Assembly: GCF_900163655.1 (NCBI RefSeq) | Contig: NZ_FWFG01000013.1 | Coordinates: 1 to 64,000 of the forward strand | Origin: Brachybacterium nesterenkovii | GTDB taxonomy: Bacteria; Actinomycetota; Actinomycetes; Actinomycetales; Dermabacteraceae | Direction: 5' to 3' | Length of the DNA: 64,000 bases | In this document: positions 1 to 64,000 of the stretch, in pieces | Layout of the letters: every line of letters starts with the position of its first letter | Position numbering within the stretch: the first letter of the stretch is position 1 | Program-made: the position numbers and the translations under genes | Notes under the pieces: generated by a model | Databases searched by the model: none | What the model was told of the DNA's origin: nothing | What the model saw: only the letters and a program-made list of their open reading frames with translations

Positions 1-209
1 ATCATCTCGACCATCACACGGCCGTGACCAGTCGCGATGACTCCACAGCCAGGGCAGCCCGTGACCGGATCGCAGGACTCGACCTCGAGAAGGAACCCGG
101 TCGGGGCGCGGTCCCCAGAGATCAGGTGCAGTCCAGGGAGGCCGAGGAGGAGGTCGCATCGGTCGCAGCGATCGAGCGCGACCGGGCAGGCGCACGTAGA
201 GTTCAGCAT
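1..209 (-). CDS. ISL3-family transposase, N-terminal part (runs off the window)
   Basis: Read on the minus strand from an ATG at 207-209, this frame is open for 69 codons to the window edge. It begins MLNSTCACPV and contains two Cys pairs, CDRC near residue 15 and GCPGCGV near residue 51, followed by IATGHGR. This zinc-finger-like start followed by ATGHGR is typical of ISL3-type transposases, which catalyse cut-and-paste transposition with a C-terminal DDE domain (not in view). A terminal-repeat-like sequence lies 95-115 bp upstream of the start, as expected for an IS end. The family assignment rests on the N-terminus only. Confidence 0.72.
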   Translation of the reverse strand, partial: MLNSTCACPVALDRCDRCDLLLGLPGLHLISGDRAPTGFLLEVESCDPVTGCPGCGVIATGHGRVMVEM

Positions 210-303
210 TGTCGAGGTCCTTGGTGCGAGCAGAGGTAAGAGTCCGCTCATCATCGGGGACCTCGACGCCTACCTCCAGCTACCCCGCACCGCCGGCGCG
301 CCC

Positions 304-323
304 ACACTCAGCTCTGAAGAGCC
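304..323 (-). repeat. Probable terminal inverted repeat of the ISL3-like element
   Basis: Read on the minus strand from 323, the sequence starts GGCTCTTCAGAGCTGAGTGT. The GGCTCTTC opening is the common tip of ISL3-family terminal repeats. Dehydrogenase coding sequence resumes immediately outside it at 324/325. The other end and the expected 8-bp target duplication lie outside the window. Confidence 0.6.
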
Positions 324-636
324 GGACATCGCCGGTTTCGGCACCACGACCGCCGAGGGCGTGACCGCGCTGCGCAAGGGCGGGACGCTCGTGCAGGTGG
401 GGATGGGCAGGCTCGAGGCCCGGCTTAACACTTACGAGCTCATCACCAAGACCCTCACGGTCAAGGGATCCAACTCGGGGACCACCGAGGACCTCGCGGG
501 CATCTACGAGCTCATGCACTCCGGACAGCTGAACCCGCCCATGAACCTCATCACCCAGGCCGCGATCCCCGAGGCGATCGAGAAGCTGCGGACGGGAGGC
601 GTGATCGGCCGCTTCATCGCGGTCTACGACGACTGA
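324..636 (+). pseudogene. Zinc-type alcohol dehydrogenase, C-terminal remnant cut by an IS
   Basis: From 325 the frame reads DIAGFGTTTAEGV, then GGTLVQVGMG, and runs to a stop at 634-636 (about 103 codons). This matches the end of the Rossmann fold and the C-terminus of zinc-dependent medium-chain dehydrogenases, which run about 340 residues. The catalytic zinc ligands and the GxGxxG nucleotide loop are absent. The frame stays open upstream to 37, but that part is transposon sequence on the wrong strand. The break coincides with the putative IS tip, so this is a disrupted gene; the missing 5' part may lie on the far side of the IS. Substrate cannot be judged. Confidence 0.75.
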
Positions 637-696
637 GCGCCGCCCGATCCACATCACCTCGCACCCCCGGCGGCGGGATGGGAGAATCGGAGCACG

Positions 697-1902
697 ATGA
701 CCGTTCTCGACTCTCCCTCGCTCCCGCCTGCCGGCGCGGCTCCCGCGCGCCGTTCCCTGACCATCGGCCGCATCACCGTCGACACCCCCGTGGTGCTCGC
801 GCCCATGGCCGGGATCACCAACATGGCCTTCCGCCTGCTCTGCCGCGAGTTCGGCGCCCGCCACAGCGCGGACGACGGCGGCCTGTTCGTCTCCGAGATG
901 GTCACCACGCGCGCGCTCGTCGAGGACCACCGGGAGTCCTGGCGCCTCGTGACGATGGGTGAGCGCGAGAGCCCCCGGTCGATCCAGCTGTACGGCGTCG
1001 ACCCCGCGACCGTGCGCCGCAGCGTCGAGATGCTGCTGGAGCGCGACCGCGCCGACCACATCGACCTCAACTTCGGCTGCCCCGTGCCCAAGGTCACCCG
1101 GCGCGGCGGCGGCGGGATCCTGCCGTGGAAGACGGAGCTGTTCACGCAGATCGTCCGCGGGGCCGTCGAGGCCGCCGGGGACGTTCCCGTCACCGTCAAG
1201 ACCCGCATGGGCATCGACGGCGAGCACCTGACCTACCGGGATGCGGGACTCATCGCCCAGGAGGTCGGCGCCGCCGCGATCGCCCTCCACGGGCGCACCG
1301 TCGACCAGCAGTACTCCGGGCAGGCCGACTGGGAGGCCATCGCGGACCTGAAGCGGCTCGTGACCGGCATCCCTGTGCTCGGCAACGGGGACATCTGGTC
1401 GGCCGAGGACGCCCTGCGCATGGTCGAGGAGACGGGCTGCGACGGCGTCGTCGTCGGGCGCGGCTGCCAGGGCCGCCCCTGGCTGTTCGCCGATCTCGCC
1501 GCCGGCTTCGCGGGCCTGCCCGACCGGGTGCGGCCGAGCCTCGGCGACGTCGCGGCGATCCTGCGCCGCCACGCCGAGCTGCTCGTCGAGTTCTACGAGG
1601 ACGAGGGCCGTGGGGTCCGGGACCTGCGCAAGCACGTGGCCTGGTACTTCAAGGGCTACCCCGTGGGCGGCGAGATGCGCCACCGCCTGGCGACGATGGA
1701 GTCCCTCGCGGACCTCGACGCGAAGCTCGCCGAGCTCGATCTGACGTCCCCGTACCCGGGCGCGGCCGTCGAGGGCCCGCGCGGACGCTCCGGCTCCCCG
1801 CGCCGCCCCGCCTGCCCCGAGGGCTGGATGGATACGCGCGACATCACGCCCGACATCGCCTCGCGCCTGCACGAGGCCGAGCTCGCGGTCTCGGGAGGCT
1901 GA
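697..1902 (+). CDS. dusB: tRNA-dihydrouridine synthase B
   Basis: This 401-residue FMN enzyme reduces specific uridines in the tRNA D-loop with NADPH. Visible are the TIM-barrel opening APMAGITN (about residues 35-42), the catalytic-cysteine segment NFGCPVPKV (C128), KTRMG and the phosphate-binding GNGDI/VVGRGCQGRPW strands near the end. Length fits the actinobacterial DusB branch. The ATG at 697 sits behind a GGAG-containing stretch. It is followed by dgt after a 2-nt gap (stop 1902, ATG 1905), so dusB-dgt-dnaG probably form one transcript. Confidence 0.93.
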   Translation: MTVLDSPSLPPAGAAPARRSLTIGRITVDTPVVLAPMAGITNMAFRLLCREFGARHSADDGGLFVSEMVTTRALVEDHRESWRLVTMGERESPRSIQLYGVDPATVRRSVEMLLERDRADHIDLNFGCPVPKVTRRGGGGILPWKTELFTQIVRGAVEAAGDVPVTVKTRMGIDGEHLTYRDAGLIAQEVGAAAIALHGRTVDQQYSGQADWEAIADLKRLVTGIPVLGNGDIWSAEDALRMVEETGCDGVVVGRGCQGRPWLFADLAAGFAGLPDRVRPSLGDVAAILRRHAELLVEFYEDEGRGVRDLRKHVAWYFKGYPVGGEMRHRLATMESLADLDAKLAELDLTSPYPGAAVEGPRGRSGSPRRPACPEGWMDTRDITPDIASRLHEAELAVSGG

Positions 1903-1904
1903 GC

Positions 1905-3209
1905 ATGACCACCACCGCCCCGGCCCGCTACACCGATGCCGATGCCGAGCGCTGGGCCCTCGAGGCGCCCAAGTCCCGCACCCGCACGCCCTTCCAGCGC
2001 GACCGCGCCCGCGTGCTGCACTCCTCGGCCCTGCGCCGTCTGGGCGCCAAGACGCAGGTGCTCGGCGCGGGCTCCGACGACTTCGTCCGCACCCGCCTCA
2101 CCCACTCCCTCGAGGTCGCGCAGGTGGGCCGCGATATCGCCGCCGAGCTCGGCTGCGACCCCGATGTGGTCGACGCGGCCTGCCTCTCGCACGACATGGG
2201 CCACCCGCCCTTCGGTCACAACGGCGAGAAGGTGCTGGACGCGCTCGCCGACGCCATCGGCGGCTTCGAGGGCAACGCACAGACGCTGCGCCTGCTCACC
2301 CGGCTCGAGCCCAAGATCGTCGGCGACGAGCGGCCCTTCGGGCTGAACCTCACCCGGGCCGCCGTCGATGCCGCGATCAAGTACCCGTGGACGCGGGGCG
2401 CCGGCCCCGACCCCGCCTCCCCGAAGTTCGGCGCCTACGAGGACGACCTCGACGTCTACCGCTGGGCTCGCGCGGGCGCGCCCGAGGGCCGCAAGTGCGT
2501 CGAGGCCCAGGTCATGGACGCCTCCGACGACATCGCCTACTCCGTCCACGACATCGAGGACGCGGTGACGGGCGGGAGCCTGGACCTGGCGCGCCTGGCC
2601 GATCCGCTCGAGCGCAGCGCCGCCCTGTACGTCGTGCAGGACTGGTACCTGCCCTCCCGCGACATCGCGGAGCTCGACGAGGCCCTCGCACGGCTCGAGG
2701 CCGAGCCGTGGTGGATCGGGGAGTTCACCGGATCCATGCGCTCGGCCGCGGCGCTCAAGGACATGACCAGCCAGCTCATCGGCCGCTTCACCGGATCCGT
2801 CGTTGAGGCCACGCGGGAGGCCCACGGCACTGCCCCGCTCGCCCGCTTCTCCGGCGACCTTGTGGTGCCCGATGCGACGGCCGTCGAGATCGCCGTGCTC
2901 AAGGGCCTCGCCGCCGCGTACGTCATGTCCTCGGCCTCCCAGCAGCCGGTCTACGAGCAGCAGGAGCGGATCCTCCGCGACCTGCACGCCGCCCTGTGGA
3001 ACACGGGCGCCGCGCATCTGTCGCCGCTGTTCGCGGAGCTGTGGCATGCGGCGCCGGACGATGCGGCGCGCCACCGGGTGATCATCGACCAGCTCGCCTC
3101 GTACACGGACGTCACCGCCCGGCGCCTCCACGAGACGCTGTACGTCGACTCCTCGACCCACATGACCGCCGCGGACCTGCCCCTGCCGGGGCTCGGATCG
3201 GAGCTGTGA
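1905..3209 (+). CDS. dgt: Deoxyguanosinetriphosphate triphosphohydrolase-like protein
   Basis: A 434-residue HD-domain protein expected to hydrolyse dNTPs to nucleosides plus triphosphate, helping to control nucleotide pools. The metal-binding HD motif is in LSHDMGHPPFGHNGE (H96, D97), and the first HD-box histidine is in RLTHSLEV. The frame is open far upstream to 1125 through dusB, but the family N-terminus (YTDADAERW) and the position 2 nt after the dusB stop fix the start at 1905. The stop overlaps the dnaG ATG (TGATG), suggesting translational coupling. Confidence 0.92.
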   Translation: MTTTAPARYTDADAERWALEAPKSRTRTPFQRDRARVLHSSALRRLGAKTQVLGAGSDDFVRTRLTHSLEVAQVGRDIAAELGCDPDVVDAACLSHDMGHPPFGHNGEKVLDALADAIGGFEGNAQTLRLLTRLEPKIVGDERPFGLNLTRAAVDAAIKYPWTRGAGPDPASPKFGAYEDDLDVYRWARAGAPEGRKCVEAQVMDASDDIAYSVHDIEDAVTGGSLDLARLADPLERSAALYVVQDWYLPSRDIAELDEALARLEAEPWWIGEFTGSMRSAAALKDMTSQLIGRFTGSVVEATREAHGTAPLARFSGDLVVPDATAVEIAVLKGLAAAYVMSSASQQPVYEQQERILRDLHAALWNTGAAHLSPLFAELWHAAPDDAARHRVIIDQLASYTDVTARRLHETLYVDSSTHMTAADLPLPGLGSEL

Positions 3210-5191
3210 TGGCAGGCCAGGGGCTGATCAAGCGCGAGGACGTCGAGCTCGTGCGCTCGACCGCGCGGCTCGAGGAGGTCGTCGGCGACCACGTGACGCT
3301 GCGGACCGCCGGGATCGGCTCGATGAAGGGACTGTGCCCCTTCCACGACGAGAAGACCCCGAGCTTCCACATCCGCCCGCAGCTGGGTCACTGGCACTGC
3401 TTCGGCTGCGGCGAGGGCGGGGACGTCATCTCCTTCGTCCAGAAGATCGATCATCTGACGTTCGTCGAGGCGGTGGAGACCCTCGCCGGGCGCTACGGCG
3501 TGCAGCTGCACTACGAGGAGGCCACGGGGCGGCGCGGCGGGGGAGAGCGCACCGACTTCGGCACCCGCCAGCGCCTGCTGGATGCCCACGACGTCGCCGA
3601 GCAGTTCTACCGCGAGCAGCTCTCGACGCCCGCCGCGGGGGTGGGCCGGCGCTTCCTGGCCGAGCGCGGCTTCGACCGCGCGGCCGCCGAGCACTTCGGC
3701 GTCGGCTTCGCCCCCGAGGGCTGGGACGCGCTCCTGAAGCACCTGCGCGGACGCGGCTTCACCGAGCCCGAGCTCGTCGCGAGCGGCCTCGTCTCCCAGG
3801 GCCAGCGCGGCGTCTACGACCGCTTCCGCGGCCGCCTGGTCTGGCCGATCCGGGACATCACCGGCAAGACCATCGGCTTCGGGGCGCGCCGCCTGCTCGA
3901 GTCCGACCAGGGGCCCAAGTACCTCAACACCCCCGAGACGCCCATCTACCACAAGTCCCAGGTGCTCTACGGCCTCGACCTCGCGCGCAAGCAGATCGCC
4001 AGCGAGCACAAGGTGGTCGTGATGGAGGGGTACACCGATGTCATGGCGGCGCACCTCGCGGGTGTGACCACGGCCGTCGCCTCCTGCGGTACGGCCTTCG
4101 GCGCCGACCACATCAAGATCGTGCGGCGCGTCATGGGCGACTCCTCCAGCTCGGCGGGCCTGCGGCTCTCAAGCGACACCCGCGGCCTCGGCGGCGAGGT
4201 CATCTTCACCTTCGACGGCGACGCCGCCGGCCAGAAGGCCGCGCTCAAGGCCTTCGACGAGGACCAGCGCTTCGTGGCCCAGACGTACGTGGCCGTCGAG
4301 CCCGGCGGCATGGATCCGTGCGAGCTGCGCATCGCCCAGGGCGATGAGGCCGTGCGCGAGCTCGTGGCGACCAGGCGGCCCCTGTTCGAGTTCGCGATCC
4401 GCTCCGTCCTCGACCAGGTGGATCTCGACACGGTCGAGGGCCAGGTGAGCGCCCTGCGCATGGCCGCCCCCGTCGTCGCGAAGATCCGCGACCGCGCCAT
4501 GCGCCCGGAGTACGCGCGGCGCCTGGCCGGGTGGCTGGGCATGGACGAGCGGACCGTGCTGCGGGCCGTGCACGATGCGGGCCGCACCGCGGGCTCCGGG
4601 GGCGGACGCCACGCGGCCGCAGAGCCGGCCCCGGGAGCCGAGCGCCCCGACCCGGAGGGCGAGGACACCGGTGCGCTGCCGATCCCGCGGCTGAAGGACG
4701 TGGTGAGCCCCCGCGATCCGGTCGGCCTGGTGGAGATACAGTCCCTCGCGGTCATGCTCCAGTTCCCGACGTTGCTGGACGTCGACGCGGTGGGCGCCCT
4801 GCCCGATGACTCTTTCCACGTCCCCGCGCTGCAGGGCGTCTGGGACGTGATGCTCGCGGCCGGCACCCTGCTGGACGCCGTCGGCGGCTCGCTCGAGCCC
4901 GCCCGCTACCTCGACCAGGTGCTCGAGATCGCGGGGGAGACGGTGCGGCCGCTGATCGTGGAGCTCGCGACCTCCGAGCTGCCCGCCCGCGACGAGGACG
5001 GGCTGCGCCGCCTGGCGACCTCGCTGCTGGGACGGCTCACGGAGCTGTCGTTCACCCGGGAGTACTCCGTGCTCAAGCAGAAGCTGCAGCGCACGGACCC
5101 GTCGCGAGACCCCGAGGGGTATCAGCGGATCATGACCCAGCTGTCCGAGCTGCAGGAGCGGCGCCGGGCGCTGCGGGCGCAGAGCGACTGA
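3209..5191 (+). CDS. dnaG: DNA primase
   Basis: This 660-residue protein synthesises RNA primers at the replication fork. The N-terminal CHC2 zinc-finger residues lie in LCPFHDEKTP and HWHCFGCGEGGD (from C43). The TOPRIM catalytic motifs are VVMEGYTDVM and FTFDGDAAGQ, and a helicase-binding C-terminal region follows a Gly/Ala/Pro-rich linker near residue 470. Between the two TOPRIM motifs, after VRRVMGD, there is a Ser/Gly-rich stretch (SSSSAGLRLSSDTRGLGG) that looks longer than in many primases; it stays in frame. The start is the ATG overlapping the dgt stop. Confidence 0.95.
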   Translation: MAGQGLIKREDVELVRSTARLEEVVGDHVTLRTAGIGSMKGLCPFHDEKTPSFHIRPQLGHWHCFGCGEGGDVISFVQKIDHLTFVEAVETLAGRYGVQLHYEEATGRRGGGERTDFGTRQRLLDAHDVAEQFYREQLSTPAAGVGRRFLAERGFDRAAAEHFGVGFAPEGWDALLKHLRGRGFTEPELVASGLVSQGQRGVYDRFRGRLVWPIRDITGKTIGFGARRLLESDQGPKYLNTPETPIYHKSQVLYGLDLARKQIASEHKVVVMEGYTDVMAAHLAGVTTAVASCGTAFGADHIKIVRRVMGDSSSSAGLRLSSDTRGLGGEVIFTFDGDAAGQKAALKAFDEDQRFVAQTYVAVEPGGMDPCELRIAQGDEAVRELVATRRPLFEFAIRSVLDQVDLDTVEGQVSALRMAAPVVAKIRDRAMRPEYARRLAGWLGMDERTVLRAVHDAGRTAGSGGGRHAAAEPAPGAERPDPEGEDTGALPIPRLKDVVSPRDPVGLVEIQSLAVMLQFPTLLDVDAVGALPDDSFHVPALQGVWDVMLAAGTLLDAVGGSLEPARYLDQVLEIAGETVRPLIVELATSELPARDEDGLRRLATSLLGRLTELSFTREYSVLKQKLQRTDPSRDPEGYQRIMTQLSELQERRRALRAQSD

Positions 5192-5215
5192 CGCGCCGGG
5201 TGCCCCGCATGCCTC

Positions 5216-6739
5216 TCACTGGTACGAGACGAACCAGGGCCGGGGCTCGATCGCGTAGGTCTCCTCGGGCGTGAACGTCGGCGTGTCCTCGTCGTAGAAG
5301 TTCTTCCAGGACATCACGATCCCCGGCGGCAGGTCCTTCTGGAGGTTCTGCCAGGTCCCGAGCTTCAGGTCGGGGGTGCCGTGACCGTCCGCGTGCACGG
5401 TGATCGCCAGCTCGTGCCGGGAGGTGTCGATGCTCTGGCGGTCGCTGATCATGGAGCGGCTGAACTGGTGGAGGATCAGGACCTTCTGGGGCAGTTCCCG
5501 GTCGCGGGTGAGGTCGGCCAGCCAGCTCGCGGTCTCGTTGATCTCGGCCCCGGTCACCGTGCCGATCTGCTCCAGGTGCACCTCGTCCGGGGCGAGGCGC
5601 CACTCGGAGTCCAGGGCGAGCCCCACATGCGGCTCGGCCAGCAGCTCCTCGAACACCTTCGCCTGGGTGAGGAAGTCGGTGCGGCCCGGCTGCAGGTCGA
5701 GCACCACGTAGACGCCGGCGGCACCGGCCGCGTCGACCCAGGGCCGCAGCGTCGCCGGGTCGATGGTGGTCGAGTAGTCGTTGTCGGGGCCGGGCTGCGA
5801 GGACGCGACGGTCGCGATGATCTCCAGGGCGGGGATCACCGGGAGATCAGAGAAGGGCTCGTACTCCGCGGCGAGCTCCTGGGTGCGCCGGATGGTCGCC
5901 TCGAGGTCCTGCTCGCCGAGCACGCCGAGCGAGGGGATGCCGGGGGAGCCGTAGGTCGCCACCATGCGGCGGGATGTGAACGCCGTCTGCCCGCCGCCCG
6001 GCAGCTCCGCCGCCGTCAGCGCCATGGCGAGGCGGGCGGTCAGCGTCTCGGTGCTGCCGCAGGGCTCGCCGACTGCGAGGACGCCGCGCGCGGGGTCCTC
6101 GCCCGCGGCCTCGCGGACGGCGGCGACCGTGTCGGAGGTCGAGCGGGGATCGCCTCCGGCGCAGTCGACGATGCGTGCACCGCCCGCCGTCGCGTTCGCG
6201 CGGGCCACCGTGCACGCCGGGGTCGGGACGCCCGGGTCTAGGACGAGCGCGAGCGGGGCGGGGCGGTCATCGGCCGTCACCGCGGGGAGGGTCTTCGCGG
6301 CGTCGGCCGCCGCCGGGTCCACCTCGAGGACCTCGCGGTCCCCGGCCACGGACGCCACGTCGGTACCCGGGGCCGTCACGACGGTGCGGGCGCCCAGACG
6401 CTCGAGCTGCTCGGCGACCTGGGGCGTCGTCCCCACGAGAAGCGGGATCCGTGCATCGCCCAGGATGGTGGCGAAGGCCTCCGCGGTCTCCTCGCTCGCC
6501 ACCGCGACGGTGCGGGCGCTCGAGAAGACGGCCGCGACGACGGCGATGGAGACGTCCGTGGGGGAGGCGGCGCCCAGGCCGGTCGTCACCGGTGCCTCCT
6601 CGGCCATCACCAGATCGGCGTCGCGATCCTCGCAGGCGACCAGAGCGCTCGCCAGAGCGGCGACCGGGACGGCCGCGAGAGAGGCCCGCAGTACAGCGCG
6701 ACGGCAGACGGGGCGACGATGGACGGTGCGGCGGCTCAT
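5216..6739 (-). CDS. Putative secreted lipoprotein of unknown function
   Basis: About 507 residues from the ATG at 6737-6739; two GTG codons just upstream (6742, 6745) are alternative starts. The N-terminus has several Arg pairs, a hydrophobic segment and a lipobox ending ALVAC (C36), so it is likely exported and lipidated. The first half has repeated Ala/Val-rich blocks of alternating character (such as ARTVVTAPGTD) that loosely resemble cell-wall-binding type 2 repeats. The second half (VYVVLDLQPGRTDFL, VGLALDSEWRL, IVMSWKNFYDE) looks like an alpha/beta barrel with Asp/Glu-containing strands, possibly glycosidase-like. No enzymatic role can be assigned. It is convergent with dnaG. Confidence 0.72.
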   Translation of the reverse strand: MSRRTVHRRPVCRRAVLRASLAAVPVAALASALVACEDRDADLVMAEEAPVTTGLGAASPTDVSIAVVAAVFSSARTVAVASEETAEAFATILGDARIPLLVGTTPQVAEQLERLGARTVVTAPGTDVASVAGDREVLEVDPAAADAAKTLPAVTADDRPAPLALVLDPGVPTPACTVARANATAGGARIVDCAGGDPRSTSDTVAAVREAAGEDPARGVLAVGEPCGSTETLTARLAMALTAAELPGGGQTAFTSRRMVATYGSPGIPSLGVLGEQDLEATIRRTQELAAEYEPFSDLPVIPALEIIATVASSQPGPDNDYSTTIDPATLRPWVDAAGAAGVYVVLDLQPGRTDFLTQAKVFEELLAEPHVGLALDSEWRLAPDEVHLEQIGTVTGAEINETASWLADLTRDRELPQKVLILHQFSRSMISDRQSIDTSRHELAITVHADGHGTPDLKLGTWQNLQKDLPPGIVMSWKNFYDEDTPTFTPEETYAIEPRPWFVSYQ

Positions 6740-6823
6740 CACCACTGCACCCTAACCGCCGCCCGGTCGGTGCTCGGGGACGCCGACCGGACGTTCGGGG
6801 AGGTGTTCAGGATGTTGCGCGGC

Positions 6824-7585
6824 TCAGCCCGCGGACCAGCCGCCGTCGCAGGGGATGATCGCGCCGTTCACGTTCGAGGACTCGTCGGCGATCAGGAAGG
6901 CGACCAGGGCGGCGAGCTCCGTCGGCTCCGCATTGCGGATCGCGGTCTGATGCACCGGGGTGATCGCTCCCATGCCTGCCTGGTCGATCTTCGACGGGTC
7001 GATCGAGTCCATGATGTTCGTGGCGACGCCGCCGGGCAGGACCGCGTTGGTGCGGACGCCCTGGCGGGCGTACACGTACGCGGTGTTGCGGGTCAGGCCC
7101 ACGACGCCGTGCTTGGACGCGGTGTAGGCGGCGCCCGCGGCCGCGCCGCGGATACCGGCCTCCGAGGCGATGTTGACGATGGATCCGCCGCCCGCCTCGA
7201 GCATCGCCGGGAGCACCGCACGGGTGAGCAGGAACGGCGCGGTGAGGTTCACGCGCAGGCAGCGCTCCCAGGTCGCGTCGTCGGTCTCGCCCGCCCCGGC
7301 GAACACGTCCATCACGCCGGCGTTGTTCACGAGGCCGCGGAGGGGACCGTGCGCGGCCGCCTCGGCGACGACGGCGTCGACCACCGCGGTATCGGAGATG
7401 TCCCCGACGGATGCCGACGCAGAGCCGCCCGCCTCCTCGATCAGTCGCACCGTCTCCCCGGCGGTCTCCGCGTTCAGGTCGGAGACCACGGCGTGGGCTC
7501 CGAGGGCGGCGACCTGCAGGGCGCTCGCGCGGCCGATACCCGATCCCGCCCCGGTGATGATCACGCTGCGGCCCTGTGCGATCAC
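6824..7585 (-). CDS. SDR-family NAD(P)-dependent oxidoreductase
   Basis: A 253-residue classical short-chain dehydrogenase. The cofactor loop is TGAGSGIGRAS (from about residue 11), NNAGV is the NNAG motif, and the catalytic residues are in IASEAG (Ser) and YTASKHG (Tyr, Lys). The PGGVATNIM segment follows, as in 3-oxoacyl-ACP-reductase-like members. The substrate is not predictable. It stands alone, about 80 bp downstream of the lipoprotein gene's 5' end, on the same strand. A tRNA gene lies directly upstream. Confidence 0.88.
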   Translation of the reverse strand: MIAQGRSVIITGAGSGIGRASALQVAALGAHAVVSDLNAETAGETVRLIEEAGGSASASVGDISDTAVVDAVVAEAAAHGPLRGLVNNAGVMDVFAGAGETDDATWERCLRVNLTAPFLLTRAVLPAMLEAGGGSIVNIASEAGIRGAAAGAAYTASKHGVVGLTRNTAYVYARQGVRTNAVLPGGVATNIMDSIDPSKIDQAGMGAITPVHQTAIRNAEPTELAALVAFLIADESSNVNGAIIPCDGGWSAG

Positions 7586-7609
7586 CGTACGCGGGCGGGA
7601 GATGAGCGG

Positions 7610-7683
7610 TAGCCCAGGCGGGGCTTGAACCCGCGACCGACGGATTATGAGTCCGCTGCTCTGACCGGCTGAGCTACTGGGCC
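7610..7683 (-). tRNA. tRNA with CAU anticodon (elongator Met or Ile2)
   Basis: A 74-nt cloverleaf read on the minus strand: acceptor GGCCCAG pairs with CTGGGCT (one G-U at 1-72), D-arm AGCTCAG, anticodon loop CTCATAA, T-loop GTTCAAG. No CCA is encoded (ACCG follows). The anticodon is CAU. C4-G69, C5-G68 and A73 resemble the identity elements of E. coli tRNA-Ile2, which is modified by TilS to read AUA, so it could be that tRNA rather than elongator Met. It is not the initiator, because the acceptor 1-72 is G-U and there is no three-GC anticodon stem. Confidence 0.92.
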
Positions 7684-7812
7684 GTGGCGCCCTGCGGCGC
7701 CCGGGGAAGCCTATCGCGCCGCCGATGGACCGAACTCCCCCTATCGCCCGTCGCCCGCGTGCGGGCGCGGCTAGGCTCGCAGCACCACCATCGGAAGGAA
7801 GCGCTCACGCTC

Positions 7813-9231
7813 ATGGGCCCGTACATCATCGCGGCGATCGCCGCCCTCGCCGTCCTCGTCGTCGCGGCGGTCCTGTTCGGCATCATCCGCAGCTGGATCA
7901 AGGTCGCCCGGGCGGACGAGGCCCTCATCATCTCCGGCAAGCCGCAGAAGGAGGACGACGGCGAGACGTACTCGACCACCGTCGTCGTCAACGGCAAGGC
8001 CGTCGTCAACCCGATCTCCCAGCGCTACGAGGTCATCTCTCTGCGCTCGCGCCAGGTGGTCATGAAGGCCGAGGCGCAGTCCTCGGACAATGTGACGCTG
8101 CTGGTCAGCGCGGTCGCGCAGCTCAAGGTCGGCTCGGACCGGGCGCTCGTGCGCGCGGCCGCCGAGCGCTTCGCATCCCAGGACGAGGCCATCGAGCGCT
8201 TCACCCAGGACCAGCTCGAGGGCGCTCTGCGCGGCGTCATCGCCCAGCAGACGGTCACGAGCCTCATGCGGGATCGCAAGCAGTTCTCCGAGGAGATCAC
8301 CGGCTCGGTCAAGCCCGAGCTGCAGGAGCAGGGCCTGATCCTCGACTCCTTCCAGATCACGTCCATCACCGACAACGTCGGCTACATCGCCTCGCTCGGC
8401 GCCCCCGAGATCGAGGCCAAGCGCCAGAGCGCGGAGATCGCCCAGACGAACTCCGAGCGCGCGATCGCCCGGCAGCGCCTGGCCAACTCCGAGCAGAACC
8501 TCATCGAGCAGACCGCCTACGAGACCAACCAGGCCAAGGCGTCCTCCGAGGTCGGCCGCGAGCAGGCCGCGGCGGAGCAGGCGCGCAACCTCGCCTCCGA
8601 GCAGGCCCGCCAGGCCGTGCTGAACCAGCAGGCGGAGAACAAGCAGTCGCAGCTCGACGCCGACGTCAAGCGCGTCGCCGACGCCGAGCTGTACCGGCGC
8701 CAGCAGGCCGCCGAGGCCGAGGCCTTCGAGCAGTCGCGGCAGGCGAAGGCGCGCGCCGAGATCGCCGAGCAGGACGCGACCGCGACCCGTCTGCGGGCCG
8801 AGGCGGAGGCGGACAGCGTGCGCCTCGCGGGCGAGGCGAAGGCCGCCGCCATCAAGGCGGAGGCCGATGCCCTGCGGGAGAACCTCGACGCGGTGCTCGC
8901 CCAGCGGGCCCTCGAGATCCTGCCCGAGATCATGCGCGAGTTCTCCGCGAACTACGCCAGGATCGGTGGCATCACCGTGATCGGCGGCTCCGAGGCGAGC
9001 GCGGGGGCCCAGGTCGCTGGGGAGCCCGCCCTCGCGATGGCCGGCATGTTCGAGAGCGTGAAGGCGGCGACCGGCCTCGACCTCGCCTCCCTCATCCAGG
9101 GGCGCGCGACGGGCGAGGCGGCTGGCGCCGCGATGGGGCAGGCGATGACGGGCGACCGGCGCGAGCACCGGCACGCCGGCACGGCGCCTGACGGCGGCTC
9201 GATGGCTGACGGCGCCGGAGTGTCGGACTGA
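7813..9231 (+). CDS. SPFH/flotillin-family membrane protein
   Basis: About 472 residues. One N-terminal membrane segment (YIIAAIAALAVLVVAAVLFG, residues 4-23) is followed by an SPFH domain (about 35-215), then a long Ala/Glu/Gln/Arg-rich coiled coil (about 215-390, many AEAEA and EQAR blocks) and a Gly/Ala-rich tail. This is the flotillin/YuaF-partner architecture, in which such proteins oligomerise on the membrane to organise lipid-protein domains. No NfeD partner lies next to it. The frame is open from 7684, but the ATG at 7813 places the membrane anchor at the N-terminus; the GGAAGGAA upstream is a little far (about 13 nt). Confidence 0.88.
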   Translation: MGPYIIAAIAALAVLVVAAVLFGIIRSWIKVARADEALIISGKPQKEDDGETYSTTVVVNGKAVVNPISQRYEVISLRSRQVVMKAEAQSSDNVTLLVSAVAQLKVGSDRALVRAAAERFASQDEAIERFTQDQLEGALRGVIAQQTVTSLMRDRKQFSEEITGSVKPELQEQGLILDSFQITSITDNVGYIASLGAPEIEAKRQSAEIAQTNSERAIARQRLANSEQNLIEQTAYETNQAKASSEVGREQAAAEQARNLASEQARQAVLNQQAENKQSQLDADVKRVADAELYRRQQAAEAEAFEQSRQAKARAEIAEQDATATRLRAEAEADSVRLAGEAKAAAIKAEADALRENLDAVLAQRALEILPEIMREFSANYARIGGITVIGGSEASAGAQVAGEPALAMAGMFESVKAATGLDLASLIQGRATGEAAGAAMGQAMTGDRREHRHAGTAPDGGSMADGAGVSD

Positions 9232-9270
9232 CCGGACCTCTGCTGCGGGGCAGGTCCCCGCATACGACGA

Positions 9271-9310
9271 CGAGCGCCCCGCCGATCCGAGAGGACCGGC
9301 GGGGCGCTCG
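9271..9310. terminator. Bidirectional hairpin terminator
   Basis: A perfect 14-bp stem, CGAGCGCCCCGCCG at 9271-9284 with its complement at 9297-9310, and a 12-nt loop. It sits between the convergent SPFH gene and the truncated disulfide-reductase gene, so it can serve both. Confidence 0.8.
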
Positions 9311-9328
9311 ACTGCGTCGGGGTCTGCG

Positions 9329-10405
9329 TCAGCTGAAGTTGTACTCCGTGACGATGGGCTCGCGGCCCGTCGCCTGATCGGTGAAGTACTCGTTCTCGCT
9401 GATGCCCAGGTACGAGCCGGAGATGTTGACGGCGTTGGGCCGGCCCAGCTGGTGGAGGGCGCGGACCATGTTGTACGAGCGCTGCGCGGAGCGGCAGTGG
9501 ACGTACACCGGCTGATCCGTCGGGATCTCGTCGAGGCGGTCGCGGAACTGCGAGAGCGGGATGTTCACGGCGTTGGTGATGTGCCCGGCCTCCCACTCGC
9601 CCTCCTCGCGGGCGTCGATGATGAACGCGCCCTTCTCGGAGAGCTCGCGCACGGCGGTGACCGGGACCTGCTCGAGCTCGCCGTGCAGCAGGTTCAGGCC
9701 CACCAGCGCGGCATGGATGACGACGTCCTTGGCTGTCGAGTACGTGGGGGAGTAGCACAGCTCGAGGTCGCGGAGGTCCTCGAGGGTGCCGTCCATCATC
9801 AGCAGGGTCGCGATGACGTCCACGCGCTTGTCCGCCGCGCCCTTGCCCACGGCCTGTGCGCCGAGGATCCGCCCGGTGGGCTTCTCGAACAGGAGCTTGA
9901 AGAACAGCGGCTGGGAGTCGGGCATGAGGCTCACCGAGTCCTGGGGGATCACGTACACGACGTCCCAGTCCAGCGTCGAGCTGCGCAGCTGCTTCTCGTT
10001 CAGGCCGGTGGATGCGGCCGTGTAGTCGAAGACCTGCACGACGAAGGAGCAGATCACTCCGCGGTTGCGGTTGGGGCGGCCGTACATGTGGTCCGCGGCG
10101 GCGCGCGCCTGGCGCTGGGCCGGGCCGGCCGTGGCCAGCCGGGTGGGCGTGCCGAGCAGCTTGTGCCACACCTCGATGGCGTCGCCCACGGCGTAGATCG
10201 ACGGATCGGAGGGGCGGTAGTTCGCGTCGACCTTGATGCCGCCGGTCTCGCCGATCTCGAGGCCCGCCTCGACGGCCAGCTTCGTCTCCGGGCGCACGCC
10301 GATCGCCATGATCACGGCCTGCGCGGGGTTGGTCCTCCCGGACTTCAGCGTCACGCCGTCCCCGGCGATCGTGGCGACGGCGTCGCCGAGGATCAGGTCG
10401 ACGCC
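9329..10405 (-). pseudogene. CoA-disulfide reductase-like / rhodanese fusion, 5'-truncated
   Basis: The C-terminal two thirds of an FAD-dependent pyridine nucleotide-disulfide oxidoreductase. It contains VIMAIGVRPETKL, the FAD-binding YAVGDAIEV, the dimerisation domain, and a C-terminal rhodanese domain with the Cys loop VYVHCRSAQRS. Such enzymes (about 550 residues) reduce CoA disulfide or related persulfides. The N-terminal FAD domain, with its GxGxxG and redox cysteine, is absent. Homology fades on the minus strand after EGVDLILGDAVATIAGDG, at about 10400-10405, where ABC permease sequence begins on the other strand. The only available start (GTG at 10354) would give a 341-residue protein with no N-terminal domain, so I call a pseudogene. 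Confidence 0.8.
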
Positions 10406-10468
10406 CTCGACTGCGCCCTCGTGCTCCTGGGGCGCATCCTCGTTCCCTGGCAGGGGAGGTCCCGATGA
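10406..10468 (+). pseudogene. Last codons of an ABC permease (TauC/SsuC type), otherwise deleted
   Basis: In the frame ending at the TGA at 10466-10468 the residues are LDCALVLLGRILVPWQGRSR. A terminal amphipathic helix followed by (L/V)xPW(x)G(R/K) is how TauC/SsuC-type permeases end. The stop overlaps the ATG of the substrate-binding-protein gene (ATGA), the usual coupling inside such operons. Everything upstream in this frame is antisense to the reductase fragment. Short, so moderate confidence. Confidence 0.55.
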
Positions 10469-11330
10469 TCCGCCGCTCCCGCTCTCGAGTCCGCACGGCG
10501 CTGGCCCTGGCAGGCGCCGCGCTGCTCGCCGTCTCCGCCTGCACCACCGCCCAGGAGGAGCAGGCGCGGCTGAACGGCGAGGCCGCCGCCTGCCCGGTCG
10601 AGCCTGATCCCAGCGTCCGCGCGACCGTGCGCATCGGCTGGCAGGCGATCCCCACCGGAGATCTCATCGTCCAGGAGCGCCATCTCCTCGAGTCGTGCCT
10701 GCCGAGCGCGACGATCCAGTGGGTGCAGTTCGACGGGGGCGACGACGTGGTCCAGGCGTTCGGCTCCGGGAGCATCGACCTCGGCATCTCCGGCTCCTCC
10801 GCCGCCGTGACGGCCATGAGCCCGCCTCTCGAGCTGCCCGTGCGCCTGGTGTGGATCGCCGACGTCATCGGCGCCTCCGAGGCCCTCGTCTCCCGCGACC
10901 CGTCGATCACGAAGCTCGAGGACCTGCGCGGCAAGAAGGTCGCTGTGACCTTCGGGGCCACCCGACCTTCGACCTCATCTCGGCGCGCGCGGAGTTCGTC
11001 GAGGCCGAGCCCGCGTTCATGGAGATGTGGACGCGCCTGCAGGACCATGCCGCGACCGAGATCGCCGAGGACCCCGACGCGACCGCGGAGTCGATGGCCC
11101 AGATGCTCGGCACCGATCCCCAGACGGTCCGCGAGCAGATGACGGGTTACTCCTACCCCGACGCCGCCGCCCAGGCCGGGCCGGACTACTTCGGCGGCGG
11201 CGTGGCCGGGAGCCTGCACTCGACCGCGGGCTTCCTCGGCGAGGTCGGCCTGACGGGCGGCGCCTCCTCCGAGGAGCACTACGAGCAGATCGTCTACCCC
11301 GATGCGATCCAGGAGGTCGCCGCCTCATGA
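10465..11330 (+). pseudogene. ABC substrate-binding lipoprotein (TauA/SsuA type) with internal deletion
   Basis: The first frame encodes a lipoprotein signal (lipobox AVSAC, C26) and the N-terminal lobe: RIGWQAIPTGD, FGSGSIDLGISGSSA, then KLEDLRGKKVAVTFGAT at about residue 165. At about 10955-10965 the family continues in another frame with PTFDLISARAEFVE and runs to the stop at 11328-11330. The segment that normally joins these parts (roughly 55-65 residues of the second lobe) is missing and the frame changes. A ligand-binding protein of about 330 residues should result, so this copy cannot fold normally. A good ribosome site (GGGGAGG) precedes the ATG at 10465. The likely ligand class is taurine/alkanesulfonate or nitrate-like. 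Confidence 0.82.
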
Positions 11331-12142
11331 CCGAGAGCATCGCCGACGCAGGCGCCGCCACCGAGACCGGCCCCGGCGGCATCCGCATCGAGGACGTCAC
11401 GCACTCCTACCGATCCACCTCGGGGGACGCCGTCCTCGCGCTCGACGACGTCGACCTCACGATCCCCGAGGGCGAGTTCCTCTGCCTCGTCGGCCCCTCG
11501 GGCTGCGGCAAGTCCACGCTGCTGAACATGGTGGGCGGCTTCCTCGCCCCGAGCAGCGGACGGATCCTGCGCGGGGGAGCGCCCATCACGAGCCCCAGCG
11601 CCGAGATCGGCGTCGTGTTCCAGAGCGCACCGCTGTTCCCGTGGCTCACCGTGCGCCAGAACGTCGAGCTCGGCCCCCGCTACCGCCGCAGGCCCCGCGA
11701 GGAGAGGCGCCGCCTGGCCGACGAGCACCTCGAGATCGTGGGGCTGTCGGAGTTCGTCGACGCCCGCCCCTACGAGCTCCCCGGCGGGATGCGCCAGCGC
11801 TGCCAGATCGCGCGCGTGCTGGCCCACGAGCCCCAGGTGATCCTCATGGACGAGCCCTTCGGGGCGCTCGACACGATCACCCGCGAGCGCCTCCAGCTCG
11901 ACCTCCTGCGCATCCACCAGGCACGGCGCACCACCGTCCTGTTCATCACCCACGGCGTCGACGAGGCCGTGCTGCTGGGCGATCGCGTGGTGGTGATGAG
12001 CCCGCGACCGGGGCGCGTGGTCCTCGACATCGACGTCCCCCTCGCCCGGCACCGCGACGCCGACGAGGCCCGCGACCTGCGCTCGCGACCGGAGTTCATC
12101 GCCCTGCGCGACGAGACCGCGGCCGCCATCCAGCCCTCGTGA
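11327..12142 (+). CDS. ABC transporter ATP-binding protein (TauB/SsuB type)
   Basis: A 271-residue nucleotide-binding subunit. Walker A is GPSGCGKST, the Q-loop is VVFQSAPLFPW, Walker B is VILMDEPFGALD, and the H-loop is FITHGVDEA. The ABC signature reads ELPGGMRQR, with Pro where LSGGxRQR normally has Ser. The ATG overlaps the stop of the broken binding-protein gene (ATGA). No permease gene follows; a tRNA comes next. The frame is intact, but its partners are ruined, so it is probably an orphan unless it serves another importer. Confidence 0.85.
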   Translation: MTESIADAGAATETGPGGIRIEDVTHSYRSTSGDAVLALDDVDLTIPEGEFLCLVGPSGCGKSTLLNMVGGFLAPSSGRILRGGAPITSPSAEIGVVFQSAPLFPWLTVRQNVELGPRYRRRPREERRRLADEHLEIVGLSEFVDARPYELPGGMRQRCQIARVLAHEPQVILMDEPFGALDTITRERLQLDLLRIHQARRTTVLFITHGVDEAVLLGDRVVVMSPRPGRVVLDIDVPLARHRDADEARDLRSRPEFIALRDETAAAIQPS

Positions 12143-12230
12143 CCGGGCGTGACGTCACGCACACCGGGCCCGGACGGGCCGATCCGGTTGGCGCCCATCG
12201 CGGAAGTCTTGGTATCGTCGTTCAGGTTGA

Positions 12231-12303
12231 TCCCGCGTAGCTCAATCGGCAGAGCATTCGACTGTTAATCGAACGGTTACTGGTTCAAGTCCAGTCGCGG
12301 GAG
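12231..12303 (+). tRNA. tRNA-Asn (GTT)
   Basis: A 73-nt cloverleaf: acceptor TCCCGCG with CGCGGGA, D-arm AGCTCAATCGGCAGAGC, anticodon arm TTCGACTGTTAATCGAA (anticodon GTT), T-arm ending GTTCAAGTCC, discriminator G. No CCA is encoded. Confidence 0.96.
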
Positions 12304-12313
12304 CTCTCCGAAC

Positions 12314-12340
12314 GACGGCCCCGGCATCCCCGGGGCCGTC
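12314..12340 (+). terminator. Hairpin terminator after tRNA-Asn
   Basis: An 11-bp GC stem (GACGGCCCCGG at 12314-12324 with its complement at 12330-12340) and a 5-nt loop, starting 10 nt after the tRNA. There is no T-run. Confidence 0.6.
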
Positions 12341-12412
12341 GCCCGTTCCGGCCCGGAACGCCCGGGCTCCGTCCTGGGACTCCGATGCGAGACCCGCAGA
12401 ACCGAGGCACCG

Positions 12413-12910
12413 ATGAGCACCGCACCCGATGACACCTTCCCCATCCCCTCCCGCGTCCGCGAGGGCAGCGTGTGGGTCGACCGCACCGGGCGCCGCGAGC
12501 TCATCGGACGCACCGCGAGCGGGGTCGAGATCCCGATCGGGCAGGGCGAGGGACGCGTGACCCCCGGGGAGCTGCTGAAGCTCGCGCTCATCGGCTGCGC
12601 CGGGATGTCCAGCGACTTCACGATCTCCCGCCGTCTCGGCGAGGACTTCCCGATGCGCATCTACGCCCATGGCGTCTCCGATGAGCGCACCAACCGCTAC
12701 GAGACCATCGATGAGCAGATCCAGCTCGACCTCTCGGAGGTGTCCGAGGACGAGGCCGAGCAGCTCCGCCGCCTGATCCGCAGCGCGATCGGGGTGGGCT
12801 GCACGGTCGAGCGCACCCTCGCCGAGCCCCCGGAGATCGGCCACCAGATCGATCACGCTCCGGCATCCCGGCGCCTGGCGACCGCCGCGGACGAGGCGCC
12901 GCAGGCATGA
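12413..12910 (+). CDS. OsmC-family protein
   Basis: A 165-residue OsmC/Ohr-fold protein. The family cysteines are in [10 protein letters not shown] (about residue 62) and [11 protein letters not shown] (about 127), the two sites that form the peroxidatic pair in active members. The N-terminal strand block [16 protein letters not shown] is also typical. Members detoxify organic hydroperoxides, but the subgroup here is not certain. The ATG at 12413 follows a short spacer from the tRNA region; its stop overlaps the def ATG by 4 nt. Confidence 0.85.
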
Positions 12911-13392
12911 CCGAGCGCCCCATCCGGGTGATCGGCGACCCCGTTCTGCGCACCCCCTGCGAGCCGATCCGGGAGATCACCGACGGCGTGCGCACCCTCG
13001 TCGCCGACCTCCTGGAGACCGTCGACCACGAGGGCCGCGCCGGACTCGCCGCGAACCAGATCGGTGTGAGCCTGCGCGCCTTCGCCTGGCACCTCGAGGA
13101 CGAGGTCGGCTACATCCTCAACCCCGTCATCACCGACCTCTCGGAGGAGACGCAGGAGGACGACGAGGGCTGCCTGTCCGTCCCCGGCCTCTGGTACCCC
13201 CGGATGCGGGCGATGCGCGCCCGCTGCACGGGCACCGACCTCGAGGGGCGCGAGGTGGTCCTCGAGGGCGAGGAGATCGTCGCCCGCCTCATCCAGCACG
13301 AGGTCGGACACCTCGACGGGCACCTCTACGTCGACGGCCTCGAGCGCTCCGTGCGCAAGCGCGCGTTGCGGGACATCCGCGGGAGGTTCTAG
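12907..13392 (+). CDS. def: Peptide deformylase
   Basis: 161 residues; removes the N-formyl group from nascent proteins using a metal ion. All three family motifs are visible: GLAANQIG (about residues 52-59), EGCLSVPG (metal-binding Cys) and QHEVGHLDG (HExxH). In the last motif Gly stands where many deformylases have Asp (HExDH); the ligands themselves are kept. Translationally coupled to the OsmC gene. Confidence 0.93.
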
Positions 13393-13502
13393 TCTGGGCG
13401 ATGCACTGCCTGTGACCTGAGCCCTGGGCGCCGAAAGCTGAGCGCTGTGCCGGCACGACCGATTCGTTGGGGAAGACGCATCGGAAGACCGGAAGGGGCG
13501 TT

Positions 13503-14000
13503 ATGACCCAGGGAGTGCTCTACATCCACTCCGCGCCGCGGGCCCTCGCACCTCATATCGAATGGGCCGCCAGCGGAGTCCTCGGCGTGCCCGCGAAGCT
13601 CGTCTGGCGCGAGCAGCCCGTCGCACCGGGCCTCGTGCGCTCCGAGCTTTCCTGGCGCGGCCGCGAGGACACCGGCGCGCGCCTGGCCAGCGCCATCCGC
13701 GGCTGGGACGACGTGCGCTACGAGGTGGTCCAGGACGCGACCGCGCAGGCGGACGGCGCCCGCTGGAGCTGCACCCCGGAGCTGGGGATCTTCCACGCCG
13801 CGACCGACCACGCCGGCAACACGGTGCTGTCCGAGGACCACGTGCGGGGATGCATGGAGCGTGCCGCCGCCTCCCAGGACCCGCGGGCGCTGCAGAGGGA
13901 GCTCTCTCTCGCCCTCGGGGAGCCGTGGGACGAGGACCTCGAGATCTACCGCCACGCGGGCGAGGGTGTGCGCATGCGCTGGCTGCAGCGCGTCGTCTGA
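13503..14000 (+). CDS. DUF3145 family protein
   Basis: A 165-residue actinobacterial conserved protein of unknown function. It is recognisable by the start GVLYIHSAPRALAPHIEWA, the central RYEVVQDAT...GARWSCTPELGIFHA and the acidic end EPWDEDLEIYRHAGEGVRMRW. In actinobacteria this family commonly sits beside the fabD-fabH-acpP-fabF cluster, as it does here (convergent with fabF). The ATG at 13503 has a GGAAGGGGC stretch upstream. Confidence 0.88.
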   Translation: MTQGVLYIHSAPRALAPHIEWAASGVLGVPAKLVWREQPVAPGLVRSELSWRGREDTGARLASAIRGWDDVRYEVVQDATAQADGARWSCTPELGIFHAATDHAGNTVLSEDHVRGCMERAAASQDPRALQRELSLALGEPWDEDLEIYRHAGEGVRMRWLQRVV

Positions 14001-14033
14001 GCCCCGGGCCACCGGGCCGCGGGGCGAACGACG

Positions 14034-14065
14034 GAGCCCCGATCTCCTCTCGGGGATCGGGGCTC
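14034..14065. terminator. Bidirectional terminator between DUF3145 and fabF
   Basis: An 11-bp perfect stem, GAGCCCCGATC (14034-14044) with GATCGGGGCTC (14055-14065), and a 10-nt loop, in a convergent gap. Confidence 0.78.
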
Positions 14066-14088
14066 GCGTCCGTCCGGCCGCGGCGGCC

Positions 14089-15327
14089 TCAGGCGCTCGT
14101 GAACACCACGGTCACGTCGTGCCCGCCGAAGCCGAAGGCGTTGTTGATGACCGCGATGTCGCCGCCGGGCAGCTCCCGGGCCTTCCCCACCGCGATGTCG
14201 AGGGGCACCGCCGGGTCGAGGTTCTCGATGTTGATGGTCGGCGGTGCGATCCGGTGATGCGCCGCGAGCACGGAGAACAGGGACTCCAGCGCGCCGGCGC
14301 CGCCGAGCAGGTGCCCGGTCATCGACTTGGTCGAGGTCACCACGATGTGGTCGGTGTCGTCGCCCAGGGCGGAGCTGAGAGCCTCGAGCTCGCTGATGTC
14401 GCCCTTGGGGGTCGAGGTGCCGTGCGCGTTGACGTGCACCACGTCCGCGGCGGTGAGACCGGCATCGGCCATCGCCTCGGAGATGGCGCGGGCCTGGCCC
14501 TCCTGCGACGGCGCGGAGATGTGGTGGGCGTCCGAGGCCATGCCGCGCCCGGAGACGTACCCGTAGATGCGGGCGCCGCGGGCGCGCGCATGCTCCTCCG
14601 ACTCGAGCACGAGGATCGCGCAGCCCTCGCCGAGCACGAAGCCGTCGCGGTCGACGTCGTAGGGGCGCGAGGCGTGCTCCGGATCGTCCGTGCGGGTCGA
14701 CAGGGCGCGGATGTTCGCGAAGCCCGCCAGCGGCAGCGGGTGCACGCAGGCCTCGGTGCCTCCGGCGACGACGACGTCGGCACGGCCCGAGCGGATCATG
14801 TCGAACGCGTTCGCGACGGCCTCGGCACCGGACGCGCAGGCGGAGACGGGGGTGTGGGCGCCCGCCTTGGCGCCGAGCTCGAGCTCGATGTGCGCGCTCG
14901 AGGAGTTGGCCATGAGCATCGGCACGGTGAAGGGGTTGACGCGGCGGGCGCCGCGCTCGCGCACGACGTCCCACTGGTCGAGGATCGTCCACACGCCGCC
15001 GATGCCGGTGCCGACGACGACGCCCAGGCGCTCCCCGGGGACCTCGGGCGCGCCCGCGTCCTGCCAGGCCTCCCGCGCCGCGATCATCGCGTACTGGCCG
15101 CTCGGATCGAGCTTCTTGGCCTCCGGGCGCGACAGATGGTCGTACGGGTCGATCGGGACCGTGCAGGCGAAGTCGACGGCCAGGCCGTAGCGCTCGACCC
15201 AGTCGTTGTCGAGGGTGTGCGCGGTCGAGGTGCCGGCGAGGGCGGCCTCCCACGTGCTGGCGACGTCGCCGCCGAGGGGGTTCACGGTGCCGAGGCCGGT
15301 GACGGCGACGCGAGAGGGGACGGACAC
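14089..15327 (-). CDS. fabF: Beta-ketoacyl-ACP synthase II
   Basis: 412 residues from a GTG at 15325-15327, with GGAGG 9 nt upstream. The open frame extends to 15399, but that would add a nonhomologous leader. The enzyme condenses malonyl-ACP with acyl-ACP in chain elongation. The active-site Cys is in VSACASGAEA (C164); the two catalytic His are in NAHGTSTPKGD and the later MTGHLLGGAGALE. The glycine-rich C-terminus NNAFGFGGHD is complete. It is the last gene of the minus-strand fabD-fabH-acpP-fabF set. Confidence 0.95.
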   Translation of the reverse strand: MSVPSRVAVTGLGTVNPLGGDVASTWEAALAGTSTAHTLDNDWVERYGLAVDFACTVPIDPYDHLSRPEAKKLDPSGQYAMIAAREAWQDAGAPEVPGERLGVVVGTGIGGVWTILDQWDVVRERGARRVNPFTVPMLMANSSSAHIELELGAKAGAHTPVSACASGAEAVANAFDMIRSGRADVVVAGGTEACVHPLPLAGFANIRALSTRTDDPEHASRPYDVDRDGFVLGEGCAILVLESEEHARARGARIYGYVSGRGMASDAHHISAPSQEGQARAISEAMADAGLTAADVVHVNAHGTSTPKGDISELEALSSALGDDTDHIVVTSTKSMTGHLLGGAGALESLFSVLAAHHRIAPPTINIENLDPAVPLDIAVGKARELPGGDIAVINNAFGFGGHDVTVVFTSA

Positions 15328-15407
15328 TGCGGAGACCTCCGGTGAGGGGAGACGATCGGTGGATGCACGAGTGCCCGGGGCGCAGCGCGTCCCGGGCACT
15401 CGGAGGA

Positions 15408-15656
15408 TCAGGCCTGCGCGCCCGCGATGAACTTCACGGCGTCGCCGACGGTCGCGAGGTTCTTGACCTCCTCGTCGGGGATGCGCACGTCGAACTTCTC
15501 CTCGGCGTTGACGACGATCGTCATCATGGAGATCGAGTCGATGTCCAGGTCGTCGGTGAAGGACTTGTCCATCTGGACGTCCTCGGTCGCGACGCCGGTC
15601 TCCTCGTTGACGATCTCGGCGAGGCCCTCGAGGATCTCGTTCTCGGTGTTGGCCAT
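15408..15656 (-). CDS. acpP: Acyl carrier protein
   Basis: 82 residues, acidic, starting MANTENEILE at the ATG 15654-15656 behind an AAGGAG site; longer in-frame starts are unlikely. The phosphopantetheine serine is S41 in DLDIDSISM, i.e. DSI rather than the common DSL. It carries growing fatty acyl chains between FabD, FabH and FabF, whose genes flank it. Confidence 0.95.
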   Translation of the reverse strand: MANTENEILEGLAEIVNEETGVATEDVQMDKSFTDDLDIDSISMMTIVVNAEEKFDVRIPDEEVKNLATVGDAVKFIAGAQA

Positions 15657-15771
15657 GGGGTGCTCCTTATGAATGGCGGTCGATGGCTGGGGAAAGACTA
15701 CCCGGGGGCGGGCGCCCCGGGAGGGGAGGACCACGCGCGCGCGTCGAGCATCACGCGCGGCCCGGCGAGCC

Positions 15772-16773
15772 TCAGGGGAGGATCAGCACCTGGCCCGCGT
15801 ACACGAGCCCGGCGCCGAAGCCGATCTGCACGCAGACGTCGCCGCTCTTGGCCAGCCCCTCCTCCAGGAGGCGGTGCGTGGCGAGCGGGATCGACGCGGC
15901 GGACGTGTTGCCGGTCTGGGCGATGTCGCGCGCGATGACGACGGACTCGGGCAGCTTCAGCTGCTTGGCGAGCTCGTCGACGATCCGCATGTTCGCCTGG
16001 TGGGGGACGAACACGTCGATGTCCTCGACGGTCAGCCCGGCCTCGTCGAGGGCGCGGCGGATCACGTCGGCGGTGTGCCAGACGGCCCAGCGGAAGACGG
16101 TGCGCCCGTCCTGGCGCATCGTGGGCCACGGCTCCCGGCCGTCGCGGAAGTCGATGAGGGAGCCCGTCATGCGGATGGTCTCCCAGTTCTCGCCGTCGCT
16201 GCCCCAGATCGTCGGGCCGATCATCGGCTCCTCGGAGGCGGTGACGATCGCGGCGCCCGCGCCGTCGCCGAGCAGGAACGAGATGGACCGGTCGGTCGGG
16301 TCGATGTAGTCCGAGAGCTTCTCGGCTCCCATCACCAGGACGGTAGTCCCACCGCCGGAGCGGATGAGCGCGTCGGCCTGGCCGATCCCGTAGCAGAAGC
16401 CCGCGCAGGCGGCGGAGATGTCGTAGGCGATGACGTCGGGGCAGCCCAGCTGCCCGGCGAGCTTGGCCGCGAGCGACGGGGTGGCGTACGGGAACGACAC
16501 CGTCGAGACGATGATCGCGTCGAGCTGGGAGCCCTCGATCCCCGCGCGCTGCAGGGCGTCGCGGGCGGCCTCGAGCGCGAGATCCGCGATGGAGACGTCC
16601 GCGCTAGCGCGGCGGCGCGAGATGATCCCGGTGCGCTGGCGGATCCACTCGTCGGAGGAGTCGATGGGCCCGGCGATGTCGTCGTTGGTCACCTCGAGGT
16701 CGCCGCGGGCGGCGCCGTAGGCGAGGACCTTCGAGCCGGCCACGGTGGGGCGGGGGCGCAGGGTCACGGTCAT
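15772..16773 (-). CDS. fabH: Beta-ketoacyl-ACP synthase III
   Basis: 333 residues; starts fatty-acid synthesis by condensing an acyl-CoA primer with malonyl-ACP. The catalytic triad is visible: C123 in ISAACAGFCYG, His in VPHQANMRI, Asn in TGNTSAAS. The ATG follows the fabD stop by 3 nt (overlapping operon). Primer preference (branched or straight) cannot be read directly; actinobacteria usually favour branched primers. Confidence 0.95.
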   Translation of the reverse strand: MTVTLRPRPTVAGSKVLAYGAARGDLEVTNDDIAGPIDSSDEWIRQRTGIISRRRASADVSIADLALEAARDALQRAGIEGSQLDAIIVSTVSFPYATPSLAAKLAGQLGCPDVIAYDISAACAGFCYGIGQADALIRSGGGTTVLVMGAEKLSDYIDPTDRSISFLLGDGAGAAIVTASEEPMIGPTIWGSDGENWETIRMTGSLIDFRDGREPWPTMRQDGRTVFRWAVWHTADVIRRALDEAGLTVEDIDVFVPHQANMRIVDELAKQLKLPESVVIARDIAQTGNTSAASIPLATHRLLEEGLAKSGDVCVQIGFGAGLVYAGQVLILP

Positions 16774-16776
16774 GGG

Positions 16777-17706
16777 TCAGCTCTCCTTGCCGGGCGCGGC
16801 GGCCGCGAGGGCCCGGGCGGCCTCGAGGTCGTCGGGGGTGTTGAGGTTCACGAGGTCGATGCCCCTCAGCTCGCGCTTGGCCAGGCCCGTGAGGGTACCG
16901 GCCGGGGCCAGCTCGATCATGCCGGTGACGCCGCGCGCGCGCAGGGTCTCCATGCAGGCGGCCCAGTCCACGGGGGAGGAGACCTGGGCGACGATCAGGT
17001 CCAGGTACTCGCGGCCCGAGGTGACGACGCGCCCCCCGGCGTTCGAGATCAGCGGGAGCTCCGGGTCCGCGGGGGACAGCTGCGGGGCGAAGCCCTCCAG
17101 CGCGGTGCGCGCCGGGGCCATGTGCTCGGTGTGGAAAGCGCCCGCGACCTGGAGCGGGATCACGCGGGACTTCGCGGGGGCGTCCTCCCGCAGGGCGGCG
17201 ATGTCCTCGGCGAGACCCGCCGCGACCACCTGGCCGGAGGAGTTGATGTTCGCCGGGGCGAGGCCGCGGCGCTCGATCGCGGCCATGACCTCCGCGCGGT
17301 CCCCGCCGACGACCGCGGCCATCGAGGTCTCGCGCGCCGCTGCGGCCTCGGCCATCGCGGTCGCCCGGACCGCGACCAGGCGCATCGCATCGACGGGGCT
17401 GAGCACCCCGGCCAGCGCGGCCGCGGTGACCTCCCCGACGCTGTGCCCGGCGAGGGCCTCGGCGGGCAGGGCGGTGCCGTCGGCGAGAGCCTCGCCGGCG
17501 AGGATGCCGGCGGCGACCAGCAGCGGCTGGGCGACGGCGGTGTCGCGGATCGTCTCCGCGTCCGAGCGCGTGCCGTGCTCGGCCAGATCGAGGCCGGCGG
17601 CCTCCGACAGCTGCGCGAGGCGCTCGGGGACGCCGGGCAGCTCGAGCCAGGGGGCGAGGAAGCCGGGCTTCTGGGCGCCCTGGCCGGGGCAGACGATGAC
17701 GAGCAC
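16777..17706 (-). CDS. fabD: Malonyl CoA-acyl carrier protein transacylase
   Basis: 309 residues from a GTG at 17704-17706 with AGGAG 8 nt upstream. The frame is open to 18246, but only the GTG start gives the family N-terminus LVIVCPGQGAQKPGF. The active serine is S89 in GHSVGE, the arginine is in VRATAMAEA, and the histidine is in GAFHTEHM. It loads malonyl groups onto ACP. As first gene of the fab operon it has only about 60 bp to the terminator of the upstream aceE-gntR unit, so its promoter should lie at 17707-17764. Confidence 0.94.
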   Translation of the reverse strand: MLVIVCPGQGAQKPGFLAPWLELPGVPERLAQLSEAAGLDLAEHGTRSDAETIRDTAVAQPLLVAAGILAGEALADGTALPAEALAGHSVGEVTAAALAGVLSPVDAMRLVAVRATAMAEAAAARETSMAAVVGGDRAEVMAAIERRGLAPANINSSGQVVAAGLAEDIAALREDAPAKSRVIPLQVAGAFHTEHMAPARTALEGFAPQLSPADPELPLISNAGGRVVTSGREYLDLIVAQVSSPVDWAACMETLRARGVTGMIELAPAGTLTGLAKRELRGIDLVNLNTPDDLEAARALAAAAPGKES

Positions 17707-17764
17707 GGGCGACTCCTGGGAGGGTTCGTTCGGGACCGGGCGGGGGATCGAGGATACGGGCACA

Positions 17765-17799
17765 GGGCGCCTCCCCGGCATCATGCCGGGGAGGCGCCC
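17765..17799 (-). terminator. Strong hairpin terminator of aceE-gntR
   Basis: A perfect 16-bp stem (17765-17780 with 17784-17799) and a 3-nt loop, starting just after the GntR stop on the minus strand. It separates the aceE-gntR unit from fabD. Confidence 0.85.
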
Positions 17800-17804
17800 C
17801 GTGC

Positions 17805-18233
17805 TCAGCTGGTGCGAGCGGCCGTGAGCGCGGCCTTCACGAGGCGCTCGGCGCGCTCGTGATCGATGCCGAGCTGGACGGACAGCTCCGCGAAATCGCG
17901 GGCCGCCTTCTCGAGGCGGCTCGCCGGGCCGTCGAGCGGGGCGATGACGGTGCCCGCGCGACCGCGCGTGATGACGATCCGGGCCTCCTCGAGACGGCGG
18001 AACGCCTTGGCGACGGTGTTCACGGCGACGTCGAGGTCCGCCGCGAGGGCCCTCACCGTGGGCAGACGGGTGCCCGGCGCGAGCCGCCCGTCCTGCACGG
18101 CCCGGGCGATCGCATCGCAGATCTGGCGGACCGGCGGCTCCGCGGCATGGCGGTCGATCCTGCAGATGCCCGTGAGGGCGTGCGGGGTCGTCGCCGTGCG
18201 CGCGGAGTCCGCCTGTGCGACGTCGGCGCTCAG
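17805..18233 (-). CDS. GntR-family (YtrA-like) transcriptional regulator, start unclear
   Basis: About 142 residues. The winged-helix GntR domain covers [33 protein letters not shown] and [12 protein letters not shown], then a short C-terminal helix region ending [12 protein letters not shown]. The lack of a large effector domain is typical of the YtrA subgroup. No in-frame ATG, GTG or TTG exists near the domain: between 18360 and the HTH the only plausible initiator is a CTG at 18231-18233 that overlaps the aceE stop (CTGA). I annotate that start tentatively. Position suggests control of pyruvate dehydrogenase or the neighbouring fab genes, which is inference. Confidence 0.72.
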
Positions 18234-20977
18234 GACTCGCCCCCATCGGATCCGGACTGGCCCGCGTTGACGTTCAGCAGCTCGTAGCGCTGGATCGCCT
18301 CGCGCGGAGCCGACGCGTCGACCTTGCCCTCGGCGGCGAGCATCTGCAGGGCCTTGACGACCATGGAGTGCGCGTCGATGTGGAGGAAGCGGCGGGCGGC
18401 CGGACGGGTGTCCGAGAAGCCCCAGCCGTCGGCGCCCAGGACGCCGTAGGCGCCGGGGATCCACGGGCGGATCATCTCGGGGACCATCGACTCGTAGTCG
18501 CTCGTGGCGACGAACGGGCCCTCGACGCCCTGCAGGCGCTGCGAGATCCACGGGGTGCGGGCCTCGTCCTCGGGGTGGAGGAACGTGTGCTCGTCGGCCG
18601 CGAGGGCCTCCTTGCGCATCTCCGACCAGCTGGTGACGGACCAGACCGCGGCGCGGACGCCCCAGTCCTGCTCGAGGATCTCCTGCGCGTGGAGCGCCCA
18701 CGGCACGCCGACGCCCGAGGACATGAGCTGGACGACGGGGCCGTCGCCCTCCGGGGCCGGGCGCAGCTCGTACATGCCCTTGAGCAGACCCTCGACGTCC
18801 AGGCCCTCCGGCTCGGCCGGGTGCACGATCGGCTCGTTGTACACCGTCAGGTAGTAGAAGACGTCCGGGTCGCGGGGGTCCTCGCCGTACATGCGCTGCA
18901 GGCCGTCGCGGATGATGTGCCCGATCTCGTACCCGTACGCGGGGTCGTAGATCACAGCGGCCGGGTTGGTCGCGGCGAGGACCGGGGAGTGGCCGTCCAT
19001 GTGCTGGAGGCCCTCGCCGGCCAGCGTCGTCTTGCCGGCGGTCGCGCCGATCACGAAGCCGCGGGCCATCTGGTCGCCGGCGGCCCAGAAGAAGTCGCCG
19101 GTGCGCTGGAACCCGAACATCGAGTAGAAGATGTAGAACGGGATCATCGGCTGCTCATGGGTCGAGTGCGACGTGCCGGCGACGGTGAACGCCGAGGTCG
19201 CGCCGATCTCGTTGATGCCCATGTGCTTGATCTGGCCCTGCGCGGACTCCTTGTAGGCCAGCAGCAGGTCGCGGTCGACCGAGACGTAGTTCTGGCCGTC
19301 CGGGTTGTAGATCTTGGCCGTCGGGAACATGGAGTCCATGCCGAAGGTGCGGGCCTCGTCGGGGATGATCGGGACCCACAGCTTGCCGGTGGCCTTGTCG
19401 CGCATGAGGTCCTTGACCAGGCGCACGAGAGCCATCGTGGTGGCGATCTCCTGCTTGCCGGAGCCGCGGCGTGCGACCTCGTACGCCTTGTCACCGGGGA
19501 GGTCCAGCGTGACCTTCTTGAAGCGGCGGTTGGGGACCGGACCGCCCAGCTCCGCGCGGCGGGCGCGGAAGTACTGCATCGCCTCGGAGTCCTCCGGGGG
19601 CAGGTAGTACGGGGCGTCGTAGACGCTGCCGGACTCGAGCTGCTCGTCCGTGATCGGGATGTTCAGCGTGTCGCGGAGGGTCTTGAGGTCGTCCAGGGTG
19701 AACTTCTTCATCTGGTGGGTCGCATTGCGGCCCGCGAAGCTCTTGCCCAGGCGGTAGCCCTTGATGGTGTGGGCCAGGATGACCGTCGGCTGGCCCTTGT
19801 GCTCCATCGCGGCCTTGAACGCGGCGTGCACCTTGACCGGGTCGTTGCCGCCGCGGTTGAGCTTCCACCAGATGTCGTCGTCCGACATGTCCGCGACCAT
19901 GGCCTTGGTGCGGGGGTCGCGGCCGAAGAAGTTGTCGCGGATGAAGGCGCCGTTCTCGGTGCGGTAGGTCTGGAAGTCGCCGTCCGGGGTCGCGTTCATG
20001 AGGTCGACGAGCGCGCCGTCGTCGTCCTTGTCCAGCAGCGGGTCCCAGCCGGAGCCCCACACGAGCTTGATGACGTTCCAGCCCGCGCCGCGGAACTGGG
20101 CTTCGAGCTCCTGGATGATCTTGCCGTTGCCGCGGACCGGGCCGTCGAGGCGCTGCAGGTTGCAGTTGACGACGAAGGTCAGGTTGTCCAGGTGCTCCTT
20201 GGCGGCGTTGTGGATGTGGCCGCGGGACTCGACCTCGTCCATCTCGCCGTCGCCGAGGAACGCCCAGACGTGCTGGTCCGAGGTGTCCTTGATGCCGCGG
20301 TTGTGCAGGTACTTGTTGAAGGACGCCTGCTCGATCGCGTTGACCGGGCCGATGCCCATCGACACCGTCGGGAACTCCCAGAACTCCGGCATGGAGCGCG
20401 GGTGGGGGTAGGACGGGATGCCGTGCGGGTGCGACTTCTCCTGGCGGAAGCCGTCGAGGTCCTTCTGCTCGAGACGGCCCAGCATGAAGGCGCGGGCGTA
20501 GATGCCGGGGGAGGCGTGGCCCTGGAAGAAGATCTGGTCGCCGCCGCCGGGATGCTCGCGGCCGCGGAAGAAGTGGTTGAAGCCGACCTCGTACATCGAG
20601 GCGATCGAGGCGAACGACGACAGGTGGCCGCCGACGCCGACGCCCGGGCGCTGGGCGCGGTGGACCACCATCGCGGCGTTCCAGCGCAGGGCGTCCTTGA
20701 TCTCCTTCTCGAGCTTGCGGTCGCCGGGGTACTCCGGTTGCTCGGAGGCGGGGATCGTGTTGACGTAGTCGGTGTTGAGGCTGTGGGGGACCTTCACGTG
20801 GACGTCATGCGCGTGCTGGATCACGCTCTGGACGATCTCCTGCGCGCGCTCGGGGCCGCGGGCCTCGAGCAGGGAGTCGAAGGACTCCACCCACTCCCGG
20901 GTCTCCTCAGGATCGGTGTCCTGGGCATGGCTGGGCAGGCTGATTCCGATGGGACCTGGGGTCTCGCTGGCGGTCAC
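18230..20977 (-). CDS. aceE: Pyruvate dehydrogenase E1 component, homodimeric
   Basis: 915 residues, the usual AceE length. It decarboxylates pyruvate with thiamine diphosphate and passes the acetyl group to a lipoyl domain of E2. Visible parts: [19 protein letters not shown], the thiamine-diphosphate loop [12 protein letters not shown] (about residue 235), [17 protein letters not shown] and the later [19 protein letters not shown]. Start is the GTG at 20975-20977 behind AGAGAAGG. No E2 or E3 gene is adjacent; the lpd-sucB pair at 45717-48948 is the visible candidate partner. Confidence 0.95.
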
Positions 20978-21136
20978 ATTGGCCTTCTCTCTACGAGCGG
21001 GGGTACTCGGCCCCGGTGCCGGCCGCGGTCGATGCCGAGGGCATCATGCGCGGCGGCCCCCAGGGCCACAGGTCGTTCCAGCGTACGTCCTCAGGCACCG
21101 GCGCGGTGAGGCGTCCGCGGCGTCCCCACGGGGCGA

Positions 21137-21165
21137 GTGACACGAAAAACACAGTTCGCTAGACT
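21137..21165 (+). promoter_or_regulatory. Candidate promoter of the DUF3052 gene
   Basis: GTGACA (21137-21142), a 17-nt spacer and TAGACT (21160-21165) form a good housekeeping-sigma match about 84 bp before the TTG start. Sequence inspection only. Confidence 0.5.
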
Positions 21166-21248
21166 CCTGACGCGCCCGCCCGGCGGTGCGCAGTCCCCAT
21201 CGGCGCGTCGTCGTGCGCGCCGGTCCCCGTTCCCCGAGGAGCCGCCCC

Positions 21249-21665
21249 TTGTCCCCGTCGTCCGACGCGCAGGCGTCCAGCCCCGCCGATGTCCTCGGCT
21301 TCGAGCCCGGTCAGATCGTCCAGGAGCTCGGCTACGCCGACGATGTGGACCTGGACCTGCGCGATGCGATCGAGGACTCGATCGATGCCGACCTCGAGGA
21401 CGAGGACTGCCAGGAGATCGTCGATGGCGTGGTCCTGTGGTGGCGCGACGGCGACGGCGATCTCGTCGACGCCCTCGTCGACGCCCTGACCACCCTGGCC
21501 GAGGGAGGCCCCGTCTGGCTCCTCACGCCGAAGGCAGGCCGCGACGGCCACGTGCTGCCGGCGACCGTGCAGGAGTCCGCGGACCTCGCGGGCATGCGCG
21601 CGATGGGCACGATGAGCCTGGCCCCCGACTGGTCGGGCACCCGCCTGGCCTCTCGCGCAGCCTGA
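21249..21665 (+). CDS. DUF3052 family protein
   Basis: 138 residues from a TTG at 21249-21251 with GAGGAG 7 nt upstream; the ATG at 21186 would add an Arg-rich leader unlike the family. Recognisable by DVLGFEPGQIVQELGYADDVD, the acidic middle DLEDEDCQEIVDGVVLWWRD and LLTPKAGRDGHVLP. It is a small acidic actinobacterial protein without known function. It is divergent from aceE and directly followed by a peroxiredoxin gene, probably cotranscribed. Confidence 0.86.
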   Translation: MSPSSDAQASSPADVLGFEPGQIVQELGYADDVDLDLRDAIEDSIDADLEDEDCQEIVDGVVLWWRDGDGDLVDALVDALTTLAEGGPVWLLTPKAGRDGHVLPATVQESADLAGMRAMGTMSLAPDWSGTRLASRAA

Positions 21666-21672
21666 GACGCCG

Positions 21673-22116
21673 ATGCCCGGCCCCCTCGCGGGTTTGACCC
21701 TCGTCGACCACGACGGCGGCGCGCTCCCGCTCGACGAGCTGCGCGGCATCCCCTGCGCGATCGTCCTCCTGCCCGGTGCGTTCACGCCCGTGTGCACCTC
21801 CGAGCTGCCCGGCATCGAGCGCGCGTGGCGCGAGGCGGGGGAGCGGGGCATCCCTGTCCTGGCCGTGACGTGCGATGCCCCGGCCGTGCTCGCGGCATGG
21901 CGCGAGCACGAGGGCCTCGCGCTGCCGCTGCTCTCGGACTTCTGGCCCCACGGCGCGCTCGCTCGGGCGCTCGATGCCTTCGATGAGGCGACCGGGAGGC
22001 CGCGGCGCACGAGCGTCGTCCTCGACGCCGCAGGGCGCGAGGTGTGGCGGGATGCCGCTCGGCCGGGCGGTGCCCGCGACATGGGCCGACTTGCCGCGGT
22101 CATGCGCGATCTGTGA
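21673..22116 (+). CDS. Peroxiredoxin (AhpE/Bcp type)
   Basis: 147 residues, thioredoxin fold. The peroxidatic site is PGAFTPVCTSEL, with C41 and the preceding Pro/Thr. The late Arg is in GRPRRTSVVLD. There is no clear resolving Cys in the C-terminal part, so a 1-Cys mechanism (AhpE-like) is likely. It reduces hydroperoxides using an external thiol. Starts 7 nt after the DUF3052 stop. Confidence 0.87.
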   Translation: MPGPLAGLTLVDHDGGALPLDELRGIPCAIVLLPGAFTPVCTSELPGIERAWREAGERGIPVLAVTCDAPAVLAAWREHEGLALPLLSDFWPHGALARALDAFDEATGRPRRTSVVLDAAGREVWRDAARPGGARDMGRLAAVMRDL

Positions 22117-22174
22117 CCATGCAGTGCCCGCCGCGCGCTGCTCGGCCCGGGCGCCCGCGCGGCGACGCGCGGAC

Positions 22175-22251
22175 GGGTCGTTAGCTCAGCTGGTCAGAGC
22201 GCCACGCTTACACCGTGGATGTCGGGGGTTCGAGTCCCTCACGACCCACCA
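22175..22251 (+). tRNA. tRNA-Val (TAC), CCA encoded
   Basis: Acceptor GGGTCGT pairs with ACGACCC. The anticodon arm CCACGCTTACACCGTGG gives anticodon TAC, the T-arm is GGGGGTTCGAGTCCCTC, the discriminator is A, and CCA is present at 22249-22251. It is the only one of the three tRNAs here with an encoded CCA. Confidence 0.96.
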
Positions 22252-22262
22252 GATCAGACCCC

Positions 22263-22697
22263 TCAGATCTCGATGTTCTCGACGTCGTTGTCGAAGGGCT
22301 TGTCCGAGTGGACGGTCCACTTCTTCCCCGAGTCGAAGCGAAGGCGGATCGCCGCCACGGCGGGTGCGGCGCCGGGCTCGGGAGCGGGGGCCTGGGCGGG
22401 GTCCATGCCCAGGAAGCGCGCCATGGCGGGGCCTACGACGGCCGGGTCGTCGATGACCTCGGTGCGGGCCTCGAGCGCGTAGTAGCCGTCGGCGGTGGTG
22501 CCGCAGACGGTCGCGCGCGGCGTCGCCGCGACGTCGGCGATCTTGCGCGTGTCCGGCTTGGTCAGGACCGCCAGGACGCCGATCTCGCCCGCGGGATCGT
22601 CGTGGACGATCACGGGCCGGGTGCGGGGGCCGTCGGGGCCCTGGGTGGTCAGCAGCGCGGTGGAGCCGGGGCGGAGGACATCGTTCACGGTGGTCAT
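22263..22697 (-). CDS. Pyridoxamine 5'-phosphate oxidase-fold (general stress FMN-binding) protein
   Basis: 144 residues from the ATG at 22695-22697. It has the split-barrel start NDVLRPGSTALLTTQGPDG and continues through VLTKPDTRKIADVAATPRAT, VCGTTADGYYALEAR and the C-terminal KKWTVHS. This layout matches the small stress-type PNPOx/FMN-binding family (DUF of GS26 type), not the biosynthetic PdxH. Substrate unknown. It is convergent with tRNA-Val. Confidence 0.78.
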   Translation of the reverse strand: MTTVNDVLRPGSTALLTTQGPDGPRTRPVIVHDDPAGEIGVLAVLTKPDTRKIADVAATPRATVCGTTADGYYALEARTEVIDDPAVVGPAMARFLGMDPAQAPAPEPGAAPAVAAIRLRFDSGKKWTVHSDKPFDNDVENIEI

Positions 22698-22777
22698 GGC
22701 CGCATCCTCGCACTGTGTCGGGGACCGCGGGCAGGACGATCGGCCTTCGCACTCCATGTGGCCCGGTGCCGTCGCGG

Positions 22778-22993
22778 TCAGCCCTTCATGAGCCAGTACA
22801 GGCCCAGCAGGCCGCCCAGGAGCACCGCGAGGGCGATCAGCCACGGGACCGCGGTGCGCCAGGTCTCGGCGGCGCTCTCGCGGGGCTGCTCGGAGGAGCC
22901 CAGACGCCCGCGCATGCCGAGCAGCACCGCGATCATGGTCGCGAGGATCGCGACGCCGAAGACCACGGACAGGAGCAGGGGGAAGCCGGTCAT
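22778..22993 (-). CDS. Small two-helix membrane protein
   Basis: 71 residues with two hydrophobic helices, LLLSVVFGVAILATMIAVLL (about 6-25) and VPWLIALAVLLGGLLGLYWL (about 49-68), and a polar, charged loop (GRLGSSEQPRESAAE). No family recognised. It lies downstream of the phosphate transporter and a similar 73-residue protein on the same strand. Confidence 0.65.
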   Translation of the reverse strand: MTGFPLLLSVVFGVAILATMIAVLLGMRGRLGSSEQPRESAAETWRTAVPWLIALAVLLGGLLGLYWLMKG

Positions 22994-23037
22994 GGCGTCA
23001 GCCTAACGGCGGGGTCCGCGCGCGGCGACCGCGCCCG

Positions 23038-23259
23038 TCAGCTGTGGAAGGCCGGGATCACCAGGTAGAGGCCGAAGAGGATCAGCAGTCCGGCGAGGCC
23101 GAGGACGGCGTACCCGCCGGCTCGACGGGCCGGGGCGATGGAGCCGTTCGCGCCCGCGTCCAGGAGCCGGGCGCCCAGCGACACGAGCGTCACGAGCGCG
23201 ACGCAGGCCAGCAGGGTCACGCCGGCGACGAGGCCGAGCGCTGCGAAGTCGATATGCAT
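23038..23259 (-). CDS. Small two-helix membrane protein
   Basis: 73 residues: helices at about 7-30 (LGLVAGVTLLACVALVTLVS) and 49-68 (YAVLGLAGLLILFGLYLVIP), with a basic loop between. Composition and topology resemble the 71-residue neighbour. It lies 35 bp after the PiT stop with an AAGGAGAA site before its ATG, so it is very likely in the same transcript. Function unknown; possibly an accessory of the transporter. Confidence 0.68.
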   Translation of the reverse strand: MHIDFAALGLVAGVTLLACVALVTLVSLGARLLDAGANGSIAPARRAGGYAVLGLAGLLILFGLYLVIPAFHS

Positions 23260-23294
23260 GGCGGATTCTCCTTCAGGCGGCGGGGCGGCCGTGC

Positions 23295-27282
<3,988 letters not shown>

Positions 27283-27298
27283 CGCCAGGAGGATCCCC

Positions 27299-27775
27299 AT
27301 GACCTCTGCGAGCCTCACCTCGCTGTACACCGACATCATCTTCGAGCACGACAAGCGGCCGCTGCACGCGGGCCTGCGCGAGCCGTTCGAGGGGGAGGTC
27401 CACCACGTCAACCCCACCTGCGGGGACGAGATCACGCTGCGCCTGCACCTGACGGGGCCGGTGGACGATCCCGTGATCGAGGACGTCAGCTACGACGCGC
27501 AGGGCTGTGCGATGTCCCGCGCGAGCGCCTCGATGATGGCCGACCTCCTGCGCGGGCAGAGCGTCGAGCGCGCCGCCGAGATTTCCGACAGCTTCGAGCT
27601 GTCGATGGCCTCCCGCGGCAAGGACGCCGGCGACGAGGAGCTGATCGGCGATGCGGTCGCGCTGCTGGGCGCCTCGAAGTTCCCCGGGCGCGTCAAGTGC
27701 GTCGTCATGCCGTGGAAGGCGTACCGGGCCGCGCTGGTGGAGTCCCTCGCCGCGCTCGGGGCGGCGGAGGCATGA
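27299..27775 (+). CDS. sufU: SufU zinc-dependent sulfurtransferase / Fe-S assembly protein
   Basis: 158 residues. It takes persulfide sulfur from SufS. The zinc/sulfur ligands are NPTCGD (C41, D43), AQGCAMS (C70) and RVKCVVMPW (C134). The insertion between the second and third Cys typical of SufU, compared with IscU, is present. The ATG at 27299 has AGGAGG upstream. Its stop overlaps the next ATG. Confidence 0.93.
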   Translation: MTSASLTSLYTDIIFEHDKRPLHAGLREPFEGEVHHVNPTCGDEITLRLHLTGPVDDPVIEDVSYDAQGCAMSRASASMMADLLRGQSVERAAEISDSFELSMASRGKDAGDEELIGDAVALLGASKFPGRVKCVVMPWKAYRAALVESLAALGAAEA

Positions 27776-28611
27776 GCGCCGGGCACTCGCTGGGAGACGT
27801 CCTCGCCGTGCTCGAGGGCGCCTACCCGCTGGAGTGGGCGGAGGACTGGGACCGGCCGGGACTCGTGGTCGGGGACCGCACCGCTGGTGTGCGGCGCGTC
27901 CGCCTGGCCGTCGATCCCACGCTCGCCGTGGTGCGGGAGGCGGTGGCCGACGGCGCGGATCTGCTGGTGACCCATCACCCGCTGCTGCTGCGCGGGGCGA
28001 GCTTCCTGCCCTCGGACACGGGCAAGGGCGCGGTCGTCGCCGAGCTCGTGCGCGCCGGAACCGCCCTGTGGTGCGGCCATACGAACGTGGACCGCTCCAG
28101 CCGCGGAACGGTGGGCGCCTGGACCCGCGCCCTCGGTCTGCGCGAGGTGCGGGCCCTGGCCGCCGGGGGCGAGGAGGAGGCGGCGCACGGCTCGCGCCTG
28201 CTGGGCCTCGGCGCCGTCGGGAGCATCGAGCCCACGACCGTCGGGCAGCTCGCCGTGCGCATCGCGGGCATCGTGCGGGAGACCGCCCAGGGGATCCGCT
28301 GGACCGGCGACGCCGATCGCGAGGTGCGCACGGTCACGCTGTGCCCCGGGGCCGGGGACCCCTTCCTGGACATCGCGACGGGCAGCGGAGCGGACGTCTA
28401 CATCACCTCGGACCTCCGCCACCACCCCGCCCTCGAGCACATCGAGGGCGCCGCGGATCCGCTGGCCGTGCCCGCCCTCATCGACGTGGCCCACAGCGCG
28501 AGCGAGGCGCTGTGGCTGCCCGAGGCCGCGGCACTGCTCGCCGAGGCCCTGCCCGGTCTCGAGGTGACGATCAGCGAGCGGTCCACCGACCCCTGGAACG
28601 GTCGGGCCTGA
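27772..28611 (+). CDS. Nif3-like dinuclear metal centre protein
   Basis: 279 residues, NIF3/YbgI family. The metal-binding segments are LLVTHHPLLLRG (about residues 64-75), the GHTNVD block, and DVAHSASE near the end. Members bind two metals; some act as GTP cyclohydrolase I type 2-like enzymes, but the activity is unsettled. It is translationally coupled to sufU (ATGA), which links it to Fe-S or metal handling by context only. Confidence 0.87.
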   Translation: MSAGHSLGDVLAVLEGAYPLEWAEDWDRPGLVVGDRTAGVRRVRLAVDPTLAVVREAVADGADLLVTHHPLLLRGASFLPSDTGKGAVVAELVRAGTALWCGHTNVDRSSRGTVGAWTRALGLREVRALAAGGEEEAAHGSRLLGLGAVGSIEPTTVGQLAVRIAGIVRETAQGIRWTGDADREVRTVTLCPGAGDPFLDIATGSGADVYITSDLRHHPALEHIEGAADPLAVPALIDVAHSASEALWLPEAAALLAEALPGLEVTISERSTDPWNGRA

Positions 28612-28645
28612 GCGGTCGGGCCCGAGCGGCCGGACGTTCTCCGTC

Positions 28646-29383
28646 TCAGCCGCGGTCGACGACGGTGAGCGTCGTGCCCTGCAGCTCGATCGCGAGGCCG
28701 TCCCCGAGCGCGCCCGCGCCCGCGTGCGCGACCTCCTCGGCATCGGCGGGCGCCCGCTCGGTCGTCAGCAGCGCCCGCCCGAGCAGTCCGCGGTACCGCT
28801 TGGCGTCATGCGAGACCACGGTGCGCTTGCCGTCCCGCTCGCGGACGGCCGCGACCTCGATTGCCCCGGGCACCGGCATCATCGACCGATAGGCGCCCGA
28901 ACGGCAGTCCACGACGACGCGTCCGCTGCCTGCCAGCTCCCGGGCGATCGGTGCGAGACGGGAACGCCACCAGGCGCCCGCCGCGCCCAGGCGCGACAGC
29001 ACCGAGCCGGCCGAGAGCCGGTAGGCGGGGATGCGGTCGGAATCCGCGTCGACCACGCCCAGCAGCGCCGAGGTCACGAGCACCGTCCGCTCGGCATCGC
29101 CACGGGCATCCCCGAGCGCGTCGTAGAGGACGCCCGCGTACACCTCGAGCGCCGGGGCGCACGGCTCCGCGGTGATCGCCGCCATCCGCTCCACGAGCTC
29201 GGGCGCCGAGGCCGGGACCTTCAGCGACCCGGCCGCGCCGCGGGAGCGAGCGGTCCTCTCGGCCGCCCGCAGCACGGTGGCGCGCGGCGCCGTCAGGGCG
29301 GGATGCGCGAGGGCGTCGAGGTCGAGGACGGGGCCGATGCCAGGTCGCGTCTTGGTCTCCGAGGGCGGCAGCAGCAGGAACAT
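28646..29383 (-). CDS. yaaA: YaaA (UPF0246) peroxide stress protein
   Basis: 245 residues from the ATG at 29381-29383. The start LLLPPSETKT, the middle YAGVLYDALG and VLVTSALLGVVDADSDRIPAYRL and the end VVDCRSGAYRSMMP are the YaaA/DUF328 blocks. E. coli YaaA limits iron-driven damage during peroxide stress and binds DNA. GAAGGAG lies 12 nt upstream. It is divergent from rnpB. Confidence 0.88.
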   Translation of the reverse strand: MFLLLPPSETKTRPGIGPVLDLDALAHPALTAPRATVLRAAERTARSRGAAGSLKVPASAPELVERMAAITAEPCAPALEVYAGVLYDALGDARGDAERTVLVTSALLGVVDADSDRIPAYRLSAGSVLSRLGAAGAWWRSRLAPIARELAGSGRVVVDCRSGAYRSMMPVPGAIEVAAVRERDGKRTVVSHDAKRYRGLLGRALLTTERAPADAEEVAHAGAGALGDGLAIELQGTTLTVVDRG

Positions 29384-29433
29384 CGGGGACGGGCACTCCT
29401 TCGCGGGGAGAGATCTGGGGACGGGAGGGGGAC

Positions 29434-29439
29434 TAGACT
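29434..29439 (+). promoter_or_regulatory. Candidate -10 box for rnpB
   Basis: TAGACT ends 5 nt before the inferred 5' end of RNase P RNA, a plausible -10. No clear -35 was identified. Confidence 0.4.
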
Positions 29440-29444
29440 GCCCT

Positions 29445-29810
29445 GCGGACCAGTCGGCCGGGCAGTCGCGTCCCCGATGCAGCGCATCGGGGCCGAGGAA
29501 AGTCCGGGCTCCGTCCGGCACGGTGGTGGGTAACGCCCACCCGGAGCGATCCGCGGGACAGTGCCACAGAGAGCAGACCGCCGGCACCGCACGTCGGGAG
29601 CCGGTAAGGGTGAAAGGGTGGTGTAAGAGACCACCGCGGTCGTGGTGACACGACCGGCATGGCAAACCCCACCGGGAGCAAGGCCAGACAGGGGACGTCT
29701 GAGGGTGCCGGCCCGAGTCCCCGGGTAGGCCGCTGGAGGTCGTCGGCGACGGCGATCCGAGAGGGATGACTGCCGATCACAGAACCCGGCTTACAGGCCG
29801 GCTGGTCCGC
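29445..29810 (+). ncRNA. rnpB: RNase P RNA (type A)
   Basis: A ribozyme of about 366 nt that matures tRNA 5' ends. P1 is formed by GCGGACCAGTCGGC (from 29445) and GCCGGCTGGTCCGC (to 29810). The conserved GAGGAAAGTCCGGGCTCC (P4 side, CRI) is near 29495-29515, and ACAGAACCCGGCTTACAG, the 3' partner, is near 29779-29796. GGTAAGGGTGAAAGGGTG is the specificity domain. Ends were set by the P1 helix, with an uncertainty of a few bases. Confidence 0.95.
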
Positions 29811-29822
29811 CCCTCGGGGCAC

Positions 29823-29845
29823 CGGGGCGCTGCTCCGGCGCCCCG
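29823..29845. terminator. Hairpin terminator between rnpB and ppgK
   Basis: An 8-bp stem CGGGGCGC/GCGCCCCG with a 7-nt loop in the convergent gap. No T-run on either strand. Confidence 0.55.
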
Positions 29846-29862
29846 ACGAGCAGGGCGGCGAC

Positions 29863-30642
29863 TCAGCTCGCGTGCTTGCGGTTCTTCTTGTGAGCGCGGC
29901 GGGCCAGCGAGGCGGCGCCGATGATCCCGGCCTCGTTGCGGGTCTCGGCGGGCACGATCTCGGTGCGCAGGTCCAGCAGCGGCAGGAACTTCTCGTGCTT
30001 CTTGGAGACGCCGCCGCCCACGATGATGAGGTCCGGGTTGAACAGGAACTCCAGCAGCGCGTAGTACTCCTGGAGCCGCTCGGCCCACGCGGCCCAGTCG
30101 AGCTCCTCGCGGTCCCGGACCGAGTCCGCTATGTACTTCTCGTAGTCCTCGACATCGCGCTTAATGGGCAGATGGCCCAGCTCGGTGTTCGGGACCAGCT
30201 TGCCGTCCATGAACAGCGCCGTGCCCACGCCGGTGCCGAGCGTCGTCATGATCACGACGCCGTCGCGTCCGCGGCCCGCGCCGAAGGCCATCTCGGCGAT
30301 GCCCGCGGCGTCCGCGTCGTTGACCACGAACACGTCGTGCCCGGTGCGCTCGCCCAGCAGCGCGTCGACGTCCGTGCCGATCCAGGCCTTGTCGACGTTC
30401 GCGGCGGTGAGCGCGACGCCGTGCTGGATGACGGCGGGGAACGTGACGCCCACCGGCATGTCGGCGTCGATGTCGAAGGCGCCGAGGAGCTCCGCGACGG
30501 TGTCGGCCACGGCATCGGGGGTCGAGGGCTGCGGGGTGGGGATGCGGAGGCGGTCCGCGGCCAGCTCCCCCTTCTTGAGGTCGACGGGAGCGCCCTTGAT
30601 GCCGCTGCCGCCGATGTCGATGCCGAATGCCGTCTTGCTCAT
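29863..30642 (-). CDS. ppgK: Polyphosphate glucokinase
   Basis: 259 residues, ROK-type sugar kinase using polyphosphate (and often ATP) to make glucose 6-phosphate. The N-terminal phosphate loop is [31 protein letters not shown] carries the catalytic Asp, [12 protein letters not shown] follows, and [11 protein letters not shown] is near the end. Its short length and actinobacterial origin fit PpgK. It ends close to the rnpB terminator; map lies upstream on the same strand. Confidence 0.93.
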
Positions 30643-30745
30643 GGGGTTCTCCTGGTGGGGGATGGGGCCGCCGCCTCGGGGCCGGGGACAGTCTGGCAGA
30701 GGATCCGCGCGCGGGCGCGGGACCGTTCGGACGCCGGTCAGGGCG

Positions 30746-31648
30746 TCAGGGCAGGGTGAGGGTCTCGTAGCCCTCCTCGGTGATGAGGAACGTGTGCTCG
30801 AACTGCGCCGTGAACGAGCGGTCGGCCGTCACGACCGTCCAGCCGTCGTCCCACTGCTCCCAGGCCTGCGAGCCGAGCGTGACCATCGGCTCGACCGTGA
30901 ACGTCATGCGCGGCTCGATGATGTCGTCGAACATCGGCGCGGAGTCGTAGTGGGGGATGACAAGGCCGTTGTGGAAGCCCTCGGCGACGCCGTGGCCCGT
31001 ATAGTCGCGCACGGACTCGTAGCCGTGGCGGCCGACGAACTTCTCGATCACGCGGCCGATGACATTGACCTCGCGGCCGGGACGCGCGGCGCGGATGCCG
31101 CGCCACATGGCCTCCTCGGTGCGCTCGACGAGCTCGGCGACGTGCGGGTCGACCTCGCCGACGAGGAACGTCGCATTGGTGTCGCCGTGGACCCCGTCGA
31201 GGTACGCGGTCACGTCGACGTTGAGGATGTCGCCCTCCTCCATCACGGTGGAGTCGGGGATCCCGTGGCAGATGACCTCGTTCAGGCTCGTGCAGCAGGA
31301 CTTCGGGTAGCCGAGGTAGCCGAGGGTCGACGGGTAGGCGCCGTGCTCGACGAGGACGTCGTGGACGATCGCGTCGATCTCGTCGGTCGTGACGCCGGGG
31401 CGGGTCGCCTCGCCGGCGGCCTGCAGTGCGATCGCGGCGATCCGGGAGGCCTCGCGGACGCGCGCGATGACGTCCGGGGTCTGGACGGCGGGCCCGGAGT
31501 CCGAGACCGCCTCCTCCTTGCCCACGTACTCGGGCCGTTCGATCCGGTCGGGGACCGGGCGCAGCGGCGAGACCTCGCCCGGGGTGATGAGGGCCCGGCC
31601 CTCCGGCCGCAGCCAGCGGCCCGACGCATCGATGTGCTCTACAGTCAT
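30746..31648 (-). CDS. map: Methionine aminopeptidase, type I
   Basis: 300 residues from the ATG at 31646-31648 (a GTG six bases earlier is possible). It removes N-terminal Met from new proteins. Metal ligands are visible in [19 protein letters not shown] (two Asp), [10 protein letters not shown] (His), FTVEPMV (Glu) and QFEHTFLI (Glu). The N-terminal extension of about 45 residues before the catalytic domain is common in actinobacterial MetAP1c. Confidence 0.93.
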
Positions 31649-31734
31649 GGGCACCAGTCTCTCACCGGGCCGAGCCCGCCCGGGCGCCGCGCGCGCTCGC
31701 GGCGCTGACGGCCCCGTCGCGAAGGAGCAGCGCC

Positions 31735-31914
31735 ATGGCGGACTTCTACTACAACCTCTCCACCGGCCAGGTCGAGGAGGGCAAGCAGTCCTCCGGGATG
31801 GTGCTCATGGGCCCCTATCCCACGCGCGAGGAGGCGCAGAAGGCGCTCGAGACCGCCGCGCAGCGCAACGAGAACTGGGACGAGGCGGACAAGGCCTGGG
31901 AGGGCGAGGACTGA
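31735..31914 (+). CDS. Short SPOR-domain-like protein
   Basis: A 59-residue [23 protein letters not shown] at the start, then [17 protein letters not shown] and a charged end [13 protein letters not shown]. The [13 protein letters not shown] block matches the SPOR fold's final strand-helix. This mini-protein is widespread in actinobacteria and usually annotated as SPOR-domain containing. AAGGAG is 8 nt before the ATG at 31735. Role unknown; it has no membrane anchor. It is divergent from map. Confidence 0.8.
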
Positions 31915-31951
31915 TCGCCCCTCGGCCCCTCGGTTGCGGCCGACCGGGCGG

Positions 31952-32791
31952 TCAGTCGAAGGAGTGCTCGCGCCCCGGGTAGCGGCGGTTCTCGACCTCG
32001 TCGCGGTACGTGCGCGCCGCCCGGCGCAGCTCATCGCCGATCTCCGCGAAGCGGTGGACGAACGTGCCGCGGAAGTCGGAGAGACCGGCCATGTCCTGCC
32101 ACACGAGGACCTGCCCGTCGCAGGAGGGCCCGGCGCCGATGCCGATCGTGGGGATGTGCAGCACCTCGGTGATCCGCTCGGCCACGGCAGCGGGCATGAG
32201 CTCGAGGACGATCGCGAAGGCGCCCGCCTGCTGGAGGGCGAGGGCATCGTCTGCGAGGCGGTCCGCCGCGGCATGGTCGCGGCCCTGCACGCGGTGCCCG
32301 CCCAGGGCGTTGACCGACTGCGGCGTGAAGCCGAGGTGCCCCATTACCGGGATGCCGGCCTGCACGACGGCCCTGACCTGGTCGAGGATCGCGTGACCGC
32401 CCTCCATCTTCACGGCCTGGGCTCCGGCGCGGACGAGGTCCACGGCGGCGGACAGGGCGTCCGCGCCGCCGCCCTGATAGGTGCCGAAGGCGAGGTCGGC
32501 GACGATCAGCGGACGCGAGACGCTGCGGGCGACGGCGCCGGTGAACGTCAGCATGTCCTGGTGCGTGGTGTGCGTGGTCGAGTCGTAGCCGAGCACCGTG
32601 GTGCCGACGGAGTCGCCGACGAGGAGCACGTCGATCCCGGCGGCCTCGAACGCCTTCGCGGCGAACTGGTCGTAGGCGGTGAGCATCGCGAAGCGGCGGC
32701 CGGTGTCCTTGGCGTCCTGGAGGTGGCGGATGCGCACCTTCGACGGGCGGGAGGGATCGGCGGCGGGCGGGCGCGGAGACGCAGCGTTCAT
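31952..32791 (-). CDS. panB: 3-methyl-2-oxobutanoate hydroxymethyltransferase
   Basis: 279 residues; the first committed step of pantothenate (CoA) synthesis, adding a hydroxymethyl from 5,10-methylene-THF to alpha-ketoisovalerate. Motifs: FAMLTAYDQFAAKAFE, DVLLVGDSVGTTVLGYDST (metal-binding Asp), VKMEGG (Lys, Glu), IPVMGHLGFTPQ and TIGIGAGPSCDGQVLVWQD. Stands alone. ATG at 32789-32791. Confidence 0.94.
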   Translation of the reverse strand: MNAASPRPPAADPSRPSKVRIRHLQDAKDTGRRFAMLTAYDQFAAKAFEAAGIDVLLVGDSVGTTVLGYDSTTHTTHQDMLTFTGAVARSVSRPLIVADLAFGTYQGGGADALSAAVDLVRAGAQAVKMEGGHAILDQVRAVVQAGIPVMGHLGFTPQSVNALGGHRVQGRDHAAADRLADDALALQQAGAFAIVLELMPAAVAERITEVLHIPTIGIGAGPSCDGQVLVWQDMAGLSDFRGTFVHRFAEIGDELRRAARTYRDEVENRRYPGREHSFD

Positions 32792-32911
32792 GGCCGCCAG
32801 CCTAATCCGTGCCGCGGAACTGTCGCCGATGTGACGGACGCCATCTAGTATGTCCGGGAGCCTCCGCAGGGGAGCGGTCGCCGACGCCGATCAGATCCCA
32901 GGGGGACCACC

Positions 32912-33493
32912 ATGAAGCGCACCATCACCCGTCTCGCCACCGTCTCCGGGGCGGCTGCCCTGAGCCTCTCGCTCGCCGCCTGCGGCGGTGGCGGGGACTC
33001 CGCGGACACGGCCGAGGGGACGACGGAGGCGGCGACCACGACGGAGGCCGCCACCACCGAGGCGGCGACCACGACGGAGGACGCGACCACCGAGGCGGCG
33101 ACCACCGAGGCCGCCACGACGGACGCGGCGACGACCGATGCCGCTCCCGTCAGCGCGTCCGAGGCCGATCTCGAGCCCGCCAAGCAGCGCGTCGTCGACT
33201 TCTACAAGTCCGCCGGCGGCGGCGACCTCGACACCGCCTGCGGCATGGTCTACGACTCCTCGACGGGCACCGGGATGAGCTCCGGCACGATGCTGGACGC
33301 CTGCAAGCAGGGACTCGAACCGCAGATGGAGACGCTGAAGGCGGCCGGTGACGTGATCACGCCCGACTTGCTCGAGGCCGAGGTCGGAGCCGACGGCGTC
33401 ATCAACATCAACGCCGGTGGGACCACGGTGCCCGTGCGCAAGGGCGCCGACGGCCAGCTGTACATCGACTTCCTGGCCGCCACAGGGGGCTGA
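32912..33493 (+). CDS. Lipoprotein with Thr/Glu/Ala repeat linker
   Basis: 193 residues. Signal peptide with lipobox SLAAC (C24), then a low-complexity linker at about residues 35-78 made of repeated TTEAA/TTEDA/TTDAA units. A C-terminal domain of about 110 residues follows (PAKQRVVDFYKSAGGGDLD, CGMVYDSS, ACKQGLEP, GADGVININAGG). Two Cys in that domain could pair. The layout suggests a cell-surface lipoprotein with a flexible stalk. The domain is loosely like small DUF4878/lumazine-binding-type folds but not identifiable. AGGGGGACC precedes the ATG. Confidence 0.82.
   Translation: MKRTITRLATVSGAAALSLSLAACGGGGDSADTAEGTTEAATTTEAATTEAATTTEDATTEAATTEAATTDAATTDAAPVSASEADLEPAKQRVVDFYKSAGGGDLDTACGMVYDSSTGTGMSSGTMLDACKQGLEPQMETLKAAGDVITPDLLEAEVGADGVININAGGTTVPVRKGADGQLYIDFLAATGG
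33019..33145 (+). repeat. Degenerate 12-15 bp tandem repeat inside the lipoprotein gene
   Basis: Units of type GAGGCGGCGACCACGAC or GAGGCCGCCACCACC recur about eight times in phase with the reading frame and encode the TTEAA linker. Unit length varies by multiples of three, so copy-number change would not shift the frame. Confidence 0.75.
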
Positions 33494-33510
33494 GCCGGGA
33501 TCTCTGCGAT

Positions 33511-33547
33511 CGACGCGGCCCCTCGGATCATCCGAGGGGCCGCGTCG
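33511..33547 (+). terminator. Hairpin terminator after the repeat lipoprotein gene
   Basis: A perfect 17-bp stem (33511-33527 with 33531-33547) and a 3-nt loop TCA, 18 nt after the stop. Confidence 0.85.
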
Positions 33548-33591
33548 CGCTCGGGAGCTTCGCGGACCCGGGCATCTGACCGTCACGGATC

Positions 33592-33628
33592 CGAGAGCCG
33601 TCCCGGCATCGCGCCGGGGCGGCTCTCG
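33592..33628 (+). other. Second hairpin just upstream of glnA2
   Basis: CGAGAGCCG (33592-33600) pairs with CGGCTCTCG (33620-33628), with an inner CCCGGC/GCCGGG helix. It lies 27 nt before the glnA2 ATG. It could be a further terminator or a 5'-UTR structure. Confidence 0.5.
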
Positions 33629-33655
33629 CACGTCGCGGTGCGGCACACTGGGGCC

Positions 33656-34993
33656 ATGGAACGCCACCAGGATGCCGTGATCCGCACCGTCGAGGAGAAG
33701 GACGTCCGCTTCGTGCGGCTGTGGTTCTGCGACGTGATCGGGACGCTCAAGTCGGTCGCGATCTCCCCGGCGGACCTCGAGTCCGCCTTCGAGGAGGGCA
33801 TCGGGATCGACGGCTCCGCGATCGAGGGCCTGACCCGGGAGTTCGAGTCCGACATCCTGCTGCGACCGGACCCCGCGACGTTCCAGCTGCTGCCGTGGCG
33901 CGGCGAGGTCGCCGGGACCGCGCGCATGATGTGCGACGTCCTCACCCCGGATGGGCAGCCCGCCGCCTCCGACCCGCGCCGCGTCCTCAAGGACGCCATC
34001 GCCCGCGCCGAGGCGAAGGGGCTCGAGTTCTTCACCCACCCGGAGATCGAGTTCTACCTCTTCGAGGAGCCGTACCGCGAGGGCGTGCCGCTGCGCCCGA
34101 CGGACACCTCCGGCTACTTCGACCACGTGCCGCGGGCGAGCGGGCAGGACTTCCGCCGCACGGTGATCCAGCACCTCGAGGCGATGAACATCCAGGTCGA
34201 GTACTCCCACCACGAGAACGGCCCGGGGCAGAACGAGATCGATCTGCGCTACGCCGACGCCCTCACCACGGCCGACAACATCCTGACGTTCCGCACGGTG
34301 GTCAAGGAGGTCGCCCTCTCGATGGGGACGGTCGCCACGTTCATGCCCAAGCCCATGATCGAGAGCCCCGGCTCGGGGATGCACACGCATCTGTCGCTGT
34401 TCCAGAACGGGAAGAACGCCTTCCATGAGCCGGGCGCGGAGTACGGCCTCTCGCGGACCGCCCGCCGCTTCATCGCGGGCCTGCTGCGCCACGCCCCGGA
34501 GTACTGCGCGCTCACCAGCCAGTTCGTGAACTCCTACAAGCGCCTGTGGGGGGCGCAGGAGGCCCCGAGCTACGTGTGCTGGGGGCACAACAACCGCTCC
34601 GCGCTCGTGCGCGTCCCCTTCCACAAGCCCACCAAGGGCACCAGCTCCCGCGTCGAGTTCCGCGGCGCCGACAGCGCCGCCAACCCCTACCTCGCCTTCG
34701 CCGCGCTGCTGGCCGCCGGGATGGCGGGCATCGAGGGGGAGTACGAGCTGCCCGAGGGGGCCGAGGACACGGTCTGGCAGCTCACCGACAAGGAGCGTCG
34801 CGCTCTCGACTACGAGCCCCTGCCCACGGACCTGTTCCGGGCGCTCGAGAGCTTCGAGTCCTCCGAGCTCATGGCCTCGACGCTGGGGGAGCAGGTCTTC
34901 GAGTACTTCCTGCGCAACAAGCGCGCCGAGTGGAACCGGTACCGCGAGCAGGTGACCGCGGTCGAGCTCGACTCCTCGTTCTTCCGGATCTGA
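33656..34993 (+). CDS. glnA2: Glutamine synthetase, GlnA2 type
   Basis: 445 residues, the size of mycobacterial GlnA2 (about 446), which shares its beginning (VRFVRLWFCDVIGTLKSVAI) and the end VFEYFLRNKRAEW. Metal and substrate residues: GIGIDGSAIEG, HPEIEFYLF, HHENGPGQNEIDLRYA, MHTHLSLF, NSYKRLW, SSRVEFRGAD. The adenylylation Tyr motif (LYxLPPEE) of GlnA1 is absent near the C-terminus, so it should not be a GlnE target. The ATG at 33656 is chosen; 33638 is also open. glnE follows after 3 nt. Confidence 0.92.
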   Translation: MERHQDAVIRTVEEKDVRFVRLWFCDVIGTLKSVAISPADLESAFEEGIGIDGSAIEGLTREFESDILLRPDPATFQLLPWRGEVAGTARMMCDVLTPDGQPAASDPRRVLKDAIARAEAKGLEFFTHPEIEFYLFEEPYREGVPLRPTDTSGYFDHVPRASGQDFRRTVIQHLEAMNIQVEYSHHENGPGQNEIDLRYADALTTADNILTFRTVVKEVALSMGTVATFMPKPMIESPGSGMHTHLSLFQNGKNAFHEPGAEYGLSRTARRFIAGLLRHAPEYCALTSQFVNSYKRLWGAQEAPSYVCWGHNNRSALVRVPFHKPTKGTSSRVEFRGADSAANPYLAFAALLAAGMAGIEGEYELPEGAEDTVWQLTDKERRALDYEPLPTDLFRALESFESSELMASTLGEQVFEYFLRNKRAEWNRYREQVTAVELDSSFFRI

Positions 34994-34996
34994 GCC

Positions 34997-37900
34997 GTGA
35001 GCGTCGAGATCAGCACCGGGAGCCTGGCCCGCCTCGGCTTCGGCCGGACCGACCGCGCCCAGCGGTTCCTCGCCGATCCCGCCCTCGACGGGCTCGACCG
35101 TGCGGGCGTCGAAGCGATCGGGCGGACCGCCGACCCCGATGAGGCGCTCATCGGCCTGCTGCGGTGGGCCGAATCGGCCCGCCAGGCGGACGAGGCGGGC
35201 GCGGCGCGCCTGCTCGCCGAGGTCGGCGAGGAGGGCACCGCCGGGTCCCGGCTCGTCACCCTCCTGGGAGCATCGGTCGCCCTCGGCGACTTCCTGACCC
35301 GCCACCCGGACCGCATCGTCGCGCTCGAGGGCGAGGCGGACGGCCTGGATGCCGCGACCGCGGAGGTCCGCAGGCGCCTGCTGCGGGCGGTCGGCGCCGA
35401 CCCGGACGCCGAGATCCCCGTGGCCGCCGGCGACGGGAGGTCCGGTCGGGACGCCCTGCGGATCGCCTATCACGAGCGGCTCGTGCAGATCGCCGTCGCG
35501 GACCTCGCCGCCCCGGACCCCACGGCGGTGCAGCCCGCCGTCTCGGAGGCCCTCGCCGACCTCGCCGACGCCGCCCTCGACGCCGCCCTCGCCGTGGCCC
35601 GGACCAGCGTCGACGGGCACGAGGACGTGCGCCTCGCGGTCCTCGCGATGGGCAAGACCGGGGCGCGCGAGCTCAACTACATCTCCGACGTCGACGTGAT
35701 CCACGTGGCCGAGCCCCGTCCCGGCGCGGACGGCGGGAGCGTCGACGAGGAGGCGCTCATCGCGACCGCGTCCTCGCTCGCGCGCGAGCTCGCGCGCGTC
35801 TGCTCGGACCGCACCGCGGAGGGCTCCCTGTGGCAGGTCGACGCGAACCTGCGGCCCGAGGGCAAGGACGGCCCGCTCGCCCGCACGCTCGACTCCTGCC
35901 GCCGCTACTACCGGACCTGGGCGGCCTCCTGGGAGTTCCAGGCGCTGCTGAAGGCCCGGCCCGCCGCGGGCGACCGGGACCTCGGAGAGGCCTTCGTCGA
36001 GATGGTCGCGCCGCACGTCTGGCAGGCCGCCGCGCGCGACGGCTTCGTCGAGGACTCCCGGGCCATGCGCCGCCGCGTCATCGACCACATCCCGCGCGGC
36101 GAGGTCGAGCGCAACCTCAAGCTCGGCCCCGGCGGCCTGCGGGACGTCGAGTTCACCGTCCAGATGCTGCAGATGGTCCACGGGCGCGGCGACGAGTCCC
36201 TGCGGGTCCGCGGCACGCTGCCGGCCCTCGAGCGCCTGCGCGACGGCGGCTACATCGGCCGTGACCACGCCGCGGAGCTGGACGCCTCCTACCGCTTCCT
36301 GCGCGCCGTGGAGCACCGCCTGCAGCTGCACCGGATGCGCCGCACGCACGTTCTCCCGACCTCCGAGGGGGACCTGCGGCGCCTCGCGCGGGCGCTCGGC
36401 CTCCTCCCCGACGAGTTCCCCGCCCGCTACGAGAAGGTCCGCCGTCGCGTGCGGCGCCTGCACGAGGAGATCTACTACCGCCCCCTGCTCGACACCGCCT
36501 CGACGCTGTCCGAGGACCAGGTGCGGCTCACGCCCGAGGCCGCCGCCGAGCGCCTCGCCGCGATCGGCTACCGCGATCCGAAGCGGGCACTGGCCCACAT
36601 CGACGCCCTCACCGAGGGGATCTCCCGGCGCGCCGCGATCCAGCGCCAGCTGCTGCCGAGCCTGCTCGAGTGGTTCGCCGACGGCGTCGACCCCGACCTG
36701 GGGCTGCTCGCCTTCCGCCGCCTGTCCGACGCGGTGGGCTCGGCCCACTGGTACATGGGGCTGCTGCGGGACTCCGGGGTCGCCGCCCAGCGCCTGACCC
36801 GCGTGCTCTCCGACTCCCGGTACGCCGGGGAGCAGCTCGAGCAGATCCCCGAGGCGGTCCGCTGGCTCGCCCGTGACGAGGAGCTGCGCCCGCTGGGACG
36901 CGAGGCCCTCATCGGCGAGTTCGCCGCCGTGATCCGGCGCGTCGACACCGCCGAGGAGGCGACGGAGGTGCTGCGCCGCACGCGGCGCCGCGAGCTGCTC
37001 CGCATCGCCATGGCGCACCTGGTGCACCTGGTGCGCCCCGAGGAGGTCGCGGCGGCGCTGACCGATCTGGCCGAGGCCGTGCTCGAGGCCGGGGTGCAGG
37101 TCGCGGCGCACGTCGTCGCGACCGAGGACGGCCCGGAGCGGCCGAGCGAGCAGCCGCAGACGACGGGGGAGGACGCGGACGAGGACCAGTCGGCCCTCGA
37201 GCGCCTGGGCATCGACCTCGGCGTGCTCGCGATGGGCAGCTTCGGCGCCGCCGAGATGGGCTACTCCTCGGACGCCGACGTGCAGTTCGTCGTGGCCGAT
37301 GCCGGGGCGGGCGAGGCCACCACCTCCGTCGCCGTCAAGGTCGCCACGACCCTGCAGAGGATCCTCAACGCCCCCTCGTCCGGCGCCGACATGAAGGTGA
37401 GCGCGGATCTCCGGCCCGAGGGGCGCAACGGGGTGCTGGTCCGAACGATCGAGTCCTGGAGCGGGCACTACGACCGCAGCGCCGAGACCTGGGAGCGCCA
37501 GGCGCTGCTGCGCGCCCGGCCGATCTTCGGCTCCGCGGCGCTGCGGGAGGCCATGCGCGAGACCATGGACCGCCACCGCTACCCCGACGGCGGCCTGACG
37601 GCGCAGCAGCGCCGCGACATCGTCAGGATGAAGGCCCGGGTGGAGTCCGAGCGCCTGCCCCGTGGCACCGACCCCTCCCGCCACCTCAAGCTCGGGCGCG
37701 GGTCGATGACCGACGTCGAATGGACCGTCCAGCTGCTGACGATGGACTCCGCCTCCGCGCATCCCGCGCTGCGCGGCCGCACCGGGACCCTCGACCTGCT
37801 GGACGCGCTCGTCGACGCCGACGTGCTGCCCCGGCGCTCGGCGGAGGACCTCGCGGCGGCATGGCGACTGGCCTGGGAGCTGCGCGGCGCCCTGTTCCTC

Positions 37901-38083
37901 TGGCGCGGCCGCGAATCGGCGATCCTGCCGCTGGACCGCATCGAGCTGCGCGCCGCCGCCCAAGTGGTCCTCGGCCCCGACGCGACGGCGCGGCAGGTCG
38001 AGGAGGAGTACCTGCGCGTGACGCGTCACGCCCGCGGCATCGTCGAGGCGGTCTTCTTCGGGGAGCCCGGCCCCGGCGCGTAG
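34997..38083 (+). CDS. glnE: Bifunctional glutamine synthetase adenylyltransferase/deadenylase
   Basis: 1028 residues, GTG start at 34997. Two nucleotidyltransferase domains in tandem: the N-terminal one with LAMGKTGARELNYISDVDVIHV (about residue 215), the C-terminal one with MGSFGAAEMGYSSDADVQFV (about 745). Each is followed by DANLRPEG / DLRPEGRNG and a helical GlnE domain. It adenylylates or deadenylylates the conserved Tyr of GlnA1 in response to nitrogen state. An Asp/Glu/Gln-rich linker near residues 710-730 separates the halves. It is cotranscribed with glnA2; its expected substrate glnA1 is at 39219-40649 on the other strand. Confidence 0.95.
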   Translation: MSVEISTGSLARLGFGRTDRAQRFLADPALDGLDRAGVEAIGRTADPDEALIGLLRWAESARQADEAGAARLLAEVGEEGTAGSRLVTLLGASVALGDFLTRHPDRIVALEGEADGLDAATAEVRRRLLRAVGADPDAEIPVAAGDGRSGRDALRIAYHERLVQIAVADLAAPDPTAVQPAVSEALADLADAALDAALAVARTSVDGHEDVRLAVLAMGKTGARELNYISDVDVIHVAEPRPGADGGSVDEEALIATASSLARELARVCSDRTAEGSLWQVDANLRPEGKDGPLARTLDSCRRYYRTWAASWEFQALLKARPAAGDRDLGEAFVEMVAPHVWQAAARDGFVEDSRAMRRRVIDHIPRGEVERNLKLGPGGLRDVEFTVQMLQMVHGRGDESLRVRGTLPALERLRDGGYIGRDHAAELDASYRFLRAVEHRLQLHRMRRTHVLPTSEGDLRRLARALGLLPDEFPARYEKVRRRVRRLHEEIYYRPLLDTASTLSEDQVRLTPEAAAERLAAIGYRDPKRALAHIDALTEGISRRAAIQRQLLPSLLEWFADGVDPDLGLLAFRRLSDAVGSAHWYMGLLRDSGVAAQRLTRVLSDSRYAGEQLEQIPEAVRWLARDEELRPLGREALIGEFAAVIRRVDTAEEATEVLRRTRRRELLRIAMAHLVHLVRPEEVAAALTDLAEAVLEAGVQVAAHVVATEDGPERPSEQPQTTGEDADEDQSALERLGIDLGVLAMGSFGAAEMGYSSDADVQFVVADAGAGEATTSVAVKVATTLQRILNAPSSGADMKVSADLRPEGRNGVLVRTIESWSGHYDRSAETWERQALLRARPIFGSAALREAMRETMDRHRYPDGGLTAQQRRDIVRMKARVESERLPRGTDPSRHLKLGRGSMTDVEWTVQLLTMDSASAHPALRGRTGTLDLLDALVDADVLPRRSAEDLAAAWRLAWELRGALFLWRGRESAILPLDRIELRAAAQVVLGPDATARQVEEEYLRVTRHARGIVEAVFFGEPGPGA

Positions 38084-38149
38084 CCTGGGGAGGCTGTCCA
38101 GACCATGACCCGGGGCGTGCCGAGCGCTCGCCCCGGACTCCGAGGAGCC

Positions 38150-39067
38150 ATGACCACACCGAAGCTGAGCGCCGACACGCCCCGCGGCCGCATGTACCGC
38201 CTCGAGCCCGACGGGCCGCTCGTCTACCCGTCGATCACGACGATCTCCGGGATGCGCGCGAAGGACCATCTGCAGGGCTGGTACGCCAGCATGGCCTCGA
38301 AGCGCGCGCTCGAGATGTACGCGTGGCTCGACCGCAATCCCGGACGCGCCCAGGCCGAGATCTCCCGCGTGACGCGCGACAAGTGGGGCAGCCAGAAGCG
38401 CATCGCCGCGGCCGCCGAGGAGCACACGCGCATCGCCTCCGAGTTCGGCACCCTGGTGCACGCCGTCTGCGAGGACTGGGCGCGTGCGGGGAGCCGGCCG
38501 GACCGCGAGGACGTGGCCGCGCGCGTCGAGGAGATGCGCCTGGCCACCGGGGCCTTCGCACAGGAGCGGTCGCTGGATGCGCTGCTCGATCGCGCCGCCG
38601 TGCGCCTGGACGGCTATGACGCCTTCCTGCAGGACTTCTCCCCGGAGTTCCTCGAGATCGAGCAGACCGTGCTGAACCACTCCGTCGGCTACGCGGGCAC
38701 CACCGACTGCATCGTGAAGATCGGCGGCAGCGTGCTGTCCGGCGACATCAAGACCTCGAAGAAGGTGCGCGGCGACTACGCCCTGCAGGGCGTGGCCGTG
38801 GTCAACGCCGAGCACCTGCTCGACGACGACGGCACCATCCGCGACGTCCCCGAGATGACCGGCGCGTTCATCATCCACCTGCCCGAGCCCGGCGGGTACC
38901 GCGTGGTGCCGCTGAAGACCGGGCCCGAGGAGTTCGACGTGTTCCGGGCGCTCAAGCAGGTGTGGGCCTTCGAGGCCGAGCCCTGCGCCCTCGAGGAGTC
39001 CGCGACCCCCAAGGCGCTGCTGCTGAGCCTGCTCAAGGCCAAGGGAGGGCTCGACGCGCTCGGCTGA
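38150..39067 (+). CDS. PD-(D/E)XK nuclease-like protein
   Basis: 305 residues, ATG at 38150 behind GAGGAG. Start: LVYPSITTISGMRAKDHLQ; FGTLVHAVCEDWA fits the helix preceding the core. LEIEQTVLN (Glu), GYAGTTDCIVKIGG (Asp) and SGDIKTSKKVRGDYALQ (Asp-x-Lys, then Gln) match the PD-(D/E)XK core of RecB/phage-exonuclease-like nucleases. A free-standing gene of this type beside glnE is not a standard member of the nitrogen cluster. Substrate and role unknown; phage origin or a DNA-repair role are options. Confidence 0.75.
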   Translation: MTTPKLSADTPRGRMYRLEPDGPLVYPSITTISGMRAKDHLQGWYASMASKRALEMYAWLDRNPGRAQAEISRVTRDKWGSQKRIAAAAEEHTRIASEFGTLVHAVCEDWARAGSRPDREDVAARVEEMRLATGAFAQERSLDALLDRAAVRLDGYDAFLQDFSPEFLEIEQTVLNHSVGYAGTTDCIVKIGGSVLSGDIKTSKKVRGDYALQGVAVVNAEHLLDDDGTIRDVPEMTGAFIIHLPEPGGYRVVPLKTGPEEFDVFRALKQVWAFEAEPCALEESATPKALLLSLLKAKGGLDALG

Positions 39068-39138
39068 CCGCCGTGCGAAGGTCGTGCAATAGCCGTGCAA
39101 AAGGCCTGCGACAGCCCTCTGGCAGTGCTCGACGACGT

Positions 39139-39168
39139 AGCCCCGCCGCGCGTGCGCGCGACGGGGCT
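39139..39168. terminator. Bidirectional terminator between the nuclease gene and glnA1
   Basis: AGCCCCG (39139-39145) pairs with CGGGGCT (39162-39168) and an inner CGCGCG/CGCGCG helix; CCGTTTGTTC follows on the plus strand. It sits in a convergent gap. Confidence 0.8.
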
Positions 39169-39218
39169 CCGTTTGTTCGGGGAGCGGTCCGGGTCCGAGC
39201 CCGGGCCGCTCGGCCCGC

Positions 39219-40649
39219 TCAGATGTCGTAGTACAGCTCGAACTCGTGGGGGTGCGGGCGGAAGCGGAACGGGTCGATCTCGTTGGTCCGCTTGTACTTG
39301 ATCCAGGTGGTGATGAGGTCCTCGGGGAACACGTCGCCCTCGGTGAGGTAGTCGTGGTCGGCCTCGAGCGCGTCGAGGGCCGCGCCGAGGGACTCGGGGA
39401 GCTGCTTGATCTGCGCGTGCTCCTCCGGAGGAAGCTCGTAGAGGTCCTTGTCGATCGGCTCCGGCGGCTCGATCCGGTTGCGGATGCCGTCGAGGCCGGC
39501 CATCAGCTGCGCGGCGAAGGACAGATACGGATTGGCCGAGGGGTCGGGGGCGCGGAACTCGATGCGCTTGGCCTTGGGGCTCGTGCCGGTGACCGGGATG
39601 CGGATGCAGGCCGAGCGGTTGCGGGCCGAGTAGACCATGTTCACGGGGGCCTCGAAGCCCGGCACGAGGCGCTTGAACGAGTTGACCGTCGGGTTCGTGA
39701 ACGCCACCAGCGAGGAGGCGTGCTCGATGAGGCCGCCGATGTACCAGCGCGCCACGTCCGAGAGGCCGCCGTAGCCGCGCTCGTCGTAGAACAGGGGCTC
39801 GCCGTTCTTCCACAGGCTCTGGTGGGTGTGCATGCCCGAGCCGTTGTCGCCGAAGAGGGGCTTGGGCATGAACGTGACCGTGCGGCCGTTCTCCCACACG
39901 ACGTTCTTGACGACGTACTTGAACTTCATGACGTCGTCGGCGGCCTGCAGCAGCGTGTTGAAGCGGTAGTTGATCTCCTGCTGTCCCGCGGTGCCGACCT
40001 CGTGGTGGGCGCGCTCGATCTCGAGCCCGGTCTCGGCGAGCACCGCGCAGATCTCATCGCGCAGGTCGGCCATCTGGTCGTTGGGGGAGACGGGGAAGTA
40101 GCCGCCCTTGAGGCGGGTCTTGTAGCCCAGGTTGCCGCCCGTGGCGGACTCGTCGCGGCCCGTGTTCCACACGCCCTCGTCGGAGTCGATCTCGTAGAAG
40201 CCGGAGTTCACGTCCGTCTTGAAGCGGACGTCGTCGAAGATGTAGAACTCGGCCTCGGCCGCGAAGTAGGCGGTGTCCGCGATGCCCGTCGACCGCAGGT
40301 ACTCCTCGGCCTTGGCGGCGACGGTGCGGGGGTCGCGCGAGTAGGGCTCGTCGGTGAAGGGGTCGACGATCGAGAAGTTCATGATGAGCGTCTTGCGCTC
40401 GCGGAACGGGTCCAGGTAGGCCGTCTCGAGGTCCGGGATCAGCTTCATATCGGACTCGTGGATCGCCTGGAAGCCGCGGATCGAGGACCCGTCGAACATC
40501 TGGCCGGTGGCGATCGCCTCGGCGTCGAACGTGGACGCCGGGATGTTGAAGTGCTGCATCACGCCGGGCAGATCGATGAACCGGATGTCGATGAACTCGA
40601 CGCCCTCCTCTTCGATGTACTTCGCGACCTCGCTGGGATTGCTGAACAC
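39219..40649 (-). CDS. glnA: Glutamine synthetase type I, GlnA1
   Basis: 476 residues, dodecameric ammonia-assimilating enzyme. Motifs: [75 protein letters not shown]. The adenylylation site [11 protein letters not shown] is present near residue 405, matching the GlnE encoded 1.1 kb away. Start is a GTG at 40647-40649 with GGAGGAA close upstream. No obvious GlnR/AmtR operator was recognised in the 170-bp upstream region shared with the RDD gene. Confidence 0.96.
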
Positions 40650-40820
40650 TCTTCCTCCATCCGCGCGGCGCTCGGCCGTGCGCGTCGTGGACCCCGGGGG
40701 GCGGATGTCTGCTGCCCGCTCGATCCGGGAAGGCCGGGCGGGGCCGGGGCGCGCCCGGCGCCGTCAGTGTATGCACGCGGTCCGGACGGTCCTCGAGGGC
40801 GTCCGGCTACAGTTCTGGGC

Positions 40821-41255
40821 GTGATCGACCGCGAAGACCTCGGCTCCTGGATCGACGGAGCCCCCACCGACCCCTCCCACGTCAAGGGCGCGACCTGGGG
40901 CCTGCCCGCCGAGGGGCCCGGATCCGTGGCGCCGATCGGACGGCGCTTCGTCGGCTATGCGATCGACTGGAGCCTGTGCGCGGGGGCATCCGCCCTGCTC
41001 ATGGACGGGAGCGTGCACCTGGTGTGGCCCCTGTTCACGGCCATGTCGGTCGTGCTGCTGAGCCTGTTCGGGGCGACGATCGGTCAGTTCGTGCTGGGGC
41101 TGCGGACCGTCCCCGTGGCGCGGCGGTGGCCCATGCCGCTGCGGGCGCTGGTGCGCACCGCGCTGCTGCTCCTGCTGCTGCCGACGCTGATCTGGAACCG
41201 CGACGGCCAGCCCCTCCAGGACGTCGCGGCGGGCACCGCGGTGGTGCGCGCCTGA
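40821..41255 (+). CDS. RDD-family membrane protein
   Basis: 144 residues from the GTG at 40821. The RDD domain begins APIGRRFVGYAIDWSLC, with the Arg-Asp-type signature changed to R...D in this order, followed by three hydrophobic helices (about 46-66, 72-92, 105-125) and the end GQPLQDVAAGTAVVRA. Function unknown. TACAGT lies 6 nt before GTG, so the mRNA may be leaderless. Typical position in actinobacteria: between glnA and the lipA/DUF4191 genes. Confidence 0.82.
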   Translation: MIDREDLGSWIDGAPTDPSHVKGATWGLPAEGPGSVAPIGRRFVGYAIDWSLCAGASALLMDGSVHLVWPLFTAMSVVLLSLFGATIGQFVLGLRTVPVARRWPMPLRALVRTALLLLLLPTLIWNRDGQPLQDVAAGTAVVRA

Positions 41256-41279
41256 CCGCTCACGTGCGGCCCGCTGCGC

Positions 41280-41336
41280 CTGTGACCTGCGCAGATACCG
41301 AATGTCACGGTCAGATAACAAAGGTCACGGAATGAT
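41280..41336 (+). promoter_or_regulatory. Three imperfect direct repeats of type GTCACGG...GATAAC, no gene behind them
   Basis: TGTGACCTGCGCAGATACC, TGTCACGGTCAGATAAC and GGTCACGGAATGATAAC follow each other at 17-22-bp steps. The last one ends in a TGATAAC that could serve as a -10. No ORF follows on the plus strand; a strong hairpin begins at 41362. Similar repeats precede cell-wall hydrolase genes in actinobacteria (MtrA-type sites), which I recall but cannot check. Confidence 0.45.
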
Positions 41337-41361
41337 AACGGCGGCGCGATGCGGCGCCTGA

Positions 41362-41405
41362 GACAGCACGAGGCCCCGTCCAGGTGGACGGGGCCTCGTG
41401 CTGTC
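41362..41405. terminator. Perfect 20-bp stem bidirectional terminator
   Basis: Bases 41362-41381 are perfectly complementary to 41386-41405 with a 4-nt loop AGGT. It lies between the RDD gene (plus) and DUF4191 (minus). Confidence 0.88.
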
Positions 41406-41419
41406 TGCAGGGCGCGGGA

Positions 41420-42142
41420 TCAGCGTCCGCGCATCGCCTTGCGGTTGGGGCGCGCGCGCGTGGGATCGATGCCCTTGGGGATCGCCTGGCGGATCGGGTT
41501 GGGCATCGCCTGCAGACGCTTGGCGACGGCAGCGGCCTCCTCCTTCGTCAGCACCGGCTTCATGCGCGTCATGTGCGCGGCGAGCTTGGGCAGCGGGACC
41601 TCGCCCTTGTCCTTGTCGTCGCCGACGATGATCTTGTGGACCGGCACGTTGGGCAGCAGGCGCTCGAGCCGCTTGCCCTCCTTCTCCAGCAGGCGCATCG
41701 CCCCGCCGGTGGAGGACTCCGAGACGAGCGCGACGCCCGCGCGGCCGCTCGCGCGGAACAGCATCTCCTGGCTGCGCGCATCCAGCGCGCACGGCTCCTG
41801 CTCGACGTTCCAGCCGCGACGGATCGAGCCCATCGCCGCCAGAGCGGCGCCCTTCTGGCCCGCGATCCGCGAGTACGCGGCGGACTCCGCCTTGCGCGCG
41901 AGGATGAACATCGCGACGAGGGTGCCGATCATGAGGCCGATGAACAGGCCGTACCAGGGGCTGTCGAACGCGACCCAGGTCAGCGGCACGGCGACGGCGA
42001 TCGGCGCCAGCAGGCCCAGGAGCATGAGCGGGACCGTGGAGGCATCGGCCTTGCGGGTCTCCTGGAACACCTGGGCGATCTGCTTGAGGCGCCCGGGCTG
42101 CTTGGGGGCGGCCTTGGCCGCCGGGGATTCGTTGCGAGGCAT
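41420..42142 (-). CDS. DUF4191 family membrane protein
   Basis: 240 residues from the ATG at 42140-42142. Basic N-terminus with RLKQIAQVFQETRKAD, two membrane helices (about 39-58 and 64-84), then a cytoplasmic domain with GWNVEQEPCALDAR and LERLLPNVPVHKIIVGDD. DUF4191 is an actinobacterial family regularly found directly after lipA, as here (24 nt downstream). Function unknown; coexpression with lipoate synthesis is implied only by position. Confidence 0.86.
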   Translation of the reverse strand: MPRNESPAAKAAPKQPGRLKQIAQVFQETRKADASTVPLMLLGLLAPIAVAVPLTWVAFDSPWYGLFIGLMIGTLVAMFILARKAESAAYSRIAGQKGAALAAMGSIRRGWNVEQEPCALDARSQEMLFRASGRAGVALVSESSTGGAMRLLEKEGKRLERLLPNVPVHKIIVGDDKDKGEVPLPKLAAHMTRMKPVLTKEEAAAVAKRLQAMPNPIRQAIPKGIDPTRARPNRKAMRGR

Positions 42143-42165
42143 GTTCTCTTCTTCGGGAGCGGGGA

Positions 42166-43188
42166 TCAGCAGCCGCCGGCCGCGGCACGGCGGGCCACGA
42201 CGTTGACGGCCTCCTGGTACGCAGGGGTCTCCTGGTCCAGGTGCGCGAGATCGGCGGGGATCTCGCGGCCGAGCTTGGTCATCGCCTGGGCCCACAGGCG
42301 GCCCGAGCGGTAGGAGGAGCGGACCATCGGGCCGGCCATGATGGCCAGGAAGCCCATCTCCTCGCCGGCGGCGGACAGGTCCAGGAACTGCTCCGGCTTG
42401 AGGAACCGGTCGACGGGGTGGTGCTTCTTGGAGGGGCGCAGGTACTGGGTGATCGTGAGGATGTCGCAGCCGGACTCCACCAGCTGCTCCATCGTGTCGA
42501 CGATCTCTGCGTCGGTCTCGCCCATGCCGAGGATCAGGTTCGACTTCGTGATCATCCCGGCGTCCTTCGCCGCCTGGATCACCTCGAGGCTGCGCTCGAA
42601 GCGGAAGGCGGGGCGGATGCTCTTGAAGATCCGCGGCACCGTCTCGAGGTTGTGGGCGAACACCTCGGGGCGGGCGTCGAAGATGCCCTGCAGCGCCGCG
42701 GTGTCGCCCTTGATGTCGTCAACGAGGAGCTCCACGCCGGTGCCGGGGTTCAGCGCATGCACCTGGCGGCAGGTCTCCGCGAACAGCCAGGACGCGCCGT
42801 CGGGGAGGTCGTCGCGCGCCACGCCCGTGATGGTGGTGTAGCGCAGGCCCATCTCCTGGACCGAACGGGCCACCTTCAGCGGCTCCGCGGGATCGATCGC
42901 CAGCGGCTTGCCGGTCGCGATGTTGCAGAAGTCGCAGCGTCGGGTGCAGGTGTCGCCGCCGATGAGGAACGAGGCCTCGCGGTCCTCCCAGCACTCGAAG
43001 ATGTTGGGACAGCCCGCCTCCTCGCACACCGTGTGCAGGCCCTCACCGTGGACCCGCTTCTTCATGTCGGCGTACTCGGGGCCCATGACGGCACGGGTCT
43101 TGATCCAGTCGGGCTTGCGCTCGATGGGCGTCTCGGCGTTGCGCGCCTCGATGCGCAGCATCCTGCGTCCCTCCGGGGCGATGGTCAC
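42166..43188 (-). CDS. lipA: Lipoyl synthase
   Basis: A 340-residue radical-SAM enzyme inserting two sulfurs into octanoyl-lysine on E2 proteins. The auxiliary cluster ligands are [12 protein letters not shown], and the SAM cluster is CTRRCDFC. The C-terminal RSSYR contributes the serine ligand. Start ATG 43186-43188. Part of lipB-lipA-DUF4191. Its products are needed by the E2 encoded at 45717-47507. Confidence 0.96.
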
Positions 43189-43292
43189 GCGCCGGTCCTC
43201 CTCAATGTCGGGGTCGAGGCGCAGTCTACCGGCCGACGTGCCCGCAGCGGCCGACAGGGAAGGGCGCCGCAGTTGCGGGCCCGGAGCCGAGG

Positions 43293-44021
43293 TCAGCGAC
43301 CCGGCCCGGACTGCGGGACGGGCAGCGGCTCGCGGCCCCGCGTGCGCTCGGCGATGAGGGCGCGCATCGCCTCCTCCGCCGGGCCCAGAACCTCCGGCAC
43401 GCCGATCCGGCGCCCCGCGAGCTCGCTCAGGCTCGTCACACCGGCGTCGTCGATCCCGCAGGGGATCACGTTGCGCGCCCAGGAGAGGTCGTTGGCGCAG
43501 TTGAGCGCGAACCCGTGCATCGTCGTGCGGCGGGAGACGCGCATGCCGATCGCCGCGACCTTGCGGTCCTCCCGGGCGGGGTCGAGCGACCAGACGCCGC
43601 TGCGGCCCTCGACCGGGACCGTCCGGACCCCGAACGCGGCGCAGACGCCGATGAGCGCCCGCTCCAGGGCGCGGACGAAGCCGACGACGTCGATCGGCGC
43701 GGGCAGGCGGACGATCGGATAGCCGACGAGCTGGTGGGGGCCGTGCCAGGTGATCTTCCCGCCCCGGTCGATGTCGACGACGGGCGCCCCGTCGCGCGGC
43801 CGCTCATGATCCGCGGTGAGCTTGCCCGCCGTGTACACGGCTTCGTGCTCGAGCAGCAGCAGCGTGTCGGGGCGGCGGCCGGCGACGACATCGGCGTGGA
43901 CCTCCCGCTGGATCTCCCAGGCGCGCCGGTACTCCACCGGCCCCCCGGGAAGGCCCAAGACGTCGTGGTCGTCCCCACCGGGGAGGGGATCGCTGAAGCC
44001 GAGGCGGAGGATGTCGAGCAC
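43293..44021 (-). CDS. lipB: Octanoyltransferase
   Basis: 242 residues; transfers octanoate from ACP to lipoyl domains. Family motifs: [53 protein letters not shown] (catalytic Lys) and [14 protein letters not shown] (catalytic Cys). ATG at 44019-44021. Upstream of lipA by 104 bp, same strand. Confidence 0.95.
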
Positions 44022-44148
44022 CCCTCGATCCTACGTCCGACCTGCGGATTGTGGATGACGTGAGCAGGAGGCGCCGCCGCCGAGGTTCACTGGGCGCACG
44101 CCATGGAGGCGAGACCAGGCGAGGGCAGGCGAGGGAGGGAGGCCCGGG

Positions 44149-45627
44149 ATGGGGACGAGCGCGGCATGGGGCATCGACCCGGGGAGCTGCACACCGGGGG
44201 AGACGCAGTCGAGCGGCGGCGGCGTGCGGGCCCGCCGTGCTCGGACCCGGGACGGCCGAGGAGTGGTCCTGGCAGGGCCCGAGCCGGGGATCGGGGACGC
44301 GGGCGATGTCGATGCCCAGGCCGACCTGCTCGAGCGTCTTGCCGCCGAGGGCGTCGAGGCGCTGCCGCGGGTGCTCGGTCGTGCTCCGGGCGCCTACGTC
44401 CGCGAGGACGCCGCGGCCTGGCGCCCCGGCGGCGGGCGGCGCAGCGCCGTCGCCGGCGACCCGAGGACGGCAGAGCGGCTGGCCCAGGCGGCGGTGCGCG
44501 AACGGCTCGAGGCGGCCCTCGATCGCCTCCACGCCGCCGACCACGTGCTGGGACTGACGGGACGCGAGGGGCTCGGCTTCCGGCCCGACGGCACGGTGAT
44601 GATCCGCGACCTCTCCGCCCTCGCGCCCGGGGCGACGCTCGCGGGACGGCTCGCGGACCAGCGGTGGCTCGACAGCGTGCTGGGCGACGCGGGGCGGACG
44701 CTGCGCCGACGTGCCGATGCCGCTCCGGCGCCCTGGATCGATGACGCCGATGGGACGGGACCCGGCCCTGCGGCGGGCGGAGCAGAGCGCTCGGATCCAC
44801 CCGCGGTGAGTCCGCTGCAGGCGCCGCCGCCGCCATCGGCTCCGCGTGCCGCCAGCGACGACGCCCCCACCCGCCGCGTGGCCGCGGAGGAGCGGCGACC
44901 TGCGCGCTCGTGGTCGCCCCTCGCGGCGCGGACCGGCGACGCGGGCCTCGTCGTGCAGCCGTGGAGCCAGGAGTCCGGACGGCCCTGGAGCGCGCGGCTC
45001 CCGGCGGGCCGCGACGCCGGTCGCGGAGAGGGCGCGGCGGCGTCGATGCTGCGTCGCTGGCGTCGGTCGCTGCAGGGACGCGCGCCGTTCGCCTGGCGCG
45101 GCCTCGCCGTCGGTGCCGCCGCCGTCTGCGCCCTGACGGTGCTGATCGTGCTCGCGACCGTCCCGGGGATCTCGCCGCAGGCGGAGGCCGAGGGGGCGAG
45201 CACCGCGTCCGCGGCTCCCGGTGCGGAGGATGCGGCCGCCGAGGAGTCTGCGGTGGAGCCGGCCGATCCCGTCGGGCTCGTCGGCGTCCTGGCGAGCGCT
45301 CGGCGCGAGCATCTCGTCGCCGGCGTGGAGGACACCGCGACCGCTCCCGGGTCTCCGGCCGCCGATCAGGACGCGCGCCTGGCCGAGGCGTATCGGCATG
45401 TGACGGTGACCGGGTGGACGACGACGGTCGTGTCGGCCGAGGTGATCGCCTGCGACACGGCGGCGGGAACCGCGAGCATCCGGGCCCGCATCAGCGAATC
45501 GGAGCGGACCCTGACCCTGCCCGACGGCACGGTGCGCACCGTCCCCGCGGTCCCGGAGCACGAGGTCGTGCTCCACCTCGTCTGGCTCGACGGTCGCTGG
45601 CTGCTGGAGCGCGTCGACCCCGTGTGA
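44149..45627 (+). CDS. Single-pass membrane protein with kinase-like N-terminal region (unknown)
   Basis: 492 residues. Residues about 40-185 have an alpha-helical pattern like the C-lobe of a Ser/Thr kinase: LDRLHAADHVLGLTGREGLGFRPDGTVMIRDLSALAP, where the usual HRD and DFG motifs are absent. A disordered Pro/Ala/Arg linker follows (about 200-320), then one membrane helix (VGAAAVCALTVLIVLATV, about 323-340). The extracytoplasmic Ala/Glu-rich domain ends ...EHEVVLHLVWLDGRWLLERVDPV. The end resembles small secreted domains that bind ligands. ATG at 44149 behind GGGAGGGAGG. It is divergent from lipB. Any kinase activity is unlikely. Confidence 0.7.
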   Translation: MGTSAAWGIDPGSCTPGETQSSGGGVRARRARTRDGRGVVLAGPEPGIGDAGDVDAQADLLERLAAEGVEALPRVLGRAPGAYVREDAAAWRPGGGRRSAVAGDPRTAERLAQAAVRERLEAALDRLHAADHVLGLTGREGLGFRPDGTVMIRDLSALAPGATLAGRLADQRWLDSVLGDAGRTLRRRADAAPAPWIDDADGTGPGPAAGGAERSDPPAVSPLQAPPPPSAPRAASDDAPTRRVAAEERRPARSWSPLAARTGDAGLVVQPWSQESGRPWSARLPAGRDAGRGEGAAASMLRRWRRSLQGRAPFAWRGLAVGAAAVCALTVLIVLATVPGISPQAEAEGASTASAAPGAEDAAAEESAVEPADPVGLVGVLASARREHLVAGVEDTATAPGSPAADQDARLAEAYRHVTVTGWTTTVVSAEVIACDTAAGTASIRARISESERTLTLPDGTVRTVPAVPEHEVVLHLVWLDGRWLLERVDPV

Positions 45628-45634
45628 CCGACGG

Positions 45635-45669
45635 AGGGCCCGCCACCGTGCGAGACGGTGACGGGCCCT
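45635..45669 (+). terminator. Hairpin terminator of the 44149 gene
   Basis: AGGGCCCG/CGGGCCCT outer helix and CACCGT/ACGGTG inner helix, right after the stop. Confidence 0.7.
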
Positions 45670-45675
45670 GGGGCG

Positions 45676-45702
45676 CCCGGTGCCTGCACGGCAGGCACCG
45701 GG
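45676..45702 (-). terminator. Hairpin terminator of lpd-sucB
   Basis: A 12-bp perfect stem (45676-45687 with 45691-45702) and a 3-nt loop, 14 nt beyond the sucB stop on the minus strand. Confidence 0.78.
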
Positions 45703-45716
45703 CTCCGCTCAGCGGG

Positions 45717-47507
45717 TCACAGGCCCAGGTCGCCCTGGAACTGGCCGGCCTCGAGGCGCTTCTTCATCGAGGTGAGGAAGCGGGCGGCGTCGCCGCCGTC
45801 CACGAGACGGTGGTCGTAGGACAGGAACAGGTACATCATCGAGCGGATCGCGATGACGTCGTCGCCGGCCTCCGTGGTGATGACCATGGGGCGCTTGACG
45901 ATCGTCCCGCAGCCGAGGATGCCCACCTGCGGGTTGGGCACGATCGGGGTGTCGAACAGCGCACCGCCGGAGCCCGTGTTGGTGATCGTGAAGGTCGCGC
46001 CCTGGAGATCGTCCGGGCCCAGCTTGTTGCCCTTGGCCTTCGCGCCGAGCTCGCCGATCCGGCGTGCCAGGCCCGCGAGGTTCAGGTCGCCGGCGTTCTT
46101 GATCACGGGCACGACCAGGCCGCGCTCGGTGTCCGCGGCCATGCCGATGTTCTCGGTGCCGTGGTACTTGATCATGTCGCCGTCGATCTCGGCGTTCAGC
46201 TTCGGGTACGCCTTCAGCGCCTCGACCGCGGCCTGCATGATGAACGGCAGGAAGGTCAGCTTGGCGCCCTCGCGCGCCGCGAAGGAGTCCTTGGCCTGCG
46301 CGCGCAGCTTGGCCACGTTGGTCATGTCGACCTCGACCGCGGTCGTCAGCTGGGCCTGCGTCTGCAGGGACTCCACCATGCGCGAGGCGACGATCTTGCG
46401 CAGGCGCGACATCTTCTCCTCGGTGCCGCGCAGCGGGGAGACCTCGACGGCCGGGGCGGGCTTCGCCGCAGCCGCGGGAGCAGCGGCGGCGGGAGCGGCC
46501 GACGGCGCCGGGGCGGCCTCGGCCGCCTTCTTCGCCGCGATGGCCTCCTGGACGTCCTGCTTGCGGATGCGACCGCCCACACCGGTGCCGGCGACGGTCG
46601 CCAGATCGATGCCGGCCTCGTTGGCCATCTTGCGCACGAGCGGGGTCACGTAGCCGGGGCCGTCCGAGGAGCCGCCGGAGACCGCTGCCGATGCCTGCGG
46701 GCGCGGGGCCTGGTCGTCGGCCGCGTTCGTCTGCGGCGTGGAGTCGGCCTTCGGCTCCTGCGCGGCGGCCGGGGCCTCCTGCGCGGCGGGCTCCTCCGCG
46801 GCGGGAGCCTGGGGCGCCTCCGCGGCCGGCGCCGCAGCGGCGGACGCGTCGCCGATGATCGCGACGACGGCGCCGATCTCGGCCTCCTCGTCCTCGGCGA
46901 CCTTGATCTCCAGCAGCGTGCCGGCGACGGGCGAGGGGATCTCGGTGTCGACCTTGTCGGTGGAGACCTCGAGCAGGGGCTCGTCGACCTCGACGCTGTC
47001 TCCGACCTCCTTGAGCCAGCGGGTCACGGTGCCCTCGGTGACGGACTCGCCGAGCGCGGGCATGGTGACCTCCTGGCCGCCAGCCGAGCCCTGCTCCGAC
47101 GCGGAGGGGGCCGCGGCCGGAGCCTCGGCGGTCTCGGCGGCGCCGTCCTGCTCGCCCTCACCGGGGCGCTCGTCGGCGCCCGCCGGGGCATCGGACTCGG
47201 TCGAGGGAGCGGCGGTCTCGTCGGAGGCGAGGTCCTCGCCGCCGCCGGCCGGGGCATCGCCCGCGCCGGAGCCGTCGCCGATGATGACGAGGTCGGCGCC
47301 GATCTCGGCGTCCTCGTCCTCGTCCACGAGGATCTTCTCGATGACGCCCGCGACGGGCGAGGGGATCTCGGTGTCGACCTTGTCGGTGGAGACCTCGAGC
47401 AGCGGCTCGTCGACCTCGACGGTCTCGCCCACGGACTTGAGCCAACGGGTCACGGTGCCCTCGGTGACGGACTCACCGAGCGCAGGCATCTTCACGGTTT
47501 CGGACAT
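45717..47507 (-). CDS. sucB: 2-oxoacid dehydrogenase E2 (dihydrolipoyl acyltransferase, SucB/DlaT)
   Basis: 596 residues from the ATG at 47505-47507 with GGAGGAG upstream. Order: lipoyl domain 1 (about 1-77, lipoyl Lys K43 in STDKVDTE), acidic/Ala linker, lipoyl domain 2 (nearly identical core), second Ala/Glu linker, E3-binding domain (YVTPLVRKMANEAGID), Ala/Pro linker, and catalytic domain ending YDHRLVDGGDAARFL with the catalytic His/Asp. Actinobacterial E2s of this form are annotated succinyltransferase but often serve PDH and ODH jointly. With aceE here and no other E2 in view, it is the likely acetyl acceptor. Confidence 0.93.
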   Translation of the reverse strand: MSETVKMPALGESVTEGTVTRWLKSVGETVEVDEPLLEVSTDKVDTEIPSPVAGVIEKILVDEDEDAEIGADLVIIGDGSGAGDAPAGGGEDLASDETAAPSTESDAPAGADERPGEGEQDGAAETAEAPAAAPSASEQGSAGGQEVTMPALGESVTEGTVTRWLKEVGDSVEVDEPLLEVSTDKVDTEIPSPVAGTLLEIKVAEDEEAEIGAVVAIIGDASAAAAPAAEAPQAPAAEEPAAQEAPAAAQEPKADSTPQTNAADDQAPRPQASAAVSGGSSDGPGYVTPLVRKMANEAGIDLATVAGTGVGGRIRKQDVQEAIAAKKAAEAAPAPSAAPAAAAPAAAAKPAPAVEVSPLRGTEEKMSRLRKIVASRMVESLQTQAQLTTAVEVDMTNVAKLRAQAKDSFAAREGAKLTFLPFIMQAAVEALKAYPKLNAEIDGDMIKYHGTENIGMAADTERGLVVPVIKNAGDLNLAGLARRIGELGAKAKGNKLGPDDLQGATFTITNTGSGGALFDTPIVPNPQVGILGCGTIVKRPMVITTEAGDDVIAIRSMMYLFLSYDHRLVDGGDAARFLTSMKKRLEAGQFQGDLGL

Positions 47508-47532
47508 GTTCTTCTCCTCCTGAAGGGGCGAG

Positions 47533-48948
47533 TCAGGCGTGGGCGTGCAGGGGCTTGCCGGCGAGCGCGAGGTGCGCCTCGCCGAGAGCCTCGTTCTGCG
47601 TGGGGTGAGCATGGATCAGCGAGGCGACGTCCTCCGGGTAGGCCTCCCAGTTGACGATCAGCTGGGCCTCGCCGATCTGCTCGGACATGTTGGTGCCGAC
47701 CATGTGGATGCCGACGACCGGCCCGTCCTTCTCGCGGACCAGCTTCACGAAGCCGGTGGTGCCGAGGATCTGGGACTTGCCGTTGCCGCCGAGGTTGTAC
47801 TCGTAGGTCGCCACGCCGTCGTCGCCGTACTTCTCCTTGGCCTGCTTCTCGGTGAGGCCGACGGAGCCGAGCTGGGGCTCGCAGTAGGTGACGCGCGGGA
47901 TGCCGGACTCGACGATCGGGGCGGGGGCGAGGCCCGCGATCTGCTCGGCCACGAAGATGCCCTGCTGGAAGCCGCGGTGGGCCAGCTGCAGGCCGGGAAC
48001 GATGTCGCCGACCGCGTAGACGCCCTCGACGTTGGTCTGCAGGGTCGCGGGATCAGCGAGCACGAAGCCGCGGTCCATCGAGATGCCCTGCTCCTCGTAG
48101 CCGAGGTCCTTGGTGTTGGGGCCGCGGCCGACGGCCACGAGCAGGTAGTCGCCCTCGAAGGTCTTGCCGTCGACGAGGGTGACGGTCACGCCGTTCTCGG
48201 TCTGCTCGGCCTTCTCGAAGAACGTGCCCAGGGAGAACGCGATGCCGCGCTTCTTGTAGGCGCGCTCGAGGGCCTTGGACAGGGCCTCGTCCTCGTTGGC
48301 GACGAGGTGGGGCAGGCCCTCGACGATCGTGACGGACTCGGCGCCCAGGGACTTCCAGACGCTCGCGAACTCGACGCCGATGACGCCGCCGCCCAGGATG
48401 ATCGGGTTCTTGGGGACCGAGGTCAGCTCGAGGGCCGCCTCGGAGTCGATGATGCGCCCGCCGAGCTCGAGGCCCGGGAGCGTCTTGGAGAACGAGCCGG
48501 AGGCGAGGACGACGTTCGCGCCCGTCAGGGAGCGGGTGCCGGACTCGGTCTCGACCGTGACGGTCTTGGGGCCGGTGAGGCGGCCGTGCCCGGAGACGAG
48601 CTCGATGCCCTTGGCCGACTTCACGAGGCCCTGGAGGCCCTTGTACAGGCGGCCGACGATCTTGTCCTTGAAGCCGAGGACCGACTCCATCTCGATGGCC
48701 TCGACGGTCATCTTCACGCCCAGGGACGCGCCCTCGGCGGCGGTGTCGGCGACCTCGCCGACGTGCAACATCGTCTTGGTGGGGACGCACCCGCGATGCA
48801 GGCAGGTGCCGCCCAGCTTGTCCTTCTCCACGAGGGCGACGCTCATGCCCAGCTCTGCGGCGCGCAGGGCGGCGGCGTAGCCGCCCGAGCCGGCTCCCAG
48901 GATCACGAGGTCGTACGTCTGGTCAGTGGTCTCTTCCGCCACGTTCAT
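47533..48948 (-). CDS. lpd: Dihydrolipoyl dehydrogenase (E3)
   Basis: 471 residues. Reoxidises dihydrolipoamide using FAD and NAD+. FAD motif LVILGAGSGGYAAALRAAEL, redox disulfide GGTCLHRGCVPTK, NAD motif ILGGGVIGVEFASVW, VYAVGDIVPG, and the C-terminal His/Glu HAHPTQNEALGEA. ATG at 48946-48948. It is upstream of sucB by 25 bp; the two form one unit. Confidence 0.96.
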   Translation of the reverse strand: MNVAEETTDQTYDLVILGAGSGGYAAALRAAELGMSVALVEKDKLGGTCLHRGCVPTKTMLHVGEVADTAAEGASLGVKMTVEAIEMESVLGFKDKIVGRLYKGLQGLVKSAKGIELVSGHGRLTGPKTVTVETESGTRSLTGANVVLASGSFSKTLPGLELGGRIIDSEAALELTSVPKNPIILGGGVIGVEFASVWKSLGAESVTIVEGLPHLVANEDEALSKALERAYKKRGIAFSLGTFFEKAEQTENGVTVTLVDGKTFEGDYLLVAVGRGPNTKDLGYEEQGISMDRGFVLADPATLQTNVEGVYAVGDIVPGLQLAHRGFQQGIFVAEQIAGLAPAPIVESGIPRVTYCEPQLGSVGLTEKQAKEKYGDDGVATYEYNLGGNGKSQILGTTGFVKLVREKDGPVVGIHMVGTNMSEQIGEAQLIVNWEAYPEDVASLIHAHPTQNEALGEAHLALAGKPLHAHA

Positions 48949-49017
48949 GCTCCCTAATGCGGTGAGGGGGATGTCCCTTCCATGCTAGGGCACAGCGCCT
49001 TGCCGGTCGGACGGGAA

Positions 49018-49050
49018 CCGCCCGCCCTCGTGCGCGACGAGGGCGGGCGG
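49018..49050 (-). terminator. Hairpin terminator after pepA
   Basis: A 14-bp perfect stem (49018-49031 with 49037-49050) and loop GCGCG, just beyond the pepA stop on the minus strand. Confidence 0.82.
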
Positions 49051-49072
49051 TGCGCCGAACGTGATCGACGGA

Positions 49073-50506
49073 TCAGCCGACCTGGTCCTCGATGACCTGC
49101 AGCACGGTGCGGACGCTCATCCCGGTCGCGCCCTTGCCCATGTAGCCCAGGGCCGAGGAGGCGAAGGACGGGCCGGCGATGTCCAGGTGCGCCCAGGCGG
49201 CATCGCCCACGAACTCCTGCAGGAAGATGCCCGCGGTCAGGGCGCCGCCCCAGCGGTCGCCGATGTTCTTCAGGTCGGAGATGCGGCCGTCGAGGTCGGC
49301 GCGCAGCTCGGCGGGGAAGGGAAGGGGCCAGAAGGGCTCTCCCGCCGTCTCGGCGGCGGCCAGGACCGTCGACCGGGCGTCCTCGGTGCCCATGACGGCG
49401 GCGGTCCGCTTGCCGAGCGCGACGATCGCGGCGCCCGTGAGGGTCGCGACGTCCATGACCAGATCGGGGTCGTCGGCGACGGCATCGACCAGGGCGTCGG
49501 CCATGACCATGCGGCCCTCGGCATCGGTGTTGAGCACCTCGACGGTCTTGCCGTTGCGCATGGTGACCACGTCCCCGGGGCGCTGGGCGCCGCCGCCGGG
49601 CAGGTTCTCGGCCAGCGCCAGGTAGGAGGTGACGCGGACGGGCAGCTCGAGGCGGGCGGCCGCGAGGAGGGCGGACAGGACGGTGGCGGCACCGGTCATG
49701 TCGGAGGTCATCTCCTCCATGCCGGGGCCCGGCTTGAGCGAGATGCCGCCCGAGTCGAAGGTGATGCCCTTGCCGACGAGCGCGACGTGGCGCTCGGCGC
49801 CGGCGGGCGCGTAGTCGAGGCGGACCAGGCGCGGCGGGCGCGACGAGCCCTGACCGACGCCGACGATGCCGCCGTAGCCGCCGTCGGCCAGCTGCTTCTC
49901 GTCGAGCACCGTGACCTCGACGGGGAGGTCCGCGGCCGTCTCCTGGGCGCGGCGCGCGAACTCGGCGGGGAACAGCAGGTTCGGGGGCGTGTTGACGAGG
50001 TCGCGGGTGAGGTTCACGGCGTCGACGACGATCCGCGAGCGCTCGAGGTCGGCGTCGATGCCCTCGCCGAGCACCTGGATCGCGCCGAGCGGGCCCTTCG
50101 GCTCCCCGGACTTGTGGGCGATGAAGGCGTAGGCGCCCAGGAGGGCGCCCTCGGCGGCGGCGGCGAGCTGCTCGGCGGTGCCGCCGGGCAGGGCGATCGC
50201 GGCGGAGGCGACGCCCGCGAGCGAACGGGTCGCGGCGCCGAAGGCGCGACGGAGGTCCTCGGCGCTGGCGTCCTCGAGCGCGGCGACGCCCAGGCCGGTC
50301 AGCACGACGGACGACGCGGCGATGCCCGCGGGCGCGGGGACGCGGGAGACCTCGTCGGCGGCGCCGCTCGCGCCGATCGCGGCGGCGGCACCGGCGGTGG
50401 CCCCGGGGCCGAGCACGACGGGCTCCTCGGCCTTGAGGACGGGCAGGATCAGGACGTCGGCATCGACGGCGTCGGGAGAGACGGAGGTCAGGGTGATATC
50501 AGGCAT
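49073..50506 (-). CDS. pepA: Leucyl aminopeptidase (M17)
   Basis: 477 residues from the ATG at 50504-50506; earlier starts only add a nonhomologous stretch. M17 motifs: the Lys/Asp block VGKGITFDSGGISLKPG, MTSDMTGAATVL, and the signature NTDAEGRMV with two metal ligands, then VATLTGA. The N-terminal Ala-rich macro-like domain (1-165) is typical. Trims N-terminal residues from peptides. Confidence 0.94.
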   Translation of the reverse strand: MPDITLTSVSPDAVDADVLILPVLKAEEPVVLGPGATAGAAAAIGASGAADEVSRVPAPAGIAASSVVLTGLGVAALEDASAEDLRRAFGAATRSLAGVASAAIALPGGTAEQLAAAAEGALLGAYAFIAHKSGEPKGPLGAIQVLGEGIDADLERSRIVVDAVNLTRDLVNTPPNLLFPAEFARRAQETAADLPVEVTVLDEKQLADGGYGGIVGVGQGSSRPPRLVRLDYAPAGAERHVALVGKGITFDSGGISLKPGPGMEEMTSDMTGAATVLSALLAAARLELPVRVTSYLALAENLPGGGAQRPGDVVTMRNGKTVEVLNTDAEGRMVMADALVDAVADDPDLVMDVATLTGAAIVALGKRTAAVMGTEDARSTVLAAAETAGEPFWPLPFPAELRADLDGRISDLKNIGDRWGGALTAGIFLQEFVGDAAWAHLDIAGPSFASSALGYMGKGATGMSVRTVLQVIEDQVG

Positions 50507-50594
50507 GCGTCTATCGTAGGTCCGGCCGTGCGAGCCCTGATCCGCGGCCCCGCCCGGCTCGAGGGATCGGGCGCGAGGGAGCGGAACGGAGAGG

Positions 50595-50963
50595 ATGCGC
50601 GTGTCCATCCTGATGATCGCGGTCTATGCGGTGAGCGCGCTGACGGCGCTGCTCGCCCTCTACTACACGGCGAAGGACCTCGCCGCGGACTTCGTGCTGC
50701 TGGGCGCGTGCGCGCTCGTGCTGCTGGTCTGGCTGCTCGAGACCGGGGCGCTGGCCCTGCGCGACCTCGGCGGCGGGACGGTCGGTGATCCCGTCACCCT
50801 GTACGGATACCTGCTCACCGGGGCCGTGTTGCCGATCGCCGGGATCTGGCTGGGCGTGGGGGAGCGCACCCGCTGGGGCAGCGCCGCGATCCTCGCCGTC
50901 GCCGTGACGATGCTCGTGCTGCAGCTGCGCCTCCCGCAGATCTGGGCCGGGGGATTCGCATGA
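50595..50963 (+). CDS. Four-helix membrane protein of unknown function
   Basis: 122 residues with hydrophobic stretches at about 2-22, 31-51, 67-87 and 95-113. Mostly Leu/Ala/Val, no recognised motif. ATG at 50595 behind GGAGAGG. Its stop overlaps the next ATG (ATGA), so it is an operon with the following membrane protein and pyrD. Confidence 0.7.
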   Translation: MRVSILMIAVYAVSALTALLALYYTAKDLAADFVLLGACALVLLVWLLETGALALRDLGGGTVGDPVTLYGYLLTGAVLPIAGIWLGVGERTRWGSAAILAVAVTMLVLQLRLPQIWAGGFA

Positions 50964-51418
50964 GCGGCCCGCTCCGCGCGAGCACAGCCCCCTCGCCCCG
51001 GCGCCAGCGCGGCTTCGCGACGCTGCTCGTGATCGTCTACGGGATCTTCGCGATCTCCGCGACCGCGCGCGCGAGCGTGCAGATCATCGAGCGCTTCGGC
51101 ACCGCCCCCGTCGCCTACGCGCTCTCGCTCGTCGCCGCCCTCACCTACATCGCCGCGACGGTGCTGCTGGCCCGGCGCGGCGGGGACTCGCGCGCGGCGC
51201 TGTGGCTGTGCAGCGCCGAGCTGCTCGGCGTCCTCGCGGTCGGGGTGCTCACCGTCCTCGACCCCGCTCTCTTCCCCGACGCGACCGTGTGGTCCCGCTT
51301 CGGGGCCGGCTACGGGTACGTGCCCCTCGTGCTCCCGGTCGTGGCGATCGCCTATCTGCTGCGCCGACGGCGGGCGGCGCGTCCCGCTGCGACGCCCGCT
51401 GCCGGGGATAGGTTGTGA
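50960..51418 (+). CDS. Membrane protein of unknown function
   Basis: 152 residues: a basic N-terminus (PSPRRQRG), then four helices (about 20-38, 51-70, 79-99, 120-140) and a basic tail RRRRAARP. The family is unassigned, but a similar pair of membrane proteins precedes pyrD in related actinobacteria as I recall. Its stop overlaps the pyrD GTG. Confidence 0.7.
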   Translation: MSGPLRASTAPSPRRQRGFATLLVIVYGIFAISATARASVQIIERFGTAPVAYALSLVAALTYIAATVLLARRGGDSRAALWLCSAELLGVLAVGVLTVLDPALFPDATVWSRFGAGYGYVPLVLPVVAIAYLLRRRRAARPAATPAAGDRL

Positions 51419-52500
51419 CCGTGGCTCTGCGTCCCTATCACCTCCTGTTCCAGCACGTGCTCTCGCGGACCGATCCCGAGCTCGCGCATCATGCGACCGT
51501 GCGGGCGCTCGCGCTCGCCCATGCCGTCCCCGGCGGGCCGCTCGTGCTGCGGACCCTGTTCGGCCACGGCATCGGCCGCGGCGCCGACCCGTCGATCACC
51601 GCGCTCGGACTGCCCCACCGCACACCCTTCGGCATGGCCGCCGGCTTCGACAAGGACGCCGAGATCGCCCTGGCCCTGCTCGACATGGGCTTCGGGCACG
51701 TCGAGGTCGGCACCGTCACGCCCCGCCCCCAGCCCGGCAACGAGAAGCCGCGCAGCTTCCGCCTGATCCCGGACCGCGCGCTCGTCAACCGCATGGGCTT
51801 CAACAACGAGGGCGCCGAGGCGATGGCGCGGCGCATGATGCGGATCCGCGAGACCCGGCGCGGGCGCGACGCCGTGATCGGCGTGAACATCGGCAAGAAC
51901 AAGACCACTCCCGCTGAGCAGGCGGTCGAGGACTACGGTCTCGGTGCCCGGATCCTCGCTCCCGTCGCGAGCTACCTCGCCGTCAACGTCTCCTCGCCCA
52001 ACACGCCGGGACTGCGCGACCTCCAGGGCGTCGACGCCCTGCGCCCGATCCTCGCGGCCGTCGTCGAGGAGGCCCGGGGGGCCGGACCGGACGGGCGCGA
52101 CGTCCCCGTGCTCGTGAAGATCGCGCCGGACCTCCACGATGACGACGTCATCGCCGTGGCCGAGCTCGTCGACGAGGTGGGGCTGGCGGGCGTGATTGCC
52201 GCGAACACCACCATCGCCCGTCCCGACACCCTGGTCACCCCGCGCGCGAAGGTCGAGGCCGCAGGCGCCGGAGGCCTCTCGGGCCCGATGCTCGCCGAGC
52301 GCGCGGTCGAGATGCTCACCCTGCTGCGGACCGCGCTGGGCCGCGACGCCGTGATCATCAGCTGCGGCGGCGTGATGACCGCCGCCGACGTCGCCGAGCG
52401 CCTTGCCCTCGGGGCGGACCTCGTGCAGGGCTTCACGGGACTCATCTACGAGGGCCCGGCCTGGGCGGGGAGCATCGCCCGAGGGCTGCGCCGCCGCTGA
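51415..52500 (+). CDS. pyrD: Dihydroorotate dehydrogenase (quinone), class 2
   Basis: 361 residues, starting at the GTG overlapping the previous stop (a second GTG is at 51421). The N-terminal helical membrane-association region is characteristic of class 2. Motifs: FGMAAGFDKDAE, EVGTVTPRPQPGN, NRMGFNNEG, VNVSSPNTPGLRDLQ, VKIAPDL, ANTTIARP, ISCGGVM, GFTGLIYEGP. Oxidises dihydroorotate with quinone as acceptor in pyrimidine synthesis. Confidence 0.94.
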   Translation: MTVALRPYHLLFQHVLSRTDPELAHHATVRALALAHAVPGGPLVLRTLFGHGIGRGADPSITALGLPHRTPFGMAAGFDKDAEIALALLDMGFGHVEVGTVTPRPQPGNEKPRSFRLIPDRALVNRMGFNNEGAEAMARRMMRIRETRRGRDAVIGVNIGKNKTTPAEQAVEDYGLGARILAPVASYLAVNVSSPNTPGLRDLQGVDALRPILAAVVEEARGAGPDGRDVPVLVKIAPDLHDDDVIAVAELVDEVGLAGVIAANTTIARPDTLVTPRAKVEAAGAGGLSGPMLAERAVEMLTLLRTALGRDAVIISCGGVMTAADVAERLALGADLVQGFTGLIYEGPAWAGSIARGLRRR

Positions 52501-52552
52501 GGCCGCACCGGCCGCGCGCTCGCCGGTCAGGCCCGCCGCCTACCCTGGGGGC

Positions 52553-53917
52553 ATGGACGACGATCTGTTCTCGACGGCGGGCGACGCCCCGGCGCCGCGC
52601 ACGCTGTCGGACCGCAACCGCGACCACCGGGCGCCGCTGGCGGTCCGGATGCGCCCGCGCACCCTCGACGAGGTCGTCGGCCAGCGATCCGTCGTCGGCG
52701 AGGGATCGCCGCTGCGCCGGCTGATCGCCGCCGATGACGCCCGCACCTCCCCGGCCTCGGTGATCCTCTGGGGGCCGCCCGGGACCGGCAAGACCACGCT
52801 CGCCTATGTCGTCGCGTCCTCCGGGGACCGGGAGTTCGTGGAGGTCAGCGCCGTGCTCGCGGGCGTCAAGGACATCCGCGAGGTGGTCGAGGCCGCACGG
52901 CGCCGCCTCGCCGCGACGGGCCGCGAGACCGTCCTGTTCGTCGACGAGGTCCACCGCTTCTCCAAGTCGCAGCAGGACGCCCTGCTGCCGAGCGTCGAGA
53001 ACCGCTGGGTCACGCTCATCGCCGCCACCACGGAGAACCCCTACTTCTCGGTGATCTCCCCGCTCCTGTCGCGCTCGATCGTGCTGGACCTCGAGTCCCT
53101 GGCCCCCGAGGACCTCTCGGAGCTCATCGACCGGGCGCTCACCGACGAGCGCGGGCTCGGGGGAGCGGTCGAGCTGGCCGATGACGCGCGCGAGGCCCTC
53201 CTGCGCCTGGGCGGCGGCGACGCCCGCAAGATCCTCACCTCGCTCGAGGCCGCCGCCGCGGCCGTGCTCATGGACGGCGGCACGCTGATCGACGCCGAGG
53301 CGCTCGCGCACGCCGTCAACGTCGCCGCGCTCCGCTACGACCGCGCCGGGGACCAGCACTACGACGTCACCAGCGCCTTCATCAAGTCGATGCGCGGCAG
53401 CGACGTCGACGCGGCCCTGCACTACCTCGCGCGGATGATCGTCGCGGGGGAGGACCCGATGTTCATCGCGCGCCGCGTGGTGATCGCGGCGAGCGAGGAG
53501 GTCGCGATGGCCGACCCCACCGCCCTGCCCGTCGCGATGGCGGCCATGCACGCGGTCCAGAACCTCGGCATGCCCGAGGGCCGCATCCCGCTGGCCCAGG
53601 CCGTGGTGCACATCGCCACCGCGCCGAAGTCGAACGCCGCCTACAAGGCCCTGGACGCCGCGATCGCCGACGTCCGGGAGGGCCGGGGCGGCCCGGTGCC
53701 CGCCCATCTGCGCGACGCCCACTACGCGGGGGCCAAGAAGCTCGGGCACGGGCAGGGCTACGTCTACGCGCACGACGCGCCGCACGGCGTGGCGACCCAG
53801 CAGTACGCGCCGGACGATCTCGTGGGACGCGACTACTACGCGCCGAGCGGCCACGGCGCCGAGGCCGCGGTGTCGCGGCGCCTCGAGGCGCTGCGGCGGA
53901 TCACGCGGGGCACGTGA
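52553..53917 (+). CDS. rarA: Replication-associated recombination protein A (AAA+ ATPase)
   Basis: 454 residues from the ATG at 52553. Walker A is WGPPGTGKTT and Walker B is LFVDEVHRF, followed by SKSQQDALLPSVE and ATTENPYFSV and the C-terminal helical tetramer domain. RarA/MgsA acts at stalled forks. TACCCT at 52541-52546 and no ribosome site suggest a leaderless message. The 5' extension to 52403 is pyrD overlap. Confidence 0.92.
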   Translation: MDDDLFSTAGDAPAPRTLSDRNRDHRAPLAVRMRPRTLDEVVGQRSVVGEGSPLRRLIAADDARTSPASVILWGPPGTGKTTLAYVVASSGDREFVEVSAVLAGVKDIREVVEAARRRLAATGRETVLFVDEVHRFSKSQQDALLPSVENRWVTLIAATTENPYFSVISPLLSRSIVLDLESLAPEDLSELIDRALTDERGLGGAVELADDAREALLRLGGGDARKILTSLEAAAAAVLMDGGTLIDAEALAHAVNVAALRYDRAGDQHYDVTSAFIKSMRGSDVDAALHYLARMIVAGEDPMFIARRVVIAASEEVAMADPTALPVAMAAMHAVQNLGMPEGRIPLAQAVVHIATAPKSNAAYKALDAAIADVREGRGGPVPAHLRDAHYAGAKKLGHGQGYVYAHDAPHGVATQQYAPDDLVGRDYYAPSGHGAEAAVSRRLEALRRITRGT

Positions 53918-53997
53918 TCGACTCCACAGCGCAGCGGGCGTGACCTGCGGCGGGGATGGTTGAGGCGCCCGATGCGCTCCGGTACTGTCGTCCCTTG

Positions 53998-54027
53998 AAT
54001 CCGCGGCTGCCTTACTGGATTCATTGC
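53998..54027 (+). promoter_or_regulatory. Inverted repeat in the rpsD leader
   Basis: TGAATCC (53997-54003) and GGATTCA (54017-54023) are perfect complements flanking a 13-nt loop, 26 nt before the rpsD GTG. It could be a leader structure regulating S4 synthesis. TACTGT near 53983 may be the -10. Confidence 0.4.
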
Positions 54028-54048
54028 GTCTGAACAGAGGTTATCTTC

Positions 54049-54675
54049 GTGACCAACGTCACCCGTGCGCGCCGCCAGGCGCGACTGTCCCGAGCCCTCG
54101 GGCTCCCGCTTACCCCGAAGTCCGTCAAGTACTTCGAGAAGCGCCCGTACCCCCCGGGCGAGCACGGCCGTGCCCGTCGTCGGACCGAGTCCGACTACGC
54201 CGTCCGTCTCCGTGAGAAGCAGCGTCTCCGCGCGCAGTACGCGCTCCGCGAGAAGCAGATGCACCGCGCCTACCTCGACGCCCGCAAGGAGGCCGGTCTG
54301 ACCGGCGAGTCGATGGTCGAGCTGCTCGAGATGCGTCTCGACGCGCTCGTGCTGCGCTCCGGCTTCGCCCGTACCATCCTCCAGGCTCGTCAGGCCGTCG
54401 TGCACCGCCACGTCCTGGTCGACGGCAAGCTGGTGGACCGTCCCTCCTTCCGCGTGAAGCCGGGCCAGACCATCCAGATCAAGCCGAAGTCCCAGGCCAT
54501 GGAGCCTTTCCAGAACGCTGCCGAGGGCGGCAACGCCGACGTGCTGGCCTCCGTGCCGTCGTACCTGTCGGTCGAGCTCCCCGAGCTGAAGGCCAAGCTG
54601 GTCTCGCGCCCCAAGCGCGCCGAGGTCCCCGTGACCTGCGAGGTCCAGATGGTCGTCGAGTACTACGCCCGCTGA
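54049..54675 (+). CDS. rpsD: 30S ribosomal protein S4
   Basis: 208 residues, GTG start at 54049. N-terminus TNVTRARRQARLSRALG, then RPYPPGEHGRARRRTESDYAV and the S4 RNA-binding domain (about 95-155, LEMRLDALVLRSGFA to VNG-like VDGKLVDRPSFRVKPGQ). No Cys zinc motif, i.e. the zinc-independent form. Codon use is visibly more biased to GTC/CTC than in neighbours, as for highly expressed genes. Confidence 0.97.
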   Translation: MTNVTRARRQARLSRALGLPLTPKSVKYFEKRPYPPGEHGRARRRTESDYAVRLREKQRLRAQYALREKQMHRAYLDARKEAGLTGESMVELLEMRLDALVLRSGFARTILQARQAVVHRHVLVDGKLVDRPSFRVKPGQTIQIKPKSQAMEPFQNAAEGGNADVLASVPSYLSVELPELKAKLVSRPKRAEVPVTCEVQMVVEYYAR

Positions 54676-54692
54676 TCCCTCAGCCCGCGGCG

Positions 54693-54737
54693 AGAGCCCC
54701 GGCAGTCGTGCCTCCGGTACGCTGACCGGGGCTCTTT
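54693..54737 (+). terminator. Rho-independent terminator of rpsD
   Basis: AGAGCCCCGG (54693-54702) pairs with CCGGGGCTCT (54726-54735), followed by TT; the loop is 23 nt. Confidence 0.8.
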
Positions 54738-54827
54738 CGCACCCGCCGCACGCTCGCGTGCACCCGCACGCCCCATCCCGCACGTCTCCGCAGCACCCGA
54801 CGCCCGTCGGTCCAGGAAGGACTCCCC

Positions 54828-57520
<2,693 letters not shown>

Positions 57521-57524
<4 letters not shown>

Positions 57525-58075
57525 CATCCGGCCCGGCCGAGGCCGGGCTGCCCGCCCGGTACGTCCGTCTCGGCGTCGACGTCGGCGACGTGCGCGTGGG
57601 CCTGGCCCGCAGCGACCGGGACGGCCTGCTCGCCACGCCCGTCGGCACACTCGAGCGGGCCGCCGCGGCGCGCGAGGTCGCCGCGTGTGCGATCGAGGAC
57701 GAGGCCCGTGTCATCATGGTCGGGCTCCCGCGGACCCTCGCGGGGCAGGAGGGACCTGCGGCCGCCAAGGCCCGGGCCTTCTGCGCCGAGCTCGTCGCGG
57801 CCCTCGAGGCCGGCGGCGGCGAGGTGGAGATCCGACTGGTCGACGAGCGGCTGACGACGGTGACGGCCCACCAGGCGCTGCACACGTCGGGCCGCAAGGG
57901 CCGTCGGCATCGCGCGGTGGTCGACCAGGTCGCCGCGGTGATGATCCTCCAGCAGGCGCTCGACCTCGAGCGCTCGACCGGCCGCCGAGCCGGCGAGGCG
58001 TTCGAGGGCACGCGGCGCCACGCCGAGCCCCACTCCCCAGGGCCCGGTCGCACGGACCAGGAGACCGACCGATGA
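57521..58075 (+). CDS. ruvX: Holliday junction resolvase-like protein RuvX (YqgF)
   Basis: 184 residues, RNase H-like fold: LGVDVGDVRVGLARSD with the first catalytic Asp, VGLPRTLAGQEG, LVDERLTTVTAHQAL and DQVAAVMILQQAL with the last Asp. The last 25 residues are a polar tail. YqgF proteins act in 16S rRNA processing and possibly junction resolution. The GTG start overlaps the alaS stop, and the stop overlaps the mltG ATG. Confidence 0.92.
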
Positions 58076-59265
58076 ACGACGACGATTCGCTGCTCGACGA
58101 GCTCGTGGGCGAGGACGAGGCGCAGCACGCCGCGGACGAGCACCCTGCGGCAGGACGCGGCTCCCGGCGCGGGAAGAGGCGCGCCGCCGGTCGCCGCACG
58201 CCCCTGCGCACGATGCTCCCGGCGCTCGTCGTGCTGCTGGCGCTGCTGGCCGTGGGAGGCGGCGGATTCCTGGGCTACCGGTGGCTCACCACGAACGTCG
58301 ACGTCGCCTCGGATGCGGACGCCACGGACTACCCGGGGCCCGGCACCGGCGAGGTCGTGATCGAGGTCAAGGAGGGCGACAGCGGCGGCGACATCGCCAG
58401 GACCCTCCAGGAGGCGGGCGTCATCAAGACCACCGCGCCCTTCTCCGCGCAGTTCGGCGCGAACCCCGACGCCTCGAAGATCTCGCCCGGCAACTACCGG
58501 CTCAAGAAGCAGATGTCCTCGGACGAAGCCCTCACGGCGCTGCTCGACCCGGCCAATGTGGCCGGTGCGAAGGTGACGATCCCCGAGGGGCAGCGGATGA
58601 GCGTCATCCTCCCGAAGCTGTCGGAGGCCACCGGCATCCCGGTCGCGGACTTCGAGGCCGCGGCCGCCGACTACACCGCGCTCGGGGTCCCCGAGAACCC
58701 CGCCAAGAGCGCCGAGGGCTACCTGTGGCCGGGGACCTACGTGTTCGCCGAGGACGCCACCGCCCAGGACGTGCTGAGCGAGATGGTCGCCCGGACCCTG
58801 TCCGAGCTCGACAAGCGCGGCGTCGCGCCGCAGGACCAGTACCGCATCCTCACGCTCGCCTCGATCGCCGAGAAGGAGGCCAAGACGCCGGAGGACTACG
58901 GCCGGGTGGTGCGCACGATCCAGAACCGTCTCGACGGGGTCGGGGAGGCCGGCGGCACGCCGATGCCGCTGCAGCTGGATTCGACGGTCGCCTACGCCTC
59001 GGGGCGCAGCTCGGTGTCCACCACCGCGGAGGAGCGCGCCTCGGACTCCCCGTACAACACGTACATGCACGCCGGTCTTCCGGTCGGCCCGATCTCGAAC
59101 CCCGGTGGCGAGACGATCGACGCCGCGATCTCCCCGCCCGAGGGAGACTGGCTCTACTGGGTGACCGTCAACACCGACACCGGCGAGACCAAGTTCGCCG
59201 CGACCAAGGCGGAGCACGATGCGAACGTGCTGGAGTGGCAGCAGTGGGCGCAGAGCAAGGGCTGA
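58072..59265 (+). CDS. mltG: Endolytic murein transglycosylase
   Basis: 397 residues from the ATG at 58072. Cytoplasmic Arg-rich tail (1-47), one helix (MLPALVVLLALLAVGGGGFL, about 48-67), a LysM-like subdomain (VVIEVKEGDSGGDIAR) and the catalytic domain with LASIAEKEAKTPEDYGRVV (catalytic Glu), LDSTVAYA and SPYNTYMHAGLPVGPISNPG. Cuts nascent glycan strands at the membrane. Confidence 0.94.
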   Translation: MNDDDSLLDELVGEDEAQHAADEHPAAGRGSRRGKRRAAGRRTPLRTMLPALVVLLALLAVGGGGFLGYRWLTTNVDVASDADATDYPGPGTGEVVIEVKEGDSGGDIARTLQEAGVIKTTAPFSAQFGANPDASKISPGNYRLKKQMSSDEALTALLDPANVAGAKVTIPEGQRMSVILPKLSEATGIPVADFEAAAADYTALGVPENPAKSAEGYLWPGTYVFAEDATAQDVLSEMVARTLSELDKRGVAPQDQYRILTLASIAEKEAKTPEDYGRVVRTIQNRLDGVGEAGGTPMPLQLDSTVAYASGRSSVSTTAEERASDSPYNTYMHAGLPVGPISNPGGETIDAAISPPEGDWLYWVTVNTDTGETKFAATKAEHDANVLEWQQWAQSKG

Positions 59266-60122
59266 GGGCGGGCGCGCGGCGTCCGCAGCGGGAGTTCATC
59301 GTGGTCGGGACGCCGATCGCGCATTCGATGTCCCCGGTCATGCACCGGGCCGCCTACGAGGCGCTCGGGATCGATGATGCGGTGTACGGGCGCGCCGAGG
59401 TCCACGAGGGCGAGCTGGAGGCCTTCCTCGCCGGTCCGGGCAACGGTCTCCAGGGGCTCAGCGTCACGATGCCGCTCAAGCGCGAGGCCTTCGAGCTCGC
59501 CGTCGACGCTGATGACGTGTCCCACGGGCTCGGCATCTCCAACACCCTCATCCGTCGGCCCGACGGGAGCTGGCGGGCCGAGAACCATGACGTCGACGGG
59601 ATCGCCCGCAGCCTCCACGACCACGGCGTCGGCTGGATCGACCGCGCCGCGATCATCGGATCGGGGGCCACGGCCCTGAGCGCGGTCGCGGCGCTCACCG
59701 GGATGGGCGCGCGGGAGATCGTGCTCACCGCCCGCAGCACCGAGCGCCTGGAGCCCGTGGTCGCCGCGGCCGAGGTGCGCGGGGCCCGGTGCACGGTGAT
59801 CGACTGGACCGACCGCCTCACCGCGCTGGCCGAGGACGTCGTCGTCTCCGCGCTCGCGATCGAGGGCGCCGACGACCTCGCCGCCGAGGTGCGGGCGACA
59901 CCCGCCGCGCCGGTGCCCCGCGTGATGCTCGACGTCCTCTACGACCCGTGGCCCGCGCCGCTCGCGGCCGCGGTGCAGGAGCGGGGGACCGAGGTCGCCA
60001 GCGGCCTGCGCATGCTCGCCCACCAGGCGGCTCGCCAGGTCGAGTCGATGCTGGGCGTGCCCTCCGCACCGGCCGAGCTCATGCTCGCGGCCGCCCGCGC
60101 GCATCTCGCCGCGCGGGGCTGA
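59244..60122 (+). CDS. aroE: Shikimate dehydrogenase-like protein
   Basis: About 292 residues from a GTG at 59244 (GTG 59235 is also possible), overlapping the mltG end. Substrate domain: IVVGTPIAHSMSPVMHRAAY and LSVTMPLKREAF (catalytic Lys). Then ENHDVDGIARS, where the family's NTD motif reads NHD. The NADP domain has IIGSGATALSA and LTARSTERL. The C-terminus GLRMLAHQAARQVE is standard. It would convert 3-dehydroshikimate to shikimate. Position after mltG is the usual actinobacterial one. Confidence 0.87.
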   Translation: MGAEQGLRAGARRPQREFIVVGTPIAHSMSPVMHRAAYEALGIDDAVYGRAEVHEGELEAFLAGPGNGLQGLSVTMPLKREAFELAVDADDVSHGLGISNTLIRRPDGSWRAENHDVDGIARSLHDHGVGWIDRAAIIGSGATALSAVAALTGMGAREIVLTARSTERLEPVVAAAEVRGARCTVIDWTDRLTALAEDVVVSALAIEGADDLAAEVRATPAAPVPRVMLDVLYDPWPAPLAAAVQERGTEVASGLRMLAHQAARQVESMLGVPSAPAELMLAAARAHLAARG

Positions 60123-60234
60123 GACGCGGCAGAGGGGCGCGGGGGCGGAGCCGATCCAGGCTGTCGCTCCGCAGCTCGGTGTCGGCGAGGAAGCGCTGCG
60201 GATGCGGTGTGATCGGCCCATGCCGCCGCAGCTG

Positions 60235-60257
60235 GCGCAATGATTGCACGAGCGCAA
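60235..60257 (+). promoter_or_regulatory. Palindrome/direct repeat before the AbiEi gene (candidate operator)
   Basis: GCAAT-G-ATTGC (60237-60247) is a perfect palindrome, and GCGCAA occurs at 60235-60240 and again at 60252-60257, 22 nt before the ATG. AbiEi antitoxins are known to repress their operon by binding repeats in the promoter. Confidence 0.45.
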
Positions 60258-60278
60258 CGTCTGGGGCAGGGTCGGGGT

Positions 60279-60890
60279 ATGGCGCTCGTGGATGACTATG
60301 TGGTGGTGGTGGACCTGGCTGCCGCCAACGACGGGCTGGTGACGCGCCCGCAGCTGCTGGCGGAGGGGGTCTCGCCGACGTCGATCGCGCGCCTGACCAG
60401 GACTCCGCGGGCGCTGAGCTCGCTGGGAGCGGGTGTGTATCTGGTGCCGGCGCTGGAGGACATGCGCTTCGGCCCGTTCAAGGTCGCGCTCCAGCGCCTG
60501 TCCCCTGAGCGGTTCCTGTCGCAGATCGCTGGTGATCCGCTGGGGGAGCGCGGGGGTGTGCTGAGCCATCACGCCGCGGCCGAGCTGCACGGCGCCCCGG
60601 ATCTCGCGCAGGAGATGCACGTGACCGTGCCCCGTCGGCGTTGTGTGGGCGGCATGACGCTGCATACCGCGACGCTGGCACCGGACGACGTCGTCATGGT
60701 CGAGGGCATGCCGGTGACGAGCGTCGAGCGCACGACGTATGACCTGGGGCGGTGGCCGATGGATGGTGAGCACCGCTCACGGTGGGTGGACCTGTGCATC
60801 GACGAGGGCTGGCTGACGTATGAGCGGGCTGCCGAGCTGCTGGGCCCGTCTGCTGAGGAGTCCCTCATGTATCTGCCGATGGCCAGCTGA
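60279..60890 (+). CDS. AbiEi-type (type IV) antitoxin / transcriptional regulator
   Basis: 203 residues from the ATG at 60279. N-terminal winged helix: LAAANDGLVTRPQLLAEGVSP, then TSIARLTRTPRALSSLGAGVYL; the remainder has LSHHAAAELHGA, MHVTVPRRR, VTSVERTTYDL. This is the AbiEi/AbiEi_4-type layout with its DNA-binding domain. It is followed after 1 nt by the remains of the AbiEii toxin gene, so the antitoxin has outlived its toxin. A less GC-biased and choppier codon use than the neighbours hints at transfer. Confidence 0.84.
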   Translation: MALVDDYVVVVDLAAANDGLVTRPQLLAEGVSPTSIARLTRTPRALSSLGAGVYLVPALEDMRFGPFKVALQRLSPERFLSQIAGDPLGERGGVLSHHAAAELHGAPDLAQEMHVTVPRRRCVGGMTLHTATLAPDDVVMVEGMPVTSVERTTYDLGRWPMDGEHRSRWVDLCIDEGWLTYERAAELLGPSAEESLMYLPMAS

Positions 60891-60891
60891 C

Positions 60892-61738
60892 GTGGCGTAC
60901 AAGACGGCAAGAGGCCTCCAGAGCGCGGTCCAGGAGCGAGCTCGAGGCGGAGCAGGGGCAACGGCTCTCCAGGAGTTCTTCGCCCAGCGTCTGATCTCCC
61001 GTCTGGCGGTCGCGTTCCCGGACCGGTGGGCGCTCAAGGGTGGTCACGCGATGATCGCGCGGCTGCCCGATGTCGCCCGCACGACCCGGGACATCGACGT
61101 GGCACTGGCCTCGACGTCGCGGTAGGCGGCTGTCGCGGAGCTCGAGCAGGCGGCGCGGTCGACTCCGGAGGACCCGGACTTCCTGGAGTTCGAGCTCGTC
61201 AGGGCCAAGGACGGGCATGTTCCTGATCTGGCGTCGCTGTCGTTCCGTGTCCGCTTCGGCGGCAAGGACCACGGCAACGTCAAGCTCGATGCGCTGGTCG
61301 TCCGCGATCGCCAGGCTCTCGGTGAGCTGGTCCCTCTGGGGCGCCGAGTGGACCCGCCTCAGCAGGGAGGCTGGCCAGAGCATGTGCGCGTGGTCCCGGT
61401 GCCGGACGACATGGCCGAGAAGCTCGTGGCCCTCTACAGCTTCCACGGCGACCGGCCCTCCAGTCGCGAACGCGATGTCGTCGACCTCGCACTGCTGGCG
61501 TGCTACGTCCCGCCGACCCCCGGACCTGCTGGGGCCTGCCCTGGATCGTGCGATGTCACGGCCGACGGTCGACAACGTCCGCGTCAAGCTGCCGCCCCGC
61601 TTCGTCATCCCCGAGCGCTTCCGCCCGGCCTTTGAGCGGGATGCCGGGGGACTGTCGTGGGAGACCTCCATGGAGGAGTTCTCCGCGGTCACTACGCACG
61701 CCCTCGAGCGCCGCGCCGGCCTGGCCGCCGACGCATAG
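60892..61738 (+). pseudogene. AbiEii nucleotidyltransferase toxin, broken
   Basis: From the GTG at 60892 the frame reads ...FAQRLISRLAVAFPDRWALKGGHAMIARLPDVARTTRDIDVALASTSR, then an in-frame TAG at 61123-61125. The same frame resumes with AAVAELEQAARSTPEDPDFLEFELVR and, later, MAEKLVALYSFHGDRPSSRERDVVDLALLA. At about 61510-61522 homology moves to another frame (DLLGPALDRAMSRPTVDNVR ... THALERRAGLAADA, stop 61736-61738). TRDIDVAL is the AbiEii nucleotidyltransferase motif. Two independent lesions make it inactive. Confidence 0.85.
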
Positions 61739-61924
61739 GCCTCCACGGTCGAGAAGCCGGCCAGCGGCGATGCTGCAGGAGATGGCGCGGGTAGGGGAGG
61801 CGGGCAGGTCTCGGTGCGCCCGGGCACTGGCGAGAAGCACCCTGGCGGCGGGACGTTCACCTCTTCTGACGGGCCGGGCCGCCTCCTAGCGTGGGCCTCG
61901 AGCCCCGAGGGAAGGAACCCCGCC

Positions 61925-63870
61925 ATGACCGTCCAGACGCCGCCCCGCAGCTACGAGACGCTGCTGTCCCCGATTCGCATCGGCGGACTCGAGCTTCCCC
62001 ACCGCGTCGTCCTCGCGCCGATGGGCACGGAGATGGGCACGGAGGACGGACGCTCGACCCGGCGGGAGGCGGCCTACTACGGCGCCCGTGCGGCCGGCGG
62101 GACCGCGCTGGTGATGACGGGCGTGAACTTCGTCCAGTCCGACCTCGAGCCGATCGCCCACGGCCTCGCCCGCGCCGACACCGACGAGCACACCGCGGGC
62201 CTGCGCGGCATCGCCGAAGCGATCCATGCCGCGGGAGGGCTCGCCGCCCTGCAGCTGACGCCCGGCCTGGGCCGCAACAACCAGAACTACGACGCGATGG
62301 GATGGAGCCCGTCTCTTCCTCCGACAACACCTCCTTCTTCGATCCCGAGCGCCGCTGCCGTCCCCTGACCACCGAGGAGATCCGACTGATCATCGTCCGC
62401 ATGGGGGAGGCCGCACGCCGCGCCCACGAGGCGGGCTTCGACGTCGTGGACATCCACGGCCACACGGGATACCTGGTCGACCAGTTCATGTCCTCGTGCT
62501 GGAACCGCCGCACCGACGAGTACGGCGGGAGCCCCGAGAACCGGGCGCGCTTCGCCGTCGAGTGCATACGCGCCGTCAAGGAGAACGCGCCAGACGCGGT
62601 CGTCTCCTTCCGCATCTCCGTGAACCACCGCTTCGACGGCGGCCGCACCCGGGATGAGACTCAGGAGCTGGTGCGCGCCCTCGAGGCGGGCGGGCTCGAC
62701 ATGATCCTGTGCGACGACGGCTCGTATGAGGCCATGGACTACGTGTTCCCGCCCTACTACCTGGGCGACGACTGCATGGTCGACGCCGCCAAGCGCGTCA
62801 AGGACGTCGTCTCGATCCCCGTCGGGGCGTGCGGGAACATCACCCCGGACAGCGGTGAGGCGATCCTCCAGCGCGGCGACGCGGACCTGATCGTCATCGG
62901 CCGCGGGCTCATCGCGGACCCGGATCTCGTCGCCAAGCTGCGGGAGGGGCGCCCCGAGAACGTGCGCCCGTGCATCCGCGGCAACCAGCTGTGCACCGGC
63001 AACGCGTTCTTCGGCAAGGCCATCGGCTGCGCGGTGAACCCGGAGGTCGGCTACGAGGGCGTGCGCGTGATCAGCCCGACCGACGCGCCGCGCCGGATCG
63101 CGATCATCGGCGCCGGCCCCGCCGGGCTCGAGGCGGCCCGCGTCGCCGGCGGTCGCGGACACACCGTGGACGTCTACGAGCAGCGCGAGGACATCGGGGG
63201 CGTACTCCTGCCCGCGGCGGCCCCGGACTTCAAGGAGGAGCTGCGGCGCATGATCCCGTGGTGGCGCACCCAGCTCGATGCCCTCGACACGGTCACCGTG
63301 CACTTGGGCGAGGCCATCGCAGCGGACGACCCGCGTCTGGCCGAGGCCGACGAGGTGATCGTCGCGGCGGGCTCGCAGCCGCTGATGCCCGCGTCGATCC
63401 CGGGCATCGAGCGCGCGATCGACGTGCTCGCCTTCCACGAAGGCGCCGAGGTCGGGCATCGCGTGGTGATGTGCGGCGGCGGCCTGTCGGGCGCGGACGC
63501 GGCTCTCGAGCTGGCCGAGGCCGGGCACGAGGTGGTGATCGTCGAGATGGCCGACGAGATCGCCCGCGACATGTTCATGCTCAACCGCATCTCGCTCCTG
63601 CGGAACCTAGCGGAGGCCGGGGTGCGGATCCTGACCGGGACGACGGTGACGGCCATCGGAGGGGACGGCGTGCACGTCGAGGGACACGACGGGGCTTCGG
63701 TGCTCGAAGCCGACACGGTGATCGCGGCCTTCGGCTCCCGGCCGGCGACGGGCCTGGCCGAGGAGCTCGCCGCACAGGGGATCAGCGCCCGGACCGTCGG
63801 GGATTGTGTGAGCCCCCGCACGGTGGGCGATGCCGTCAACGACGCCTACGAGCTCGCCCTGGCGCTCTGA
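61925..63870 (+). pseudogene. Old Yellow Enzyme-type NADH:flavin oxidoreductase with C-terminal NAD(FAD) domain, frameshifted
   Basis: The N-terminal frame begins at the ATG 61925 (AAGGAA upstream): LLSPIRIGGLELPHRVVLAPMGTEMG, ALQLTPGLGRNNQNYDAMGWSP. At 62308-62310 the family continues in another frame: VSSSDNTSFFDPER, FDVVDIHGHTGYLVDQFMS, EYGGSPENRARF, then the 4Fe-4S-type region CIRGNQLCTGNAFFGKAIGC and the FAD/NAD domain IAIIGAGPAGLEAARVAGG and VVMCGGGLSGADAA, ending at 63868-63870. One missing base (C4 to C3) would explain it. Intact, it would be about 648 residues, like 2,4-dienoyl-CoA reductase or trimethylamine dehydrogenase relatives. Confidence 0.83.
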
Positions 63871-63910
63871 CTCCCAGACGCACTGGGGCGCGGGACGGCG
63901 CGGGCGTCGT

Positions 63911-63944
63911 GACGGACGGCGGGGCTTAGGCCCCGTCGTCCGTC
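63911..63944. terminator. Hairpin terminator after the OYE-type gene
   Basis: A 15-bp stem (63911-63925 with 63930-63944, one G-U pair) and loop TTAG. Confidence 0.78.
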
Positions 63945-64000
63945 GCCGCCGAGACCTGACCGGCGCTTCGCCCGCTGGACCCCGCGTACCCGAGCTGGCG

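Follow-up and report, generated by a model that had tools for sequence, protein, structure and literature searches.

A probable deletion scar joins a truncated disulfide reductase gene to the tail of an ABC permease gene in a sulfur cassette of Brachybacterium nesterenkovii

How do the genes for an ABC transport ATPase and its binding protein come to stand without a permease gene, beside a disulfide reductase gene that has lost its beginning? The question is posed by a locus of Brachybacterium nesterenkovii within a stretch of 64,000 nucleotides (the window), which lies on contig C62 of a draft assembly (G000; 119 contigs, 99.98% complete). A sequence-only reading had proposed that a single deletion between two divergent genes removed both 5' parts. 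Comparison with relatives shows the underlying observation to be real and supports the mechanism. To judge from the sequence, the locus very probably holds deletion pseudogenes of a sulfur cassette, situated at a variable spot with a tRNA gene on either side; their junctions are known from this one draft assembly. A literature search, at the level of result lists, returned nothing on this locus.

The variable spot (7608-12304) is bordered on the left by a tRNA-Met gene (7608-7683, minus strand) and on the right by a tRNA-Asn gene (12231-12304, plus strand). The two genes are separated by 4.5 kb in the window, an interval taken up by the broken cassette together with a flotillin-like gene; the separation is about 0.2 kb in congener G008 and 1.4-2.8 kb in the five other congeners compared. 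The cassettes of G008 and a further congener, G032, lie far from the tRNA-Met and tRNA-Asn genes. At E<=1e-60 the flotillin-like gene (7684-9231) occurs in 13 of the 38 genomes of the genus, the window's own included, and its copy in G004 carries one in-frame TGA. Between the convergent ends of the flotillin-like and reductase genes is an inverted repeat (9264-9317; 25-nt arms, 84%), which by its position would be terminator-like.

The reductase gene (9329-10405, minus strand) retains a 3' part of 358 codons with a C-terminal rhodanese domain, as established by family profiles and alignment. Positions 206-437 of the 439 in TIGR03385 are matched at 183.9 bits, far short of the curated family score of 578.8. 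The Pyr_redox_2 match covers only profile positions 197-290 of 291 and is followed by the dimerisation (PF02852) and rhodanese (PF00581) domains, both above their own cutoffs. Homology to the G008 reductase begins at residue 208 (tblastn) or 205 (HMMER). The nearest known enzymes are the NADH-dependent persulfide and CoA-disulfide reductases with a rhodanese domain (TIGR03385 plus PF00581). Over its 358 residues the remnant shares 75-76% identity with the C-terminal parts of the G008 and G032 reductases and, like such enzymes, keeps the dimerisation and rhodanese domains and the CRS loop. Unlike them, it is without about 207 N-terminal residues, among them the FAD domain, its SFSNC motif and the beginning of the nucleotide-binding domains; the alignment begins past SFSNC, which we take to be the active-site cysteine motif. 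In PMC7969121, a rhodanese-domain cysteine is described as the first sulfur acceptor, and CoA as the carrier of sulfur from there to the N-terminal-domain cysteine beside FAD. A protein without its N-terminal FAD and cysteine domain should therefore not complete the catalytic cycle.

The junction itself was located at 10403-10411 by ungapped comparison with G008 and G032, protein alignment and reading of the minus strand, within a few bases of the break at about 10400-10405 proposed from the sequence alone. Reductase homology stops at 10403-10405 (GVD...) and permease homology starts at 10403-10406. Two residues upstream of the reductase edge the window frame has valine, against aspartate in 10 of 11 other rows. 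The sequence-only reading had called for a search for microhomology here; judged from the relatives, at most about 3-6 bp (10403-10408) are shared between the two sides, a possible microhomology only.

On the far side of the junction, the plus strand (10403-10468) encodes ALDCALVLLGRILVPWQGRSR followed by a stop. This stretch was identified, by alignment with 13 congener tails and by profile score, as the end of a TauC-type permease gene, its final 20-21 codons plus the stop. Its TGA (10466-10468) overlaps the ATG (10465-10467) of the tauA-like binding-protein gene. A permease frame lies directly 5' of the binding-protein gene at 13 loci of the genus, and the permease C-termini, for example ALDQVIVWIGRALVPWQGKEV in G008 and ALDGCIRWVGNRLVPWHGKV in G028, each before a stop, align column by column with the window tail. 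The tail is just 20-21 residues long, and a chance resemblance has to be considered on that account. A profile of 17 columns was built from the 13 congener tails, two rows of which are identical. The window tail scores 42.1, the highest among the 106,403 17-mers free of stops that the six frames of the whole window contain; the runner-up reaches 26.4 overall, and 9.9 among the 7,927 17-mers within 8 codons of a stop. The tail also stands in the correct place before tauA, with the stop/start overlap seen in G008. Coincidence is thus vanishingly improbable and is excluded for practical purposes, and the TauC-like C-terminus read from about 10406 onward is confirmed.

Within the genus, a close reductase is found in three of 38 genomes (G000, G032 and G008), and two others have homologues of 40-45%; at the DNA level, strong matches occur in two same-genus genomes and a weak one in G046, of another genus. 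The intact arrangement that the sequence-only reading had expected in some relative, a full reductase divergent from permease, binding protein and ATPase, is present in G008. Its locus (L029) carries a full reductase of 566 aa (6104-7804, plus strand), a YeeE/YedE gene of 452 aa (4709-6067, plus strand; PF04143, Sulf_transp) and, divergent from the reductase on the opposite strand, tauC-tauA-tauB. Window position 10405 pairs, without gaps, with L029 position 6728, and window position 10406 with 3649, so that by the G008 measure 3078 bp are missing. This segment of about 3.1 kb holds about 624 nt of the reductase gene, YeeE, intergenic parts and tauC minus its end. Because YeeE/YedE lies between them in G008, and the 3' end of YeeE persists in G032, the reductase and tauC genes were probably not adjacent before the deletion. 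The proposal of one deletion between divergent genes thus holds for their divergence and probably fails for their being neighbours.

The cassette of G032 (L028) is broken differently. There the reductase is full, but the last 41 YeeE residues (6660-6782) abut tauA at residue 117 (6657). The tauA gene of this locus (within L028:3560-6782) is also interrupted by an IS21-family element, with a transposase bearing Mu-transpos_C_2 and an IstB gene; a 5-bp CAGAC repeat can be read at its flanks. No TauC match was found in G032 at E<=1e-3. A DNA pattern for the conserved end of the tauC tail gave two matches there, with three mismatches each, which is no more than chance (4.3 expected), and the site expected for the tail in G032 is itself deleted. 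No relative was thus found that has the tail without a permease, an arrangement that would have spoken against a permease origin.

The missing parts were also sought in the window's own assembly. At E<=1e-10, G000 has no match to the reductase N-terminus, none to TauC on any contig, and none to tauA beyond the two fragments in the window. Neither of the two findings named in the sequence-only reading as counting against its proposal turned up. For YeeE, the same threshold yields a single distant and partial match on contig C98 (34%, residues 286-424 of 452), which was rejected as the missing gene for being incomplete and much weaker than the copy in G008. YeeE was probably lost here too.

The claim that an ATPase and a binding protein remain without a permease survives for the permease, given the absence of TauC from G000 at this threshold; the binding-protein gene, however, is itself broken. 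Its 5' part (10465-10964, plus strand) has 166 aligned codons and, by eye, a lipoprotein-like N-terminus, and corresponds to TIGR01729 positions 26-110 of 300 and to residues 47-203 of the G008 protein. Comparison with L029, L030 and L031 places a second junction at 10962-10967, beyond which the 3' part (10965-11330, plus strand) continues in another frame, matching TIGR01729 positions 178-281 of 300 and G008 residues 268-397. The missing segment measures 208 bp against L029, 208 bp against L030 and 205 bp against L031, none of them a multiple of three. This frameshifting deletion and the probable loss of YeeE had both escaped the sequence-only reading.

The tauB-like ATPase gene (11327-12142, plus strand), identified by family profile and alignment, is open over 271 codons. 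The full-length frame scores 233.5 bits against a cutoff of 357 for the taurine model, and its signature is LPGGM, against LSGGM in all 14 other rows. Identity is 58% to G032, 52% to G008 and 53-57% to other congeners, so the gene is not clearly nearer to the first two. At otherwise invariant sites the window shows nine changes (of 107), the G008/G032 pair together nine (of 110) and other single rows 0-4; when only one member of the pair is kept, the window stands at 11 changes to 10, or at 9 to 11. In the tauB tree, which carries a long-branch warning and yields no secure placement, the window branch measures 1.51. That leading to the G008/G032 pair is also long (1.28), and the long window branch is for this reason consistent with an old lineage. 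Accelerated decay of tauB was considered and set aside: the nine unique changes and the long branch vanish as evidence once the pair is counted like the window, and the signature change alone remains. In comparison with TauABC-type (NitT/TauT) importers, the window follows the congener order C-A-B, found in 13 of 14 congener loci (the exception is G032), with its tauC tail, tauA fragments and tauB. Unlike them, its tauC is cut to 20-21 codons, its tauA is frameshifted with 205-208 bp gone, and its tauB has LPGG. Taurine or sulfonate as substrate would be a name taken from the family models only.

The following course of events would account for the locus. (i) A sulfur cassette, with YeeE/YedE and a persulfide-type reductase divergent from tauC-tauA-tauB, would have entered the lineage and later been broken up. 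(ii) A single deletion of about 3.1 kb by the G008 measure would have run from about reductase codon 207 to 20-21 codons before the tauC stop. (iii) It would have taken the 5' part of the reductase gene, YeeE, the intergenic region and tauC except for those last codons, YeeE being presumed present in the immediate ancestor. (iv) The two remnants, each reading towards the lost start of the other, would thereby have been joined at about 10405. (v) A separate deletion of 205-208 bp would have broken tauA. The remnant products are most likely dead, since the reductase is without its FAD domain and cysteine motif and the transporter without its membrane subunit and a whole binding protein. Deletion pseudogenes are a known feature of bacterial genomes. 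As in other such cases, two truncated genes are joined here with little or no homology, an intact orthologous arrangement exists in a relative (G008), and the missing segment is found nowhere else in G000 at E<=1e-10. What sets this case apart is only the identity of the genes and the different break of the same cassette in a second species; the event amounts to ordinary gene decay.

One deletion is the simplest account, and a single event is what we infer. The same end state could have been reached in steps, YeeE and/or most of tauC having gone earlier and the present junction being the last of several overlapping deletions. Piecemeal loss has a precedent in G032, where the YeeE 3' end abuts mid-tauA and a separate IS21-family insertion is present, and the window has a second deletion in tauA; yet the junction bears no trace of YeeE or of other tauC parts, and one event yields an identical result. 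Stepwise loss is accordingly rather unlikely. It is improbable that the junctions are artefacts of assembly, with contig C62 skipping real sequence at both. A draft of 119 contigs, with two gaps within about 560 bp, invites the suspicion. On the other hand, the reductase N-terminus, TauC and further tauA sequence were found (E<=1e-10) on no contig of an assembly 99.98% complete. Assembler misjoins usually need longer overlaps than the few bases which, judged from relatives, are common to both sides of each junction. Elsewhere in the window, three of nine scanned ORFs (SDR, deformylase and KAS II) match family models almost end to end; for five, no family passes E<=1e-20, which leaves them uninformative, and the flotillin-like ORF, though it matches FloT only in part, can be aligned to 12 congeners across roughly residues 43-512 of 515. 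In G032, moreover, the cassette is broken another way on a single contig.

A different alternative concerns the fate of the reductase remnant after a deletion. Its 358 codons contain zero stops and zero frameshifts. At 281 sites conserved in a Firmicutes outgroup, lineage-specific changes number 15 in the remnant, 12 in G032 and 10 in G008; in a plain three-way count, the remnant differs alone at 42 sites, G008 at 23 and G032 at 19. An open frame with so few lineage-specific changes suggests that the deletion may be young, or that a short rhodanese protein may persist. Selection could not be read from dN/dS over the 358 codons (0.34 for window-G032, 0.19 for window-G008, 0.13 for G032-G008), values made unreliable by differing GC3 (0.98, 0.92 and 0.77 among the three), and the estimate was set aside. 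A shortened dimerisation-rhodanese protein would begin at the earliest in-frame ATG, GTG or TTG, a GTG at 10354, and its frame of 341 aa is open with the rhodanese loop HCRSAQRS intact. After residue 232 it has only two of the 15 lineage-specific changes; the relatives, however, split 16:6 at the same border, so that the 13:2 of the window is no real contrast. The original 5' side is deleted, and conserved redox positions have changed (e.g. G119C and S121F). Retention of such a protein has little likelihood, and loss of function remains the preferred reading.

The cassette itself was probably acquired horizontally. Its reductase occurs in few congeners, at differing sites, and its named relatives are from Firmicutes only, a pattern that suggests transfer. 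Seven loci with named reductases were found in genome contigs, all of them Firmicutes (60-68%), by a search that reaches close relatives only and may omit records near that of the window. Among plasmids, the G008 reductase at E<=1e-80 retrieved 327 records, all below 60% identity, and none is named as a source. In five of the seven Firmicutes loci the gene immediately upstream of the reductase is YeeE-like. In L047, from a Eubacteriaceae MAG, YeeE, reductase, tauC, tauA and tauB stand in a row on one strand (2342-8130). The pairing in Firmicutes and this full row indicate that the association is wider than the genus and that YeeE was probably present in the window's ancestor.

With the scar, the orphan ATPase and the headless reductase find an explanation; automated annotation could mistake either for a working gene. 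The locus also offers a clean case of a 20-residue tail correctly read as a gene remnant. The cassette, whose reductase has close relatives in only three of the 38 genomes searched in the genus (G000 included), is intact in G008 and broken differently in G000 and G032. A tentative extension is that YeeE, the persulfide reductase and the TauCAB-like importer, found side by side in G008 and in L047, form a functional sulfur module, in which the importer feeds a sulfur compound to the reductase, and that this module was lost independently in two species of the genus. If so, the 'taurine' transporter of the module would serve the reductase and not general sulfonate use.
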